Shown: piece by piece, positions 1 through 64,000 of the stretch
Position numbering within the stretch: the stretch's first letter is position 1
Layout of the letters: each line of letters starts with the position of its first letter
From: Dickeya lacustris
GTDB taxonomy: Bacteria; Pseudomonadota; Gammaproteobacteria; Enterobacterales; Enterobacteriaceae
Assembly (NCBI RefSeq): GCF_029635795.1
Contig: NZ_CP114280.1
Span: forward strand, 4,303,774 to 4,367,773
Direction of reading: 5' to 3'
DNA: 64,000 bases
Position numbers and translations under genes: made by a program
Notes under the pieces: generated by a model
Database searches by the model: none
What the model was told of the DNA's origin: nothing
The model's input: only the letters and a program-made list of their open reading frames with translations

Positions 1-2
1 TG

Positions 3-302
3 CACGAAAATCATCTGGAGCAAATCGAGTGTGGTTGTGTTGTGGCGGCTTTGGCTTCGGAAATGCCCCGTATGGTCGATGCTGTACGTGACGAAGCGCG
101 CCGCAATGTGAATGCACTAATCGCGTTGGTGCGCTCAACGCTGCCAGCGGGTGTTGACCCAGCGTGTGCAGAAGGTGCCGCAGCCAGAATGGTTGGCGCA
201 TTGCAGTTGGCCCGCGTGCTTGGTGGCAAGGCGGGTCGTGACTTGCTGGTGCAAACCAGTCGGCAGCTCATTACCGAGTTTGAACCTATTTCCCACCACT
301 GA
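3..302 (+). CDS. TetR/AcrR-type regulator, C-terminal part (truncated by window edge)
   Basis: The reading frame is open from the first bases of the window and ends at TGA 300-302. About 99 residues are visible, helical and alanine-rich, and they resemble the ligand-binding C-terminal half of a TetR-family repressor (ends QLITEFEPISHH). The DNA-binding N-terminus lies outside the window, so the family call rests on length, helical character and position directly before a short-chain dehydrogenase gene, a common target of such repressors. It could be another helical regulator. Confidence 0.5.
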   Translation, partial: HENHLEQIECGCVVAALASEMPRMVDAVRDEARRNVNALIALVRSTLPAGVDPACAEGAAARMVGALQLARVLGGKAGRDLLVQTSRQLITEFEPISHH

Positions 303-371
303 GGCTGTCAAGTTAACCAGGCAGCTTTGTTATCGCCCAGAAATATGATGGTCATCATAAAGAGGTATTAC

Positions 372-1073
372 ATGAAAATTGCTGATTCAACGGTTCTTAT
401 CACCGGAGCTAACAGAGGTATCGGACTGGCTTTCGCCAAGGCTTTTCTTGCTCGCGGCGCGCGCAAGGTTTATGCGGGGGCGCGCGATCCTTCCGGTATC
501 ACCTTACCGGGTGTCGAACCACTCAAACTCGACGTCACTTCGGCTGGCGACGTTGAGTCTGCTATGCGTGTGGCGGGGGACGTAGACATCGTGGTCAATA
601 ATGCGGGTATAGCCGCCGTCGGCGGATTTCTTTCCGATGACGCAGAAGAGCTCCTTCGTCGTCACTTCGAAACGAATGTTTTCGGGGTGTTACGCGTGAG
701 CCGTGCATTTGCGCCAGTGCTTGCACGTAACGGCGGCGGTGCACTGTTAAACGTTGCCTCTATTGGTAGTTGGCTGAGTTTTCCAATGCTTGCGACCTAT
801 GCAACGTCGAAGGCCGCAGTATGGAGTTTGAGTAATGGCTTGCGTAACGAACTGCGCGAGCAGGGAACGCAGGTGATGTCATTGCACATGGGGTTCGTTG
901 ACACCGATCTCACCAAGGGGCTTGACGCCCAGAAATCAACCCCAGAGGCGATTGTTGAATATGCTCTTGATGCTCTGGAAGCCGGTGCGGAAGAGGCGTT
1001 AGCCGACGAACTCACTCGGCAGGTACATAGCGGTTTGTCCGCCGCCGCGCCGGTCTATCTGACGCCGCGTTGA
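372..1073 (+). CDS. Short-chain dehydrogenase/reductase (SDR)
   Basis: Classical SDR of about 233 residues. The N-terminus has the Rossmann motif TGANRGIG, followed by the NNAG motif and the catalytic YxxxK (YATSK) with an upstream serine in NVASIGS. I place the start at ATG 372 (MKIADS) because an AAAGAGG ribosome site lies just before it; an upstream in-frame ATG at 327 has no such site. It follows the TetR fragment on the same strand with a 69-base gap, suggesting a regulator-reductase pair. The substrate cannot be predicted. Family members are cytoplasmic NAD(P)-dependent oxidoreductases. Confidence 0.85.
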   Translation: MKIADSTVLITGANRGIGLAFAKAFLARGARKVYAGARDPSGITLPGVEPLKLDVTSAGDVESAMRVAGDVDIVVNNAGIAAVGGFLSDDAEELLRRHFETNVFGVLRVSRAFAPVLARNGGGALLNVASIGSWLSFPMLATYATSKAAVWSLSNGLRNELREQGTQVMSLHMGFVDTDLTKGLDAQKSTPEAIVEYALDALEAGAEEALADELTRQVHSGLSAAAPVYLTPR

Positions 1074-1307
1074 AATTGTTCTGCCCTCACTGTGTCGATA
1101 AATTCAAGGATGAATGAATTTTTGAGAAACATAGCCACTTTGTTGCCTGCAAAGTGGCTTTTGCTGCACGTCTAACCTGGAAATACCCATGACACCACCC
1201 ATGTTCGCTCTCATGCAATTTAACGGAAACGACTGCCCAAAATATTTTGCGCAATATGGCTCCCTGATGAAGGCAGCGGTGCAGACGTTCGGTGGGCCGT
1301 CACGGGC

Positions 1308-2252
1308 TCAGGCTTTGGCAGACGGTCTTACTGGAATATTGGCAACGATGACACCAAGCGTTATCACGGCGACGCCCATTACATTGGGTAAAGAGAAGTG
1401 CTCACCAAGCAGTGGAACCGCTAACAAATAGGCGAGGGCAGGACACAGGGAACCTATCAACGCACTTTGACCAGGACCCAATCGTTGCACGGCGACGGTA
1501 TAACTCAAACTTGAAACAATACCGGTACCTAACCCTTGTATTAGCAGAAAGGGGAGCATGTCATGCCATGCCGCGTTGCTAAGATGTGACTCGACCAGAC
1601 CTGCCATCATCAGACTGAGTAATATCAGAGTGGATGGAATGCTAAGCAACAAGACACACCCAATCGTATCCAATCCGCTGCGGCGAATTGCCAGCGTGTA
1701 GGCTCCCCATAGAAGACTTGCCAACAGTAGCAGAGTCCCGCCACCGATCATGTCTTTGTTAAATCCGGGCATTACCATCCATGCAACGCCAGCCAGGATA
1801 AGCAGAATGGCGCGCAATTGTTGTTTACTCGCACGATGCCGGAAAACCAGGAAAGCCAGCAGAATGACGGCGAGTGGCGATGTACCCGCAATCAGCGCCG
1901 CCACATGAGCGGCAGATGTAAGATGCCCTCCCGCCGACGCGATAAAAAAATAGGGAATGCCGCCGCCAACAAGTATGGCTATGACTTCAATTGGGCGCAG
2001 GGTAGAGAGTTGTCTCAAACGCGCAGGGAGCCAGGGCAACAGGAGTAGTGTGGGGACGCCAAAACGAAACAGCGCAACATCAGCCACTGATAGCGGGGAG
2101 GCACCGATAGCTCGGATGGATATTGCAAACAGTGACCACGCGATTACTGCAATGGCCATCGCAATATAGCCAAAAACCATTCCTTTGGTTCGATTTTGCT
2201 TCACCTCGCCACGTTGAATATTTCTCTCATTTTTCACATTCTCGACGTGCAT
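1308..2252 (-). CDS. EamA/DMT-superfamily inner-membrane transporter
   Basis: A 314-residue, strongly hydrophobic protein with about ten predicted membrane segments arranged as two repeated EamA halves, the usual layout of drug/metabolite transporters (RhaT/YdcZ/RarD class). The first about 24 residues are polar, so translation may begin at an internal ATG near 2180 (MVFGYIAMAI) instead. It is divergent from an Lrp/AsnC regulator with a 112-base gap between the two starts, the typical layout for amino-acid or metabolite exporters controlled by an Lrp-like protein. The substrate is unknown. Confidence 0.85.
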   Translation of the reverse strand: MHVENVKNERNIQRGEVKQNRTKGMVFGYIAMAIAVIAWSLFAISIRAIGASPLSVADVALFRFGVPTLLLLPWLPARLRQLSTLRPIEVIAILVGGGIPYFFIASAGGHLTSAAHVAALIAGTSPLAVILLAFLVFRHRASKQQLRAILLILAGVAWMVMPGFNKDMIGGGTLLLLASLLWGAYTLAIRRSGLDTIGCVLLLSIPSTLILLSLMMAGLVESHLSNAAWHDMLPFLLIQGLGTGIVSSLSYTVAVQRLGPGQSALIGSLCPALAYLLAVPLLGEHFSLPNVMGVAVITLGVIVANIPVRPSAKA

Positions 2253-2364
2253 CTGGCTCCATCCCGGTAACAGTGTTTGTTTTAAACATGCTACGCAGTT
2301 TTTGATGGTGAATTGATGCTATTTCATCTATTTTTAAGTTTTGATTTAGTGGGATCCTCCAATA

Positions 2365-2829
2365 ATGGATAAGATAGATTCGACAGATCGACAAATCATT
2401 GCACTCTTACAGCAAGAGGGGCGACTAACCATTCAAGAGTTGTCTCAGAAAATCAATCTTTCCCCGACTCCGTGCCTGCGGCGAGTGAGGCTGTTGGAGA
2501 AAGCTGGCGTTATAAGTGGCTATACAGCCGTTGTAAATGAGGAAGCCTATGGGCTGCCAATCACCGCGTTGGTGCGAATCCGTTTGGAACATCATTCAGA
2601 ATCATCGGTACGCACATTCGAGCAATCGGTGGGCTTCATTGACGAAATCATGGACTGTTATGTCATGGCGGGTGATGCAGACTATTTGCTGCGTGTGTTG
2701 GTTGGCAGCTTTCGCGACTACGAACGCTTTGTACGAGACAAGCTACAGAAAATTGGTGGTATTGCTGCGATTGAGACCAGTTTTGCCTATGGCGTGGTTA
2801 AACGCGCAAAGGTCTTTCCTCGTCTTTAA
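2365..2829 (+). CDS. Lrp/AsnC-family transcriptional regulator
   Basis: 154 residues, the normal length. The N-terminal winged helix-turn-helix reads DSTDRQIIALLQQEGR then IQELSQKINLSPTPCLRRVRLLE, and the C-terminal RAM/AsnC ligand-binding domain includes DYLLRVLVGSFRDYERFV and ends in a basic tail. These proteins bind DNA as octamers or dimers and respond to small amino-acid-like ligands. The divergent EamA exporter gene is the obvious target. The 2253-2364 gap would hold the shared operator, but I cannot identify a specific site. Confidence 0.9.
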   Translation: MDKIDSTDRQIIALLQQEGRLTIQELSQKINLSPTPCLRRVRLLEKAGVISGYTAVVNEEAYGLPITALVRIRLEHHSESSVRTFEQSVGFIDEIMDCYVMAGDADYLLRVLVGSFRDYERFVRDKLQKIGGIAAIETSFAYGVVKRAKVFPRL

Positions 2830-2994
2830 ATGCGTAATCGACCGGGTACACGAAGAGCCGTGTGAACGACCTCGCGCGCTTCGTTGCACAACGCCGCCTC
2901 ACTTCATCGTCATATCGTGGTTTACATGTACGCACAGGCTGGCAGCAGAGAATTCGGTCTCCTGACCCCCGCCAGCCTATGTTTAACACTATTG

Positions 2995-3042
2995 ACATTG
3001 AGCACTGATGACACTGAGCACTGATGGCATTGAACGCGGATA
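2995..3042. repeat. Degenerate 16-bp tandem repeat (3 units)
   Basis: Three consecutive 16-base units at 2995-3010, 3011-3026 and 3027-3042. The first two differ by one base (ACATTGAGCACTGATG / ACACTGAGCACTGATG) and the third is diverged (GCATTGAACGCGGATA). It sits just downstream of the NAD(P)-binding oxidoreductase gene that ends at 3055, between two convergent genes. It is one of several similar short-period repeats in this window. Confidence 0.75.
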
Positions 3043-3054
3043 AAATTATCTATT

Positions 3055-3792
3055 TTATCCGTGGTTTGTGCTCCGATTTGCCGCAACGAGTGAGCCTCGG
3101 TCGGTCGCAACGTGCCCGGCCATAACAGCCTGAATCAACGCATCCCGATTTTTAGGCGCGCTGGCTGCATTGGCGGCTGCTAAGGCACGTTTTAGCTCAT
3201 CAATAGCGAGCTCAGTGCAATAGGCCGGTGTACCCGGCTGCTGACGCCATGATTCCGCAAGCGGCCCGGCATCCACGACGTCAAACCCCGTATCATTCAC
3301 AAGTTCAGCGACAATCTGCTTTGCAGTGACATTATCGCCACTTATCGGAATGGCCAGACGGCCCGGTGCGCCGGGTTCACGGGATGCTGCTTTGAGCGTC
3401 GCGCTCCCCAATGCGTTCCAGGCTTTGATGACCGGTTTACCCACTTGTTCGCTCACCCAGACCGTCTCCGGCTTGCCATTGCGTACGTCGCTAATGTCGC
3501 CATCCCTGAAAGGGTAGTAATTAGATGTATCAATGATAATGGCGTCAGCCGGGGCTGATTCCAGCAACCTTGCGGCCTCGCGATTCACATTGAAAGGGAG
3601 TGAGAGGATAACGACCTGCGCACCTTGCGCGGCTTCAGTGGCGGTGACAGCCAATATATTGGTGCCTTGAATACTTTCAGCCAAACTTGCGGGATCGCGG
3701 GAGTTGGCAAGCCTGACTACGTGGCCCGCGCTAGATAGTTTGCGGGCAAGCTCGGCACCAATAGCGCCAGCCCCGATGATGCCAATGTTCAT
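3055..3792 (-). CDS. NADPH-dependent F420-reductase-like oxidoreductase (NAD-binding)
   Basis: 245 residues. The N-terminus is a Rossmann dinucleotide-binding motif (IGIIGAGAIGAELARKL) of the NADP oxidoreductase coenzyme F420-dependent family (NpdG/FNO fold). A conserved NSRDP follows the second strand and is typical of this family. Enterobacteria do not make F420, so here such proteins presumably act as NADPH reductases on another acceptor, which is inference. It is divergent from the truncated LysR gene at 3965-4624, which may once have been its regulator. Confidence 0.8.
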   Translation of the reverse strand: MNIGIIGAGAIGAELARKLSSAGHVVRLANSRDPASLAESIQGTNILAVTATEAAQGAQVVILSLPFNVNREAARLLESAPADAIIIDTSNYYPFRDGDISDVRNGKPETVWVSEQVGKPVIKAWNALGSATLKAASREPGAPGRLAIPISGDNVTAKQIVAELVNDTGFDVVDAGPLAESWRQQPGTPAYCTELAIDELKRALAAANAASAPKNRDALIQAVMAGHVATDRGSLVAANRSTNHG

Positions 3793-3964
3793 ACCGTGAC
3801 TCCTAACGTATTCGTCAATCTTAAGGTGAGGTTTATCGTGGCCGTCTTATTCGGGGCACGATGCAGAAGGTCTTTCAGGGCCAATGGCGGACATTAACGG
3901 ACGCAATAGCCTTCAGGCAGCGAGCCCCGCAAGCGATTTATTCAATACTGTGTACCTGGGTTAA

Positions 3965-4624
3965 AAATCCCGCATAAGATCGGAAATTATCTCTCCCTGG
4001 TGGGATGTATTGATAGCCTTTCAACAGCGTTACCCTGACATCACCGTATTTTGTCATTCTAGCGAGAGAGTTGTTGATTTGTTCGAAGATGGCATCGACG
4101 TAGCGCTCAGAATGGGAAATTTAAATACCGATAATGTGATTGCTAAACCTGTCATGGCCGTGGAAGCGCTTTTTGTGGCAAGTCCCGCATTATTAGCACG
4201 TTACGGTACGCCGCAGACACTGGAAGACATGGCAAAACTGCCAATTGCCGCGTGGGAAAGCCTCAATCATGGTTCTTTTGAATGGGGAATGGGATCGGTA
4301 AAGGTCAAGTACGAGCCTGCGTTTTCCAGCAATAACTCACAGGGGTTAATTCATTATGCGCTAAGTGGTATGGGGGTCGCACAGGTGCTGGATTTTTCGG
4401 CCAGACCCTGGCTGGAAAGTGGTGAACTGATACGGCTTTTACCCGGGATAACGATGCAAAACCTCCCGCTACACCTTGTCTATGCCCGGCATAAACATCC
4501 ATCCGCCCTGGTGCGCGCGTATCTGGATTTTTGTTTAGAATGGGTGGGAAAGCTCAACGTCTCTTCCAGCCAGTCGGCCAGTCACACCCCCCAACCAGAC
4601 GGTGTCCAAACGCTGTCGCGATGA
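3965..4624 (+). pseudogene. LysR-family regulator, DNA-binding half missing
   Basis: The frame encodes only the LysR substrate-binding domain: IAFQQRYPDITVFCH, then the DGIDVALRMG motif and the C-terminal LHLVYARHKHPSALVRAYLDF motif, all typical of the DsdC/CrgA-like subgroup. A normal member has about 300 residues, with some 90 residues of helix-turn-helix and linker before this point. Here the frame runs into a stop at 3962 and no ATG lies near; only a TTG at 4010 could start it. The sequence from 3830 to 3960 does not encode the missing HTH in any frame I could see. I read this as a 5'-truncated remnant. Confidence 0.75.
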
Positions 4625-4761
4625 CGGGGATTGCGCAGGTCAATTGTGCCCGTAGCCAATGCGACCGGAGAGACGCGAAGACCGGTCTTGCCAAAAATGG
4701 TGTCCATGTGCGCGGTTGATAAAAACGCCCGTCAGAGAGAGGCCGACGGCTGTAACCGCCA

Positions 4762-5370
4762 TCAACTGCGGTGGTCGTTCGCTGACCTATCCTCAGGGGC
4801 GGTCGTGTTCAGTGACGCGAGGATCTTGTTGCGGCAAACCGTCAGGATTTCATCGGCCAGCGGCGAGTCGTCTGGGCAGGCGCGTGACATGACGATGGCG
4901 CCGATAGCGTGCGCCAGTATATCAAGGTATCGGGAGCGGGCAGCGTCAGCATCGGTTGCGTCAGGCGCGGGGTTGGCTTGACTGAGTGCGGCCAGTACAC
5001 TTTCGATACCGGCTGCAAACGTTGCCCGAACGGCCTGCGGCTGGCGCGCGGCATCGCCACTGAGCGCCGCTATCGTGCAGCCTGTTGAGCGCGCGTCGCG
5101 ATGCTCGCGCGAGAGATAACTTTGCACGAGCGCCGATATGTCCAGGTCAGCCGACAGCTCCGCTGTTTGAGCGAGGCCGCACGCGGCCGATTCCACCATC
5201 AAGTCAGCCTTAGAGCGGAAATGTTTGTAGAAACCGCCGTGGGTGAAACCTGCCTCCGCCATGAGATCGGCAACACCAATCCCATCGTAACCGCGTTCAC
5301 GAAACAGCGTCGATGCCGTTTCAACAATGTGTGCCCGGTTTGCCTGCGCCTGCGCCTTGGTGACTTTCAT
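4762..5370 (-). CDS. TetR/AcrR-family transcriptional repressor
   Basis: About 202 residues from ATG 5370 (MKVTKAQ); a longer start at 5391 (MERNGTD) is possible. The N-terminal TetR helix-turn-helix is clear: IVETASTLFRERGYDGIGV, then DLMAEAGFTHGGFYKHF, with the FYKHF recognition helix. The C-terminal ligand domain resembles the TetR_C_33/AcrR group. It is divergent from the damaged SDR gene at 5598, and regulator-next-to-oxidoreductase is the repeated theme of this block. Targets are probably the neighbouring rightward oxidoreductase genes (inference). Confidence 0.88.
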   Translation of the reverse strand: MKVTKAQAQANRAHIVETASTLFRERGYDGIGVADLMAEAGFTHGGFYKHFRSKADLMVESAACGLAQTAELSADLDISALVQSYLSREHRDARSTGCTIAALSGDAARQPQAVRATFAAGIESVLAALSQANPAPDATDADAARSRYLDILAHAIGAIVMSRACPDDSPLADEILTVCRNKILASLNTTAPEDRSANDHRS

Positions 5371-5597
5371 ATCCGTTCCATTCCGTTCCATTATGAGTTC
5401 ATGCCGTAAGCAATAGCGCCACTATACATTGATTACGATCGTAATCAAAATATTGACAGTTTAGATTATGGTTGTCATGATTAAATCCAATGACAACGCC
5501 GAAAGCTGAAATGGCACGACCGAGAAAACGTTTTTCGGCGAGTGCAGTGGCTAAACGCGCCAACTCACCTCTCACCTCATTCATGCAAAGGAAGACA

Positions 5598-5972
5598 ATG
5601 ATGACCAAGCCTGCAACAGTCCTCATCACCGGGGCGTCCAGTGGTATTGGTGCTACAGCCTTCGTGCTCTTTCTGTCGCAAGGCTTGCATCTCGAACTTT
5701 CACCCCATGGCGTTTATGTACAAGCCGTGCTGCCCGCCGCGACCCGCACGGAAATCTGGGAGCGCGCCGGTATTGATATCAATACGCTGCCTGAAGTGAT
5801 GGACGTGGATGAGCTGGTCGATGCCGCACTGGTGGGCTTCGATCGCCGTGAGCTGATCACCATACCACCGCTGCATGTCGCTGAACGCTGGGATGCTTTG
5901 GATGGGGCGCGTCAAGCTTTGCTGTCGGACTTGCGGCAGGCGCATGCCGCTGAACGCTATCGGGCCCGATAA
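5598..5972 (+). pseudogene. SDR-family oxidoreductase with internal deletion
   Basis: From ATG 5598, preceded by AAGGAAG, the product starts like a normal SDR (TVLITGASSGIGAT). It then jumps directly into the C-terminal third (LHLELSPHGVYVQAVLPAATRTEIW), which in intact SDRs follows the catalytic YxxxK helix. About 140 residues carrying the NNAG and YxxxK motifs are missing, leaving 124 residues instead of about 265. The frame is kept across the junction near 5655-5670, so a short protein could be made, but it lacks the active site. It was probably once a partner of the intact SDR that follows at 6081. Confidence 0.75.
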
Positions 5973-6080
5973 GTATCGACAGTCACGTATTGACTTGCCT
6001 CACACGTCTGTTGCGTCGCGCGGCACACTCCGCCACCCAGAGGTCGGGCAGTCATTTGCAATAATAATCAGGAGTATTGA

Positions 6081-6893
6081 ATGAAAAGAGAGAGACGCGT
6101 AGCGCTCGTTACCGGGGCCTCATCGGGTATCGGGAGAGCCACTGCCGACAAACTTGTCGCGGCCGGTTATCGGGTCTACGGCACGAGCAGACGGGGGGCT
6201 CAGGCGGGGTTGTACGCATTCCCTCTGCTGGCGATGGATGTGACGGATGATGACTCTGTCGCCGCCGCCGTCGGTGAACTGCTGCGCCTGGAAGGGCGCA
6301 TCGATCTGCTGGTCAATAATGCTGGCTCCGGCCTTAGCCCGGCGGCAGCGGAGGAGAGCTCGATTGCACAGGTTCGTGCGCTGTTTGACACCAACGTGCT
6401 TGGCGTCGTCAGAGTGACCCATGCTGTTTTACCCACTATGCGCAAGCAAGGCAGTGGCCGCATCTTGAATGTCGGGTCGGGGCTGGGGATTATTCCGGCA
6501 CCTTATAACGCGCACTACTCGGCGACTAAACATGCGATTGAAGGGTATTCCGAATCTCTTGACCACGAAGTGCGCGAGTTTGGGGTACGCGTCGCGGTTA
6601 TCCAACCGGGCGTTACGCGGACGTTATTTGACTCCAGTACCACCCCCTGCGATAAGCCTCTGCCAGCCTATGATGTGAGCCGCCAGAAATATCTGGTCGC
6701 CTACGAGAGCGCCATGTCCGTAGCGGATAGCGCCGATAGCGTGGCTGAAACCATCGTACTGGCGGCAAACGATGACACGCCGCGTCTACGCTATCCCTCG
6801 GGAAAAGTCGCGCGTCAGGGCGCTTTTGCCCGGCGATTTCTTCCGCGTGCTTTCTTCGACAAGATGCTGCACAAGCAATTTGGTCTGGGCTAA
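6081..6893 (+). CDS. SDR-family oxidoreductase
   Basis: 270 residues, intact classical SDR: TGASSGIGRATADKL for cofactor binding, NNAGSG, and the catalytic YSATK following a serine-containing strand (LNVGSG). The C-terminal part (about residues 180-270) is the longer substrate-binding extension seen in retinol-dehydrogenase-like and YbbO-like SDRs. An AGGAG ribosome site precedes the ATG. It lies in a rightward run of oxidoreductase genes (5598, 6081, 7069, 8146) that could be under control of the TetR gene at 4762. Confidence 0.88.
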   Translation: MKRERRVALVTGASSGIGRATADKLVAAGYRVYGTSRRGAQAGLYAFPLLAMDVTDDDSVAAAVGELLRLEGRIDLLVNNAGSGLSPAAAEESSIAQVRALFDTNVLGVVRVTHAVLPTMRKQGSGRILNVGSGLGIIPAPYNAHYSATKHAIEGYSESLDHEVREFGVRVAVIQPGVTRTLFDSSTTPCDKPLPAYDVSRQKYLVAYESAMSVADSADSVAETIVLAANDDTPRLRYPSGKVARQGAFARRFLPRAFFDKMLHKQFGLG

Positions 6894-7068
6894 CGCCTGC
6901 CAGTCAATGGCCATGCGATGAACACCGCTAGTCGGTGGCAGCGCAGCGCCCGGCATGATGTAGAGGGCAGTGCAGGGGCTTTTTGCCTGTACGAGAAATT
7001 GAGTACCCAGCGCACGGTTCCCCTCAATATGCTGACTTATCTACAAAATTTATCACCACGGAGTAAAA

Positions 7069-8062
7069 ATGAGCATAACGTTCAACGCGCTGTTGACCAC
7101 CAAAACCGGCGACACAATTTCAACAACGCGCGTCGATTTTGATGCAGCCGACCTCATGCCGGGTGACGTCAGTGTCGCTATCGACTATTCAACGGTGAAC
7201 TACAAGGATGCGATGGCCATCAGCGGTCGAGCGCCGATAATCCGTCAGTTTCCATTGATTCCTGGCATTGATTTTTCCGGGGTTGTCGAGTCCTCGTCGC
7301 ACCCGGGGTTCAACGTCGGTGATCGCGTTGTCGCCAACGGTTGGGGCCTGAGCCAGACCCATCACGGCGGCCTGGCGCAGAAGGCGCGCGTCAAGGGCGA
7401 CTGGCTGGTTAAATTGCCCGACGTTTTTTCGACGCGTGATGCCATGGCGATCGGCACCGCTGGATACACCGCAATGCTGTCTGTGCTTGCGCTGGAGCAT
7501 GCGGGCGTGACGCCGGACAAGGGGGACGTGTTGGTGACGGGGGCCGGTGGCGGTGCGGGGTCGGTGGCCGTCATCCTGTTGTCCAAACTGGGTTATCGGG
7601 TTGTGGCCTCATACCGGGCGTCTCGAAGAGGCCGGGTACTTACGCGAATTGGGCGCAGCCGAGGTCATCGACCGTCGCACGCTGTCTGAACCTGGCGCAC
7701 CCATCGGTAAAGAGCGCTGGGCCGGTGCTATCGACTCTGTGGGGAGCCACACGCTCGCCAATGTGCTGGCGCAAACGCGTTATCGCGGCGCGGTGGCGGC
7801 GTTCGGGCTCGCACAGGGGGTTGACCTGCCAGGCTCCGTGCTGCCGTTTATTCTGCGTAACGTCACTCTGGCTGGTATCGACTCAGTCAATGCGCCGCAG
7901 GACGCACGGTTGCAGGCATGGGCGCGTCTGGCGACCGATCTGGAGCTGGATAAACTGGCACAGGCCACGCAGGTCATCGGTTTGAGCGATGTGGTGGGCC
8001 TTGTTGAGCCTATGCTTCACGGGCAGGTGCGTGGGCGCACCGTCGTGGACGTCAATGCCTGA
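7069..8062 (+). pseudogene. Acrylyl-CoA reductase-like (AcuI/YhdH) MDR protein, frameshifted
   Basis: Two overlapping frames make one medium-chain reductase of about 330 residues. The first (7069-7689) carries VNYKDAMAISG, the PGIDFSGVVESS and the TGAGGGAGSVAVILL nucleotide-binding motif. The second (7547-8062) continues with TGRLEEAGYLRELGAAEV and runs to the normal YhdH-like C-terminus ending VRGRTVVDVNA. The frames meet at about 7608-7613, where the sequence has one base too many: removing one T or A in CCTCATACC restores VVAS-TGRLEE. This is a +1 lesion in the gene or a sequencing error. The family reduces acrylyl-CoA-type enones with NADPH. Confidence 0.85.
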
Positions 8063-8145
8063 TGCAATAGCGTGAAGATTCAGGTGGGATTTTCTCGGGC
8101 CTTCGCTACGCCACATCAATTCATCAATACAGGAATTCGAATCAC

Positions 8146-9147
8146 ATGAAAGCACTTACATTCAAACGCTATGGCAAATCGCCCGAGATTGGCTTCGCCG
8201 AGGTTCCCCATCCCACGCTAAAGCCTGACGAACTGCTCGTTGAGGTTTACGCGGTGGGGCTGAATCCTATCGATAACATGATTCCAACAGGCATGTTCAA
8301 ACCTATCCTCAAGTTCCCACTCCCGGCCACGATGGGCAGCGATGTGGCCGGCGTGGTGAAAGAGGTGGGTAGCCGCGTGACCCGTTTCAAACCGGGTGAT
8401 GCTATTTTTGCCAGCCTGTTCGATCTCGGCTTAGGTTCACTCGCTGAATTCGCCGTCGTGCCAGAGAATGTTGCAGCCCCCAAACCGACCAATCTGAACT
8501 TCGTGCAAGCCGCCTCGATTCCGATGGTCGGGCTGACCTCCTGGCAAGCCCTAAAAGAGCGGGCAAACCTTCGGAAAGGGCAAAAGGTATTCATCCCCGC
8601 CGGGGCTGGCGGTATCGGCACGTTCGCGATCCAACTGGCAAAACACCTGGGTGCCAGAGTCGCAACGACGACCAGCACAGGGAATGTGCAATGGGTCAGC
8701 AGCCTGGGGGCCGATGAGGTAATTGACTATAAGACGCAGGCGTTCGAGAACGTGCTACATGGGTATGATGTGGTGCTGGGGACTCTCAGGGGCGATGAGC
8801 TCAAAAAATCCATCAACATCCTTAAACCGGGAGGCAAAATTGTTTCTCTGATTGGGCCGCTGGATGCGGCGTTCGCCAGCTCTCGTCGGCTGAATGTCGT
8901 GCTAAAATTCGTCTTCGGCCTGATGAGCCGCAAAATCATGCGTCTTGCGGGTAAGCGTGACGTTTCCTACTCATTTCTGTTTGTGCGCCCCGATGGGCGT
9001 CAATTATCGGACATTGGCAGCTTACTTCAGTCTGAACAGATTCATCCCGTTATCGATAAGGTCTTTCCGTTCGACCAGGCCAAGGACGCGCTGGACTACC
9101 TTGCTCAGGGACGCGCCAAAGGCAAGGTCGTTGTTCAGCTAAAATAA
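8146..9147 (+). CDS. Zinc-independent MDR-family NADPH:quinone/enone reductase
   Basis: 333 residues of the medium-chain dehydrogenase superfamily: GroES-like N-terminal half (NPIDNMIPTGMFK, then GSDVAGVVKEVGSRV) followed by a Rossmann half with AGAGGIGTFAIQLAKHLGA. The zinc-binding cysteines of alcohol dehydrogenases are absent, placing it with quinone oxidoreductase/enone reductases. The full length is present and the end KGKVVVQLK is canonical. It closes the rightward oxidoreductase run, with an 83-base gap after the frameshifted AcuI-like gene. Confidence 0.87.
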   Translation: MKALTFKRYGKSPEIGFAEVPHPTLKPDELLVEVYAVGLNPIDNMIPTGMFKPILKFPLPATMGSDVAGVVKEVGSRVTRFKPGDAIFASLFDLGLGSLAEFAVVPENVAAPKPTNLNFVQAASIPMVGLTSWQALKERANLRKGQKVFIPAGAGGIGTFAIQLAKHLGARVATTTSTGNVQWVSSLGADEVIDYKTQAFENVLHGYDVVLGTLRGDELKKSINILKPGGKIVSLIGPLDAAFASSRRLNVVLKFVFGLMSRKIMRLAGKRDVSYSFLFVRPDGRQLSDIGSLLQSEQIHPVIDKVFPFDQAKDALDYLAQGRAKGKVVVQLK

Positions 9148-9442
9148 GTGTTTCCAGGCCGGGTGCGGCCTTCTGGCTGATTGCGCGGATATTTTATTCT
9201 CGCACCAAACTGACCCCAAATATGGCCACTACATTCTCCCGATGCGGAGGAAACCAAACGTGGCCAGCAGCATGAACCCGGCTGTTTGAAAGAGGAATCG
9301 TTGCGCCCTCGCACTGGTGAGGTGGTGACATGACGGTTCCCTCTGATTGCGGGGAAAAACGCAATCGAACCCGCTTTACCCGTATTTTTACCCGCAAAGG
9401 GGTGTAGCTTCGAGTGTTTTTTAATAGACGTGTGTAGACATG
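9148..9442. other. Intergenic spacer before the island, no gene seen
   Basis: About 300 bases between the last oxidoreductase gene and the left tRNA-end repeat. A leftward frame of 112 codons crosses it but matches nothing I recognise and has no convincing ribosome site. I see no confident terminator or promoter. Confidence 0.5.
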
Positions 9443-9536
9443 GAGAAGGGGATAACCCATTGACAAAAAGCAAAAAACCAGACGTCAGTAGACATCTGGT
9501 TTCTTTAAATTGGTTCCTCTGACTGGGATCGCCTTT
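9443..9536 (-). repeat. Left copy of tRNA-Asn 3' end plus terminator (candidate attL)
   Basis: This stretch closely matches 16251-16340. It has GAAGGGGATAACC, a hairpin of the form CCAGACGTC...GACATCTGG, then CTTTAAATTGG and CCTCTGACTGG, the last 18 or so bases of the tRNA-Asn gene. Identity to the intact tRNA stops at about 9530. The copy is in the same orientation as the right one, as expected for the two ends of an element integrated into the 3' end of tRNA-Asn. Several substitutions show that the duplication is old or that the attP was divergent. Confidence 0.8.
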
Positions 9537-9618
9537 GCCAGTAACTGGCTAATAAATAATCTAAGCTAGGAGGTCTTGTCCGTCAAGACAACTAGAATGA
9601 CCATCTTTCATTGAAGCC

Positions 9619-10779
9619 TAAATAGCTTCTCATATTACCGCTCCACTTTAGCCAGGCCAGGTTGATTGCCGGGAAACGGTGAAGCTGCATTCATAAATTG
9701 CGTTACCTGTTTCAGTGACTGCCACAGGTACCGGCACTGATGGTTCCGCGTTATTGTTTCGTGTAACGACAACCACAGCCGCTCTATCGGATTCAGCCAC
9801 GGCGAATAGGTCGGCAGAAACAACAGCTGGAACTTGCTGTTCTCCGCCAGCCAGCGCTCCACTTTGTGGCTTTTATGGATGATGTCGTTATCAACCACCA
9901 ACGTAATGGTTTTCGCCCGCCGGTATGTGCGTTGTAATGCCTCTAACAGTTTGATAAATAAATCAGAACTCTTGATGTTGCCACTAACGTAGGAGACTCG
10001 GCCCGTCCCCGAATGCAGTGCGCCAGCCAGATAATGTTTCTGGTTCTGTCCCGGCGTGGCGATACGCTTCTGCTGCCCTTTGGGCATCCAGTCGGCACCG
10101 ATTTTCGGGTTCAGGTCGATATCGACTTCATCCTGATAAAACACAGGATTAGCCGCTGAGCACTGAGCCAGCGCCTGCTCGATGGCAAGCCGCTTTTCAT
10201 CATAATACGGGTCCCTGATTTTCAGCGTCGGTGCGGCCCTGCGCCAGACCATACCGGCCTGTTTGAGGTATCGGTGCAGGGTGGAACGGTGAAGCGTCAC
10301 GTCAAAAAGCCGGTTGACGATACGGGTTAGTAACTCCGTACTCCAACGGGAGCGCAGCCAGCCGAAATCCTTCGGCGACCGTTGAACCAGCAAGGGAAGC
10401 ACTCGCTGGATATCGGTGACCGGCCAGCAAGGCGCACGACCGGGCCTGAGGCTCTTTAGTCCTTCAACACCCTGCAAAGTAAACCCGTTTATCCATCTTC
10501 CGACGGATGAACGCGCAGCACAGAGCAGTCTGGCAACTTCGGTGACGGTTATTCCCGATGCAACATCAACATGGCAATGAGAGTCGTCTGGAATAATTTT
10601 TATCGCGGGTTTGTTGGGCTTCTTTGCACATCAGTTGTCGTTCTTCATCAGGGATTGCTGCTATGATCGGCATCGCTCAGTCCGGTTGGTGATTTGTGAT
10701 GTTTGGCGATTGAAAAGACTCGCTCAACTCGGACTGAGTTCCCTTCAAGTGATCTACTATTTTTTTGCGAAGCTATTTA
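9619..10779 (-). mobile_element. IS630-family insertion sequence
   Basis: Reading inward from each end gives the same 12 bases: CTAAATAGCTTC at about 9619-9630 and its reverse complement at about 10768-10779. They bracket a single transposase gene that stops 4 bases inside the left end. The total length of about 1.16 kb is normal for IS630. IS630 elements insert at TA dinucleotides, and a TA is part of each end; I cannot fix the exact outer base. The transposase is frameshifted, so this copy is probably inactive unless supplied in trans. Confidence 0.75.
9635..10673 (-). pseudogene. IS630-family transposase, N-terminus frameshifted twice
   Basis: The long open part (about 9635-10550) encodes the helix-turn-helix segment SSVGRWINGFTLQGVEGL, then the DDE catalytic core with VFYQDEVDIDLNP, VVDNDIIHKS and SPWLNPIERLW. 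Upstream the same protein continues in other frames. It starts at ATG 10673 (MPIIAAIPDEERQLM) and runs through TRDKNYSRRL. It then needs removal of two bases near 10579-10583 and addition of one G near 10553-10556 to join. With these repairs it is 345 residues, the family length. The lesions could be real decay or base-calling errors. Confidence 0.8.
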
Positions 10780-11029
10780 GTGGACAGCAATTGGTGGTTG
10801 ATCGTGTAAGCGAGTGCAGCTCATAGCTAATGTGAGCACGAGCGTTTGATTAGTCGCAATTAATCTTGGTAAAAACCGGCGCTGATTGCAAGCACGGGGA
10901 GTTTCGATTGCGAACCGCTGCAACTATGTTTACATAAATAGAAATAGTTTAGTCACGATAGAACAAGGAGAGGCATCTTATGTTGGCGCGTATGCCCCTC
11001 CACTAGTAAATTATGTAGTCGGCAAATTC
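10780..11029. other. AT-rich spacer, no gene seen
   Basis: Sequence between the IS630 right end and the end of the PI-PLC gene. No frame here looks coding, and I see no clear Rho-independent terminator for the leftward gene. Confidence 0.4.
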
Positions 11030-12769
11030 TCAATTGATCGCATCAAGATCCACCAACTCGACATGCGAAGAATTCCAATTGTTATTTATAATTGTCAATA
11101 TTAGCGATGAAATGTGGTTTGATATTGAATCATTGTTAAGTATTGGGAAATCCATAGCAATAATTCCTTTCCACTGATTCTCGTTTTTTCGTAAAAAATC
11201 ATACAACCATGGATTGATTTTATTTGAAAAATTCTCCGGTCCGTTTGGTGTGGGAGTTCCCTCATATCCGCTGGAAAAATTCATAATAAGGTTTTTATTA
11301 TATTTTTCATCATGTGAAAGGAGTTTTTTTATTGCTTCTTTTTTTTGTTCTAATTCAGTTGGATTGTATAGGTCTTGGACGGCTAGCGTGCATTCGCCAT
11401 TAATTAAAAAAAATGCCGAATTGTCTTTCCAGCCAGAGTACGCATTTATTCCTAACTCCCTCGTTCCTGAGTCGAATCGTCTAATGAGGACAATTTTTTT
11501 TCGAGCGTCTTTTAGTTTAGGAACTGTTGTTTCTTGGTAGAAAAGTTCGCAATATTTGTTGTTTATATAATAGCTATTTAAAAAAATGGTGCAGAAATTT
11601 GGATTTTTATCACCTTCTTCCTTTAGGCTCATTATGATTGTTTCAGATGGGTTCCTCTCGATAAATTGAGCCACTTCATCAAGTACCTCATCCATAGAAA
11701 TGTGCTGATATATAGGCCCGTGGTAAACAAGTAGCTCGCCAGTGGGGCTAACGGCACATCTAATATCAAGGAATCTGACCCCTAGGTTTAGCTGGGAGGT
11801 AATCCCATAATTTTGACATTTGGAGAATGTGTTTTGAGCGTAAAGTGCGCAACTATCATGTGTACCTGGGATGCATAATTCGTATAAATATTTCTCATCG
11901 CACAGATTACTCATCCATGATTCCAAATTGCGGCTTAGAAATACGAAGCCATAGTTTGGCGATGAATTTGTGCAACATATAAATGCTTTTATATCATTTG
12001 AAATATAAACTTGAAATAAATTGTCATAATGCGCGGTCATGGCGTCCCAGATGATCGGGCCGAGCGTACCTACCCCAATTTTATTCTCGCCAGCTAGAGG
12101 ATTGGAGAATGAGAAGGCAATATTTTTTGTGATTGTTTTATATGTGGCATACCCGGAACATCCGGTTACGGCATAATTTTTTTCATAGCATTGAACCGTT
12201 CCAATATGCCTGTTTGGAATACTTTTTGGCCAGCACTGGCCATCGCCAACTCCACCTGTATCAAACCAATCATCAAAATAAGTTAGCTCTAGGCCGGAGT
12301 AGTTGAGAATAGTTAGATTAACTGCATGAGACTTACTCGTCTTTTGAAAGTTAATACAAGAGGTCAGAATGATTTTTGCGTTATTCGTTGAGGATTCTGT
12401 GCATTGGGCAATAGCCGAATATGTATCTGATATTTTAGCAAAGAAAATTTTGTAATCATGATCGCCCATATCGGCCCACGTTTTATCCCCATTGCTACCG
12501 ATACCTACTTTGTTATTCCCGACTGATGGATTTGAAAAGGCTATTGTTATCTCTTCATTTTCTGCTTTGTAAACAACATATCCCGAGCAACCCACTGGTG
12601 AATAATCTTTTTCGCAGCATTGAATAATTGCTTCAGTGTCATTTGCAATTAATTTTGGCCATTCATAATTATCAGATAGTCGGCCCGAATCAAACCAGTG
12701 TCTTGAGTAATTTAAGTCTCTTCCGCTTATGTTTGTAATATCAATATTTACAATATGTGATTTTCCCAT
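11030..12769 (-). CDS. Two actinoporin-like domains fused to a PI-PLC X domain
   Basis: 579 residues, no signal peptide visible. Residues about 1-140 and 145-285 are two tandem copies of one domain (KSHIVNIDITNISG / KSHAVNLTILNYSG, then CSGYVVYKAENEEITIAFSN / CSGYATYKTITKNIAFSFSN). The pattern of a G-x-A/Y strand and FSNP loop resembles anemone actinoporin/fungal lectin folds that bind membranes. Residues about 290-560 are a bacterial PI-PLC X domain, with catalytic histidines in IPGTHDS and VYHGPIYQHISMDEV and acidic RFLDIRC. AGGA lies 8 bases before the ATG. It probably acts on host or competitor membranes after release (inference). The gene is strongly AT-rich compared with the chromosome, which suggests transfer. 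Confidence 0.65.
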   Translation of the reverse strand: MGKSHIVNIDITNISGRDLNYSRHWFDSGRLSDNYEWPKLIANDTEAIIQCCEKDYSPVGCSGYVVYKAENEEITIAFSNPSVGNNKVGIGSNGDKTWADMGDHDYKIFFAKISDTYSAIAQCTESSTNNAKIILTSCINFQKTSKSHAVNLTILNYSGLELTYFDDWFDTGGVGDGQCWPKSIPNRHIGTVQCYEKNYAVTGCSGYATYKTITKNIAFSFSNPLAGENKIGVGTLGPIIWDAMTAHYDNLFQVYISNDIKAFICCTNSSPNYGFVFLSRNLESWMSNLCDEKYLYELCIPGTHDSCALYAQNTFSKCQNYGITSQLNLGVRFLDIRCAVSPTGELLVYHGPIYQHISMDEVLDEVAQFIERNPSETIIMSLKEEGDKNPNFCTIFLNSYYINNKYCELFYQETTVPKLKDARKKIVLIRRFDSGTRELGINAYSGWKDNSAFFLINGECTLAVQDLYNPTELEQKKEAIKKLLSHDEKYNKNLIMNFSSGYEGTPTPNGPENFSNKINPWLYDFLRKNENQWKGIIAMDFPILNNDSISNHISSLILTIINNNWNSSHVELVDLDAIN

Positions 12770-12922
12770 TATATCTATCCTTTGTTCTTGTTCAAGAAAA
12801 GCGGTATAGAAAATGAATATTCTATTTTAATAGTAGGATTAAATGCCGACCATATGATATGGATGTTTAACATTGGCCAGCTTTAAATAGCTGTAACGTT
12901 CCTGCTTACTTTAACTGGCTTG

Positions 12923-13585
12923 TTAGTATAGCTTTTCTGTGGTTGGAAGTACTTCGCCACCTTCGCCAGACATGTGAATGGTGGGGCCAATATATCTCTG
13001 CTGAGATGATTGCTCGTCTTTCTTTATTGTGCAATCCATTACAACGGCAAATATATTTCCAGTGACGGCGTAGTCGTAATCCTTATTGAAAATAGTCCCT
13101 TTATATTTTAAAACATTCAGTTGATTGGAGAGTTCTAGCATTTTTTCGACAATTAAATCTTGAGATTTTTCTGTTAAACCCCATTTTTCCATTGTATGTT
13201 TTGTTTCTTCATATGAGGCTTTGGCTGATCCAAAGAAAGGTAAGAAACTAATTCCACCGCTAGCGGTTTTCTTAGAATTCTCTTCGTATTCGTGTCGTTT
13301 TGATGCATCCAAGAGACTTTTAATCAATTCGTTCATCGTTTGTATACCAGCCGGTGTTATGCATTGCAGTTTTATTTCGAAATCTACATCAATTACAGCG
13401 TGAGGAGGGACTGTGTAGGTTACGCCTGAGCATTGACCTTGGCCATATGTGTTGATTGTTATGCCATTAGATGCTGAATCGCCAACTGATAATTGTACTT
13501 TCACTAATGGGGATGGGTGAATAAAATCATCATAATCTATGGTTTCAAGATGAAAAGTTGAGTTTATTTTCTTTGTCGTATTCAT
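12923..13585 (-). CDS. Unknown protein paired with the PI-PLC gene
   Basis: 220 residues; I do not recognise the family. The N-terminal half looks like beta strands with polar loops (VKVQLSVGDSASNG, INTYGQGQCSG). The middle has a glycine-rich hydrophobic stretch (ASGGISFLPFFGSAKAS) followed by a charged amphipathic helix. The layout, a beta domain plus a short hydrophobic segment, would suit a membrane-inserting or membrane-binding protein, but that is only a suggestion. It is co-directional with the PI-PLC gene, 153 bases upstream of its start, and shares the AT-rich base composition, so the two probably arrived together. Confidence 0.6.
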   Translation of the reverse strand: MNTTKKINSTFHLETIDYDDFIHPSPLVKVQLSVGDSASNGITINTYGQGQCSGVTYTVPPHAVIDVDFEIKLQCITPAGIQTMNELIKSLLDASKRHEYEENSKKTASGGISFLPFFGSAKASYEETKHTMEKWGLTEKSQDLIVEKMLELSNQLNVLKYKGTIFNKDYDYAVTGNIFAVVMDCTIKKDEQSSQQRYIGPTIHMSGEGGEVLPTTEKLY

Positions 13586-13970
13586 GATTAATCTACCTAT
13601 TGTGAGAACGTAAGTGAGATATGTAGTTGAATTGAAAATGTTTAATTTAAATTTTTTGGGAAATAGTTAATAATGTGGAATATTTTGTAGAGAAAATACC
13701 TAATAAGCTAATTATTTTAAGGCTTTTAATATATTGGGATGAATACTAAGCTTTGACCTTATACATGAACCATGAATAGGGTGTCAGCACATCATCTCTC
13801 GCTTTCAGTTAATAAAAAAAACGTGACTAAAAGCAAAACATTCTACATGCTTAAAAAATATGACAAATTGCAGTATAGTATAAACGACTACGAAATCAAA
13901 ATTTTCTCTGCCGTGATTGCTCTCGAAAGTCTGATTGATAATCTGCTCCCGTAGCCTTTGATGGGGTGTT
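13586..13970. other. AT-rich promoter-side spacer upstream of the toxin-like pair
   Basis: About 385 bases, very AT-rich, between the unknown gene and the IS3 element; it should contain the promoter for the leftward pair. A 60-codon rightward frame (13772-13954) has no ribosome site and no recognisable product, so I do not call it a gene. Confidence 0.45.
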
Positions 13971-14037
13971 TGATCCTACCCACCATTAGTGGACACGCAA
14001 CTAAGTGAGTAAACTCTCAAGTAAGAGGTGATTACTC

Positions 14038-14337
14038 ATGACAAAACCAGCATCAACCAGCAAAACAGCCCGTAAATAGTACACACCTGAATTCCGCAAT
14101 GAGGCCCTGAAACTGGCAGAGCGTATTGGCGTCGCTGCTGCTGCTCGTGAACTCAGCCTGTATGAATCACAGCTCTATGCCTGGCGCAGCAAGCTAAAGA
14201 ATGCCCATTCTTCTTACGAACGTGAGCAGGAAATGTCTGTTGAAATCGCCCGCCTTAAGCGGCAACTGGCTGAACGGGATGAAGAACTGGCCATTCTCCA
14301 AAAGGCCGCGAAATACTTCGCGAAGCGCCTGAAATGA
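14038..14337 (+). pseudogene. IS3 OrfA with premature stop
   Basis: From ATG 14038 the product begins MTKPASTSKTARK and meets TAG at 14077-14079. The same frame then continues with YTPEFRNEALKLAERIG, VAAAARELSLYESQLYAWR (helix-turn-helix) and a leucine-zipper-like [19 protein letters not shown] to the natural end at 14335-14337. The expected codon at the stop is AAG (lysine) in relatives, so a single base change explains the interruption. The ATGA overlap with orfB is the usual IS3 arrangement. Confidence 0.8.
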
Positions 14338-15020
14338 AGGTTGTCTTCATCGAAAAGCATCAGGCCGAGTTCAGCATCGCTGATGAGTTGCCGGAGTACA
14401 ACATCAAAACCATCGCTGCCAGCCTGCGTCGTCAGGGATTATGGGCGAAAGCCAGCTGTAAATTCAGCCCGGTCAGCTACCGTGAACAGGGTCTGCCGGT
14501 ATCGGAAAACCTGCTGAAGCAGGACTTTATCGCCAGTGGCCCGAACCAGAAATGGGCGGGTGACATCACTTACTTACGTACAGATGAAGGCGGGTTGTAT
14601 CTGGTGCTCGACCTGTGGTCTCGTGCCGTTATTGGCTGGTCGATGTCCTCACGAATGACGGCGAAACTGGTCTGCGATGCGTTACAGATGGCACTCTGGC
14701 GGCGTAAACGCCCGAAAAACGTTATCGTTCACACGGATCGCGGCGGGCAGTACTGTTCAGCGGATTATCAGGCATTGCTGAAGCGGCACAGCCTGCGCGG
14801 CAGCATGAGCGCAACAGGTTGTTGCTACGATAATGCGTGCGCAGAAAGCTTCTTTCATTCACTGAAAGTGGAATGCATCCACGGAGAGCGCTTTACCGAC
14901 CGTGAAATTATGCGGACGACGGTATTTAATTATATCGAGTGTGATGACAATCGCTGGCGTCGTCACAGTGCCTGTGGCGGTCTCAGCCCGGAACAGTTTG
15001 AAAACGAAAACCTCGCTTAG
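14334..15020 (+). pseudogene. IS3 OrfB transposase with internal deletion
   Basis: 228 residues where about 280-290 are expected. It starts normally ([15 protein letters not shown]), then jumps into the region [20 protein letters not shown], missing some 60 residues before it. The rve/DDE core follows: [13 protein letters not shown] (first D), [11 protein letters not shown] (second D) and [13 protein letters not shown] (E). Two residues are also missing near [11 protein letters not shown] compared with relatives. The catalytic triad is present, but the protein is unlikely to work alone. Confidence 0.8.
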
Positions 15021-15047
15021 GGCTGTGTCCACATTACGTGGGTAGGA

Positions 15048-16139
15048 TCATGATTCTATTAACGCACTACACGACAGCGTTCGAAAGCCGTGACCGCACA
15101 GATCGGTTTTGGTGTCATAGCCCATTTTTCGTAGCGCCTTGTTGATGGTGTTCTCACTCATCGGCTTCATCGCATCATAACAGCCCGTCAGGATAAAGCC
15201 GTCATCGCCGTTAACGTCATAGGTGAGGTCTTTAAGCTCTTCTAAAATTGCCACTGCTTGTTCGCATAGGGGAACATAGTGCTTTCTGCGCATTTTAGCC
15301 CCACGGCCTGAATGTTTGATCCCTGCAATCGTTTCACGCTGTTCAGGGATAACCCATAAGGCACTGTTAAAATCGATCTCTGACCATCGGGCAAAGCGGA
15401 GTTCACTGGAGCGAATAAATATCAGCAGAGTGAGTTTTATCGCCAGCAGGGTCAGCCTGCTACGTCCCTGATAGCCTTCAATGCGTTCCAGTAGGGCAGG
15501 TATCTCTTCCAGCTCGATAGCGGGGCGGTGCTCTGTCTGTGGTTTCTGAACCGCGCCTTCCAAATCATAGGCAGGGTTAAAGCGGATCATCTTTTGCTGG
15601 ACGGCATAACGCATAATGGCAGTGGCATATTGCTTCACCCGCATAGCGATTTCCAGATAACCCAGCTTCTCTATCTTTTTGATGGGAACCAGCAGATCGC
15701 CTGTATCCAGTTCAGCAATATCTCTGTTGCCAATATCAGGGAACAGGTAGGTTTCAAGACGGGTCCAGACAGAACGCTGATAATCTTCCGACCATGTGGT
15801 TTTGGTGGCAAACCAGTTTCTGGCTACCGTTTTGAAAGCGCAAGTGTTGTTACGCTTTTCCTGAACGATTTTGTTGTCAGCCTGTTTTTTAGCGCTCGGA
15901 TCAATTCCCGCCGCTAACAGCTTTTTGGCATCATCGCGTCGTTGTCTGGCATTCGCCAGTGAAACAGCCGGGTAGACGCCTAAAGCGAGTAATCTTTGCT
16001 TCTTTTCGAAACGATAAGACAAGCGCCAGTATTTAGATCCATTAGGATGCACTAACAGGTGCATACCAAAGCTATCAGTAAGCTTATATTCCTTCTCAAG
16101 AGATTTGGCATTTTTTACTTTGGAATCAGTTAGTGACAT
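15048..16139 (-). pseudogene. Tyrosine-recombinase integrase (P4/CP4 type), C-terminus cut by IS3
   Basis: 363 residues. The N-terminal DUF4102/arm-binding domain (LTDSKVKNAKSLEKEYKLTDSFGMHLLVHPNGSKYW) and core domain are intact, with the first catalytic arginine in SSELRFARWSE and the HGFR motif. It stops four codons after SCSALI, where P4-type integrases continue for about 50 residues with the second histidine and the nucleophilic tyrosine. The stop codon TGA is formed at the junction with the IS3 end, so the IS insertion removed the active site. The gene starts 180 bases from the tRNA-Asn 3' end, as usual. Confidence 0.9.
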
Positions 16140-16250
16140 GATTTGCCCCCTTGAGTTGTTGGTATAAGCAAAATCGAACCAGAGATACCAACGATTCTAC
16201 CAACAAAAGTGGTGGGCAGTAGCGTTTTTTGGTGAACGAGGGTGAAGCTA

Positions 16251-16340
16251 AAGAAGGGGATAACCAATTGATTAAAAGCAAAAAAGCAGACGTCGGTGAA
16301 CGTCTGCTTTCTTTAAATTGGCTCCTCTGACTGGACTCGA
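16251..16340 (-). repeat. Right copy of tRNA-Asn 3' end plus terminator (candidate attR)
   Basis: Same layout as 9443-9536: GAAGGGGATAACC, a hairpin GCAGACGTC...GAACGTCTGC followed on the minus strand by A/T-rich sequence, CTTTAAATTGG, and the 3' end of tRNA-Asn. The hairpin also serves as the tRNA terminator. The repeat reaches into the tRNA gene to about 16340. Confidence 0.8.
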
Positions 16341-16394
16341 ACCAGTGACATACGGATTAACAGTCCGCCGTTCTACCGACTGAACTACAGAGGA
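16319..16394 (-). tRNA. tRNA-Asn (GTT)
   Basis: 76-base tRNA including an encoded CCA. Acceptor stem TCCTCTG pairs with CAGAGGA, the D-loop contains TTCAGTCGGTAGAA, the anticodon stem-loop GGACTGTTAATCC gives anticodon GTT, and the T-loop is GGTTCGAGTCC. In enterobacteria tRNA-Asn genes sit near mtfA (yeeI) and are frequent integration sites, as here. Confidence 0.96.
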
Positions 16395-16517
16395 ATTGTT
16401 GGAACGGGGCGAATATTATCTGCGGTGTTGTTAGGTGTCAACGGGGAATATGGTTATTTCATCCCGATTGCTTGCCTTATATACAAAAACAGGCGTATGG
16501 CCGCATTTTTCAGCTAT

Positions 16518-17303
16518 TCACTTCACTGACTTTGCCGTTTGCCTGTGCTGCCAATCCTGTAACCGTTCCAGCGGTTTCTGGCGATAGAATCTACAAAAAT
16601 TTTGGTATACCACAGGAAAGCGCTCGGCCAGTAACTCAGGAGCACTAAAGAAATACTCGGAGAGTACCGCAAAACACTCTGCCGGGCTGGTTACTGCATA
16701 AGCATCCATACTGGTGGCCTCTTCGCCAACCAGCTCAATTTCCTCAAGCAGTTCCGCCATTGCTGCATGGAGCGCTCGTTCCCAGTTTGCCACGTCACGT
16801 AATGGCATAGCCGGCACGCCGGAGGGACGCTCATTTCCTCGTTTATCAAGTGTATGCGCCACTTCGTGAATCACTAAATTGAACCCTGATAAATCAAATG
16901 AATCCTGGATTTCCAACCAGTTGAGCACGACTGGCCCTTGATCCCAGTGCTGTCCTGATTGCGTAACAGGGCCGCTGTGTACTAAACCGAATTCATCGAT
17001 CCATTCGTCCTCGACCACGAATGGCGCTGGATAAATCAGCACATCATGAAACCCATCGAGCCACTCAATACCGAATTCCAGTATCGGTAAGCTAAATAGC
17101 AACGCAATTCGTTGTGCCATTAACTCGGTAAGTTTCAGATCTTGCAGTGGAATGAGCCGCTTCTGGCGCAGAAACTGTTGAGCCAGTACAGTAAGCCGTT
17201 GCTGGTCTGCGACCGTTAATGGAGCAAACAGAGGTATTGACAGCGCAGGCTGCCAGTTGGATTCACTGTCATGGGGGGAGGATTTCCATTGCCACTTCAT
17301 CAT
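16518..17303 (-). CDS. mtfA: Mlc titration factor A (MtfA), zinc peptidase
   Basis: About 261 residues from the ATG at 17303 (MMKWQWK); an extra 11-residue extension from 17336 is unlikely because E. coli MtfA begins in the same way. The protein matches MtfA along its length, with the HExxH zinc motif in [12 protein letters not shown] near residue 150 and the downstream [14 protein letters not shown] segment. MtfA binds the glucose repressor Mlc, relieving repression of ptsG, and is itself a metallo-aminopeptidase-type enzyme. It lies beside tRNA-Asn and tRNA-Ser, as in E. coli. Confidence 0.95.
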
Positions 17304-17397
17304 GGTGTTGCTCGCTAAGTCATCACTTGAACTCAAAGGCGTCGGTTTAGGCTTGTTAACATGCCATAAAACAGGGCATCATGGTGGCCGTTTTTAC

Positions 17398-17487
17398 GGA
17401 GAGATGCCGGAGCGGCTGAACGGACCAGTCTCGAAAACTGGAGTAGGGGCAACTCTACCGGGGGTTCAAATCCCCCTCTCTCCGCCA
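17398..17487 (+). tRNA. tRNA-Ser (CGA)
   Basis: 90-base class II tRNA with a long variable arm. The acceptor stem GGAGAGA pairs with TCTCTCC, the anticodon loop CTCGAAA gives CGA, the variable arm is GTAGGGGCAACTCTAC, the T-loop is GGTTCAAATCC, and CCA is encoded at 17485-17487. It corresponds to serU of E. coli. Confidence 0.96.
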
Positions 17488-17902
17488 TTTTCAATAAAAT
17501 CATTCAGTTATAATAAACTCTTTATCCCGTACTCGCTTGCTGCTGGCGCTCATCTCGCCGATCTGTTTTTCACCTCTATTTTTATCATGCCGTGTTATTT
17601 TCAGCATTAATATTTGTTATTTTTTAACGCGACATCACCATAAATTAATCCCTAAATTTACTGCTATTAATCATGTCTGGTAGAGTGTTTATTTTTTTTT
17701 GATATTAAAACCTGTAATAGTAATTTCTATACCGGTAGTTTTTACTGATTAATTTTATTCCTTTCGCTCATAGCACAACAGTGATTTGGGGAATATCTAT
17801 TATCAACAGCCTATGATAGCACTCAACGTGAGTTAAACGTTGATGCGCGATCCCTTTTATTGGTTTCTTAGGGGTTTATTTTTTATCAATAAGGCTTAAA
17901 AA
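17488..17902. other. AT-rich spacer between tRNA-Ser and the tail module
   Basis: About 415 bases, markedly AT-rich, with no coding frame that I trust. It should contain the promoter of the first tail module; TTAACG and TATGAT-like hexamers occur, but I cannot place a promoter with confidence. I found no second copy of the tRNA-Ser end to mark an attachment site. Confidence 0.4.
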
Positions 17903-18250
17903 ATGACCGAAGAAGATATTTACCCATTGTTAGGTAAACTGGCTAATGGCCATGTTTATGCATATGCAGTGCCGTGCTGTGATTATCATCAACACCATGA
18001 GTGCCATTCGTTTATTTTATTTTCTCTGAGTCAGGAAAATCAGTATGACGCCAGTCAGACGCTGACCGGGCAGAATATTAATCTTGCCGTGGATTGTTAC
18101 GCACATACCCTTGTTGCTGCACGAAAATTAAGGGAGCAGGTGTGGCAGGCGTTGATGGTGTTAAAACCCCGCAAGACGGAAGAGTATAATGATTTTGATG
18201 TTGAATATGACCAGTTCCGTATGACATTAAATATCAATATCTCCCGCTAG
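17903..18250 (+). CDS. gp17-like tail completion protein (DUF3168-like), copy 1
   Basis: 115 residues, starting MTEEDIYPLLGKLANGHVYAY. The layout matches the DUF3168/gp17 phage tail-completion family: an N-terminal helix plus GxVY, a central AGQ/GQNINLAVDCYAHT strand, a long helix (AARKLREQVWQAL) and a final strand (QFRMTLNINIS). In phages such proteins join head and tail. Here it precedes a fibre gene with a 79-base gap and no other structural gene. It is almost identical to the copy at 20739. A ribosome site (AAGGC) and ATG are visible. Function outside a phage is unknown. Confidence 0.6.
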   Translation: MTEEDIYPLLGKLANGHVYAYAVPCCDYHQHHECHSFILFSLSQENQYDASQTLTGQNINLAVDCYAHTLVAARKLREQVWQALMVLKPRKTEEYNDFDVEYDQFRMTLNINISR

Positions 18251-18329
18251 TTAAATATCGTCGTTAATTATACGTGCGTTGGCTGTTATGGCCGGGCCTT
18301 GTCGCATAACAAATAAAAGGTATAAATTT

Positions 18330-20507
18330 ATGTGGTATCAAAACGGGCGTCTGTCTTTATTTAATGGCAGTAAAGTCGTACTGGGAAATAAAACCGCTTT
18401 TTCAGATAAAAAGAATGGCGTGGCCGCCGGCAGTATGCTGCTGGTATTTACCGACGGTCATATACAGATTCATGAAATTGCTGCCGTCGTGTCCGATACT
18501 GAGCTGCTGTTAGCCGGTGAATACGCCGGTTGTACGCAAAGTGGCGTGCGCTATGCCATACCGGTATTTGACCAGGGTGATGACGGCTTTGACCATGCAG
18601 CGTATGTGGCGCAAATAGCGGCGATACTGGCAGGTTATCAGTCACAACTGTCGCAATGGAAACAGGTGCTGACCGAGCGTGGCCAGGTGACGTTAACGAA
18701 CGGTGCAGGGCAGAGCGTGGTGGTGAAAACGCTGCCGGATTTGACCGATGCCGTCGGGCGGATGATGGATAAAACGCTGAATGGGGCAGATATTGCGGAC
18801 AAGGCGCAGTTTGTCGCCAATCTGGGATTGAGCGATGTGGTACATAAGTCAGACCTGGCGAATCATACCCATACTGCCTCGCAAATTACCGATTTCACCG
18901 ACGCGGTACGTAAGGTGCTGGTCTCGACGCTGGCGGCCGGTCAGGGGGTGTCGTTGGCCTATGATAATGTAAATAATCAACTGATTATCAGTGCAACAGG
19001 CAATGGTGGTGGCAGCAGCGGTGGCGGCAGTGGTTACACGGTGGTGACGCGGGTAGGCGTGACGGCGAATCAGATCTTTACGTTTGCGCTGAATACAGCC
19101 GGTACGATGGATTACAGTTTTGATGCCTTTGCATTGAAAGAAGAGGCGGGGTTATCGAATCAAACGGCAACGCTGGAGTCATTTGATGCCACCAGTAAGC
19201 TGAATTATAACCAAACTTCGTCACTTATTTGGGATGGGGCATTGAAGCCTTATACCGGCGGATTAATGACGTTATCGGCACAAGGATCTGTTTATACTTC
19301 GCTTGTTGCGACCAACGTAGGTCAATTAACCGTAAGTGCGATGCCAACATCGTTGGTGCCGCAACTGACTTCATCAACATCTGCCCCAGGAATTACTGTT
19401 GCACAAAGTAGTGTATTTGGTGACAACCCGCGCTGGTATGGCTGGAAGGCATTTGATGGTGGCGTAACGGGCGAAGATACGCGTTGGTCAACTCAGACTG
19501 GTGCGCCGCAGTGGTTATCGGTTGCGTTTAATGATGCTAAGTCGGTTGATTACTATTTTATTATTTGTCGTCAGGATCTTTCTTCTGGTGGTGTACCGAG
19601 AGATTGGCTTTTTCAGGGCAGCGACGATGGGATAAACTGGGTGACATTAGATAGTCAGGCTGGTATATCATTTAAATCTAATGAGAAAAAAATATTCAAT
19701 ATTAATAGATCAACCTATAAGCATTACCGTATTTATGTTACTGCGGTGAACACAAACAGTAGCCTTGTAACTATCACTGAATTTGGGTTATTGCAGCGTG
19801 AGCAAAAAATCTTATTGCGTTCTGGAAATAACTATTACACCAGCCTAAATGGTGTGTTAACTCAGGTGGCAACCCCCTCACAACCGGGTGATATTTCCGC
19901 TCAGGGCTTTATTAATTCAGGAAAAATCAGTGCGGCATCATTGGCAGATAAATTGCCATTGAGTGTTGTTGCTGAGGGCGCAGGGGATATTGCGGTATCT
20001 TTTACTCCCGATGCACAAATCGTTCTTTCTGAGTCGTTGGTTAGTGCAAAATCATGGTCATCCATTAATTCAGCGAAACTGTCTGCAACGCTGACAGGAA
20101 ATGGTGCAGTATTTCTTGCTATTTCCCGTGATTTGAATGACTGGTTTGTCTGGAATGGAAGTGCATGGGTATCGGTAGGTACGCTCTCTGCGGATGCTAA
20201 TAGTGCGAATAAGCTGATTGCGAGTGGTATGACGGACGCTGTGTTGAGTAAAATGACTGCCGCCCAATGGGCGCTGCTCTTTCCCGGAACGAATGGCATG
20301 CCAGATAAGTTAGGTTTTGCCTTGGCCTTAAGTGTACCTGATTCATTATCAGACAATGTTATTGTTGATGCGCTGACTTTAAATGTAAACAACGCTGCCG
20401 CCTGGAAAAAACAAACTGAAACCGAAGTGGAAATTCGCTGGTATCCTGACAAAGTTACGTTCAAACCGATTACGGCTGGGAACTATAAGTTCTCCTATCA
20501 ACAGTAA
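18330..20507 (+). CDS. Phage-type tail fibre with discoidin-like domain, copy 1
   Basis: 725 residues from ATG 18330 (MWYQNGRLSLFNGSKVVLGN), preceded by AAAAGG; an upstream frame extension lacks a good site. Residues 1-about 240 form the conserved fibre base with a HTHTASQITDF motif and end in a flexible GGGSSGGGSG linker. The middle contains a discoidin/F5-8C-like carbohydrate-binding segment (KAFDGGVTGEDTRWST, WLFQGSDDGINWVTLDSQ, KHYRIYVTAV) and then a second repetitive module. The last 34 residues (from WKKQTETEVEIRWYPDK) are shared with the second copy. A terminator hairpin follows the stop. Confidence 0.75.
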   Translation: MWYQNGRLSLFNGSKVVLGNKTAFSDKKNGVAAGSMLLVFTDGHIQIHEIAAVVSDTELLLAGEYAGCTQSGVRYAIPVFDQGDDGFDHAAYVAQIAAILAGYQSQLSQWKQVLTERGQVTLTNGAGQSVVVKTLPDLTDAVGRMMDKTLNGADIADKAQFVANLGLSDVVHKSDLANHTHTASQITDFTDAVRKVLVSTLAAGQGVSLAYDNVNNQLIISATGNGGGSSGGGSGYTVVTRVGVTANQIFTFALNTAGTMDYSFDAFALKEEAGLSNQTATLESFDATSKLNYNQTSSLIWDGALKPYTGGLMTLSAQGSVYTSLVATNVGQLTVSAMPTSLVPQLTSSTSAPGITVAQSSVFGDNPRWYGWKAFDGGVTGEDTRWSTQTGAPQWLSVAFNDAKSVDYYFIICRQDLSSGGVPRDWLFQGSDDGINWVTLDSQAGISFKSNEKKIFNINRSTYKHYRIYVTAVNTNSSLVTITEFGLLQREQKILLRSGNNYYTSLNGVLTQVATPSQPGDISAQGFINSGKISAASLADKLPLSVVAEGAGDIAVSFTPDAQIVLSESLVSAKSWSSINSAKLSATLTGNGAVFLAISRDLNDWFVWNGSAWVSVGTLSADANSANKLIASGMTDAVLSKMTAAQWALLFPGTNGMPDKLGFALALSVPDSLSDNVIVDALTLNVNNAAAWKKQTETEVEIRWYPDKVTFKPITAGNYKFSYQQ

Positions 20508-20552
20508 AGATATTTCAATTCTATTTTAACTTCTTCTTCGCTATTTTCTGTG

Positions 20553-20577
20553 CGGGCCATATCTGGCCCGTTTTTAT
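20553..20577 (+). terminator. Rho-independent terminator after tail fibre copy 1
   Basis: Stem CGGGCCA / TGGCCCG with a short ATATC loop, followed by a run of Ts. It lies 46 bases after the fibre stop. Confidence 0.9.
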
Positions 20578-20738
20578 TTTTCAATATTTATTGGGTGCTT
20601 GTTGTGCTGTCATATTACAACAAACAATGAGAGTGTGCTTTTCAAAAAAACATTATGATGGTAATTGAAGTGATTTAACAGAAACGATTTTTTATATCTA
20701 TGCCTTAAAATCTCTATTCTTATTTATAAGGATTAAAA

Positions 20739-21086
20739 ATGACCGAAGAAGATATTTATCCATTGTTAGGTAAACTGGCTAATGGCCATGTTTATGCATA
20801 TGCGGTGCCGTGCTGTGATTATCATCAACACCATGAGTGTCATTCATTTATTTTATTTTCTCTGAGTCAGGGGAATCAGTATGACGCCAGTCAGACGCTG
20901 ACCGGGCAGAATATTAATCTTGTCGTAGATTGTTACGCGCATACCCTTGTTGCTGCACGAAAATTAAGGGAGCAGGTGTGGCAGGCGTTGATGGTGTTAA
21001 AACCCCGCAAGACGGAAGAATATAATGATTTTGATGTTGAATATGACCAGTTCCGTATGACATTAAATATCAATATTTCCCGCTGA
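20739..21086 (+). CDS. gp17-like tail completion protein (DUF3168-like), copy 2
   Basis: 115 residues, differing from the copy at 17903 at only two positions (E to G near residue 48, A to V near residue 63). A good AAGGATT ribosome site lies before the ATG. It repeats the arrangement of copy 1, with the fibre gene 79 bases downstream, so the whole two-gene module was duplicated. The upstream regions differ, so the copies probably have separate promoters. Confidence 0.6.
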   Translation: MTEEDIYPLLGKLANGHVYAYAVPCCDYHQHHECHSFILFSLSQGNQYDASQTLTGQNINLVVDCYAHTLVAARKLREQVWQALMVLKPRKTEEYNDFDVEYDQFRMTLNINISR

Positions 21087-21165
21087 TTAAACACCGTCGT
21101 TAATTACACGTGCGTTGGCTGTTATGGCCGTGCCTTGTCGCATAACAAATAAAGGGTATAAATTT

Positions 21166-23364
21166 ATGTGGTATCAAAACGGGCGTCTGTCTTTATTTAA
21201 TGGCAGTAAAGTCGTACTGGGAAATAACACCGCTTTTTCAGATAAAAAGAATGGCGTGGCCGCCGGCAGTATGCTGCTGGTATTTACCGACTGCCATATA
21301 CAGATTCATGAAATTGCTGCCGTCGTGTCCGATACTGAGCTGCTGTTAGCCGGTGAATACGCCGGCTGTACGCAAAGTGGCGTGCGCTATGCCATACCGG
21401 TATTTGGCCAGGGTGATGACGGCTTTGACCATGCAGTGTATGTGGCGCAAATAGCGGCGATACTGGCAGGTTATCAGTCACAACTGTCGCAATGGAAACA
21501 GGTGCTGACCGAGCGTGGCCAGGTGACGTTAACGAACGGTGCAGGGCAGAGCGTGGTGGTGAAAACGCTGCCGGATTTGACCGATGCCGTCGGGCGGATG
21601 ATGGATAAAACGCTGAATGGGGCAGATATTGCGGACAAGGCGCAGTTTGTCGCCAATCTGGGACTGAGCGATGTGGTGCATAAGTCAGACCTGGCGAATC
21701 ATACCCATACTGCCTCGCAAATTACCGATTTCACTGACGCGGTACGTAAGGTGCTGGTCTCGACGCTGGCGGCCGGTCAGGGGGTGTCGCTGGCCTATGA
21801 TAATGTAAATAATCAACTGATTATCAGTGCAACAGGCAATGGTGGTGGCAGCGGCGGTGGCGGCAGTGGTTACACGGTGGTGACGCGGGTAGGCGTGACG
21901 GCGAATCAGATCTTTACGTTTGCGCTGAATACAGCCGGTACGATGGATTACAGTTTTGATGCCTTTGCATTGAAAGAAGAGGCGGGGTTATTAAATCAAA
22001 ATGCTATCGAGGAAAAATTTGAATCAGCTAAAAGTGTAAATTACAGGCAGACATCTGCATTAATATGGGATGGCAGCTTGCATTCTTATCTTGGTAGTAA
22101 TTATTCCTTATCACTCGATGGTGCTTTTTACGCTAAAGAGATTAAAGCGGATGGTAAGTCGATTTCGATTGCTGTAAACGCTAATGATAAGACCTATCCG
22201 ATTCCACTGATGACATCGAATAACTTACCAAGTGGTTATTTGGTCTCTTCATCGAGTATTTTTCCAGGGAATTATGCGTATTTTGCCTTTCAACAAAAAA
22301 ATGGCCCATCAACGTCTAGTTGGGCATCTGCGATTAATGATTTACCTGCATGGTTACGCATTGATTTGCCCTCGATGGAAACTGTCAGTGGTTATCAACT
22401 GGCGGGGCGAACAAACCCTGTAAGTGCTTATAAGCAGCAACCTACCGCGTTTGATGTTCAAGGTTCAAATGATGGTACGACCTGGGTGACGGTTGATAGC
22501 CAAAAGAATTTAGTATGGGCAAGTGCAGATGAAATAAAAACATTCAAACTTTCAACTCCGGTAAAATACTCTAAATACCGTATTTATATTAGTGCAGTAA
22601 ACAGTAGCCCTGATGTAAATGTATGTGTATCAATGTTTAACTTATTCAATGATGTGCCTAAAACAAAAGCACTGTTACAGGCTGTTGATGGTAATTATTA
22701 CTCCGTTTCAAATGGCAGATTAAGTCTTATTTCATCATCGATATCAAGTCCAGATTTTGATACGTATGGTTTTTATTCATCAGGGAAAATACTAGAGAGT
22801 GAATTGGTTAATAAGTTGCCACTGAAAGTTGTGACTAAAGACCCAGTCTCAGTAACAACGAAATATTGGCCTCACAGCCAAATTGCTGTATCAAACTCAT
22901 TGATATCATTAAAATCATATTCAAAACTGAATAAGATAAGTGTTGTTTCAACGCAAAAAGCGAATGGTTTAATGAAAATGGCCGTGAGTCGTGATTTGGT
23001 CAATTGGGTTGTTTGGGATGGTAGCCAATGGGTTAATATTACTTCTCTCTCAATAGATGATGCTGGCGCTTCTGCTCTGCTAAAAAATGGCATGAGCGCT
23101 GCAAATATTAACGGGTTAACTTCATTAGAGTGGGGGCAGTTATTTAATAATCACATTGATAATATTGCATTTGCATATGTATTGGATGTTCCTGATCCAG
23201 ACAGTGATTTCGTATCATTGGATTCGATCACTCTTAATTTAGACTATGCCTCCATCTGGAAAAAACAAACTGAAACCGAAGTGGAAATTCGCTGGTATCC
23301 TGACAAAGTTACGTTCAAACCGATTACGGCTGGCAATTATAAATTTGCGTATCAACAACCGTAG
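21166..23364 (+). CDS. Phage-type tail fibre with discoidin-like domain, copy 2
   Basis: 732 residues from ATG 21166 (MWYQNGRLSLF). Residues 1-about 275 are nearly identical to copy 1, including the HTHTASQITDF motif and the glycine-serine linker. The middle diverges sharply: different spacing and sequence, although still with a discoidin-type segment (PTAFDVQGSNDGTTWVTVD, KYSKYRIYISAVN). The last about 34 residues are again almost identical. The pattern is a fibre with constant attachment and trimerisation ends and an exchanged receptor-binding part. It ends before a strong bidirectional terminator. Confidence 0.75.
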   Translation: MWYQNGRLSLFNGSKVVLGNNTAFSDKKNGVAAGSMLLVFTDCHIQIHEIAAVVSDTELLLAGEYAGCTQSGVRYAIPVFGQGDDGFDHAVYVAQIAAILAGYQSQLSQWKQVLTERGQVTLTNGAGQSVVVKTLPDLTDAVGRMMDKTLNGADIADKAQFVANLGLSDVVHKSDLANHTHTASQITDFTDAVRKVLVSTLAAGQGVSLAYDNVNNQLIISATGNGGGSGGGGSGYTVVTRVGVTANQIFTFALNTAGTMDYSFDAFALKEEAGLLNQNAIEEKFESAKSVNYRQTSALIWDGSLHSYLGSNYSLSLDGAFYAKEIKADGKSISIAVNANDKTYPIPLMTSNNLPSGYLVSSSSIFPGNYAYFAFQQKNGPSTSSWASAINDLPAWLRIDLPSMETVSGYQLAGRTNPVSAYKQQPTAFDVQGSNDGTTWVTVDSQKNLVWASADEIKTFKLSTPVKYSKYRIYISAVNSSPDVNVCVSMFNLFNDVPKTKALLQAVDGNYYSVSNGRLSLISSSISSPDFDTYGFYSSGKILESELVNKLPLKVVTKDPVSVTTKYWPHSQIAVSNSLISLKSYSKLNKISVVSTQKANGLMKMAVSRDLVNWVVWDGSQWVNITSLSIDDAGASALLKNGMSAANINGLTSLEWGQLFNNHIDNIAFAYVLDVPDPDSDFVSLDSITLNLDYASIWKKQTETEVEIRWYPDKVTFKPITAGNYKFAYQQP

Positions 23365-23424
23365 CACCTGATGTACAGCGCTATATCTGTGTTTCCGCTG
23401 TCGTGTTGCGCGGCATTATCTATA

Positions 23425-23457
23425 AACACGGCCCGGTAGACCGGGCCGTGTTTTTTC
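23425..23457. terminator. Bidirectional Rho-independent terminator
   Basis: Perfect stem ACACGGCCCGGT / ACCGGGCCGTGT with a short AG loop, A-rich on the left and TTTTTT on the right. It lies between the convergent tail fibre gene and the flavoprotein gene and can stop both. Confidence 0.95.
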
Positions 23458-23465
23458 TAAACCGA

Positions 23466-24020
23466 TTAACCGTGCAGTCGGCGGGCGATATCAGCCACGC
23501 GCGCGCCATAAAGACGGGCGGTTTCCAGATCGCCTGCTGGAATGGCATCGGCCCCGGCATCAGACGGTGACTGGATGAGCGCGCCTGCTGAACCGCCCAG
23601 ATTGTTCGTATCGTTGCGGGTAGAGGCCTGTGCGTTAGCAGGCAGTTGGCCCAGACTGACCCAGATACCGCCATGCTGTGCGGCCAGCGTTTGCAGATAA
23701 ATCAGCGTCACTTGCTTATCACCATTCAGGCTGGCACTGTTGGCAAAGCCGCCAAAGACTTTGTCTTGCCAGCCACGGGAATACCAAATCTTGGAGCTGG
23801 CATCGGCGAATTTTTTAAACTGCCAGGGGACATTCCCCATATAGGTTGGCGCGCCGAAGATGATACCGTCGGCTGCATTCAATGTTTCCCAGTCTGCATC
23901 GCGAATATCGCCATTATTATCGATAGCGACCAGGGTCGCTGCTGCGCCCTCCGCCACAACTTCAGCAATGCGTTGGGTATGTCCATAGCCGGAATAATAA
24001 ACAACAGCAATCTTGCTCAT
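23466..24020 (-). CDS. Flavodoxin-family NAD(P)H:quinone oxidoreductase (WrbA-like)
   Basis: 184 residues of the flavodoxin/WrbA fold. The FMN phosphate loop is YYSGYGHTQRIAEVV, followed by GAPTYMGNVPWQFKKFAD and a second FMN-contacting region FANSASLNGDKQVTL. The length is shorter than typical WrbA (about 198), and the C-terminus LETARLYGARVADIARRL fits the family. Such proteins reduce quinones by two electrons and are cytoplasmic. It stands alone, with terminators on its 3' side. Confidence 0.85.
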   Translation of the reverse strand: MSKIAVVYYSGYGHTQRIAEVVAEGAAATLVAIDNNGDIRDADWETLNAADGIIFGAPTYMGNVPWQFKKFADASSKIWYSRGWQDKVFGGFANSASLNGDKQVTLIYLQTLAAQHGGIWVSLGQLPANAQASTRNDTNNLGGSAGALIQSPSDAGADAIPAGDLETARLYGARVADIARRLHG

Positions 24021-24324
24021 CGCACATCCTCATCTTTGTTCAGAAAAACAGAGTCTAAAAAGCATACGCCATGTATTACGTATCGGCAGCTATCGTGACG
24101 AGTTTTTTTTAATAATGAATTATCTAAATGTGCCTTGATACAGAATGAGTAAGCAAGGAGTGAGGTGCCACTTACCTTTTATTGCTTTTTGTTTTAATTT
24201 ATAACAAAAAACAAGGGTGTGCGGTTATTGACAATCGCAGTGATGCTTTCAACGAAGAGCCGCTATTGGGTTTATTGCGGCTAATATCAATAAACCCATT
24301 GTTACGGTTTTTCTTTGGTGGGAA
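24021..24324. other. Spacer between flavoprotein and glycosyltransferase genes
   Basis: About 300 bases, AT-rich. It must contain the leftward promoter of the flavoprotein gene near 24030-24120. A run CTTTTTGTTTTAATTTATAAC lies at about 24186-24206. No gene seen. Confidence 0.4.
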
Positions 24325-25374
24325 TTAATGAACCAACCGTTTGATACCCTCTTTTGCTGGAGGGTAATCACCACATTTTTGGTAAAATTCGAGCGCTTGT
24401 TGTTGTATTCCCGCACACTCAAAAATTACGCCAATATTATAATTGGCTTTATAGGAATTGACGCCTTCTTTGCTGCCGGGTGGCCGTGTTGTACAGGATA
24501 AAAAAGTATTCACCGCCTGCTGTAATTGGCCGTTATTCATGAGTATCAGCGCCTTAAGAAAAACAAAGTCGGTGGAGGAAAAATAAGATTCATAATCAAG
24601 AATGGTCATTGCTTCGGCATAGCTTCCTTGATTAATCAGCGCATAGCCATAGGTTTCAACCAGTTCTTCCACATACTCATATGAAAAATTGGTTTCAAAG
24701 CACAGTGCTTTCTGAAAAGCCTGAATAGCAGCAACATAATCACGTTTTAGATAATAGCTTTTACCAAGCTGAAACAATAAATAGGGGTCTTTGGGTTCGG
24801 CATCGAGAGCGTGTGTCAGTAATGTAATGTTCCGGGTTATCTTATCTGTTTGTTGCAGGATTTCTTTTTTATAACCAACGTGATTAAGCGTTATCGGCGC
24901 AGGGAATGTCTTAAGCGCAGTTTTATTTTTTCTCGGTGTGACCTGCTCATGAATAATGCCGGTGTAATGGTATAAATCTTTATGAAATAAACGACTGATT
25001 AACTCTCGAATGGTGCTTTGGCCGGATTCATCATCAATATAATTGATACGCTCCACTCGCCCGATGGCGTTGGGATGCTGTGTAATTAATGCATGCACGG
25101 CTTCAATATCAATATATTCAATTTCTTCATCGGCATCGATAATTAAAACCCAGTCATGACGAGCGTGGTGCAGCGATGCGTTGCGGGCGGCTGAGAAATC
25201 ATTCACCCAGGTAAAGTCATGAACGGAGTCGGTATATTGTTGTGCGATGGCTTTTGAACCATCATCAGAGCCCGTATCAACAACCACAATATCATCAAAA
25301 TAGGGTGTCAGTGAGGCCAGTGTTCGGGCAAGATGCCTGGCCTCGTTTTTGATTATCATACAAACAGAAATCAT
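24325..25374 (-). CDS. Family 2 glycosyltransferase with C-terminal TPR repeats
   Basis: 349 residues. The N-terminal GT-A domain starts ISVCMIIKNEARHLARTL and has DTGSDDGS, ARNASLHHARHDWVLIIDAD with the DxD motif in IDADEE, and an HEQ motif in YTGIIHEQV. After about residue 210 come tetratricopeptide-like helices (PYLLFQLGKSYYLKRDYVAAI, then SYKANYNIGVIFECAGIQQQALEFYQ). This GT2-plus-TPR architecture resembles SunS and related enzymes that glycosylate peptides or proteins. The acceptor is unknown; the nearby tail fibres are a speculative candidate. No signal peptide, so it is cytoplasmic. Confidence 0.82.
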   Translation of the reverse strand: MISVCMIIKNEARHLARTLASLTPYFDDIVVVDTGSDDGSKAIAQQYTDSVHDFTWVNDFSAARNASLHHARHDWVLIIDADEEIEYIDIEAVHALITQHPNAIGRVERINYIDDESGQSTIRELISRLFHKDLYHYTGIIHEQVTPRKNKTALKTFPAPITLNHVGYKKEILQQTDKITRNITLLTHALDAEPKDPYLLFQLGKSYYLKRDYVAAIQAFQKALCFETNFSYEYVEELVETYGYALINQGSYAEAMTILDYESYFSSTDFVFLKALILMNNGQLQQAVNTFLSCTTRPPGSKEGVNSYKANYNIGVIFECAGIQQQALEFYQKCGDYPPAKEGIKRLVH

Positions 25375-25495
25375 ATTTCCACCAGGCTTAGGGAGGGCTT
25401 GCGATGATGTTAAAAGCCCTCATAGAACATAATTGCCCGCAGCAAGGGCGCTTTTATATGATTTATACCATTGCGCCCGGCATGGACAACACTCA

Positions 25496-25888
25496 TCAGA
25501 ATAAAGGAATCGGGCGACCTTCTTCATTAACGGCAACAAAATTGAACTGTCCGTTAATGACCTTTTGGCGGCCTTCTGCATACATTTGCTCTAAGAATAC
25601 GCTCACATCGACAGTCAGGCTGGTCCGGCCAACGCGACTTATCTGGCCGACTAATTCCACAATGGTGCCGGAAGGAATCGGCGTGGTGAAATTGATTTTC
25701 TCTGTTGAGACTGTCACCAGCGGTTTATGGCAAAAACGGGTTGCGGTAATAAAAGAAATTTCGTCCATCCATGCCAGAGCCGTACCGCCAAATAATGTCG
25801 AGTGGTGGTTGATATTGGTCGGGAAAACCACTTTAGCGACGCGGGTTACTGCGTTTTCGATGCGTTCTTCAAGGGTAAGTTGCGTCAT
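25496..25888 (-). CDS. Acyl-CoA thioesterase (hotdog fold)
   Basis: 130 residues of the YciA/BACH-type hotdog thioesterase family, with the motif NHHSTLFGGTALAWMDEISF (active-site region) and GRTSLTVDVSVFLEQ in the second half. The family hydrolyses acyl-CoAs in the cytoplasm and forms hexamers. The length is typical. It is co-directional with moeB-moeA upstream, 77 bases from the end of moeB, and could be the tail of that transcript, although the functions are unrelated. Confidence 0.87.
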   Translation of the reverse strand: MTQLTLEERIENAVTRVAKVVFPTNINHHSTLFGGTALAWMDEISFITATRFCHKPLVTVSTEKINFTTPIPSGTIVELVGQISRVGRTSLTVDVSVFLEQMYAEGRQKVINGQFNFVAVNEEGRPIPLF

Positions 25889-25965
25889 GATATCGCTGCC
25901 AGTGAAACAATCAGAGCCCGCATTTTACACCAATTTCTCCGGTGAGATGCAGGCCCGGGCGATCT

Positions 25966-26727
25966 CTAGGTTATGGATGGTGTACAAACGTCACACTGGG
26001 GGTGTTTGGGGAGTGCCATTTCGCGAAATTGCAGTGTCATCGCGTCAAATAACAACAATTTCCCGGCCAGCGGCTGACCATACTGTGCCAGCAATTTAAT
26101 GGTTTCCATTGCTTGTAGCGAGCCGATAATGCCAACCAGCGGAGCCATGACTCCAGCCTCGACGCAACTCAGCGCGCTGTCGCCAAATAACCGGCTGAGA
26201 CAACGATAGCAGGGCGCGTCTGGCTGATAGGTAAATACGCTGATTTGCCCTTCCATGCGAATCGCCGCTCCCGATACCAGCGGGATTTTTTCACTAAAAC
26301 AGGCGTGATTCAGCGCCTCACGGGTGGCGACATTATCAGTACAATCCAGCACCACGTCATGCGTTGCTATGCCAGCGCGTAATGCTGCCGGCTCCAGTTG
26401 CGTAGCCCACGTTTCGATGTTGACGTGGGGATTAATTTCTTGCAGCGTCAGACGGGCAGATGCCACCTTTGCCATGCCAATACGCGCATCGCGATGCAGT
26501 ATCTGCCGTTGTAAGTTGGACAGAGAGACACTGTCGAAATCCAGCAGCGTCAGGCTGCCAACCCCTGCCGCTGCCAGATATTGCGCGGCGGCACAGCCAA
26601 GCCCGCCGAGGCCAACAATCAGCACGCGCGCTGCTTTCAGGCGTTCTTGCCCGTCAAAGTCAAACCCGCGTAAGACGATTTGCCGGTTATAGCGTAGCGC
26701 TTCTTCATCGGTCAGTTCGGGCAGCAT
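25966..26727 (-). CDS. moeB: Molybdopterin-synthase adenylyltransferase MoeB
   Basis: 253 residues. The ATP-binding motif VGLGGLGCAAAQYLAAAGVG and DFDSVSLSNLQRQ are typical of MoeB/ThiF/E1 enzymes. Zinc is likely held by two CxxC pairs (CYRC and CDVC). MoeB adenylates the C-terminus of MoaD before sulfur transfer in molybdenum-cofactor synthesis. Its start overlaps the last base of the moeA stop, as in the E. coli moeAB operon. Compared with E. coli, the segment after CYRC is altered (LSRLFGDSALSCVEAG), but the general layout is complete. Confidence 0.93.
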   Translation of the reverse strand: MLPELTDEEALRYNRQIVLRGFDFDGQERLKAARVLIVGLGGLGCAAAQYLAAAGVGSLTLLDFDSVSLSNLQRQILHRDARIGMAKVASARLTLQEINPHVNIETWATQLEPAALRAGIATHDVVLDCTDNVATREALNHACFSEKIPLVSGAAIRMEGQISVFTYQPDAPCYRCLSRLFGDSALSCVEAGVMAPLVGIIGSLQAMETIKLLAQYGQPLAGKLLLFDAMTLQFREMALPKHPQCDVCTPSIT

Positions 26728-27962
26728 TATTCGTTATCCAATAACAAGGTATTGAATGGTTCAACATCGACCCACTCACCGGCGTTGACAGGGCCGCGCT
26801 CGGCTTCCAGCACGATAAAACAGTTCGCCAGGCTAAAGGAACTGAAGACATGTGAACCTTGATGGCCGGTAGAACGCACTTCCAGTTCACCTTGCGTGTT
26901 TGGGCTAACCACACCGCGTTGAAAATCGAGGCGACCGGGCGATTTTTTGAGTGTCTGGGTGGTTTTGGCGCGTACCCGTGCCGGTAAACGCCACTGTGTA
27001 TGCCCGCTAAGGTGGGCCAGCAAGGGTTGAACTAACTGATAGAAGGTCACGGCGGCGGAGACCGGATTACCCGGCAGGCCACAGAACCAGGCGTGCTGTA
27101 GTTTTCCGAAGGCGAAGGGCTTACCGGGTTTGATGGCCAATTTCCAGAAATGCACGTTACCTAACTCTTCGAGCATCTGTTTGGTGTAATCGGCTTCGCC
27201 CACGGAAACGCCGCCACTGCTGATGACCACATCTGCCGCTGCATCCGCCTGGCGAAACGTCTGGCGTAATCGTGCCGGGTCATCGGGGATGATGCCCAGA
27301 TCGATAACTTCATGGCCTAATTTTTCCAGCATCAACCTGACGGCAAAGCGGTTGGTATCATAAATTTGCCCGGTCTGTAACGGTTCGCCAACCGGTTGCA
27401 GCTCATCCCCGGTTGAAAACAGTGCAACCCGCAGGCGGCGTATCACCTTGACGTGTGCAATACCCAGTGAGGCAAGCAGGGGCAGCGCGGCGCTGCCAAG
27501 ACGCGTACCGGCAGGCAGTACCTGAGCATCCTGTCGAATATCTTCGCCGATACGGCGAATGTTTTGCCCCGGTTTCACCGCATGCGTAATACGAATGTGG
27601 CCGTCGGCATCGGTTTCGGTATGCTCTTGCATCACCACCGCATCGGCGCCTGGCGGAATGGCGGCACCGGTCATGATGCGCACGCAACTACCGGCAGGCC
27701 ATGCGCCGGTGTAGGGCGCGCCAGCAAAGGCTTTTCCCGCGACAGCTAAGGCACGCCCGTTCAGTTCGTGATGGCGAACGGCATAACCATCCATCGCGGA
27801 ATTATCGAACGGCGGTACATCTAACGGCGAGGTGATGGCATCAGCGGTGATGCGGCCCGCCGCCTGATGAAGGGGAACGATTTCTGTAGCAGTGATAGCA
27901 GGAACCTGTGCCAGCATCGTTTGCCGCGCCAGTTCCAGCGAAAGTAAACCTGAAGTCTCCAT
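26727..27962 (-). CDS. moeA: Molybdopterin molybdenumtransferase MoeA
   Basis: 411 residues, the same length as E. coli MoeA. It starts [15 protein letters not shown], has [18 protein letters not shown], the MGD/molybdopterin-binding [14 protein letters not shown] motif and [15 protein letters not shown] near residue 300. MoeA inserts molybdate into adenylated molybdopterin in the cytoplasm. It forms an operon with moeB, which begins at the moeA stop. The 200-base gap upstream to the convergent-side maeA terminator must contain its promoter. Confidence 0.95.
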
Positions 27963-28093
27963 GACAGCTCCACAGCGCTATTCACCCCTGTTTGGTGAAA
28001 AGCTATCTCATTGATGTGTCGATAGGGACGTATTATGGCAGAGATTGCCAAGTGGAAGAAATGCTCTAATGGCGCGGGCGGGCGGCATCAATG

Positions 28094-28117
28094 AAAAACG
28101 CGGCCAGGGCCGCGTTT
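28094..28117 (-). terminator. Rho-independent terminator of maeA
   Basis: On the minus strand the sequence is an AACGCGGCC / GGCCGCGT stem with a CT loop followed by TTTTT. It lies about 50 bases after the maeA stop and separates it from the moeA promoter region. Confidence 0.9.
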
Positions 28118-28165
28118 GCAGGGAAATCGAGCGCATCCAGCGAGGGGCGTCGATTCACGCTCTCA

Positions 28166-29863
28166 TCAGAACGAGGTGCGTTTGTAGGTACGGTACTGCG
28201 CCTGCCAGAAATTATGGCCGATGGCTTTCACCAGCGCATCTTCAGAGGTCAACTCAGCCACGCCTTGCAATTGGGCGGCTTTTGCCACTTCCAGCGCAAT
28301 GTACTTGGAAACGGACTGAATATCGCTGACTTCCGGCAGCAGGGCCCCTTCGCCTTTGGAGGCCAGCGGGGAACAATCCGCCAGCGCGCGGCTGGACGCC
28401 ATCAACATGCCGTCGGTGATGCGTTTTGCGCCACTGGCCAGCACGCCCAATCCGATACCCGGGAAAATATACGAGTTATTACACTGCGCGATAGGGTAGA
28501 CCTTATCTTTATACTGCACGGGCGCAAACGGGCTGCCTGTCGCCACCAGCGCGGCACCATCCGTCCAGCGGATAATATCTTCCGGGCGGGCTTCGACGCG
28601 CGATGTCGGGTTTGACAGCGGCATCACGATAGGCCGTGGGCAGTGGCGGTGCATTTCACGGATAATCTCTTCCGTGAACAGACCCGGCTGACCGGAAACG
28701 CCAATCAGAATGGTCGGTTTCGCATTGCGCATCACATCCATCAGCGAAATGGCATCGCTGTTAACATCCCAGGCGCTGAGGCTGTCACTTTTCTGCACCA
28801 GTTTGCTCTGGAAATCGAGCAGATTAGGCAGCTTGTCCGTGAGCAGGCCGAAGCGATCCACCATGAATACGCGGGCGCGCGCTTCTTCATCGCTCAACCC
28901 TTCTGATTTCATCTGAGCAATAATCTGCTCGGCAATACCGCAGCCAGCGGAACCCGCACCCAGGAAGGTGACGGTTTGATCGCGCAATTGGCTACCGGCA
29001 GCACGGCTGGCGGCAATCAAACTACCGAGCGCCACGGCGGCGGTGCCCTGGATATCATCATTGAAGCTACAGAGTTCATCGCGGTAGCGGTTTAACAGCG
29101 GCATCGCGTTGCTCTGGGCGAAATCTTCGAACTGAAGCAGCACGTTGGGCCAGCGACGTTTGACTGCCTGAATAAAGTCATCCACGAAGGCATAGTATTC
29201 ATCACCGGTAATACGCGGGTGACGCCAGCCCATGTAGAGCGGGTCGTTCAGGCGCTGCGGATTGTTGGTGCCGACATCCAGTACCACGGGCAGGGTATAG
29301 GCAGGGCTAATGCCGCCACATGCGGTATATAACGATAATTTACCGATAGGAATCCCCATGCCGCCGATGCCCTGATCGCCAAGGCCGAGAATACGCTCAC
29401 CGTCGGTTACGACGATGACTTTTACGTTCTGTTTGGTGGCGTTTTGCAGCATGTCATCGATGTGTTCACGGTTCGGATAAGAGATGAACAGACCACGAGC
29501 GCGGCGGTAAATATCGGAGAAGTGTTCGCAAGCAGCACCGACCGTTGGCGTATAAATGATAGGCATCATTTCGCTCAGGTGGGTTTCCAACAGGCGGTAG
29601 AACAGGGTTTCATTCGTGTCCTGAATGTTGCGCAGGTACACATGTTTTTCCATATCGTTTTTGAATTCCTGATACTGCCGCCAGGCTCGCTCGGCCTGTT
29701 CTTCAATCGTTTCTACCGCTTCGGGCAACAGACCGTGCAGGTTAAACTGGGCGCGTTCTGCGTCACTAAAGGCGCTGCCTTTATTCAGCAGAGGAAATTC
29801 AAGCAGGATAGGGCCCGCGTAGGGGATATACAGAGGACGTTTACTTTCGTATTCCAATTCCAT
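28166..29863 (-). CDS. maeA: NAD-dependent malic enzyme
   Basis: 565 residues, exactly the length of E. coli MaeA (SfcA). The conserved tyrosine region is [21 protein letters not shown], followed by [20 protein letters not shown], the metal-binding EDFAQSNA segment, and the NAD-binding [19 protein letters not shown]. It decarboxylates malate to pyruvate, linking the TCA cycle to gluconeogenic or acetyl-CoA supply. It is cytoplasmic and apparently monocistronic, with its own terminator. Confidence 0.96.
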
Positions 29864-30220
29864 GACGTTTGACTCTTTCGGTAGCTGGTGGGTAGCTGAA
29901 ATCGGCTCAGAGAACCAAGGAAGCGATAGGATGGGGGCGATCTTAAAGTACCCAGAAAATATGTACAGGGATTGTTAATTAAAATAATTACAGATGACTT
30001 GCATATAAAAAATGTGTGGGAGAAATCACATATTATCTGGCTTGCGCCGCGATTTTAGCGGCACGTTTCTTCTTCTCTTCTTCTCTTCTTCTTGCATGGT
30101 GAGAGCAAGACCCCTCGGCGTCGCCGACAGGTATCTTGCTCGACCGTCGCTTGCGTGCGCGCATCGTCCTGCTAGCGCGCACGGTGAGACCAGAGGGGAG
30201 GCTATCGCTTCGCGGCGACG
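29864..30220. other. Spacer with CTT microsatellite and GC-rich tail
   Basis: About 357 bases between maeA and the end of cdd. The part next to maeA (29864-30060) should contain the maeA promoter. At about 30067-30095 a run of CTT/TCTTC units (TTCTTCTTCTCTTCTTCTC) forms a microsatellite. The GC-rich rest (30100-30220) has no coding frame that I accept. Confidence 0.5.
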
Positions 30221-31117
30221 CTAGCCTGAAATCACCGCCAGCTCACGGCGCAGCGCCTGGCAACCCAACGAGGCCAGTAACGGTTGCGCCAGGCTCCACT
30301 GACTTAATGCGCCATGCTCCGTTTCAACCAGAACGGCCTGCTGAATGCGGGCAAAAGACTCCCCGGCCAGATTGACGAGGTTTAACGCGGCCTGTAGCGG
30401 AGGCAGGCTGGGGTTGAAGGCGGCATTTTCCGCATAACAACCGCTGTAGGTGTTGCCCGATGCGGTTTGTAGCGCTATTCCGCTGAAGGCTTTGCTGTAT
30501 GGCGCGTGGCTGCGGTTTGCCGCCATCAGTGCTAACTGCACCAGCGGACTGTCGCTTTCGAGTGTCAGCCGGTTATCAATCTTATCCATTAACAGCGTGG
30601 TGATAGCCAGATCGCGCGGGCCAAACGCATCGGGCAGGTAGTGGCCGAGCGGAGCGGCGTCCCGGCCGGGCAGACAGATGCGTAAACCCGGCGCGCTGTT
30701 AAGTTCATTCATAAACTGGCGGCAGTGCCCACAGGGGGTGTAGTTAACCGTAACGGCGCGCAGCGCCGGTTCATGGCGCAACCAGGCATGGCTGATGGCG
30801 CTTTGTTCGGCGTGAACGGTCTGTTGCAGCGGTTGTCCGGCAAATTCCATATTGGCACCCCAGTAGAAGGCACCACTAACGCCCTGAGCAATCGCGCCAA
30901 CGTGAAAGTTGGATACCGGCGTTACGGCGCAGGCTGCGGCAAGGGGGAGGAGCGCAAAAGCCAGCGCATCGGCATCGAGCCCACACTGCGCGCACAACTG
31001 CGCCACCTCCTCGGCACTGAGCATGGCGGCAAAATCCTCCCGCGCCAAGATGGGTTCCAGCGCCTGTTGTAGCGTTGCGGGCAGTGTGGTGAAAGCGTCA
31101 TGAAAGCGTACTTGCAT
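30221..31117 (-). CDS. cdd: Cytidine deaminase
   Basis: 298 residues, the two-domain enterobacterial form (about 294 in E. coli). The catalytic zinc site is in [14 protein letters not shown] (HAE) and [12 protein letters not shown] (PCxxC). The C-terminal pseudo-catalytic domain contains the conserved [21 protein letters not shown]. It deaminates cytidine and deoxycytidine for pyrimidine salvage, in the cytoplasm. A CRP-type site lies upstream; in E. coli cdd is controlled by CRP and CytR and sits next to yohJK, as here. Confidence 0.97.
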
Positions 31118-31516
31118 GGTGGCCTCTCTTCAGCGGTTTTCAGGTACAAAACGTAAAACGTGGTCGAGGGTGTAACAGACGACTGCGTTTTTAATGGTGG
31201 CAGGCGCGCTCTGCGCCGCGCATGTTCAGCACGGTGGCTGTGTGCTCTCTCTTTTTACGCAGTCTGGTGGGATCTGCGCTAAACGAATGTGATTTTTATC
31301 ACTTTTATAATGCAATCAATGAAAAATAAATCACAAATGCGAGATGTTTCGCAGGTTTTGGCCGCTGTGGTGAGCGAAAGCGCAATCAGAAGAGGGGCAG
31401 ACGAGCGCAGCGCGCAGGCCAGAAGCGATCGTGTCAGAGGCGTCGGGCCAGACGCTATCTGGCCAGAAGAGAGCACAAGGGGCTTTGCCGTGCCCCTTGC
31501 GGGTGTTGACGGAGGG
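31118..31516. other. cdd promoter region and yohK 3' flank
   Basis: About 400 bases. The right part holds a GC-rich hairpin downstream of yohK (AAGGGGC ... GCCCCTT at about 31473-31499). The middle has the CRP-like site. The stretch beside cdd is a long untranslated leader without any obvious ORF. Confidence 0.5.
31288..31303. promoter_or_regulatory. Likely CRP-binding site upstream of cdd
   Basis: TGTGATTTTTATCACT fits the CRP consensus TGTGA-N6-TCACA with one mismatch, in an AT-rich context. It is about 170-185 bases upstream of the cdd start. The position is far for a class I/II site unless the transcript leader is long; CytR co-regulation, known in E. coli, could involve a second site that I did not identify. 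Confidence 0.7.
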
Positions 31517-32215
31517 TTAGCCTGCCATTAAGCGCAAAATAACCGGAAACAGAAACGGCGCAATCAGTGACGTGATGATGCCGCATATCACCAGCGCCAG
31601 CGAGCTAAAGGCACCTTCCTGAAAATCGACTTCGGCACAGCGGGCGGTTCCCAGCGCGTGGGAGGCCGTCCCCATTGCCAGACCACGGGCAGACTTGGCG
31701 CGAATATTCAGGCGATTAAACAGCGCATGGCCAAACACGGCACCGAGAATACCCACCAGAATCACGCACATGGCGCTGATGGCAGGAATACCGCCGATGG
31801 ATGAGGCAACGGCCATCGCAATCGGTGTGGTGACGGATTTCGGTAAAACCGATGCGGCAATTTCCCGCGAAGCGCCTAACCAGAGCGCAATGACCGTACC
31901 GGAAATAATGGCGGTGACGCTGCCGATAAAACAGATACTGATGATGGATTTCCAGCGGGCGCGAATTTGATGCAACTGCTCATAGAGCGGGAAGGCGAGC
32001 GCGACAACCGCCGGCTGGAGCAGGCTGTTGAGCGATGCGCTGCCCTGAAAGTAGTGATCATACGGGATATCCAGTACCAGCAGCAGCGGAATAATCACCA
32101 GCATCGATACCAGTAGCGGGTTCAACAGCGGCATTTTCAAGCGTAATGCCAGATGACGGGCGCAGAAAAATACCACCAGCGTCAGCGGTAATGACCACCA
32201 GATAAAGTGCATCAT
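31517..32215 (-). CDS. yohK: CidB/LrgB-family inner-membrane protein YohK
   Basis: 232 residues, hydrophobic, of the LrgB/CidB family (about 231 in E. coli YohK). It contains the conserved [18 protein letters not shown], the [17 protein letters not shown] motif and the [14 protein letters not shown] segment near the end. The family is linked to murein-hydrolase export control in Gram-positives, and plant relatives export glycolate. The role in enterobacteria is uncertain. Its start overlaps the yohJ stop by four bases, indicating translational coupling. Confidence 0.93.
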
Positions 32216-32625
32216 TTTTCGTTGTCCTCATGCTCTTTCACGGCGGCATGCCCGGCTTTGTTATCACGGTGCATCATTTGGGTGGTGTAGCCCACGACAA
32301 TCATCACAATAACGGTGCTGATAAGACAAGAGACGACGATCGGGCCAAACTGACTGCGCACCAGATCGTAATAATTCATGACGCCAACGCCTATCGGCAC
32401 AAACAGCAAGGCCATGTAGCGTAAAAAGAGATGACAACCCGGTTTAACCCAGCGAGCGGGCAGAATTTGCGAGGCCAGCAGTGCAAATAACATCAACATG
32501 CCGAGAATGCTGCCGGGAATGGTGATGGGTAAGAGCGCAGAGAGCGCGTTGCCTGCCAGCAGGCAAAGATAAATAACAGCAAATGCGCGTAGGTATTGCC
32601 AACACAGCGTAATGAAATAAGGCAT
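32212..32625 (-). CDS. yohJ: CidA/LrgA-family holin-like protein YohJ
   Basis: 137 residues with four hydrophobic segments, matching YohJ/LrgA/CidA (about 132 in E. coli). Diagnostic stretches are [19 protein letters not shown] and [21 protein letters not shown]. It pairs with YohK, with a four-base overlap. LrgA-type proteins are holin-like and act together with LrgB in the inner membrane. The C-terminal tail is charged and somewhat longer than in E. coli. Confidence 0.93.
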
Positions 32626-32687
32626 AAAGAGGCGTCCTGTTAAACCGTGCGTCTGATAATAACGCTAATGGCTGCGCTGTGCTATGC

Positions 32688-32752
32688 GTCACAAAACCGT
32701 GTCACAAAACCGTGTGATAAAGCTGTGTCACAAAACGTTATCACATCATGGC
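32688..32752. repeat. Degenerate 13-bp tandem repeat upstream of yohJ
   Basis: About five 13-base units: GCGTCACAAAACC, GTGTCACAAAACC, GTGTGATAAAGCT, GTGTCACAAAACG, TTATCACATCATG. The first two differ by one base. The block also contains an inverted pair GTGATAA ... TTATCAC about 17 bases apart. It lies in the presumed yohJ promoter region and could place several TCACA-type half sites on one helix face, but a CRP site with correct spacing is not present. Confidence 0.7.
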
Positions 32753-32858
32753 GATGCGCCAGAGATGAGCGAGTGGGCTCGCCGGGTTTGGCGTCATGGC
32801 CGGCTGATGGCATGACAACAGCCAGACGCGCCGTACAGGGCGGCAAGCTCCCGGCAGG

Positions 32859-32903
32859 GCCGGGAGCGAGAGGGCCGGGAGCGAGAGGGCCGGGAGCGAG
32901 AGG
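32859..32903. repeat. Three perfect 15-bp repeats of a hairpin arm
   Basis: The unit GCCGGGAGCGAGAGG occurs three times without change, immediately after the bgxA stop codon. Upstream at 32849-32858 lies CTCCCGGCAG, complementary to CCGGGAG of each unit. Any of the three copies can therefore pair with the same left arm, giving alternative hairpins at the 3' end of the bgxA transcript. Confidence 0.85.
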
Positions 32904-32904
32904 G

Positions 32905-34869
32905 TTAGTGCGGTAAGCCGTAGCCGAAGGGGAATAAGGGGGCCTGGCTGTCGTAGGGAACATCCGGCTGTTGTTTTCGCACCGCCTGCATCGAGGAGGG
33001 CAGCTCAAACGGCAGCCTTGCCTGATAAGCGGCGCCAGAGGTCAGCCGGTCAAGCAGGACGCGATCGCTGATCCCAAAGTTGGCAATCAGCGCCCGGGTT
33101 TTGCCGGTGATGTTGGTCAGAATGGCAGGGCGCTCCATGTAGACCGTGACCAGCGTCGGCACCTTGGCGCTGGCGCTCACGATGGCCTGATAGTCGGCAT
33201 TATCAGGGCTGAAGGCCAGTGAGCCTTCGTGGTGTCGGCTGCCGAAGAAAAAGTTCTTATGCGGTTGTTCATACGGGGTTCGGGTACGAATTAATGCAAT
33301 ATCTGCTTGTTCTGGCGTTGCGACGACGTTAAAGCCAGCCGCGCGTGCGGTGGCGCTATCGATACCGTACAACCACACGTTGCTGCCTTTACGCAGCGGC
33401 AAGAGATTGTTGTTTTGCAACAAGACCAGCGCGCGAGCCTGTGTGGTGTCGGCCAATTGCTGCCAGTCTGTTTTGCCGACCAGCGCATCGGCCTGTGCCG
33501 GGTCAACATAAGGGCGCTCGAACAGGCCAGTCTGGAATTTTTGTTTTAAAATGCGCTTCACCGAGGCATCCAGTCGTGCTTCGCTGATCTGGCCCTCTTG
33601 CACGGCATTCACCAGCACGGCGGAGTCGGTAACGCCGCCGAACTGATCGATACCCGCATTCACGGCTTTGACGAAGCGAGCCGACGGCGTCAGGCGTTCT
33701 ACCCCCCACGGCATACCGCGTGGCACCGGTTTTTCGCCCGCTTTGACGCCAGTAAGACAGTCGTCTTTACAGTCGTTGGTGATAAGCCAGTCACTGAGGA
33801 TGACACCGTCAAACCCATACTGACCGCGTAACAAATCGGTGAGCAAAAAGCGGTTAAAACCAGCGCCGACGGGCTCAATCGGCTTACCATGCCAACTGGC
33901 GTGACGCAAAATCGAATACGTTGGCATGATAGCGGCGGCATGCGCTTCAAATGCGCCAGTAAACGGGTCGATATGCTGTTGTAGGGTATTGGCGCGGAAC
34001 TGGGCGTATTTGCCATAGGCGTTGTGGCTGTCCCACCCTTCTTTTGCCGCACCATAGCCCACCCAATGTTTCACCACGGAAACGACGCTTTGGCTATTTA
34101 GGCCATTGCCGCCGTTTTGCATACCGGTGACATAGCCGCGTACCATGCGTTTGGTGAGTTCGGGGTCTTCGCCAAAGGTGCCGTCGATACGCGGCCAGCG
34201 GGGTTCGCTGGATAAATCCGCCTGCGGCGATAGCGCTTCGGTAATGCCGACGGCGCGGTATTCCTGACGCACGATATCGGCATACTGGCGCACCAGTGCT
34301 TCATCGCCAATGGCGGCAAGCCCCAACGTTTCCGGCCATTTACTGAATTTTCCCACCGAGACACTGACGCCCACCAGCGACTGGAAAGAGCTGCGCGGGT
34401 CGGTGCTGATGGTAATCGGAATACCCAGTCGGGTTTGTTCCGCTAGCTGCTGTAATTTGTTGTTTTCCTCGGCCATCTGCGCCGGATTATCGCCGGAAAG
34501 CCGGGTAATAAAACTGTTGACGTAGCGATCGGCAATCATGATTTTTGCCGCATTGAGATCATACTGAGTACCCGCACCGGTGACGCTGCCTGCCGTTGGC
34601 GCGGAGCCGTGCATCATGACGCCTGCTTTTTCTGCCAGCGTCATACGTGAGACCAAATCCACCGCCCGCTCTGCCGCAGGCAGTCGCCAGTCTTCATAAG
34701 GGTTCAGTTGTCCGTCGCGGTTCAGGTCTTTAAATGTCAGCCCGTTGACCCTGATCATCGGTGCGCCACGGCTATCGAGCACGGCCTGTTGTACTGCGCT
34801 TGCCAGAGGGGAAAACAGTAAGGGTAGCGCGATGAGCAGCGCTTTAGGGGATATCGCACTTTTTTCCAT
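32905..34869 (-). CDS. bgxA: Periplasmic family 3 beta-glucosidase/xylosidase
   Basis: 654 residues from ATG 34869; an upstream ATG adds 17 residues before what is clearly a signal peptide (KALLIALPLLFSPLASA). This length agrees with BgxA of Erwinia (Dickeya) chrysanthemi. GH3 features: RMTLAEKAGVMMHG near the N-terminus, the nucleophile region GFDGVILSDWL with Asp, and KHWVGYGA. The C-terminal (alpha/beta) sandwich starts near residue 430. It hydrolyses beta-glucosides and possibly xylosides from plant cell walls in the periplasm. No C-terminal fibronectin domain is visible, as in other BgxA-type enzymes. Confidence 0.9.
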   Translation of the reverse strand: MEKSAISPKALLIALPLLFSPLASAVQQAVLDSRGAPMIRVNGLTFKDLNRDGQLNPYEDWRLPAAERAVDLVSRMTLAEKAGVMMHGSAPTAGSVTGAGTQYDLNAAKIMIADRYVNSFITRLSGDNPAQMAEENNKLQQLAEQTRLGIPITISTDPRSSFQSLVGVSVSVGKFSKWPETLGLAAIGDEALVRQYADIVRQEYRAVGITEALSPQADLSSEPRWPRIDGTFGEDPELTKRMVRGYVTGMQNGGNGLNSQSVVSVVKHWVGYGAAKEGWDSHNAYGKYAQFRANTLQQHIDPFTGAFEAHAAAIMPTYSILRHASWHGKPIEPVGAGFNRFLLTDLLRGQYGFDGVILSDWLITNDCKDDCLTGVKAGEKPVPRGMPWGVERLTPSARFVKAVNAGIDQFGGVTDSAVLVNAVQEGQISEARLDASVKRILKQKFQTGLFERPYVDPAQADALVGKTDWQQLADTTQARALVLLQNNNLLPLRKGSNVWLYGIDSATARAAGFNVVATPEQADIALIRTRTPYEQPHKNFFFGSRHHEGSLAFSPDNADYQAIVSASAKVPTLVTVYMERPAILTNITGKTRALIANFGISDRVLLDRLTSGAAYQARLPFELPSSMQAVRKQQPDVPYDSQAPLFPFGYGLPH

Positions 34870-35206
34870 GTGTAGATTTCTCGTTATTTGAGGTGGTACA
34901 GCGGTTGCAGACAACGGCAATACCGCTTCACAGCGCCTGTGGGAAAGCGCTTGCCGTTGTCCTGCCAGAGAGGTTGTTCACGCTTGTCATTCACATGAGT
35001 CATTCACATTAGCAATTCACATCAATAGTCCACCTCAACACTAGTGCAGCCTTCAGGTGGCCTTCAAGCCAGCGGGATAGAATTCTGGATAGAGTTCAAA
35101 GAAATCGTGGATGAGAATAGCGGTGAGCGGTGCGCTGCCACCGACAGGGGGTGGCAGCCGTTATTGCGCAGTGTGTAATAAGGGGCAGCGGTGGGTCTGG
35201 TCAGGC
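34870..35206. other. bgxA promoter region
   Basis: About 340 bases between bgxA and the membrane protein gene, both leftward. It contains the 13-bp repeat block and a palindromic AGCGCTT/GGAAAGCGCTTGCC element at about 34942-34957 that resembles a LacI/GalR-type operator. No gene is seen. Confidence 0.5.
34986..35037. repeat. Degenerate 13-bp tandem repeat upstream of bgxA
   Basis: Units GTCATTCACATGA, GTCATTCACATTA, GCAATTCACATCA and ATAGTCCACCTCA in direct succession. It lies about 120 bases upstream of the bgxA ATG, within the likely promoter region. Confidence 0.75.
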
Positions 35207-35692
35207 TTAGTGGATAAAAGAGGCGAGGCTCAATAGATTCATCGTCAGTTGGTTATGCAATAACATCGCCAGCAGAATCAGGCTGGTTGACCCCATTTGG
35301 GTTAACACCGCACGGTGCAGCCGGGCGGTATGCAGTAGCCAGCCGGGTTCGCCAGGGGCGGTGGTGTCGAGTGCGGTCGTGGCCGGGTCACGCCATTTTT
35401 TTTCGGCGATAGAGTCGATAACGAAAAAGGCCACGCTCAGGACAAACCATAACTGGAATAAGCGGTGCCAGTCATCGAGCCACAACATAACGGACCCGCT
35501 TATCATCAGCAGCCAGCCTGCCACGTTGTAGAATCTGTCGGTAATGGTTAATCCACTCAGCAACAGTTGCTTTTCGGGGGGCTGTTGGCAGGATTGCAGC
35601 CGCCATGAAAGCCAGGGGGCAAACAGTAACGGGCCGGTAGCAGCCACTGCCGCCAGCGCATGCATCAATTTCATCAGATTATATTCCAGCAT
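35207..35692 (-). CDS. DUF2269-like integral membrane protein
   Basis: 161 residues with four hydrophobic segments. The N-terminal LMKLMHALAAVAATGPLLFAPW has the histidine and glycine-proline pattern of DUF2269 proteins, and there is a WLLMISGSVMLWL segment in the middle. The function of this family is not known. It is preceded by a degenerate repeat (35704-35756) and followed by about 120 bases before the bgxA regulatory region. The call is by general resemblance; a different small membrane family is possible. Confidence 0.6.
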   Translation of the reverse strand: MLEYNLMKLMHALAAVAATGPLLFAPWLSWRLQSCQQPPEKQLLLSGLTITDRFYNVAGWLLMISGSVMLWLDDWHRLFQLWFVLSVAFFVIDSIAEKKWRDPATTALDTTAPGEPGWLLHTARLHRAVLTQMGSTSLILLAMLLHNQLTMNLLSLASFIH

Positions 35693-35703
35693 GGGTTATT
35701 TCC

Positions 35704-35756
35704 TTTTTATCGTGAGCCGTGTTTTATCGTGAACGGCGTTGTAGCGTGAATCGTCG
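35704..35756. repeat. Degenerate 17-18-bp tandem repeat
   Basis: Three related units: TTTTATCGTGAGCCGTG, TTTTATCGTGAACGGCG and TTGTAGCGTGAATCGTCG, just upstream of the DUF2269-like gene. The first two share 14 of 17 bases. Confidence 0.65.
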
Positions 35757-36369
35757 TGCGCTTACGGTAACGCAGCACAGTTCAGGCGGGAATGTTCGAT
35801 AATGTCATGATATCGAATAAAAGTGACAACTCATGGGCATGAGGCGATGCTGCCATCGGCGTTCTGGTCGTGCAGCACATCGATGTTAGTCGTCGCAGAG
35901 GGCTAGCGTGTTTTTCGTCTGGGATATTGCAGAAACGCCATCGTAGCTTGCTTGCGGCTGCGCACTCGCAGTACCGCGCAGCCAGGCTACAAGTGGCCTG
36001 CCGTTCCCGGTCGCAAGCGTCCGGTGCTACCTGTGCCCCACCGTGGAGGCCTGGTTAGAACAACACTCTCTGAAAATTCGTTGAGGTTTAGCAGGACGGG
36101 GGATGGGATTGCTTCAACCTCTCAGTACGTACCGGTTTCGCCGGGCATCGGCGATTCAGCTATTCACCCCTAATTAACACCTGAATATCACCTGTTATGT
36201 CCTTCGGGCATGATTTACCGGCTACGCACTGCTCGCCAGTCTAAAAAATTACCTTCGGTATAGTCTGCTGTGAACGAGGAGCGGACATACTACTACTTCC
36301 CGTTTATAGATATTGATAGCACATGATTGTCGACCAACCTCGAAACGATTCATTCGACCAACTTGTGAT
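35757..36369. other. Long spacer, no gene recognised
   Basis: About 610 bases. Two short rightward frames exist but have no ribosome sites or recognisable products. Several imperfect palindromes (for example GCTGCGCACTCGCAGTACCG near 35957-35976) occur. I see no RNA gene that I can name. Confidence 0.45.
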
Positions 36370-37104
36370 TTACATCAGTAAAAACCCGTCAAATGCTGCC
36401 ATTGACTTTTTTCTTTCAGCAAGGAGCGAGATCTTGTCCGGCTCCGAAAGATGTGAGCCGGGCGTGGGCAGGGCAGAAGCGGTATCCTCAAGCCAACGAT
36501 GAAAAAGAACATTGCTAAAGAATTCCGGGGCCTGTGTCTTCTGTACTCGAGCCATCGCGATATGTGTAGCAATAACTGGATTGACCTTGGAATACGTGAA
36601 ACGTGAAGAGGGATGGTTTACTACGGCCACTGGCACGCTACCGGCAAGTGACCTAATCCGATTGCCGTTACGTAGGCTGAAGCAAATAATCACATCCGGA
36701 GCCAACACCTCCAGGACTTCGGTAAATGCTTTCTCACTGCGTTGCCAGACGTCTGCGGGTGGCGCAACACGGCTGCCCTGTACGAATTCCTGCAAAAAGT
36801 TGTAATAAGCAACACTGTTCCAGAACTCCTTTCTTTGTGTATCGGAGAAGCGCTTTCTGACGTTCTGAACAGCAGACATTATTAAGGTGAAATGCTTATG
36901 TCGTGAAAGCTTACCGGTTGCCAGAGGGTGCCTCTCACCCAAAGCAAGCGCCTTAACTATTTCGGGAGTGACTGTTGGACGTTCATGCTGCTTACTGCCA
37001 TAGTGAGACTCGCACACCAAAAGCATGCGTAATCCGTAAAATCCTTTCTCATAGTGGAGGCCGACCCAAGGTGCAAAGCGGACGTTACTTTTATTCATTG
37101 TCAT
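36370..37104 (-). CDS. Unknown protein, possible uracil-DNA-glycosylase superfamily
   Basis: 244 residues. I do not recognise a close family. Three segments resemble UDG-superfamily motifs: RMLLVCESHYG at about residue 26 in the place of the GE-P-G water-activating loop, a middle hydrophobic strand followed by VIICFSLRNGN, and AVVNHPSSRF at about 160 in the place of the HPS DNA-intercalating loop. The segment VAYYNFLQEFVQGSRVAPP may correspond to the usual N-x-v-K-C-x-P region. If correct it would act on DNA, but catalytic residues are not certain. It is monocistronic and isolated. Confidence 0.5.
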   Translation of the reverse strand: MTMNKSNVRFAPWVGLHYEKGFYGLRMLLVCESHYGSKQHERPTVTPEIVKALALGERHPLATGKLSRHKHFTLIMSAVQNVRKRFSDTQRKEFWNSVAYYNFLQEFVQGSRVAPPADVWQRSEKAFTEVLEVLAPDVIICFSLRNGNRIRSLAGSVPVAVVNHPSSRFTYSKVNPVIATHIAMARVQKTQAPEFFSNVLFHRWLEDTASALPTPGSHLSEPDKISLLAERKKSMAAFDGFLLM

Positions 37105-37464
37105 CCTTAGTTACTTTCTTATCAAACCATCACTGATGCCTCTAAAGTATCAGAGTTAATTTTTCTTTTTAACCGGCAATTGATTAAACGTGATGCACTT
37201 CATTATTGAGCAGCTTGACGGTCCGCTCCTGGCACTCAGCGGACGTTTGTGTACAAGAGGCGCAACAACCCTCCGCAGAGACGCGAAATCTACGGTCAAG
37301 CCATTAGACTTGATGATCGACATTCAGGCTAATGCGCAATGCTGGTGTGAAAGGTGAAGCGAAGGGCCATCAGCGGTAAAGCAAGGTTTTACCTTCGCAG
37401 GGGGCTGGCTCACTTCGCTTCATATGATGGTTGCTAACCATCATATATTTATTACATACAAGAC
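37105..37464. other. Spacer before the interrupted regulator, no gene seen
   Basis: About 360 bases, with no coding frame. It includes a hairpin-like CATATGATGGTTGC / GCAACCATCATAT (about 37420-37446) that may terminate the leftward AraC gene. Confidence 0.5.
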
Positions 37465-37575
37465 TCAGGGGGCGGGGGGCTTTTGTGTATTGAGGTAGCG
37501 GCGAGCATAGCTGGGGCTGTTGCCGGTCATGCGGCGAAACCAGTGCCCAAAGGAGTCGCTGGATGAAAACCCTAG

Positions 37576-38493
37576 GGTGTGTCCCGTAACTATTTTTTGT
37601 ACAATCAGGGACATGATTTCACCACAAAAGTCCTTTAATTTGGCTCGTTACGATTTTCCCGATGACGCCTGGGCGTTGATTTCTCCCATGCTGCCACCTG
37701 AAAGAGGCTCTTCCCGAGGCGGGCGTCCTTATTTTGCGCACAGACATGTCATGAATGGCATATTTTGGGTGCTTTGCTCTGGCGCACCCTGGCGGGACTT
37801 ACCTGAGCGTTATGGTCAATGGAAAACCATTTACAACCGCTTCAATCGGTGGTCTAAAGCCGGAATAATGAACAGCATTTTCAATAAATTACTCCAGATT
37901 CTGGATGAAAAAGCGCTGATAGACTGGGATGTTATCGCGCTGGATGGCAGTAACGTTCGCGCCCTGAAAGCGGCCGCCGGTGCGAAAAAAAACATCCCGA
38001 TGAATGCGAGGACCATGGGCTGGGTCGCTCTCGCGGCGGCTTTGGCACCAAAATCCATCTGGCGACAGATGGCACAGGATTACCACTGAGTTTTGCCTGA
38101 GCGGTGGACAGGCCCACGAAAGCCGATACGCGGAAACGTTGCTCAACCGGGTCGGGATTATCCGAAAAAGCGGGCACCTGAAATCACGTCCGAAAGCGGT
38201 GCTGGCGGATAAGGGTTATTCAGGTAAAAACCTTCGCATTCACTTGAAAATGAAAGGAATAAAAGCGGTTATTCCGTTTAAATCGAATGAGAAGGCCAGT
38301 CAGGACGGACGTCGCCCCCTCGACACGCGCCTGTACAAAAAACGCAATGTCGTGGAGCGTTGCTTTGCGATACTTAAAGAAAATCGCCGTATTGCCACCC
38401 GCTCGGAGAAAACGGCCAGAAACTACCTGAGTATGCTAAAACTGGGAGCGATCAGGTTATTTTTAAAGCGGTTGTTAAGTTAAGGGACACAGC
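37576..38493 (+). mobile_element. IS5-family (IS427-like) element, copy 1
   Basis: 918 bases with ends GGTGTGTCCCGTAAC and GTTAAGGGACACAGC, flanked by CTAG on both sides (37572-37575 and 38494-38497), a target duplication. It lies inside the AraC gene. It differs from the copy at 44750 by four single-base homopolymer length differences and is otherwise essentially identical. Confidence 0.92.
37613..38483 (+). pseudogene. IS5-family transposase (orfA/orfB), copy 1, orfB frameshifted
   Basis: OrfA (from ATG 37613, MISPQKSFNLARYDFPDDAWALI) runs intact to an A8 tract at about 37985-37992. There the heptamer A-AAA-AAC offers a canonical -1 shift into orfB (HPDECEDHGLGRSRGG). OrfB then breaks near 38090-38095, where TTTT replaces the TTTTT needed for LPLSFCLSGGQ. 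The rest, with SKNLRIHLKMKG and NVVERCFAILKENRRIATR, is normal. One missing T thus separates this copy from an active-looking gene. Confidence 0.85.
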
Positions 38494-39195
38494 CTAGCTG
38501 GATAGCCAGCTCATCATTGGATTTACTATCGGCCAGCCCGCGCCAGACTTCGGATAATAACAGGCGGTTATGCCATTCGGTGAAGCGTAGCCCGGTATGG
38601 CGCACAAACAGCCGCGCCAGCGTACGTTCCGTTGCCCCCACCAGTTTTCCCCATTCGGCGAGGCTGCGGCGTAATGCCGGTGTGGCGATGAGGCAGTCGG
38701 TGATTTTTTTCAGGCGCTGATCGCCGGGTAAGGGCAGGGAGAGGTTGCTGGAGGGCATTTCTTCAATTTCTTCGAAGAGCAATTGCAGGATGCGCGCGCG
38801 GCGTTCGTCGCTCAGTGCGGTGTGTGCAACGGCCAGACGTTCGCACAAGCCGACAATAAACGCGGACGCATCCAGCAATTTTATCTCGCTCGAGGAGCAG
38901 TGGCACAGCGAGGGGGCGACATACAGTACGGTTAAATCAACCCGATGTAAGGCATGCCCCCAGTGCACCACATTCGGCGGTATCCACACTGCCATGCCCG
39001 GTTTAATCAGCCAGTTTCGAAACGCCGTATGGCCGTAGAGGATTCCTTGTCGCACCAGAACAAACTGTCCCTGAGTGTGCTGGTGCGGTACATTTTCTGA
39101 TTCGGAAACCGAATCAAGAATACGTTCTGTAAAAAAAGCGTCATGCTGGTGGATCGCGTCGTCCATTATGTATCCGTCAGTGTTGCCCGTTACTG

Positions 39196-40563
39196 TCAGG
39201 ATTTTTGATAGTAATTGGGGATAATGAAACAAAAAATTAGCCCCACCAGCATACTTCCCCCCAGTAACGTGAAACAAGTCTGATATGTATTTGCTGTTTG
39301 AAGATGCTGTTGCAGCGTCGCCAGCAGGTTGACGCCAACGGCTGCGCCAATATTGCGTAAAAACTGGATGGTTGAGGTCCAGGCACCCAGACGTTCCGCC
39401 GGTGCGCTGTTTTGCGCCAGTACCAGTGTGGTGGTGGCGGTGAACCCCATCCCCAACCCAATCATGATAAGTGCCAGCGCGATAACCAACGTGTGATTAA
39501 GCGTCAGCGCGGCATTCATCACCAGACAGCCGATAGCCAGTAGCGCCATACCGGCACCGGCCATGGTCCGATATCCCCGTTTGGCGAGCAGGTTGCCGCA
39601 TACGGCAGAGCCGACGACCCAGCCTAACGCGGCCAGCATAATCAGCAGCCCCCCCGATAACAGCGAGCCGCCAGACTGACTGAGTGCCAGAGGCAGTAAG
39701 GTGACGGAGGCATAGAGGCCCGCGCTGGAGAGCATGACCAGAACAATGACCGAGAACAGCGCGCCGTGGCGGAAAAACTCGACGGGAATCGGGCTGCCGA
39801 GCGGTTGTTTTTGCAAACGAAAGGCCAGCAGTGCGGCGCTAATCAGCACCAGGGCGACCGGGGCAAACCAAGGCACCATCAGGCGTGATGAGCCAGTCAT
39901 CAGCCACATCAGCCCACTGGTCAGCACGATGAGCGCTAACTGTGCGGTCATATCGAGGCGAACCGTGTTTGGTTGTTTGCCCACCGTCGGTGTAAACACC
40001 AGCAACAGCAACGCACCCAGTCCGACGGGCAGGTTAAACCAGAAGATAGACCGCCACCCGAACCAATCGGTTAACACGCTGCCGCACAGTGGGCCAATGA
40101 TAGCGGCAATCCCCCAGACGGCACTAAGTATACCTTGCATTTTACCGCGCTGGCTGGCGTCAAACAGACTGGCGAGTAACGCGTAGGTCAATACAATCAG
40201 GCTGCCCGCGCTACACCCTTGTACGACGCGTGCGGCAATCAGCCAGCCCATGGTCGGGCTGACCGCTGCCAGCACCGAGGCCGCCAGAAAGAGAATCAGG
40301 CTGGTTTTTAGCGTGATGGACACGCCAAGGCGGTCAGCGCAGGCACCGGCCAGCGGAGCAATCAATGCCACTGGCAGTAAAAAGCCGGACATGATCCAGG
40401 GCCAGCGTTCGGCGTGACCCAACTCATCACGCATGGCCGGGAGCGCCGTGCTGATAATGGTGCTATCCACGGCGGCAAGAAACAGGGTGGCGATAATCGC
40501 CACCACACCTAAACGTGTTTTAGGTTGCGGCATGGCCGCCGCATTCAGCGCGTGTTCTTTCAT
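39196..40563 (-). CDS. MFS drug/metabolite exporter (DHA2, EmrB/QacA-like)
   Basis: 455 residues with about 12-14 membrane segments. Motifs of the DHA2 group are visible: LFLAAVDSTIISTALPAM in helix 1, GACADRLG between helices 2 and 3, and GCSAGSLIVLTYALLASLF. Its start overlaps the end of the AurF-like gene by four bases (ATGA), so it is translationally coupled to the biosynthetic genes and probably exports their product. The AraC regulator follows 29 bases downstream on the same strand. Confidence 0.9.
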   Translation of the reverse strand: MKEHALNAAAMPQPKTRLGVVAIIATLFLAAVDSTIISTALPAMRDELGHAERWPWIMSGFLLPVALIAPLAGACADRLGVSITLKTSLILFLAASVLAAVSPTMGWLIAARVVQGCSAGSLIVLTYALLASLFDASQRGKMQGILSAVWGIAAIIGPLCGSVLTDWFGWRSIFWFNLPVGLGALLLLVFTPTVGKQPNTVRLDMTAQLALIVLTSGLMWLMTGSSRLMVPWFAPVALVLISAALLAFRLQKQPLGSPIPVEFFRHGALFSVIVLVMLSSAGLYASVTLLPLALSQSGGSLLSGGLLIMLAALGWVVGSAVCGNLLAKRGYRTMAGAGMALLAIGCLVMNAALTLNHTLVIALALIMIGLGMGFTATTTLVLAQNSAPAERLGAWTSTIQFLRNIGAAVGVNLLATLQQHLQTANTYQTCFTLLGGSMLVGLIFCFIIPNYYQKS

Positions 40564-41489
40564 GCGAAAGGGCCCTTGCTATGTATATGAGAAGATTTGG
40601 AGAAATTCACCACCAGCGCCTGTGTCTGTTCGTCCATATGGTCATCCACTTTGCGGATCAGCTCGCCGGACTGCACGATGTGCCGAAAACGCAGCGTCAT
40701 GGCCAGTTGGGTTGCTGCCGCAGCATTGCCTTCGGTGTAATCGATATCGAAGGCGGATTTCACCGTTTCGGCTGATGCGCTCGCCAGTTCGGTATTCAGC
40801 CGTTCGGTTTCGGCCACCAACTGGTGCATGCGGGTGCGCTGTTGGGCGGTGAAGTTTGGGATGATATGGTCGAAAATAGCGTGATCACACTGAATATGGC
40901 GCACTTCATCGAGGCCATGAAAATGCAGCAGTCGGGTCAAAAGGCGATGCTGCATCGGGTCTAGCACGTTTAGCCGCCGTTCGAACACGGTAATCACGGT
41001 TTCACCGACATACGCGGTGGCGCACAGCGCTGCCAGTTTGACAAGCGGGTCGTCATTATCGCTATAGAGCGCAATACGCTGTTGGTGCAGGTTATTGCGC
41101 AGCTTGATATCACGGCCAGAAAGATGGCGCACATACTGATAGAAGCTGTTGGCATGCTGGACTTCTTCAGACGCAAAACATGACAACGCATGATAAAGGC
41201 CATCGCCCGCCAGTACGCTGGGGTTATCCGACTGTAGTTCGCACAAAATGCGTGTCATCACCGAGGAAACATGCATTTCGACTTCCGCTAATTGCGACAG
41301 CTCCTTGTACAGATACGCGATGGCTTTTGGTTGCTGTTCATGTTGCCCAACCAGCGCCCACGACAGAAAGGCTAACTCCTGGTCGGTGGCAGCGTCTGCC
41401 CAGGACATCCGGTTAGGATGCAGGTTATTAAGATGAGCGTATTGGTTAATAGATTTGAACGCATCCATCACGTTTTCAGTACGCTTCAA
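40560..41489 (-). CDS. AurF-like diiron N-oxygenase
   Basis: 309 residues with the ferritin-like diiron ligand pattern: ExxxH in AEVEMHVSS, ExxH in ASEEVQHANSF, E in GETVITVFERR, and ExxH in LDEVRHIQCDH. These features match the p-aminobenzoate N-oxygenase AurF family, in which the enzyme oxidises amino groups stepwise to hydroxylamine, nitroso or nitro. The next upstream gene is 56 bases away, and the downstream MFS gene overlaps by four bases. The substrate is unknown and presumably made or activated by the neighbouring ligase. Confidence 0.82.
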   Translation of the reverse strand: MKRTENVMDAFKSINQYAHLNNLHPNRMSWADAATDQELAFLSWALVGQHEQQPKAIAYLYKELSQLAEVEMHVSSVMTRILCELQSDNPSVLAGDGLYHALSCFASEEVQHANSFYQYVRHLSGRDIKLRNNLHQQRIALYSDNDDPLVKLAALCATAYVGETVITVFERRLNVLDPMQHRLLTRLLHFHGLDEVRHIQCDHAIFDHIIPNFTAQQRTRMHQLVAETERLNTELASASAETVKSAFDIDYTEGNAAAATQLAMTLRFRHIVQSGELIRKVDDHMDEQTQALVVNFSKSSHIHSKGPFA

Positions 41490-41545
41490 TTCCCTTAACT
41501 CCTTTATTTCCTGGGCGATGAGAGGGTTGCGGTTATGCCGCGTCG

Positions 41546-42451
41546 TTATACGTAAGACAGCGCATTGAAGATGGTTCGGTCTTTGTCTTCGATGCGGCGA
41601 CGGCCATGCATGACACGGGTATTGTCAATCAGCACGATATCGCCTTGCTGCCAGCCCACATCAACTGTCAGGCTTTCGCACAGGTCATCCATTTCTGCCA
41701 GCAGCGTATCCGGGATTGGGCTGCCGTCAGCGAAGGTAATAACCGGGGTTTCATAGTTATTCGACGGCCCGAAAATGCTGTTGGCGAAGTTATGTGTTTC
41801 CTTCGTATTCAGACGGCTGCCAATAATCGCTGGCGTCTGGAACGAATAGCGAATTGCACCGTCGTCAAGCTTGTCAATGCGCATGCCGACATCGCTTTGT
41901 GCAACGGCGTACAGGTGCTCCAGCGTAATGTCGTCAATTGTGGTCGGCGCGCCCGGTTGACCGGCCAGCGCGTGCAGCGCATAGGTTTTCCACTTCTTCT
42001 CATCCACACGTCGTGAATAGACAATATCCTGTGATGTGAAGGCGGCGCGCTGGGCCGCGTTCATGTGTTCATACACGGCTTTGCCATCACAAACGGTGGT
42101 CTGTGACCCCTGTGTCGGCGCTTTCTGGCAATAGAACCAGCACAGATCCGGCCAGAACGGGCTGTTGCCGTTTTCACAATGCAGACCAACCTTGTCGTAA
42201 CCGGCATCTACTTTTTGTGCGGTGTCGCCATCAAAACTGCGGGCGGGGTCAAGACTGATGCGGCTGCTGGTACTGCGCACGCGCTCGGAGAAATCGGCAA
42301 TACTGTGACGAAACCCCCGCAGAATCAGATAGCCGTGGGTATGGAGCTGATTGAGTAAATAGTCTGATGTCAGTGCGGTAACATCGCCTTCGTCCAGTGA
42401 AGTAATAACCAACCCGGCATGGGATGTATGAGCCATTTCCTTGATGTTCAT
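41546..42451 (-). CDS. TauD/TfdA-family Fe(II)/2-oxoglutarate oxygenase
   Basis: 301 residues. The iron facial triad is visible as HxE in GLHCENGNSPFWPD and a distal histidine in DNTRVMHGRRRIE, followed by the arginine that holds 2-oxoglutarate. The HxE (rather than HxD) form is also seen in SyrP-like and isonitrile-forming members. These enzymes hydroxylate, halogenate or desaturate activated substrates in natural-product pathways. The start overlaps the end of the AMP-ligase gene by four bases. Confidence 0.87.
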   Translation of the reverse strand: MNIKEMAHTSHAGLVITSLDEGDVTALTSDYLLNQLHTHGYLILRGFRHSIADFSERVRSTSSRISLDPARSFDGDTAQKVDAGYDKVGLHCENGNSPFWPDLCWFYCQKAPTQGSQTTVCDGKAVYEHMNAAQRAAFTSQDIVYSRRVDEKKWKTYALHALAGQPGAPTTIDDITLEHLYAVAQSDVGMRIDKLDDGAIRYSFQTPAIIGSRLNTKETHNFANSIFGPSNNYETPVITFADGSPIPDTLLAEMDDLCESLTVDVGWQQGDIVLIDNTRVMHGRRRIEDKDRTIFNALSYV

Positions 42452-44040
42452 TCGACATTAACCTCATTGTGTGCAAGAAAGTCAGCGACGGCATTACGGC
42501 GTGGCCGACCGGTAACAGTGAACAGTTGTTCCATGATGTCTGGATGGTGCGGGAGCAAAATGGGGTTGCTGATGTGCTCCAGTTCATTCAAATGCTGGCG
42601 CGCATAGTCGCCAATCGCCTGACGGATGGTGTCCGCGTTGCGGATATCGTTCACGATAAATAGGCCGCCGAGAAACTGCCGCTTGTCGCCAAACACAATC
42701 GCCGCCAAAACCCCAGGCACCGAGCGATAAGCCGTTTCCAGCCATTCGGGGGAAATATTTCTGCCGTTGGCAGTAATAATCATGGTTTTCTTACGGCCAA
42801 TGATGGAGATAAACCCGTCCTCATCCTGCCGGGCGATGTCCCCGGTGTGCAGCCAGCCCTCTTCATCAACATGGCAACTGCTGGGGTCTTCGCCCGCATA
42901 GCCCGCAAATAATGAGGAACTGCGTAAGCACAGTTCGCCATCGTCGGCCAGACGCACCTCTACATGCGCCAGCGGCTTGCCAACGGTGCCGATGCGGTAG
43001 GCTTCGCGGCTGTTCCAGCAGGCCACCGAACTGTTTTCACTCAGGCCGTACCCTTCATAAACCGGGATACCGAGCTGGTTGAGGCCGTGCAGGATGTCGC
43101 TGTCTACCGGGGCACCGCCGACGGCCAGCAACGGCAGATGGTCGTGGCCGAAGAGTGTTTGCAAGCGGTTTTCCGGCGTACAGCCCCAGGCTTTTTCGGC
43201 CAGCGCTTCCACCAGTGCCGGGGTCAGTGTCATGGCGGTCGGGCGGGCTGCGGCTATCAGCGCTAAACGATCGATTGCCTGAACGCCCGGGCTTCCTAAG
43301 GGCGGTAACGTGACCGGCGGCAGCACGATGGCACCCCCGGACGTTAGCGGCATATAAATCGCCGTGACCTGTTCTATCAACAGACTCAGCGGCACCAGAC
43401 ACAGGTAGCGCTGGTAATCCCCCTGGGCGGCGCGTTGCCATAACGCCTCGACCAGCGCATCCAGACCATGACGGCGGATTTGCACCCCTTTCGGCTGGCT
43501 GGTGGTGCCGGAGGTATGGATGACCTTGATTATCGTATCCTGCGTTGCGTCAGGCGGATCACCGGCGTTTGTTGCTAATCCCGACCGATCGGAAAGCGAA
43601 ATCGGGATCAGTCTGGCATCCAGCGATAAGCCGCGTTGACGCCACACATCCAGTTGTTGCTGGCCGGTTTCATCCAGCAAAATGACAGCGCAATCGTGCA
43701 GCAACCAGGCGGCCTGTTCTGCTGAGAACGCCAGTGGCACCGGGACTTCGACCCTGTTGGCATACAGCAGGGCTAAATCCGCCACCACCCATTCGGCGCT
43801 GTTGCCCATAATCAGGCCGACAGGCTTTGGCGGCGTGTCGCCGGGGGGCGCGGGTTCCTGTGCGAGAATCTCTGCCGCCAGCTGACGGACGTCGCGCAGC
43901 AAGGTGGCGTAACTGTAATGGGTTTCATCGTCGTGGGCGTAACGGTCGTGGGCTTCACTGCCCGCGCTTGGCAACTGGATGATAGCCGGGGCATCCGGGG
44001 TGTGGCTGGCCTGCTCGATAATGCGATTGAGGATATTCAT
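42448..44040 (-). CDS. AMP-binding acyl/aryl-CoA ligase family enzyme
   Basis: 530 residues of the ANL superfamily. The P-loop-like motif is VIHTSGTTSQPKGVQIRR, the A5 region YEGYGLSENSS, A7 LHTGDIARQDEDGF and the C-terminal hinge IIGRKKTMIITANGRNISP with the catalytic lysine region near the end. It activates a carboxylic acid as adenylate and probably transfers it to CoA or a carrier. No carrier protein gene is seen in the window, so a CoA thioester is the simplest inference. It overlaps both neighbours by four bases. Confidence 0.9.
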   Translation of the reverse strand: MNILNRIIEQASHTPDAPAIIQLPSAGSEAHDRYAHDDETHYSYATLLRDVRQLAAEILAQEPAPPGDTPPKPVGLIMGNSAEWVVADLALLYANRVEVPVPLAFSAEQAAWLLHDCAVILLDETGQQQLDVWRQRGLSLDARLIPISLSDRSGLATNAGDPPDATQDTIIKVIHTSGTTSQPKGVQIRRHGLDALVEALWQRAAQGDYQRYLCLVPLSLLIEQVTAIYMPLTSGGAIVLPPVTLPPLGSPGVQAIDRLALIAAARPTAMTLTPALVEALAEKAWGCTPENRLQTLFGHDHLPLLAVGGAPVDSDILHGLNQLGIPVYEGYGLSENSSVACWNSREAYRIGTVGKPLAHVEVRLADDGELCLRSSSLFAGYAGEDPSSCHVDEEGWLHTGDIARQDEDGFISIIGRKKTMIITANGRNISPEWLETAYRSVPGVLAAIVFGDKRQFLGGLFIVNDIRNADTIRQAIGDYARQHLNELEHISNPILLPHHPDIMEQLFTVTGRPRRNAVADFLAHNEVNVE

Positions 44041-44708
44041 GCCGCCACCTTTGATTCGCGCATCAGGTTATTAAAATCCGCCATCATCAGACGGCCAGAA
44101 AAGTGCTCGAACAGGTGGCCACACTGGGCAAGCCGAATAATACCGGTCTGGGGGGATTGGTCGTAATAGCTGCCCCAGATTTGCCGCTCTTGCTCTGACA
44201 GTGCCAACGCAGAGGCCTCGGTGATCGGCTCAAACGGGATGTGGTAATAATCCAGTAATTTTCTTAACCGCCGGGTGGAGGTACACAAAATCGCCGTCGC
44301 TCCCATGAACCAGGACAGAATCGGCAGGGTACGAATCAGGTCAGCAGAGGCATTCGGGTTATCAGAAGCCAGTGCGCCTATCTCAACCAATTGATGGCGG
44401 TATATCGGCTGGGCGGCGCGCCGATTTATCAAGGCTTCCAGTGAGTCGGGTAAATAACGCTCGGAAAATAATTTGTCATGCTGCGCGGCGAACGTGATGC
44501 CCGCGCTGGCGACAATTTTTTTGTCGCGGGCATTTCGGCTACAAATAATGATGTCAGGTGAGGGGGAAATAGTCGCTTTATACGTTTTGAGATAAATATC
44601 GGCGATGTATTTTTTTACCTCAATCGCCGTTTCATCCGTAGGGTAAATAATATCGAGCTGTGTATCCGGGCCGCAAACATCCATGTTTTTGTGAATCAGA
44701 CGAGTCAT
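44037..44708 (-). CDS. Thermostable-hemolysin-family protein (GNAT-like fold)
   Basis: 223 residues matching the T_hemolysin family (PF12261-type): LFSERYLPDSLEALINRR, VEIGALASDNPNASADLIRTL, and WGSYYDQSPQTGIIRLAQ at the end. Despite the name, the layout (strand-helix segments with a central VEIG(A/N)L) resembles GNAT acyltransferases and autoinducer-synthase-like enzymes, so a small-molecule acyl transfer is more likely than haemolysis. This is inference. It is the first gene of the leftward operon and is coupled to the AMP ligase by a four-base overlap. An IS5 copy lies only 41 bases upstream of its start. Confidence 0.78.
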   Translation of the reverse strand: MTRLIHKNMDVCGPDTQLDIIYPTDETAIEVKKYIADIYLKTYKATISPSPDIIICSRNARDKKIVASAGITFAAQHDKLFSERYLPDSLEALINRRAAQPIYRHQLVEIGALASDNPNASADLIRTLPILSWFMGATAILCTSTRRLRKLLDYYHIPFEPITEASALALSEQERQIWGSYYDQSPQTGIIRLAQCGHLFEHFSGRLMMADFNNLMRESKVAA

Positions 44709-44749
44709 CGTTTCTCTTCCTTAAGGTTTGTGCATGGCAGGAATACTAG

Positions 44750-45669
44750 GGTGTGTCCCGTAACTATTTTTTGTACAATCAGGGACATGATTTCACCACA
44801 AAAAGTCCTTTAATTTGGCTCGTTACGATTTTCCCGATGACGCCTGGGCGTTGATTTCTCCCATGCTGCCACCTGAAAGAGGCTCTTCCCGAGGCGGGCG
44901 TCCTTATTTTGCGCACAGACATGTCATGAATGGCATATTTTGGGTGCTTTGCTCTGGCGCACCCTGGCGGGACTTACCTGAGCGTTATGGTCAATGGAAA
45001 ACCATTTACAACCGCTTCAATCGGTGGTCTAAAGCCGGAATAATGAACAGCATTTTCAATAAATTACTCCAGATTCTGGATGAAAAAGCGCTGATAGACT
45101 GGGATGTTATCGCGCTGGATGGCAGTAACGTTCGCGCCCTGAAAGCGGCCGCCGGTGCGAAAAAAACATCCCGATGAATGCGAGGACCATGGGCTGGGTC
45201 GCTCTCGCGGCGGCTTTGGCACCAAAATCCATCTGGCGACAGATGGCACAGGATTACCACTGAGTTTTTGCCTGAGCGGTGGACAGGCCCACGAAAGCCG
45301 ATACGCGGAAACGTTGCTCAACCGGGTCGGGATTATCCGAAAAAGCGGGCACCTGAAATCACGTCCGAAAGCGGTGCTGGCGGATAAGGGTTATTCAGGT
45401 AAAAACCTTCGCATTCACTTGAAAATGAAAGGAATAAAAGCGGTTATTCCGTTTAAATCGAATGAGAAGGCCAGTCAGGACGGACGTCGCCCCCCTCGAC
45501 ACGCGCCTGTACAAAAAACGCAATGTCGTGGAGCGTTGCTTTGCGATACTTAAAGAAAATCGCCGTATTGCCACCCGCTCGGAGAAAACGGCCAGAAACT
45601 ACCTGAGTATGCTAAAACTGGGAGCGATCAGGTTATTTTTAAAGCGGTTGTTAAGTTAAGGGACACAGC
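44750..45669 (+). mobile_element. IS5-family (IS427-like) element, copy 2
   Basis: 920 bases, ends GGTGTGTCCC and GGGACACAGC, flanked by CTAG at 44746-44749 and 45670-45673. The orientation is the same as copy 1. It separates the start of the T-hemolysin-like gene (44708) from whatever promoter originally lay upstream. Confidence 0.92.
44787..45659 (+). pseudogene. IS5-family transposase (orfA/orfB), copy 2, multiple frameshifts
   Basis: Three homopolymer changes relative to copy 1 break this gene. ACCACAAAAAG has one A too many, so the first ATG (44787) runs out after MISPQKVL. The A tract before HPDECED has seven instead of eight As, losing the -1 slippery site. CGCCCCCCT has six Cs instead of five, breaking orfB after SQDGRRP. 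It does keep the correct TTTTT that copy 1 lacks. It is unlikely to make transposase. Confidence 0.85.
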
Positions 45670-45673
45670 CTAG

Positions 45674-46051
45674 AGGAGTTACTGCCGGTGCAGAATGACT
45701 ATTCAGGACATGATGTCGATTAGAACAGACATAAATATGACGAAACGGTAAAGTCCAATAAAAAATATTGTTGTTTTTATGTTGCGAAAGGCATTTGATT
45801 TCTTTTTATTAATTAATAACCGGGCGGGAATGCTATGTGTGTAATTATTTTCTCATTCTATTATTTTTAAATTTTATTATTTTTAAATATATGCCCATGT
45901 CAACGGTCATGCCGTTGCTGGCGTGAACAGGAAATAAAAAATACCGTGCGGATGTACGGGTAATTATTTCGCAGGGGGATTACCTGGCATTTAAATAGCC
46001 AGGTAAGCACACAGAAAAGAGGACGCCGAAGGATTAAGCAGAAAGAATTAA
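45674..46051. other. AT-rich spacer, original upstream region of the operon
   Basis: About 380 bases. The part next to the IS may hold the displaced promoter of the leftward operon. Near bioA a perfect inverted repeat TTACCTGGC ... GCCAGGTAA (45980-46006) may act as the bioA terminator, though it lacks a clear T run. No gene seen. Confidence 0.5.
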
Positions 46052-47344
46052 TCAGTGGAAAAACGCGGGATGGGCACCACTCACGGCATCTGCGATAGCG
46101 TGGGTTAATTGCGCTAATGCCTGCGGTGCAATGATAAACGGCGGCATCAGGTAAATCAGTTTACCAAAGGGGCGAATCCACACTCCCCGTTCAACAAAGA
46201 ACCGTTGCAGGTTTGCCATATTGACGGGGCGACGGGTTTCCACCACGCCGATCGCACCCAACACCCGCACATCGGCAACCGCCGGTGCGTCCCTGAGCGG
46301 CAGCAACGCCTGACGCAGTTGCCCTTCGATGGCCGCCACCTGCGCCTGCCAGTGATTTTCGGCCAGCAGCGTCAGGCTGGCGTGGGCCACGGCGCATGCC
46401 AGCGGGTTGCCCATAAAGGTCGGGCCGTGCATAAAACAACCGGCTTCGCCGTTGCTGATGGTCTCGGCGACGGCACGGGTGGTCAGGGTGGCAGACAGTG
46501 TCATGTAGCCGCCGGTCAGCGCTTTGCCGAGACACAGAATATCTGGCGTGACATCGGCGTGTTCACAGGCAAACAGACGCCCGGTGCGGCCAAAGCCGGT
46601 GGCGATTTCATCGGCGATCAGCAAGATGCCATGTTTATCGCATAACTGGCGAACTTGTCGCAGGTACTCAGGGTGATAAAAACGCATACCGCCTGCGCCC
46701 TGCACAATGGGCTCCAGAATGACGGCGGCAATCTCATGCTGATGCTGTTGCAGCAGGGTGCTGAACGCTGCGATATCGTCTTGTTGCCACGGCTGGTCAA
46801 ACCCGCCTTGCGGCGCAGCGGCAAACAGATGCGGCGGCAGATAGCCCTGATAAAGGCTGTGCATCGAGTTGTCCGGGTCGCACACCGACATCGCGCCAAA
46901 GGTGTCGCCATGATAGCCGTGGCGCAGCGTCAGGAAACGCTGACGACGTTCCCCGCGCGCCTGCCAGTATTGCAACGCCATCTTCATCGCCACTTCGACC
47001 GCCACCGAGCCGGAATCAGCCAAAAACACACACTCCAGTGCCGCTGGCGTTATCGCCACTAACTGGCGGCACAGCGCCACCGCCGCCGGGTGGGTGATGC
47101 CGCCAAACATCACATGCGACATTTGCGCCAGTTGTGTTTGCAGCGCCTGATTCAGGCGCGGGTGATTGTAGCCGTGGATCGCCGCCCACCAGGACGACAT
47201 GCCATCGACCAGTTGACGCCCATCAGCCAGCTGTAACTGGCAGCCGCTGGCAGCGACAACCGGATAACAGGGCAGTGGTTGTGTCATTGAGGTATAGGGG
47301 TGCCAGATGTGGCGTCGGTCGAAATCCAGGTCATCCTGCGTCAT
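46052..47344 (-). CDS. bioA: Adenosylmethionine-8-amino-7-oxononanoate aminotransferase
   Basis: 430 residues from ATG 47344 ([20 protein letters not shown]). The upstream in-frame ATGs fall in the operator and cannot be used. PLP-dependent class III aminotransferase features are clear: [46 protein letters not shown] and the PLP lysine in [10 protein letters not shown]. It makes 7,8-diaminononanoate from KAPA and SAM in biotin synthesis. It is divergent from bioBFCD and shares the BirA operator. Confidence 0.96.
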
Positions 47345-47349
47345 GATGT

Positions 47350-47381
47350 TGTCAACCAAATCAATGTCAATTTGGTTGACA
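47350..47381. promoter_or_regulatory. BirA (biotin repressor) operator between bioA and bioB
   Basis: TGTCAACC - 16 bases - GGTTGACA is a perfect 8-base inverted repeat with the spacing of the enterobacterial bio operator (consensus TTGTAAACC-N15/16-GGTTTACAA). It starts six bases upstream of the bioA start codon and is 47 bases upstream of bioB. Its TTGACA half on the right may also serve as a -35 element for bioB. Confidence 0.92.
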
Positions 47382-47427
47382 GTATACCCACATAAATTAC
47401 ACTGGCGAGACTTTTTCACCCGGAGCA

Positions 47428-48471
47428 ATGATGATGACTGAACGTGTAAACTGGACCCTGGAGCAGGCTCAGGCCCTGTTTGATAAGCCTTTTTTGGAGC
47501 TGATGTTTGAAGCGCAACAGGTGCATCGTCAGCATTTTGATCCGCGTCAGGTGCAGGTCAGCACGCTGTTATCGATTAAAACCGGTGCCTGCCCGGAAGA
47601 CTGCAAATACTGCCCGCAAAGCGCCCGTTACCGCACCGGCATTGAAACTGAACGCCTGATGCAGGTTGAACAGGTGCTGGATTCGGCACGGCAGGCCAAA
47701 GCCGCCGGTTCGACCCGATTCTGTATGGGGGCGGCGTGGAAAAACCCGCACGAGCGCGATATGCCGTATCTGGAAGAGATGGTGCGTGGCGTGAAAGAGC
47801 TGGGCATGGAAACCTGCATGACGCTGGGCACGCTGCATGGCGATCAGGCCCAGCGGCTGGCGGCGGCGGGGCTCGACTTTTATAACCACAATCTGGATAC
47901 CTCGCCGGAATTCTACGGCAACATCATCACCACCCGGACTTATCAAGAGCGGCTCGATACGCTCGATAAGGTGCGCGGTGCGGGCATCAAAGTCTGCTCC
48001 GGCGGCATTGTCGGGCTGGGGGAGACGGTGCGTGACCGCGCTGGCCTGCTGGTGCAACTGGCGAACCTGCCGACGCCGCCGGAGAGTGTCCCCATCAATA
48101 TGCTGGTGAAAGTAAAAGGCACGCCGCTGGCGGAAAATGACGATGTGGATGCGTTTGATTTTATCCGCACTATCGCCGTGGCGCGCATCATGATGCCGAG
48201 CTCGCATGTGCGTTTGTCTGCCGGTCGCGAGCAGATGAGCGAACAGACGCAGGCGATGTGCTTTATGGCGGGCGCTAACTCGATTTTCTACGGCTGTAAA
48301 TTGCTGACCACCCCAAACCCGAAAGAAGACAAGGATGTGCAGCTATTTCGCAAGCTTGGCCTGAATCCGCAACAAACCCAAACCGAGTACGGCGACAACC
48401 AACAGCAGCAGCACTTAACCGAGCAATTGTTGCATGCCGATACCGAGCACTATTACAACGCGGCGGTATAA
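47428..48471 (+). CDS. bioB: Biotin synthase
   Basis: 347 residues. The radical SAM cluster is [11 protein letters not shown] (CxxxCxxC), with the second FeS-cluster cysteines in MGAAWKNPH and [11 protein letters not shown] neighbourhoods and the arginine in RLSAGREQM. There are three possible ATGs (47428, 47431, 47434); the GGAG ribosome site at 47422-47425 best suits the third. It inserts sulfur into dethiobiotin. It is the first gene of bioBFCD and is divergent from bioA. Confidence 0.97.
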
Positions 48472-49623
48472 ATGAGCTGGCAGCAACGGATTGATGATGC
48501 GCTGGCGCAGCGGCGGGCGCAAGACGCCTACCGGGTGCGCCTGCCCAATCAGGGCGGCAGTACCCGCTGGCTGATGCGTGAGTCGCATCGCTACCTCAAT
48601 TACGCCTCCAACGACTATTTGGGATTGAGCCAACACCCGGCGATAGTCTCGGCCTGGCAGCAGGGGGCGGCGCGTTATGGCGTGGGCAGCGGCGGCTCCG
48701 GGCATGTGACCGGTTATAGCGAGGCACACGCCGCGCTGGAGCAGCAACTGGCGGACTGGCTCGGTTACGATAGCGCACTGCTGATGATTTCCGGTTTCGC
48801 TGCGAATCAGGCGGTGGTGTTGGCTTTATTGGGCGAGCACGACCGCATTCTGGCCGATCGCCTAAGCCATGCCTCGTTGCTGGAGGCCGCCAGCCTGTCA
48901 CCGGCGAGCTTACGCCGCTTTCAGCATAACCAGCCGGAATCGTTGCAATCATTGCTGCAAAAACCGGTGAGCGGACAGACGCTGGTGGTGACAGAGGGGG
49001 TCTTTAGTATGGATGGCGACAGTGCGCCGTTGGCGGCGCTGGCGCAGCACTGCCGTGACCACCACAGTTGGCTGATGGTGGATGATGCGCACGGCATCGG
49101 CGTGACTGGCGCACAAGGGCGCGGCAGTGCGTGGCGGCAGGGGGTGAAACCGGACGTGCTGGTCGTCACCTTTGGTAAAGCGTTTGGCGTCAGCGGGGCG
49201 GCCATTCTGTGCAGCGAGTCCGTTGCGGCGTATCTGGTGCAGTTTGCCCGCCACCTTATCTACAGCACGGCGATGCCACCCGCGCAGGCCACGGCACTGA
49301 GTGCGGCACTGGCGATCATTCAGGGGGACGAGGGCGATGCGCGGCGGGCGTTACTGGCGCAGCATATCCAGCGCTTTCGCGCCGGCATCGGCACGCTGGC
49401 GCTGCAATCGCCTGCGTCAGCCAGCCCGATTCAGCCACTTATCGTCGGCGACAATCGCCGGGCAATCTGGCTGGCGCAGCATCTGCGTGAGCAGGGCATC
49501 TGGGTGACGGCGATGCGTCCGCCGACGGTTCCGCCGGGTACGGCGCGCTTGCGCATTACCTTAACGGCGGCGCATCAGCCGGAGGATATCGACCGTTTAC
49601 TGGAGGCGTTACCATGGCGCTGA
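48472..49623 (+). CDS. bioF: 8-amino-7-oxononanoate synthase
   Basis: 383 residues, a PLP-dependent alpha-oxoamine synthase. Visible are [13 protein letters not shown] at about residue 44, [27 protein letters not shown] with the PLP-binding Asp, and the lysine in [12 protein letters not shown]. It joins pimeloyl-ACP and alanine. The start directly abuts the bioB stop, and the end overlaps bioC by ten bases. Confidence 0.97.
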
Positions 49624-50384
49624 GTGAACCTGTAACCGCCCATAAGCGCGCCATCGCCCGTGCGTTTGGCCGGGCGGCCAAACAGTATGACCAGTTTGCC
49701 GCGCTGCAACGCGACAGCGGGGAGCAACTCGTGGCGATGGTGGCGGCGAATGCCGGGCTGAATGTGCTGGATGCCGGTTGTGGCACCGGCTATTTCAGCG
49801 CACGCTGGCAAAGCATGGGGAAACGGGTGACGGCGCTGGATTTGTCCGGCGAGATGTTGGCGGTGGCGAAAGCGCAAGGCGCTGCTTGCACGTATCTGCA
49901 CGGTGATATCGAGCAGTTACCGCTGGCGGATGGCTGCATGGATATCAGCTTCAGCAACATGGTGATGCAGTGGTGCGATGATTTCGCCCACGCCCTTGAC
50001 GAACTCTACCGCGTTACCCGGCCAGGCGGCGTGATTGCGCTGTGTACCCTGGCGCAAGGCACGCTTGCCGAGCTTGATAGCGCCTGGCAGCAACTGGATG
50101 GCTCGCGGCGCATCAACGCCTTTTTACCCGCGCAAACCATTACCGCGCTGTGCCAGCGTTACCGCGCGCAGGTGCAACTGTGCCCTGTAACCTGTTATTT
50201 CCCGGACGTGTTAAGCCTGATGCGCTCGGTGAAAGGCGTCGGGGCGAGCTGGCTGCATGCCGGGCGAGCGCCGGGCAGCCTGAGCCGCCGCCAACTGGCA
50301 GCGCTGGAGGGGCGCTATCCGCGCCACCCGCAGGGCTATCCACTGACTTATCAACGTGTTTTTGGAGTGATTTATCGTGACTAA
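49614..50384 (+). CDS. bioC: Malonyl-ACP O-methyltransferase BioC
   Basis: 256 residues. SAM-binding motif [17 protein letters not shown], then [15 protein letters not shown] and [24 protein letters not shown], typical of BioC. It methylates malonyl-ACP to start pimelate synthesis through fatty-acid enzymes. Overlaps bioF at its start and bioD by eight bases at its end. Confidence 0.96.
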
Positions 50385-51057
50385 ACGCTGGTTTGTGACA
50401 GGGACTGACACCGAAGTGGGAAAAACGATAGCCAGCGTGGCGCTGTTACAGGCTGCTGGCCGCGCCGGTTTTCGTAGCGCAGGGTATAAACCCGTCGCCT
50501 CCGGGTGCGACATGACGGCGCAAGGGCTTCGTAACAGCGATGCGCTGGCATTACAGGCCAATAGCCGCGTGGCGTTGCCTTATGATGCCGTCAATCCATT
50601 GGCGTTTCTGGAGCCGACCTCGCCGCATATTGTGAGTGCGGCGGAAAACCGTCCCATCGATTTTTCCACCCTCAGTCAGGGCTTGCATACGCTAGGCGCG
50701 CAGGCTGATTGGGTGTTGGTTGAAGGGGCAGGCGGCTGGTTTACGCCGCTCTCCTCGCAGCACACCTTTGCCGACTGGGTGGTGATGGAGCGCTTGCCGG
50801 TTATTTTGGTGGTTGGCATTAAGCTTGGCTGCATTAACCATGCCATGCTGACGGCGTTGGCGGTGCGCCAGGCTGGGCTGGCGCTGGTCGGGTGGATTGC
50901 CAATGATGTGGTGATGCCCGGGCCGCACCATCAGGCCTATTTACAGACGCTGCAAGCGCGCCTTGGCGCGCCGATGCTCGGTGAAATACCGCACCTTGCC
51001 GCGCCGATGCAGCAGAATCTGGGGGCTTACTTAAATATTGCTTTACTGAGTGACTAA
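50377..51057 (+). CDS. bioD: Dethiobiotin synthetase
   Basis: 226 residues from GTG 50377 ([17 protein letters not shown]), overlapping bioC by eight bases. The Walker A-like GTDTEVGKT and the VEGAGGWFTPL motif are characteristic. It closes the ureido ring of dethiobiotin with CO2 and ATP. It is the last gene of the operon. Confidence 0.96.
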   Translation: MTKRWFVTGTDTEVGKTIASVALLQAAGRAGFRSAGYKPVASGCDMTAQGLRNSDALALQANSRVALPYDAVNPLAFLEPTSPHIVSAAENRPIDFSTLSQGLHTLGAQADWVLVEGAGGWFTPLSSQHTFADWVVMERLPVILVVGIKLGCINHAMLTALAVRQAGLALVGWIANDVVMPGPHHQAYLQTLQARLGAPMLGEIPHLAAPMQQNLGAYLNIALLSD

Positions 51058-51735
51058 CCGGTGAGGTGACACCCGAGAGCGGGACGCTGATTTCCGCTCT
51101 TTCTGATTGAAATTGATAGTGAAAACCAACTTGAAAAACCCGTTGAATCTTTGCGTCGCGCCATATCGCCATGCGGTACGTCCGCGCCGTGTCGTCGTTT
51201 TTTTTATAATAAACCGGAGCTCAACGCAGTAAATTTTGTTGAAGAGGGCCGTTTTCGCCCGCTGACGCCAAATCGGTGACATCGCGCCGAGACAGGGCAC
51301 ACGGGCGCTTGTGGGAGTTATCCACCATTTCTGTGGATAACCGTGTGTATTAGAGTTAGAAAACGTGCGCTAACCGAGAGCTGGCGCGGCTTTCGCCCGG
51401 TTTGATGCTAATCTCCGCTTTTTTCATATTTTCTTTAAAATCAATCAAATAATTAAAATCAAGTCACTTTTGTGGCAATTGGCGTGCGCACGGGCGTCCT
51501 GGCTGACTGGTCAGCGCAGAGAATTTGAGAAAGAGAATTTCTGGGGATAATTATCCGATTTTTTGCTGGATACCAATGCCGGTCTATGCTAGTCAAAAAA
51601 GCATGACGCGATGTCAACCGCATGGTTAAGAATGGCTTGATGCTGTCTTTATATCCAGTATTATGTTCCACACTGCATCGCCGTATTTCATGCTATTTTT
51701 TCTGTCAGCCGTTTACATCGTGAGTCGAACGTTCA
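51058..51735. promoter_or_regulatory. uvrB control region (DnaA-box pair and long leader)
   Basis: About 680 bases without a gene. At 51318-51340 there is TTATCCAC - 7 bases - GTGGATAA; the right half is a perfect DnaA box (TTATCCACA on the minus strand), the left a near-perfect one. The E. coli uvrB upstream region also carries a DnaA site at its P3 promoter, as I recall. An SOS box lies nearer the gene (separate entry). Confidence 0.65.
51641..51660. promoter_or_regulatory. LexA/SOS box of uvrB
   Basis: TGCTGTCTTTATATCCAGTA matches the LexA consensus CTG(N10)CAG with an AT-rich middle and resembles the known E. coli uvrB box. It lies 75 bases upstream of the uvrB start. Confidence 0.85.
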
Positions 51736-53754
51736 ATGAGTAAAGTGTTCACATTGCATTCCGCGTTTCAGCCCGCAGGCGACCAGCCTGAGGCCATTCG
51801 GCGGTTGAAAGAGGGGCTGGAGGATGGGCTGGCGCACCAAACGTTGCTGGGCGTCACCGGTTCGGGCAAAACCTTTACTATCGCCAACGTGATTGCCGAT
51901 TTGAACCGGCCAACCATGGTGCTGGCGCCCAATAAAACGCTGGCCGCGCAGTTATACGGCGAAATGAAGGCGTTTTTCCCGGACAACGCGGTGGAGTATT
52001 TCGTCTCTTATTACGACTACTATCAGCCTGAAGCGTATGTGCCAAGTTCAGATACCTTTATTGAAAAAGACGCGTCGGTGAACGAACATATCGAGCAGAT
52101 GCGTTTGTCGGCCACGAAAGCGCTGCTGGAGCGGCGTGATGTGGTGGTGGTGGCGTCGGTCTCCGCCATCTATGGCCTCGGCGACCCGGACTTGTATCTG
52201 AAGATGATGCTGCATTTGACGCAAGGCATGCTGATTGACCAGCGCGCTATCTTGCGTCGGCTCGCCGAATTGCAGTATTCCCGTAACGATCAGGCGTTTA
52301 CGCGCGGTACGTTTCGCGTGCGCGGCGAAGTCATCGATATTTTCCCTGCCGAATCTGATGAAATCGCATTGCGCGTCGAGCTGTTTGACGAAGAGGTCGA
52401 GCGCCTGTCGCTGTTTGACCCGCTGACCGGCCACATCATACAAACACTGCCGCGTTACACCATCTACCCGAAAACCCACTATGTGACGCCGCGTGAGCGC
52501 ATTTTGCAGGCCATGGAGGAGATAAAGGTCGAGCTGGCGCAGCGCCGTGAAGTGCTGCTGGCGAACAATAAACTGCTGGAAGAGCAGCGGTTGATGCAGC
52601 GCACCACCTTCGATCTGGAAATGATGAATGAGCTGGGGTACTGCTCCGGTATCGAAAACTACTCGCGCTTTTTATCTGGCCGTGGGCCGGGTGAGCCGCC
52701 GCCAACCTTGTTTGACTATTTGCCCGCTGATGGTCTGCTGGTGATTGACGAATCGCATGTCACGATCCCGCAGTTAGGCGGCATGTATCGCGGCGATCGG
52801 GCGCGCAAGGAAACGCTGGTGGAGTATGGTTTTCGCTTGCCGTCGGCGCTGGATAACCGGCCAATGAAGTTTGAAGAGTTCGAAGCATTAGCGCCGCAAA
52901 CCATCTATGTGTCGGCCACGCCGGGCAAATATGAGCTGGAGAAATCCGGCGGTGAGATTATTGATCAGGTGGTGCGGCCGACCGGCCTGCTCGACCCGGA
53001 AGTGGAAGTCCGCCCGGTGGGGACGCAGGTGGATGATTTGCTGTCGGAAATTCGCAAGCGCGTTGCCGTCAACGAGCGCGTGCTGGTCACGACGCTGACC
53101 AAACGCATGGCGGAAGATTTAACCGACTACCTGGAAGAGCATGGCGAGCGCGTGCGCTACCTGCATTCGGATATCGACACCGTCGAACGCGTTGAAATCA
53201 TTCGCGATTTGCGTTTGGGTGAGTTTGACGTGCTGGTGGGGATCAACCTGCTGCGTGAAGGGTTGGATATGCCAGAGGTGTCGCTGGTGGCGATTCTGGA
53301 TGCGGACAAAGAGGGCTTTTTGCGCTCCGAGCGCTCGCTTATTCAGACCATTGGCCGCGCGGCGCGTAACCTGAATGGCCGTGCGATTTTGTATGGCGAT
53401 AAAATCACGCCATCGATGGCGCGCGCCATTGAGGAAACCGAGCGGCGGCGAGAGAAACAGCAAGCGTATAACGAAAAACATGGCATTGTGCCGCAGGGGT
53501 TGAATAAGAAAATTGACGATATTCTGCAACTGGGCCAGCCCAATGCAGGCAAAGGTAAAAGCAAAGGGAGAGGCAAAAAAGCCGTGTCGGAGGCGGCGGC
53601 TTATCAGGCGCTGTCACCCAAGGCGCTGGAGCAGAAAATCCGCGAGCTGGAAAGCCAGATGCTGTCACATGCGCAGAATCTGGAGTTTGAAGAGGCCGCC
53701 CGCTTGCGCGATGACATCCACGCGCTGCGCGAGCAGTTTATTGCGTTATCGTAG
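51736..53754 (+). CDS. uvrB: UvrABC excinuclease subunit B
   Basis: 672 residues, essentially the E. coli length (673). Walker [15 protein letters not shown], beta-hairpin region [25 protein letters not shown]-type [11 protein letters not shown], helicase motif [15 protein letters not shown], and the C-terminal UVR domain ([18 protein letters not shown]). UvrB verifies damage delivered by UvrA and loads UvrC in nucleotide-excision repair. Gene order bioD-uvrB is as in E. coli. Confidence 0.98.
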
Positions 53755-53807
53755 TCGTCGTGAAAGCGACCACCGCATCGCCGTCGTTTCGCTTCGGCTG
53801 GCGTTGC

Positions 53808-53863
53808 GGCAGAGGTGTTACGACAGAGGTGTTACGACAGAGGTGTTACGGCAGTGATGTTAC
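53808..53863. repeat. 14-bp tandem repeat (4 units) downstream of uvrB
   Basis: GGCAGAGGTGTTAC, GACAGAGGTGTTAC (twice, identical) and GGCAGTGATGTTAC in succession, 54 bases after the uvrB stop. Confidence 0.9.
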
Positions 53864-54157
53864 GGCAAATTCAACCTGTCGCTGCGATGATGGCCGATAT
53901 CGCACAGGCTGATATCGGCGTTGCCTGTTTACGGTATTTTTACGTTCTTTATCTGCCACTATTTTTTTATCCTCTTTTGCGCGATGGCGGTCTGTTTTCC
54001 CGCACCGTTGGTGCGGTATTTTTTCAAGAATAGCGCGAAGTTATTTTCCGCCTGCATTTTTCTATGTGGCATTTTCGTCTATCACTGCTACGCTTATTAT
54101 CGTCAGTGATACAGCGCCGTTGCCACATAACATCAAAATAAAACCATTCGCTATTAT
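53864..54157. other. Spacer upstream of the unknown cluster, no gene recognised
   Basis: The sequence is AT-rich and contains only short frames, without ribosome sites and with no resemblance that I can name. The base composition changes from the GC-rich uvrB end. Confidence 0.4.
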
Positions 54158-54236
54158 TATTCGAATGCTATTATTTGAGAGCTATTATTTGAATGTTATT
54201 GTTGTTTTGAATGACATTACTGTTTGAATGCTATTT
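54158..54236. repeat. Degenerate AT-rich tandem repeat upstream of the Hint-protein gene
   Basis: About five related units built on TTTGAATGCTATTA (TTCGAATGCTATTA, TTTGAGAGCTATTA, TTTGAATGTTATTG, TTTTGAATGACATTA, TTTGAATGCTATTT) with 14-18-base spacing. They end about 75 bases before the first gene of the unknown cluster, where a promoter is expected, so a multimeric regulator site is possible (inference). Confidence 0.65.
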
Positions 54237-54310
54237 AATTTCACCTGATTAATCCGCGCCAGATAACTGTCTGGCGTGTATAACTCATTATGCTGCTGGA
54301 AAATGAAACC

Positions 54311-55945
54311 ATGAATAACGGGTCTTTGTTATCTGCACAGAATAATTCGAATGATAATAATGTTATCAGAAGCATTGTTAGTCAGTATGCGAATAAAGGT
54401 GTTATTCAAGTGACATCAGCCGATCCGCAATTAATTGAGTTTTATGATATTCAATTAAAAATGGCGGGTATTACGACGGCTCTCTATCCGGCGTTTGGCA
54501 GTATCTGGAAAAATAGCTGGATGTATAATGATTTTACCGCGACGCTGGCACTGGGGAAAAGCCCGTCCGGGTTTCCGATACAGAGTGTCACCAGCCTAAA
54601 TACCTCAGATGGCAAGAATTTTACCGCCAACGCCATCGGCTCTTTACCGGTATCTGCAACCAATGTGACCCAGACGCTGGGGATTTTTGATAGTACCGGC
54701 AACCCGGTTGGCCGTGTTCAATATAAAAAAAATTACATTAATGCAGCGGATTGCCTGATTCAGGCCAGCGGCGTGTTTCCAGATAGCCTGATCAATTCAT
54801 CCTACCCGGTAACGGTGATTTATACCTTTTCCCAGACTATCGGCGGCGAAACAGTCTATGGCATTGAAATTATCACCACACAAAGTTATCCGAAGAAAAT
54901 CACCAATCTCTCTCCCACCGATCTCAATCATAACTCGCAAATAAAAATATGTTTAACACGCAAAGATGGTGATTGTGATTATCTGCATCAATATGATGGC
55001 AATGTCAGCCTGCCAATTAAGGGGAATATCCTCTATTTTGGTCGTATTGATGTAAATAATGGTGTGCCGATTAACGCCAACAGCTCTATTTATATCGTCA
55101 GGCAAAGTCAGGGCGGTAGCCCGATTAAACCCTCGGGCAGTTTTAATTTTTTCTCAAGCCCTGGCACACGCATAGAAGGCAATCAATTAAGTTGGGATCT
55201 CGATTGGCTGGAGTTTTCTCCACCTGATTTTAATTCAGGGGAAATGGTCTATTACGTATTTAAAGTGACGGTACAAGTCGAAGGCCAGAGCGTCGTGTGC
55301 TTTATCACCAACGCGCCGGATAACGTCTTACCCCGCCCGCCAATACTGAATACGTGGCGAATAAAACCGATGCAGATAGTGTATGGCTGCCTGGGTAAAG
55401 ACACGCGCATTTTAATGCAAGATGGCACCGAGAAAGCGTTGGGCGAGATTCACGTTGGTGAGTGGGTGTGCGGCCAGGGCGGGCAGCCACTCAGGGTCGA
55501 AAATGTAACGACCGGCCATGAAACGCAGTATCTCGATATCACGCTAGATATGCCCGGTTGTTCGTCTGTCACCATTACGACCAGCTATGGCCACCCGTTT
55601 TATACCACCAGCGGCGTGAAGCTGGCGCGTGAGCTGACGCTAACTGACCGGCTCATGGCTTACGCTGACAAAGAATGCCTGATTACTGCCATTACCGCGC
55701 AACAGCAGCCTATCGAGGTGTTTAACCTGCACCTCTCTACCGATGATGCCGCCCAGATGCCGGAGCAAGGCCACGGCACGATGTATGCCAACGGCGTGTT
55801 AGTCGGCGATAGCGTCGCCCAGCAACGCTATGAAGATGCCTATAAACAGCGGCCCGTCAATGTTCTCAGCCAGTTGCCGACGCAGTGGCAGGAAGACTAC
55901 CGCAATTATCTGGCGACGCGTCAGGCCGATACGCACGAGCAGTAA
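54311..55945 (+). CDS. Unknown protein with C-terminal Hint (intein/Hedgehog-like) domain
   Basis: 544 residues from ATG 54311, with GGAAAA seven bases upstream; ATG 54290 is an alternative. Residues 1-about 350 are beta-rich and unrecognised, without a signal peptide. A Hint domain starts at Cys360: GCLGKDTRILMQDG (block A, nucleophilic Cys), TTSYGHPFYTTSGV (block B, TxxH), then VFNLHLS and TMYANGVLVGD at the end (block F). The terminal His-Asn of splicing inteins is absent, so the domain may cleave at Cys360, releasing the N-terminal part, rather than splice (inference). It is the first gene of a six-gene rightward run. Confidence 0.75.
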   Translation: MNNGSLLSAQNNSNDNNVIRSIVSQYANKGVIQVTSADPQLIEFYDIQLKMAGITTALYPAFGSIWKNSWMYNDFTATLALGKSPSGFPIQSVTSLNTSDGKNFTANAIGSLPVSATNVTQTLGIFDSTGNPVGRVQYKKNYINAADCLIQASGVFPDSLINSSYPVTVIYTFSQTIGGETVYGIEIITTQSYPKKITNLSPTDLNHNSQIKICLTRKDGDCDYLHQYDGNVSLPIKGNILYFGRIDVNNGVPINANSSIYIVRQSQGGSPIKPSGSFNFFSSPGTRIEGNQLSWDLDWLEFSPPDFNSGEMVYYVFKVTVQVEGQSVVCFITNAPDNVLPRPPILNTWRIKPMQIVYGCLGKDTRILMQDGTEKALGEIHVGEWVCGQGGQPLRVENVTTGHETQYLDITLDMPGCSSVTITTSYGHPFYTTSGVKLARELTLTDRLMAYADKECLITAITAQQQPIEVFNLHLSTDDAAQMPEQGHGTMYANGVLVGDSVAQQRYEDAYKQRPVNVLSQLPTQWQEDYRNYLATRQADTHEQ

Positions 55946-55996
55946 CAGGGCGGCTTTACAGGATAGCCGCGTAGCACACAGGGCAGGGTGGCGAAG

Positions 55997-57748
55997 ATGT
56001 ATCAGGGATATCCCGATTTTCAACACAGTTTCAGCGATGGGCAGTATCGGCTGGTTGCCGCCTGGCAGCAGGATAATCTCTATTATCTCTATCCTGAGTC
56101 GGCCGCGATTTTGGCGCAAGATCCGCTGGCCTTCTTGCTGACCATCATTCGCAGCCAAAGCTGTGAGGCAATATACGGAACGTTGGATTTTACTACCGAG
56201 TTGCAGTTTGCCCGCGATGAGGCGCTGGCGGCGTTTAACGCCGCCCATCCGGGCGCGGCCATACACAGCCTGCCGATCAGACCTTACCAACTGGGTTTTC
56301 TCGCACCGGCGCAAATCGGGGATTCGGCATTAACCGCTCACCCTTTTGACCCCAGCTGGTATGGTGCCCAGTGCAGCCAGTTTCTTATCTCGCTTGATGC
56401 CGTTGCCACGCAACTGGTGCAAAAAACCTTACTCGATGACATCGTCGGGTTTAGTGCCAGGCTGGATGGCTTTGTTGATGGCGTCTCGCCGCAGCTCCAT
56501 TACCGCGTTGAATGTGACCCGCGCGAGTTGGTGGGCTATTTGGCCAGGCACGTCAGCGGGGCGTTGCCGCTTACCGACTCGCGGGTGGCGTTCCCCTATG
56601 CGGCGCTCATTCTCTGTCTTTGGCAGAATCTGGCGTTCTTGCCGGTGTCCATCACGCCAGCGTTAATCAATCTCACGCCTGAGCAGATGCGGCTGTTCGC
56701 CGAAGCGTTGTCAGACCGGCTGTGTAATGCGCTGGGCAGCCCCTATGCGGGCCCGGCGCATACTAATACGAGCTATGTTGCCCTGTTGCAGCCGCAAGAG
56801 CCGGGCCGGTTAATTATTGATCTTGCAACACGGGAGCTGGCGCATCGCCCGGTGTGTTTCCTGCTCGATCCGTTTGCCGCCGCCCAGCAAATCGCCAGGG
56901 TATCGCCGCAGAGCGTTATCCATGAATCGACGCCGCCGTCCTTACCCGCAAGCCAGCGCGCCATCATGGTGTTCTACAGCTTTCCGCAGGGGCTGGATGA
57001 CAACATTTTTATCGATGTCCAGATAACGCTGCCCGCAGGCAATCTTTACCCGCAACCGCAGCGTAACACACACACGTTGGTGGCAGGGAAAAGCTATCTG
57101 GTCTTTACGTTTATGAATAACAGCCTGTCGCCGACGTCTGCGTTTGAGTATCAAATTAGCGTCAATTATCCGACAGACGAAGGGAACGCGGTGATAGTCA
57201 GTGAGATAAGAACCGCGCTGACCCCGCTGGTGACGCTCAATTACGCCAGCCTGCCGTGCCGGTTTTTAACGCTGAATATTGATGCCGGTTTTGCCGAGAG
57301 CAGCCTGATTCGTGGGCAGTATCACACCGGGCAATTGACCGTTGATGTTGCGTTAAGCCAGTCTGCCCCGTATTTCAGTTACCCGATGCTGGCAGACGGT
57401 GGCGAGGTGAGCCTGACTGCCTATGCGCGCAACGGCAAGGAGAGTGTGGCGCTCGATATGCCGGTCACGCAGTCGATGACGATTGGCGCTTACAGTTTTC
57501 CGCAATTTGGCGCGCAACAGGCGACCATCACCGTGCGTTTTGCGGCAAACGTTGCCTATGAAACGGTAGCGTTTCAGGCGCAAGGCGAAACCTCGGTACG
57601 CACTCACACCTTCACGCCGCAAAACCCTGCCTACACCTATACATGGAATGTGACGTCCATCTATGCCGCCGGATACCGCTACCGCACCCGTACCGGTGAA
57701 TGGTCGGATTATGTTAGCGGCGATCAAACCCTCATCATTAAGGCATGA
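55997..57748 (+). CDS. Unknown beta-rich protein, second gene of the cluster
   Basis: 583 residues from ATG 55997 (MYQGYPDFQHSFSDGQYRL), with AGGG eight bases before; an upstream GTG at 55988 is possible. I do not recognise it. The N-terminal 330 residues are mixed with several conserved-looking tryptophan/tyrosine stretches. The C-terminal part is strand-rich and ends in a module (VAYETVAFQAQG, HTFTPQNPAYTYTWNV, YAAGYRYRTRTGEW) of the same style as modules in the later genes. No signal peptide or membrane segment. It is 51 bases after the Hint gene. Confidence 0.7.
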   Translation: MYQGYPDFQHSFSDGQYRLVAAWQQDNLYYLYPESAAILAQDPLAFLLTIIRSQSCEAIYGTLDFTTELQFARDEALAAFNAAHPGAAIHSLPIRPYQLGFLAPAQIGDSALTAHPFDPSWYGAQCSQFLISLDAVATQLVQKTLLDDIVGFSARLDGFVDGVSPQLHYRVECDPRELVGYLARHVSGALPLTDSRVAFPYAALILCLWQNLAFLPVSITPALINLTPEQMRLFAEALSDRLCNALGSPYAGPAHTNTSYVALLQPQEPGRLIIDLATRELAHRPVCFLLDPFAAAQQIARVSPQSVIHESTPPSLPASQRAIMVFYSFPQGLDDNIFIDVQITLPAGNLYPQPQRNTHTLVAGKSYLVFTFMNNSLSPTSAFEYQISVNYPTDEGNAVIVSEIRTALTPLVTLNYASLPCRFLTLNIDAGFAESSLIRGQYHTGQLTVDVALSQSAPYFSYPMLADGGEVSLTAYARNGKESVALDMPVTQSMTIGAYSFPQFGAQQATITVRFAANVAYETVAFQAQGETSVRTHTFTPQNPAYTYTWNVTSIYAAGYRYRTRTGEWSDYVSGDQTLIIKA

Positions 57749-57762
57749 AAAAGGCATGAAAT

Positions 57763-59208
57763 ATGAACACCACTTCCGCTGATTCTGATGTGTTAAACCC
57801 GGCACAAAACCTGACGGATTTTTTTGTGCTGGAGCGCGCGTTGGGCTTTCATGATCAAACCTTCCCGCCAGCCTGTTATAGCTATGGTTGCGCCTTGCCA
57901 GCTATCGTGTATGACGAGTGCGGTGAACCCACTAGCGGGTTTCGCCTCACCACCAGCCCGGCCGGGGCGAAGGTAACGCTGATTACACCTCTGGTGCCGC
58001 TTGAGAGCGCACCTATCGCGCACTATATCCACACGGCGATAACGCATTCCGATGAGGCCATCACGCTTGAGTCAATACCGACCAAGACCGCGCTGTGGCT
58101 GTGTTTTGCACCGGGCAATCAAGGGGCATCTGCACCGATTGCGTTTGAGAATGGGCAAATTGCACTGACGCACGCGCAAGGGGTCGTCTTAACCGATGCA
58201 ATCCAGGGGACGCCGGGGCGCGCTTTTCTGCTGGCGAAAACCGCTTTTACGGTCTTCGCCAGGGTAACGGTAAGCTTGCAGGCCAACTGGCATGATGTGC
58301 TGGTGCAGGCTATCCGTCAGCAAGCCCGCACACCGGAGGCAGTCAGCGCGCTGCTGTACCAGCAAATAGAGGCGCAGGTCATCGTGCCGGTGTTGCAGTG
58401 CGAGAATGCACCGTCGTGGCAGACACAGCAGAAGGCCAACGACGCGGTGATAAAACAGCTCACGCCGATGATAGTCAACACGCTAAAAAACGTGACCACC
58501 GTCGAAGACGTCCCCCAGGATCTGAGTTATCGCGTCACATATAGTGACAGCTATCCTCAAGAGTACCTGCTGGAGCAGTCATACGACATGGCCGTGCTGT
58601 TGCGTGATATACCGGCGGCAACCCTGATTTCGTTTACGCCATTGCCGTTGCCGGAGCCGACACCGGACAAACCGACAGAAAAACACACTTGCCGCTTCTC
58701 GCTCGGTTTCAATGCCGCCACGTACCGGATTTTGTCGATAGAGTTGGCCTGGCGCGATCGTAAAAAAGCGATGCAGTGGCCCAGCTTTCCGGCGCTCACG
58801 CTGGAAGCCGAGGGCGACGTGGATGACATCAACGTCACGGTGACGTTTGCCGATTACAGCAAATTCTCCGCCAGACTTGCATGGGCGGAAAATGTCACGC
58901 TGTCGCCGCAGGATATTGGCCTGTATACCGTGGTGTTTAATGCGGAAAAACTGCAATCTGAATTCAAGAGTATTTCCGGCTCGGCCACCTATTATTCAGA
59001 AAACCAAAAAATAAAACTGTCGTTTAGTTTTTCGTTTGCTAATCAGCAGTGGAAAATCGCATGGCCAATTAACATCGCCTCTCAGGAATGGAATGGCTGG
59101 GTTGAATATCGCTGGCAAGGGAAAACATCAGCATTTATATCAAAGAATTATGATTCAGGTGTGCAGAAATCAATAGTGCCTGATATTGAACTGAAATATA
59201 TAAAATAA
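57763..59208 (+). CDS. Unknown beta-rich protein, third gene of the cluster
   Basis: 481 residues, starting MNTTSADSDVLNPAQ. Not recognised. Residues 35-60 (YSYGCALPAIVYDECGEPTS) and a central RQQARTPEAVSALLYQQIEAQV helix stand out. The C-terminal half alternates strands with YRILSIELAWRDRKK, INVTVTFADYS and WNGWVEYRWQGKTS, similar in rhythm to the C-terminus of the preceding protein. No export signal. It begins 14 bases after the previous stop. Confidence 0.65.
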   Translation: MNTTSADSDVLNPAQNLTDFFVLERALGFHDQTFPPACYSYGCALPAIVYDECGEPTSGFRLTTSPAGAKVTLITPLVPLESAPIAHYIHTAITHSDEAITLESIPTKTALWLCFAPGNQGASAPIAFENGQIALTHAQGVVLTDAIQGTPGRAFLLAKTAFTVFARVTVSLQANWHDVLVQAIRQQARTPEAVSALLYQQIEAQVIVPVLQCENAPSWQTQQKANDAVIKQLTPMIVNTLKNVTTVEDVPQDLSYRVTYSDSYPQEYLLEQSYDMAVLLRDIPAATLISFTPLPLPEPTPDKPTEKHTCRFSLGFNAATYRILSIELAWRDRKKAMQWPSFPALTLEAEGDVDDINVTVTFADYSKFSARLAWAENVTLSPQDIGLYTVVFNAEKLQSEFKSISGSATYYSENQKIKLSFSFSFANQQWKIAWPINIASQEWNGWVEYRWQGKTSAFISKNYDSGVQKSIVPDIELKYIK

Positions 59209-59247
59209 CTTTCGTGAATGGTTTTTATTGATTAAGAGGAAGACACT

Positions 59248-61395
59248 ATGTTGAATACCGCCATACAACAGGCAATTAAAATCAAAACCAGCGCGTATCC
59301 GGGTATTTCCGAATATGCCTACACCTGCTACGGTGACAGTGGCGATAAAAATACGTTCTATATTGTTCCCGAAATTCCGGTTTTTTCTGCACAGGATAAA
59401 AAACCGAATTTTATGTTTTATAAATACCGTAGTGAAGATCAGCAGGGCGGCTATACCCAGTTTACAATTCAATTACCACAACCGACAGACGACATTAAAG
59501 ATCAGATAAAAGGCATTCTGTATAAAGACATTCAGCCACAATTAACCGCACGCTCCAGACTGATCGTACAATATGTGCAGGCCGATCTTGCCTATACGGC
59601 TGACCCGGAAAGCAAAGAAAAACAGGATGCCATGAATAAAGCTCTGAGCAACACGGGGCTAAGTCAAGAACAGGCGCAAAAATATGTCAGCCTGTATGAC
59701 CCTAAAGCGGGCGACGCACAATTCCTGGAAAGTTTAATGCCGGATGGCACGCAGCACATTAAATTACTCACACCGCGTTACACCTCTGCACAGGCCACAT
59801 TAATTCTTGATGACAACAAAGCGTTTTATCGGCAAATGCCAGCACCGTTGTCACCCTCAGGCCTTGGCGATAACAACACCGTATTTAGCCTGTCGTTGAC
59901 CGGTCAAGGGGCCACGTTATTCGAACAGGTATTAAAAGGCACCGATAATAACGCCAGCGTGGGGATTCGTTTTGCGCTGGGGTTAGATGCCTCGCTCAAT
60001 GCGGCAACGGTTACAGTGACATACAACAGCAAAAAAACCAAAGAGGTGACGCAAACCATCAGCAAGCATACCTGGTCGGCAGATGAAAAAAATATTACCC
60101 GAAAATATTATGAATCGGGTGCGATTAAAATTGATGTACAGACCGGATTAAGTGCCGCCGAAATGGGCATGAGCCAGCAAGATTACAATAGCTGGAAAAG
60201 TTCGCTGACGGAGTGGGGGCAAAAACAGGTCGAGCAGATATTAACCAGCCAGACCGGTCTGGATATGAGTCTCGACTTACTGAATGACGCTGGTGGATTT
60301 GATAAATTTCAGGAAAGCCTCGAGAGTACACAAGATTTTACCCGCGTATACACAGAAAACTCGATAGTGCCGTTTATGATTTTCCCGCAGGCGCAATTAC
60401 CGTCCATTCGCGCGATTGTGGGAGAGAAAAATCTCGATCAATACTTTAAAGAATACGATCTGAACGATCCATTCTATCAATATATTCAACCTGAGTTCTA
60501 CGTTTCTCAGGATTTGAAAAAATACAATATCGAAAACATTGTGGTCACGGCAAAATATGATGACAACAATGTCAGTACGCTGGTGTTTGACCAGAAAGAT
60601 GCCTCATCGAAAAAAACCAACAAATGGTACATTGATAAAAAACTGGGCCGTACCTATAGCTACAGTTATCAGGTCAATTTCTCCGGCCTGCATGCCAAGC
60701 CCTATCTTTCTGGTAAAATAGAGGTCGTAGACAGTCTGGTGCAAAGTATTAATACGGCACAATGCGGTATTGTCTATGCACAAATTGATGCTCTGCTTTA
60801 CGATCAAGGCTGGCAAAAATTCAGTCAGGTGGTGGTAAAAACCCAGTATTCCGATCCGGCGAATAAAATTGAGCTGAAGAGTGATACGCAGGTGCTTTCT
60901 CCTGCCAATCCGCCGCAACCCTTTATTTACCCTGTCGGTATGACGCCGGTGAACCCTATCTATTTCTCGGCAGATTATTACACCAAAGACGGTAGCAACT
61001 TTACGTACATTCCGGTAGGTATTGAAACCAGCCCACAATTGCCGGGCTATGGTGCGACGCGGGCGAACCAAATTCAGATATTTAATGCGCTGCCTAAAAC
61101 ACAAACCTACACCATATTGTTTATTTTGCAGTCAAAAGATGTGTTAGTGATAAGCCTGGATATGACGGTGAATTACAAGGCGTATAAATTCCAGCAAACA
61201 CAATCTATTAATCTTGAAGAGTCAGAATTGGGTAGCGGTACGATAAAGAGATCGCTCAGTTTCGGCCTGTTACCGGATGGATGTGATGATATTCCTGAAA
61301 TCAGTTACAGCGGTATCGTGGTTTATAGCGGAGATAAGGAACCGCAGGTACTTTCCGGCACCCCAACCAGTGGGTCGGTTATTATAAAATGCTGA
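59248..61395 (+). CDS. Unknown repeat-containing beta-rich protein A (fourth gene)
   Basis: 715 residues. A strong site (AAGAGGAAGAC) precedes ATG 59248. The N-terminus (YTCYGDSGDKNTFYIVPEIPV, KPNFMFYKYRSEDQQGGYTQF) aligns with the N-terminus of the gene starting at 63387, so the two are paralogues. Later it contains modules VVVTAKYDDNNVSTLVF / YSYSYQVNFSG and VVVKTQYSDPANKIELK / YFSADYYTKDG, that is, tandem copies of one beta domain. It has no signal peptide. I cannot assign a function. Confidence 0.7.
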   Translation: MLNTAIQQAIKIKTSAYPGISEYAYTCYGDSGDKNTFYIVPEIPVFSAQDKKPNFMFYKYRSEDQQGGYTQFTIQLPQPTDDIKDQIKGILYKDIQPQLTARSRLIVQYVQADLAYTADPESKEKQDAMNKALSNTGLSQEQAQKYVSLYDPKAGDAQFLESLMPDGTQHIKLLTPRYTSAQATLILDDNKAFYRQMPAPLSPSGLGDNNTVFSLSLTGQGATLFEQVLKGTDNNASVGIRFALGLDASLNAATVTVTYNSKKTKEVTQTISKHTWSADEKNITRKYYESGAIKIDVQTGLSAAEMGMSQQDYNSWKSSLTEWGQKQVEQILTSQTGLDMSLDLLNDAGGFDKFQESLESTQDFTRVYTENSIVPFMIFPQAQLPSIRAIVGEKNLDQYFKEYDLNDPFYQYIQPEFYVSQDLKKYNIENIVVTAKYDDNNVSTLVFDQKDASSKKTNKWYIDKKLGRTYSYSYQVNFSGLHAKPYLSGKIEVVDSLVQSINTAQCGIVYAQIDALLYDQGWQKFSQVVVKTQYSDPANKIELKSDTQVLSPANPPQPFIYPVGMTPVNPIYFSADYYTKDGSNFTYIPVGIETSPQLPGYGATRANQIQIFNALPKTQTYTILFILQSKDVLVISLDMTVNYKAYKFQQTQSINLEESELGSGTIKRSLSFGLLPDGCDDIPEISYSGIVVYSGDKEPQVLSGTPTSGSVIIKC

Positions 61396-61568
61396 GAGTA
61401 GACCAACGTTAATGTATCGAACACGGGCTCTTTGACGTGTATAAACAGGTCGCGGGGCAATGGATAAAAATTGCCCCTGCACCTGCATATTATTAATAAC
61501 GACATCACCAGTCAGGTGTGTTTTTCGATTGTAGCGAGTGATTCATTATCCTTGCAGAGGAGCCCATT

Positions 61569-63377
61569 ATGGATGAAGACAATAGTAAACAGGATATCTG
61601 TTTTATTAATGCATCATTGGGCAGCCATGTTTATTATTATTGTGCGGCTACGCCGAAAATAGTGACGCGTGATAATCAGCCTTGTGTGCAATATCAGGTA
61701 TTCAGGAATAATGCACAGCCCGATCAATACTACGCTATTCTTTCACTGCAAACGCAATTGCCGATAAGCCTGACTGATGCGCAATATGCCGCACGCCATG
61801 ATACGGATATTCCGGCCGATGCCACACTGCTGCCTTTGCCGGTGATGGCCAGCACCGCCACGCTCAGTATTCCTGGCATCATGAACGCGAATATTCATAA
61901 TACGTCTCTTGGCAATAGCCAGTTTTGCTACATGATGGTGAGCCTGACACAGGCGCAGGATATTGAACGGCTTGCCGCATTACTCAAAACGCCGCAAGCG
62001 GTGCCAATGGCGGTAAGCTATAAAATAGATTATTTACAACAGCTCCCCCCTTCAACATTTGAACTGAATGCGCAATGGCAGCGGGTTTATGATTATCTGA
62101 AAACGAATGTCGGTTTTAATGCCCTGATATTCTCCGTCGATATTGAACATATCTCGGAAACCTTGCTGGAGCAGCGACTTGTCACTATTCAATCCACGGA
62201 CATCGACCCGCAAAGCCATGTCAAAGAGGCCGGGCTTGAGCTGACAAAAATTCTGATGGTCAATTTTTTCACGCCGGTATTTGGCAAGGTAAATACCGGC
62301 GCCGAGCCGCGCTTTGGTTTTTATTTACAGCAAGTGTCTATCGAGGATATTGAGCAACGCACCCTGAGTGCCCGTATTGCCCAAACAAGCGTTGTCCGGC
62401 GTTCTTTTTATCCTCAGGCATTATTTGCCAGCTTGATCGGCAATAGCCACTATTCAGCGGAAGATATCATCAGTTTCCACACGCTGGAGGATGCGTTTTT
62501 CGCCTATCGCACGGTGAGCGCACAACTGCTGACCCCTCAGCTTGATGCGAATATTAAATTCGTTGTGCTGAACATGACCTACGGCACAACAACACAGTCA
62601 TTGGTCTTTTCAGCCAGTAAATATGGCCCACAGAAATTTATTGCGCCGAGTATGATTGACCCGGTGACAAAACGCATGATTTGGCCGGTGGAATATTCAT
62701 TTACGCTGAATTTTAATCACCCGATAGGGGGTGTCACTAATGTCACGTCGGCGAAAATGTCCACCGCAATGACGGAGCTTTATCTTGATGTTGAATCGTT
62801 ATATAGCCGCTATCATTTTATGATTCACGCAGCAAAAGATTTTGACTGGCAGTGGTATAGCGCTATTTTCGTTAAAATTGTCTGTTACCAGATTAATAAT
62901 GCCGATAATCATTTTGCAAAAAGTCTGTTAATCAGTCGTGATAATCCGAGTGATGAATATGAATTGATGTTGCCGGAGCCGGAAGGTTATCAATTCGAGG
63001 TGTTTAAAGAGTACAGCGTGGCGGACAATGCGGCACATATTGCTGCGAAAATACATGAGCCGACCAGCCAGGATATTACGCTGTTCTCCCGGTTATATAA
63101 ACAACGTCAGTTATTGATCGTGGCCGGATTTAACTGGGAGGAGATCGATCAAGTTATCGTGACGGCAAGTTATTTGGCTTCGCCCTCACAGACATTGAAA
63201 CAGGACTTTGTGTTTTCGCAAGAGAGCCCTGCCGATGCATTATTCAGTGCCGACCAACCGGATACCGAAATGACGTCGGTGGATTTAGATATTCTTATTG
63301 TAGATAAACAAGGTCAGGTTCATCCCAAAAACATTTCTACCGATGCTGACAGCATTGATATTGCTAACCTGTATTGA
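61569..63377 (+). CDS. Unknown repeat-containing beta-rich protein B (fifth gene)
   Basis: 602 residues, with GAGGAG before ATG 61569. It shares with protein A the late module pattern (IDQVIVTASYLASPSQTLKQDF, VDLDILIVDKQGQVH) and a helix-strand segment around residue 185 (VGFNALIFSVDIEHISETLLEQ) in a position similar to the middle of protein A. The N-terminus (ASLGSHVYYYCAATPKIVTRD) looks like a shortened version of the paralogues. Not recognised. It lies 174 bases after gene four and nine bases before the next one. Confidence 0.65.
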   Translation: MDEDNSKQDICFINASLGSHVYYYCAATPKIVTRDNQPCVQYQVFRNNAQPDQYYAILSLQTQLPISLTDAQYAARHDTDIPADATLLPLPVMASTATLSIPGIMNANIHNTSLGNSQFCYMMVSLTQAQDIERLAALLKTPQAVPMAVSYKIDYLQQLPPSTFELNAQWQRVYDYLKTNVGFNALIFSVDIEHISETLLEQRLVTIQSTDIDPQSHVKEAGLELTKILMVNFFTPVFGKVNTGAEPRFGFYLQQVSIEDIEQRTLSARIAQTSVVRRSFYPQALFASLIGNSHYSAEDIISFHTLEDAFFAYRTVSAQLLTPQLDANIKFVVLNMTYGTTTQSLVFSASKYGPQKFIAPSMIDPVTKRMIWPVEYSFTLNFNHPIGGVTNVTSAKMSTAMTELYLDVESLYSRYHFMIHAAKDFDWQWYSAIFVKIVCYQINNADNHFAKSLLISRDNPSDEYELMLPEPEGYQFEVFKEYSVADNAAHIAAKIHEPTSQDITLFSRLYKQRQLLIVAGFNWEEIDQVIVTASYLASPSQTLKQDFVFSQESPADALFSADQPDTEMTSVDLDILIVDKQGQVHPKNISTDADSIDIANLY

Positions 63378-63386
63378 GGAGACGTC

Positions 63387-64000
63387 ATGTTATTACTGAG
63401 AGAAAAGACCGCGACTATCAATAACATTACCTTTTTTGCCGATGACTCGGATGAAAATCAATTCTGGTATATGCCGGGCGATCTGCATATTGCGCAAAAA
63501 GATAAAAAACCGGTGTTCTCGCTAATTAAATACACCGGCGACGGGACAAACCAGCAAGGCGGCTATCTTAATTTCGAGGTAAATACCGCGCTGGATGAAA
63601 CCACGCTGAACAGTGCGTTTCGTACCTATCTCAATCAGATGAAAATCGCTGCCCCGCAAGCCAGAAAAGCCCCGGTTCCTTTTGATAGCGGCACGGTCGA
63701 TTTCTTTGTGCTGGATGTAAAAAACGGCAATGGGCAATTGATTAGCGCCCAGAGCCCGAGTCTGTTTGGTAATAACTCGGCGATTTTCAGCGCCAAACTG
63801 ACCCCTGAACAGGCGGTTATTCTGGAGGCGGCGTTTAATCAGGCGCAGGCACCGGCAGCGGTGGCCTATAACCTGACCTATACCGGTATTACACCGGCGC
63901 TGAAGGTGGAGGTCAAAGCCGAGTTTGACAGTATCTATAAGGAGTTTGGTGCTAAATTCGGCATCAATATTCCCATACCGGTAGAAACCCCGGCCAGTTT
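63387..64000 (+). CDS. Unknown protein C, paralogue of protein A (runs off the window)
   Basis: The frame is open from ATG 63387 (MLLLREKTATINNITFFAD), with GAGGAG upstream, to the end of the window; about 204 residues are visible. The first 70 residues (FWYMPGDLHIAQKDKKPVFSLI, KYTGDGTNQQGGYLNF) align with FYIVPEIPVFSAQDKKP and KYRSEDQQGGYTQF of the gene at 59248. The remainder is not visible. This shows that the cluster continues beyond the window. Confidence 0.75.
   Translation, partial: MLLLREKTATINNITFFADDSDENQFWYMPGDLHIAQKDKKPVFSLIKYTGDGTNQQGGYLNFEVNTALDETTLNSAFRTYLNQMKIAAPQARKAPVPFDSGTVDFFVLDVKNGNGQLISAQSPSLFGNNSAIFSAKLTPEQAVILEAAFNQAQAPAAVAYNLTYTGITPALKVEVKAEFDSIYKEFGAKFGINIPIPVETPAS

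Follow-up and report, generated by a model that had tools for sequence, protein, structure and literature searches.

A cluster of eight genes (g1 to g8), placed between uvrB and yvcK on the chromosome of Dickeya lacustris, is best explained, with a probability of roughly 40%, as a system in which g7 carries out the terpenoid modification of one or more of the cluster's own proteins, while g1 is matured by its Hint domain. The system would be a horizontally moved one, producing large proteins that lack a leader and, in several cases, are paralogues of one another. The N-terminal ABBA-barrel domain of g7 would attach a prenyl group (C15, derived from FPP, being the most likely) to an aromatic residue, probably a tryptophan, of a cluster-encoded protein, for which the members of the g4 family are the best candidates. 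Further, the DxDD acid of its C-terminal class II cyclase domain would protonate the distal end of the chain, and a polycyclic terpenoid would thus be generated. In a separate step, the Hint domain of g1 would form a thioester at Cys1 and, with no splicing, free the N-terminal domain. What results would be a protein complex tagged with a terpenoid, of which we infer both the assembly and the location. If g7 does act on a cluster protein, it would represent a bacterial route for the attachment of ring-shaped terpenoids to large proteins.

The window (the whole stretch of 64,000 nucleotides that was analysed) ends at the point where the chromosome was linearised. It holds six large rightward open reading frames, g1 to g6, whereas the remainder of g6, followed by g7 and g8, lies beyond it. 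The cluster is, therefore, larger than the first-pass annotation described.

54290..55945, plus strand: g1, 551 aa; the alternative in-frame ATG at 54311 is the start chosen by the first-pass annotation
55988..57748, plus strand: g2, 586 aa
57763..59208, plus strand: g3, 481 aa
59248..61395, plus strand: g4, 715 aa
61569..63377, plus strand: g5, 602 aa
63387..64000 (window edge), plus strand: g6, cut by the edge, with the rest at G000:C1:1-1123 (L003)
L003:1127-3187, outside the window: g7, the predicted prenyltransferase-cyclase fusion
L003:3224-4645, outside the window: g8, after which yvcK follows

Much of what had been said of this region from its letters holds. The six large rightward genes are there, with spacers of 9-42 bp within the window and one exception of 173 bp between g4 and g5, and purine-rich stretches lie 5' of g2, g4, g5, g6 and g8. 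The cluster was expected to run past the edge and indeed does so; in a same-genus genome, both parts of g6 are contiguous. As had been claimed, no signal peptide or membrane helix was found in any cluster protein by a crude hydropathy measure, with g6 being represented by its Kosakonia relative as the own copy is cut. The highest 19-residue mean, 1.98, belongs to an N-terminal helix of the folded g7 domain. Against the same-genus copy, dN/dS is 0.03-0.22 across all eight genes; the reading frames are thus not due to chance, and, judged by this sequence comparison, the whole cluster is under purifying selection.

The statement that these proteins fit no familiar family was borne out for g2 to g6 in four libraries. 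No match was obtained for g2 to g8 at the curated cut-offs of Pfam and NCBIfam or in PADLOC, and PHROGs gave nothing with E below 0.04 for the cluster proteins; g6 was searched as its own N-terminal part in Pfam and NCBIfam, and as its Serratia relative in PHROGs and PADLOC. The only match in PADLOC was a weak homing-endonuclease one on the Hint part of g1, and an anti-phage system was set aside on this ground. In the libraries searched, no cluster protein matched an established toxin or S-layer family; such an assignment would have spoken against an unrecognised system. No system matching the cluster was seen in Pfam, NCBIfam, PHROGs or PADLOC, though a known toxin, S-layer, phage or defence locus may escape such searches.

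Profile comparison shows that g4, g5 and g6 are paralogous, as had been suspected. With the relatives' g6 being used, hhalign gave 98.1 for g6 against g4, and g5 gave 95.9 and 95.7 against g4 and g6. The link of g2 is weaker (65.3 against a profile of g4, g5, g6, az5 and ca1), and it is probably a distant member of the g4 superfamily, as far as sequence profiles can tell. For g3, no relative was detected by the profile and family-library searches other than in clusters like this one. All the proteins had been called beta-rich; the structure model, which covers g4, supports this for that protein, being strand-rich with helical parts. The protein has an N-terminal module (about 1-400) and probably three Ig-like C-terminal domains. 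A fold search with g4 gave no clear match to a known fold, its N-terminal part being left unassigned, and the 50 viral fold matches listed were discarded, with query TM-scores of at most 0.14. One dipeptide in g4 is common to the Enterobacterales, Colwellia-type, Azospirillum and Calothrix relatives:

60214..60219, plus strand: Trp323-Gly324 of g4, in 33 of 33 rows of alignment A6, as well as in az5 and ca1

Such invariant tryptophans are candidate acceptors; against the preferred explanation, they may be structural.

The assignment of g7 as a prenyltransferase-cyclase rests on its predicted fold and motifs, which point to an N-terminal ABBA-barrel domain (P) and a C-terminal class II cyclase domain (C) with DxDD. 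Its sequence matched none of the prenyltransferases or cyclases with solved structures, a point that weighs against the preferred explanation, and the identity of the P domain to PriB, DMATS1 and FgaPT2 is 10-14%. Its catalytic motifs are strictly kept: all 31 g7 rows carry DxDD, E65 and K-x-Y, which are also retained where the two domains are split. In AsDMS, Y427 is the partner of the DxDD acid. By motif and spacing, rather than coordinate superposition, E65 (31/31) would be the equivalent of Glu89 of FgaPT2, which is described as meeting the indole N-H and as lying at a spacing of 11 from Arg100 (PMC11443524). Similarly, K151 and Y153 (31/31) are the motif equivalents, again not superposed, of Lys187 of FgaPT2 and the Tyr two residues on.

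At the position of the donor-binding Arg100 of FgaPT2, the 31 fused rows have Ala (16), Ser (11) or Tyr (4) and never Arg, and K72, R134, K142 and K151 are the sole basic positions in at least 90% of them. The altered Arg position and the fusion to a cyclase set g7 apart from the DMATS-type enzymes (PriB, DMATS1, FgaPT2). This change in all the fused rows counts against the proposed prenyl transfer, though the Arg is present in the split P proteins az6 and ca2 at the same Glu-to-Arg spacing of 11.

Since the donor-binding basic set is partly lost, the cluster may instead encode a toxin-like or adhesive complex, in which the domains of g7 are catalytically altered and act as structural or carrier parts, while the Hint domain matures one subunit. 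The probable Ig-like domains of g4 agree with this, as does the position of the g4-P-C core in Azospirillum lipoferum, which adjoins az3; the az3 protein is closely related to MakA/NHE-type pore-formers (PF05791, E 2.2e-12; 7p3r and 6dfp, E about 5e-78). Its neighbour az4 matches PF05791 weakly (E 0.072), and az2 has no PF05791 match; a g8 match of 49 aa (E 4e-4) within the Azospirillum stretch was taken as chance. However, the family libraries gave no MakA/NHE pore-former match in the own cluster, and a dead fold would not need the invariant DxDD, E65 and K-x-Y, which makes such a complex unlikely.

An alternative that keeps g7 active, and is somewhat less doubtful, is that it turns free tryptophan, indole or some other small aromatic into a free small meroterpenoid, with the large proteins serving to bind, carry or export this product or to resist it. 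The best structural neighbours of the P domain (DMATS1, PriB and IptA) have L-tryptophan or another small indole bound in their solved structures. Drimenol synthase is described as releasing a free alcohol (PMC12365925, PMC9128629); in the bacterial drimenol synthases (AsDMS; HAD-TCbeta fusions), the partner domain is a HAD phosphatase, whereas that of g7 is an ABBA prenyltransferase. On the other hand, none of the eight genes is recognised as encoding a tailoring enzyme or a transporter, and the neighbours of g7 are large proteins, conserved with it from Enterobacterales to a Bacteroidota MAG. Even with a small-molecule product, some enterobacteria would carry a conserved locus of terpene type that goes unrecognised in the family libraries searched.

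The closest known architecture is that of NctPC, reportedly described by Hubrich et al. in 2024. NctPC joins a P domain, an ABBA barrel, to a C domain that is a terpene cyclase; g7 has two such predicted folds, with the P domain first. The enzyme NctPC belongs to a ribosomal peptide pathway and is described as putting a C20 chain onto a peptide Trp, and the prenyltransferase-cyclase fusions that were found described act on ribosomal peptides (PMC13290415). In contrast, the partners of g7 are the large g4-family proteins and a Hint protein. Upstream of g1 in seven loci and within the gap between the own g4 and g5, open reading frames of 20-25 aa or more were compared by eye as possible peptide precursors; none looked conserved, and no dedicated C20 synthase was evident in five of seven genomes. 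Beyond the fusions of peptide pathways, no system of Hint plus prenyltransferase/cyclase was found among the literature matches listed.

The self-processing domain ascribed to g1 was confirmed as a Hint domain, with PF05203 just reaching its cut-off, PF07591 exceeding its own, and profile matches to intein and BIL structures. It follows an N-terminal domain of ~365 aa and is itself followed by a tail:

55388..55810, plus strand: Hint domain of g1, with Cys1 (C367), block-B H435 and the end V-G-D
55811..55942, plus strand: conserved C-terminal tail that follows the Hint domain and contains W533 (Trp)

Cys1, the block-B His and the terminal G and D are each present in 15 of 15 rows of alignment A2, the former two as in intein-like and Hedgehog-type Hint domains. 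Splicing inteins carry H-N where this domain ends in VGD (11 of 11 aligned rows, including five distant plasmid relatives; GD in 15/15). The lack of HN, the conserved tail and the absence of a signal peptide by crude hydropathy distinguish g1 from those domains. In Hedgehog Hog domains, a lipid-directing region comes after Hint; in g1, the conserved tail stands at that place.

As W533 is kept in 9 of 9 cluster copies and NctPC is described as acting on a peptide Trp (PMC13290415), the tail may be the peptide that g7 modifies, with g1 as a ribosomal-peptide-style precursor. This is very unlikely: without the C-terminal cleavage residues, the Hint domain would not release the tail. Moreover, seven plasmid records matched the g1-like Hint protein, and in the five stretches examined the tail is present without any g7 match, with the Trp in three of the five; the two plasmid stretches with the g4-P-C core have no g1 match. 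The same separability counts against the preferred explanation, since Hint processing and terpene chemistry may have nothing to do with each other; that the g4 family is linked to the enzyme also rests on synteny in few lineages.

A more specific form of the terpenoid-modification reading, which is improbable but less so than a g1 precursor, would make the cluster a bacterial counterpart of Hedgehog maturation. Here, a Hint-processed system of large proteins would receive an in-place polycyclic sesquiterpenoid from a dedicated prenyltransferase-cyclase, attached either to a conserved tryptophan, for instance W323 of g4, or to the cleaved end of the N-terminal domain of g1. If true, it would be a terpenoid lipidation of whole proteins and not of small ribosomal peptides.

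All eight genes, g3 included, are open and collinear in 10 of 14 relatives' loci, and g1 to g7 also occur in a Bacteroidota MAG. The first-pass annotation had proposed a single unit of structural-looking proteins with a proteolytic domain, and had named co-occurrence of the Hint gene with the paralogue family as support; the unit and the co-occurrence (10/14) stand, so that its interpretation holds in part, with secretion, surface location and assembly being suppositions. The purely structural picture changes with g7, which was missed because it lies beyond the window edge and which brings in dedicated terpene chemistry.

The system is rare, which also tells against the preferred explanation. 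The site is empty in seven of the nine genus genomes and g7 is present in two of them; g4 occurs in 4 of 149 family genomes, and the class and order draws (1/369 and 1/394) have the own genome as the only carrier. A single-sequence scan of genome contigs gave nothing; the relatives came from a profile scan. Three phylum-draw genomes (tally 4/299 including the own) gave four weak matches at model positions 36-90 (E 3.6e-5 to 6.4e-4), and one genome in the draw around a Saprospirales MAG (2/345 including the MAG itself) gave a weak match at positions 438-541; none was counted as a member. Enterobacter g4 had no DNA match among 20,395 E. coli records. A phage or mobile structural locus was rejected, with no g7 relative in viral contigs and no g4 or C-domain match in phage records. 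The gene upstream in Serratia, without a Pfam match, appears Nudix-like by eye. With the unit of eight genes, its split plasmid form and a site that is empty in sister species, the question is open to direct testing.

The six rightward genes claimed by the first-pass annotation are present where it had placed them, and the run does continue past the window edge, with the rest of g6 followed by g7 and g8. The genome is a single contig of 4,367,773 bases, and the window covers its final 64,000. From base 1 of the same contig onward lie the remainder of g6, g7 (686 aa, a predicted prenyltransferase-cyclase fusion) and g8 (473 aa); after these come yvcK, encoded on the opposite strand, and moaA. 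As both parts of g6 are contiguous in the same-genus genome G517, the window edge is merely the point at which the circular chromosome was opened. The complete unit is eight genes, flanked by uvrB and yvcK.

A profile scan of the species-genome collection gave 14 loci with a match to g4, a large protein with paralogues in the cluster. In 10 of these 14, g1-g8 are all open and identical in order. The flanking ORFs vary from genus to genus. One further locus (L008) is truncated at its contig end, one (L017) is a fragment, and the genes are in pieces at L015 (Pectobacterium PL152) and L018 (Enterobacter EA-1). The Enterobacter copy is broken at many places; assembly errors are likely there, since its genome (G028), a single 5.1 Mb contig, has a completeness rating of 49%. 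In a Saprospirales MAG (Bacteroidota), one contig ends with g1-g2-g3-g4(1-320) and another begins with g4(324-)-g5-g6-g7. The system is rare: g4 occurs in 4/149 family genomes, and the class and order draws gave the own genome only (1/369 and 1/394). Within the genus, g7 is found in 2/9 genomes, both times at uvrB-yvcK; these flanks are adjacent in all seven genomes without g7, with 82-571 bp between aligned ends.

Between two same-genus carriers (window 54290-64000 and L040), dS forms a mosaic. It is 0.07-0.25 for g3-g6, 0.44 for g7 and 0.82 for g8, and g1 (1.31) and g2 (1.07) are far more diverged than g3-g6; uvrB gives 0.56 for comparison. Such a mosaic suggests that parts of the cluster have probably been exchanged. 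The dN/dS values across the cluster are 0.03-0.22, and the proteins are under purifying selection.

Profile comparison identified g4, g5 and g6 as paralogues; g2 joins this family at 65% probability and g8 at 29%, and g1 and g3 stay at <8%. The fold search with the N-terminal part of g4 returned no clear match, and the C-terminal domains are, by weak matches, probably Ig-like. W323-G324 is invariant in g4 (33/33) and is also present in the Azospirillum and Calothrix relatives. On the Azospirillum plasmid, the g4 relative is followed by separate genes for the prenyltransferase (P) and then the cyclase (C) domain (hhalign against g7, 94.9 and 99.7). On the Calothrix plasmid, g4 relative, P and C are consecutive (98.7 and 99.7), along with a short second g4-type module. 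The split proteins retain the DxDD, Glu and K-x-Y motifs. Thus, a g4-family protein beside P and C is common to Pseudomonadota, a cyanobacterium and a Bacteroidota MAG. The Azospirillum core adjoins a gene for a close relative of the MakA and NHE-type pore-formers. The products encoded 3' of the Calothrix core (L055:14891-21323) measure 309 aa (Gly-rich), 346 aa (resembling a nuclease by eye) and >1,450 aa, none with a Pfam match.

In the Hint domain of g1, C367 and H435 are invariant (15 rows), and GD replaces the C-terminal splicing residues in 15/15. These features predict that Cys1 forms a thioester and that cleavage takes place on the N-terminal side. A tblastn search found g1-like Hint proteins on plasmids in seven records, and VGD recurs in all five that were aligned. 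No g7 match was found in these five plasmid stretches, nor a g1 match in the stretches that hold the Azospirillum and Calothrix cores: Hint protein and enzyme core can exist separately. On a Tistrella plasmid (L081:14815-31509), a g1-like Hint protein comes first in a run of large hypothetical genes with a LysM protein, with no g4 or g7 match in that stretch. On an Azospirillum brasilense plasmid (L084:13888-19989), the g1-like Hint gene adjoins a gene annotated as tryptophan 7-halogenase and, on the other strand, a LodA/GoxA-type oxidase gene. In Serratia, a ~180-aa gene lies immediately 5' of g1 (L006:4583-5125; also L009, L010, L012 and L014), with a broken piece at L016; its product has no Pfam match and contains, by eye, a stretch resembling a Nudix box.

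The architecture of g7 is already known from a ribosomal peptide pathway (NctPC), and its combination with a Hint protein and paralogous large proteins was not found in Pfam, NCBIfam, PHROGs or PADLOC, or among the literature matches listed. In NctPC, prenyl transfer by a P domain is followed by cyclisation in a C domain (PMC13290415); by analogy, the P domain of g7 would most likely transfer a prenyl chain, which its C domain would then cyclise. The proposed acceptor is a cluster protein, because no precursor peptide is apparent upstream of g1 and the gene kept in synteny encodes a large protein. FPP is the likely donor, since the own genome and 4/6 other searched genomes carry only two prenyl synthases, which we take to be IspA and IspB. 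A third synthase is present in the carriers G1146 and G1147 (Erwinia, Pantoea), the other five searched genomes having two.
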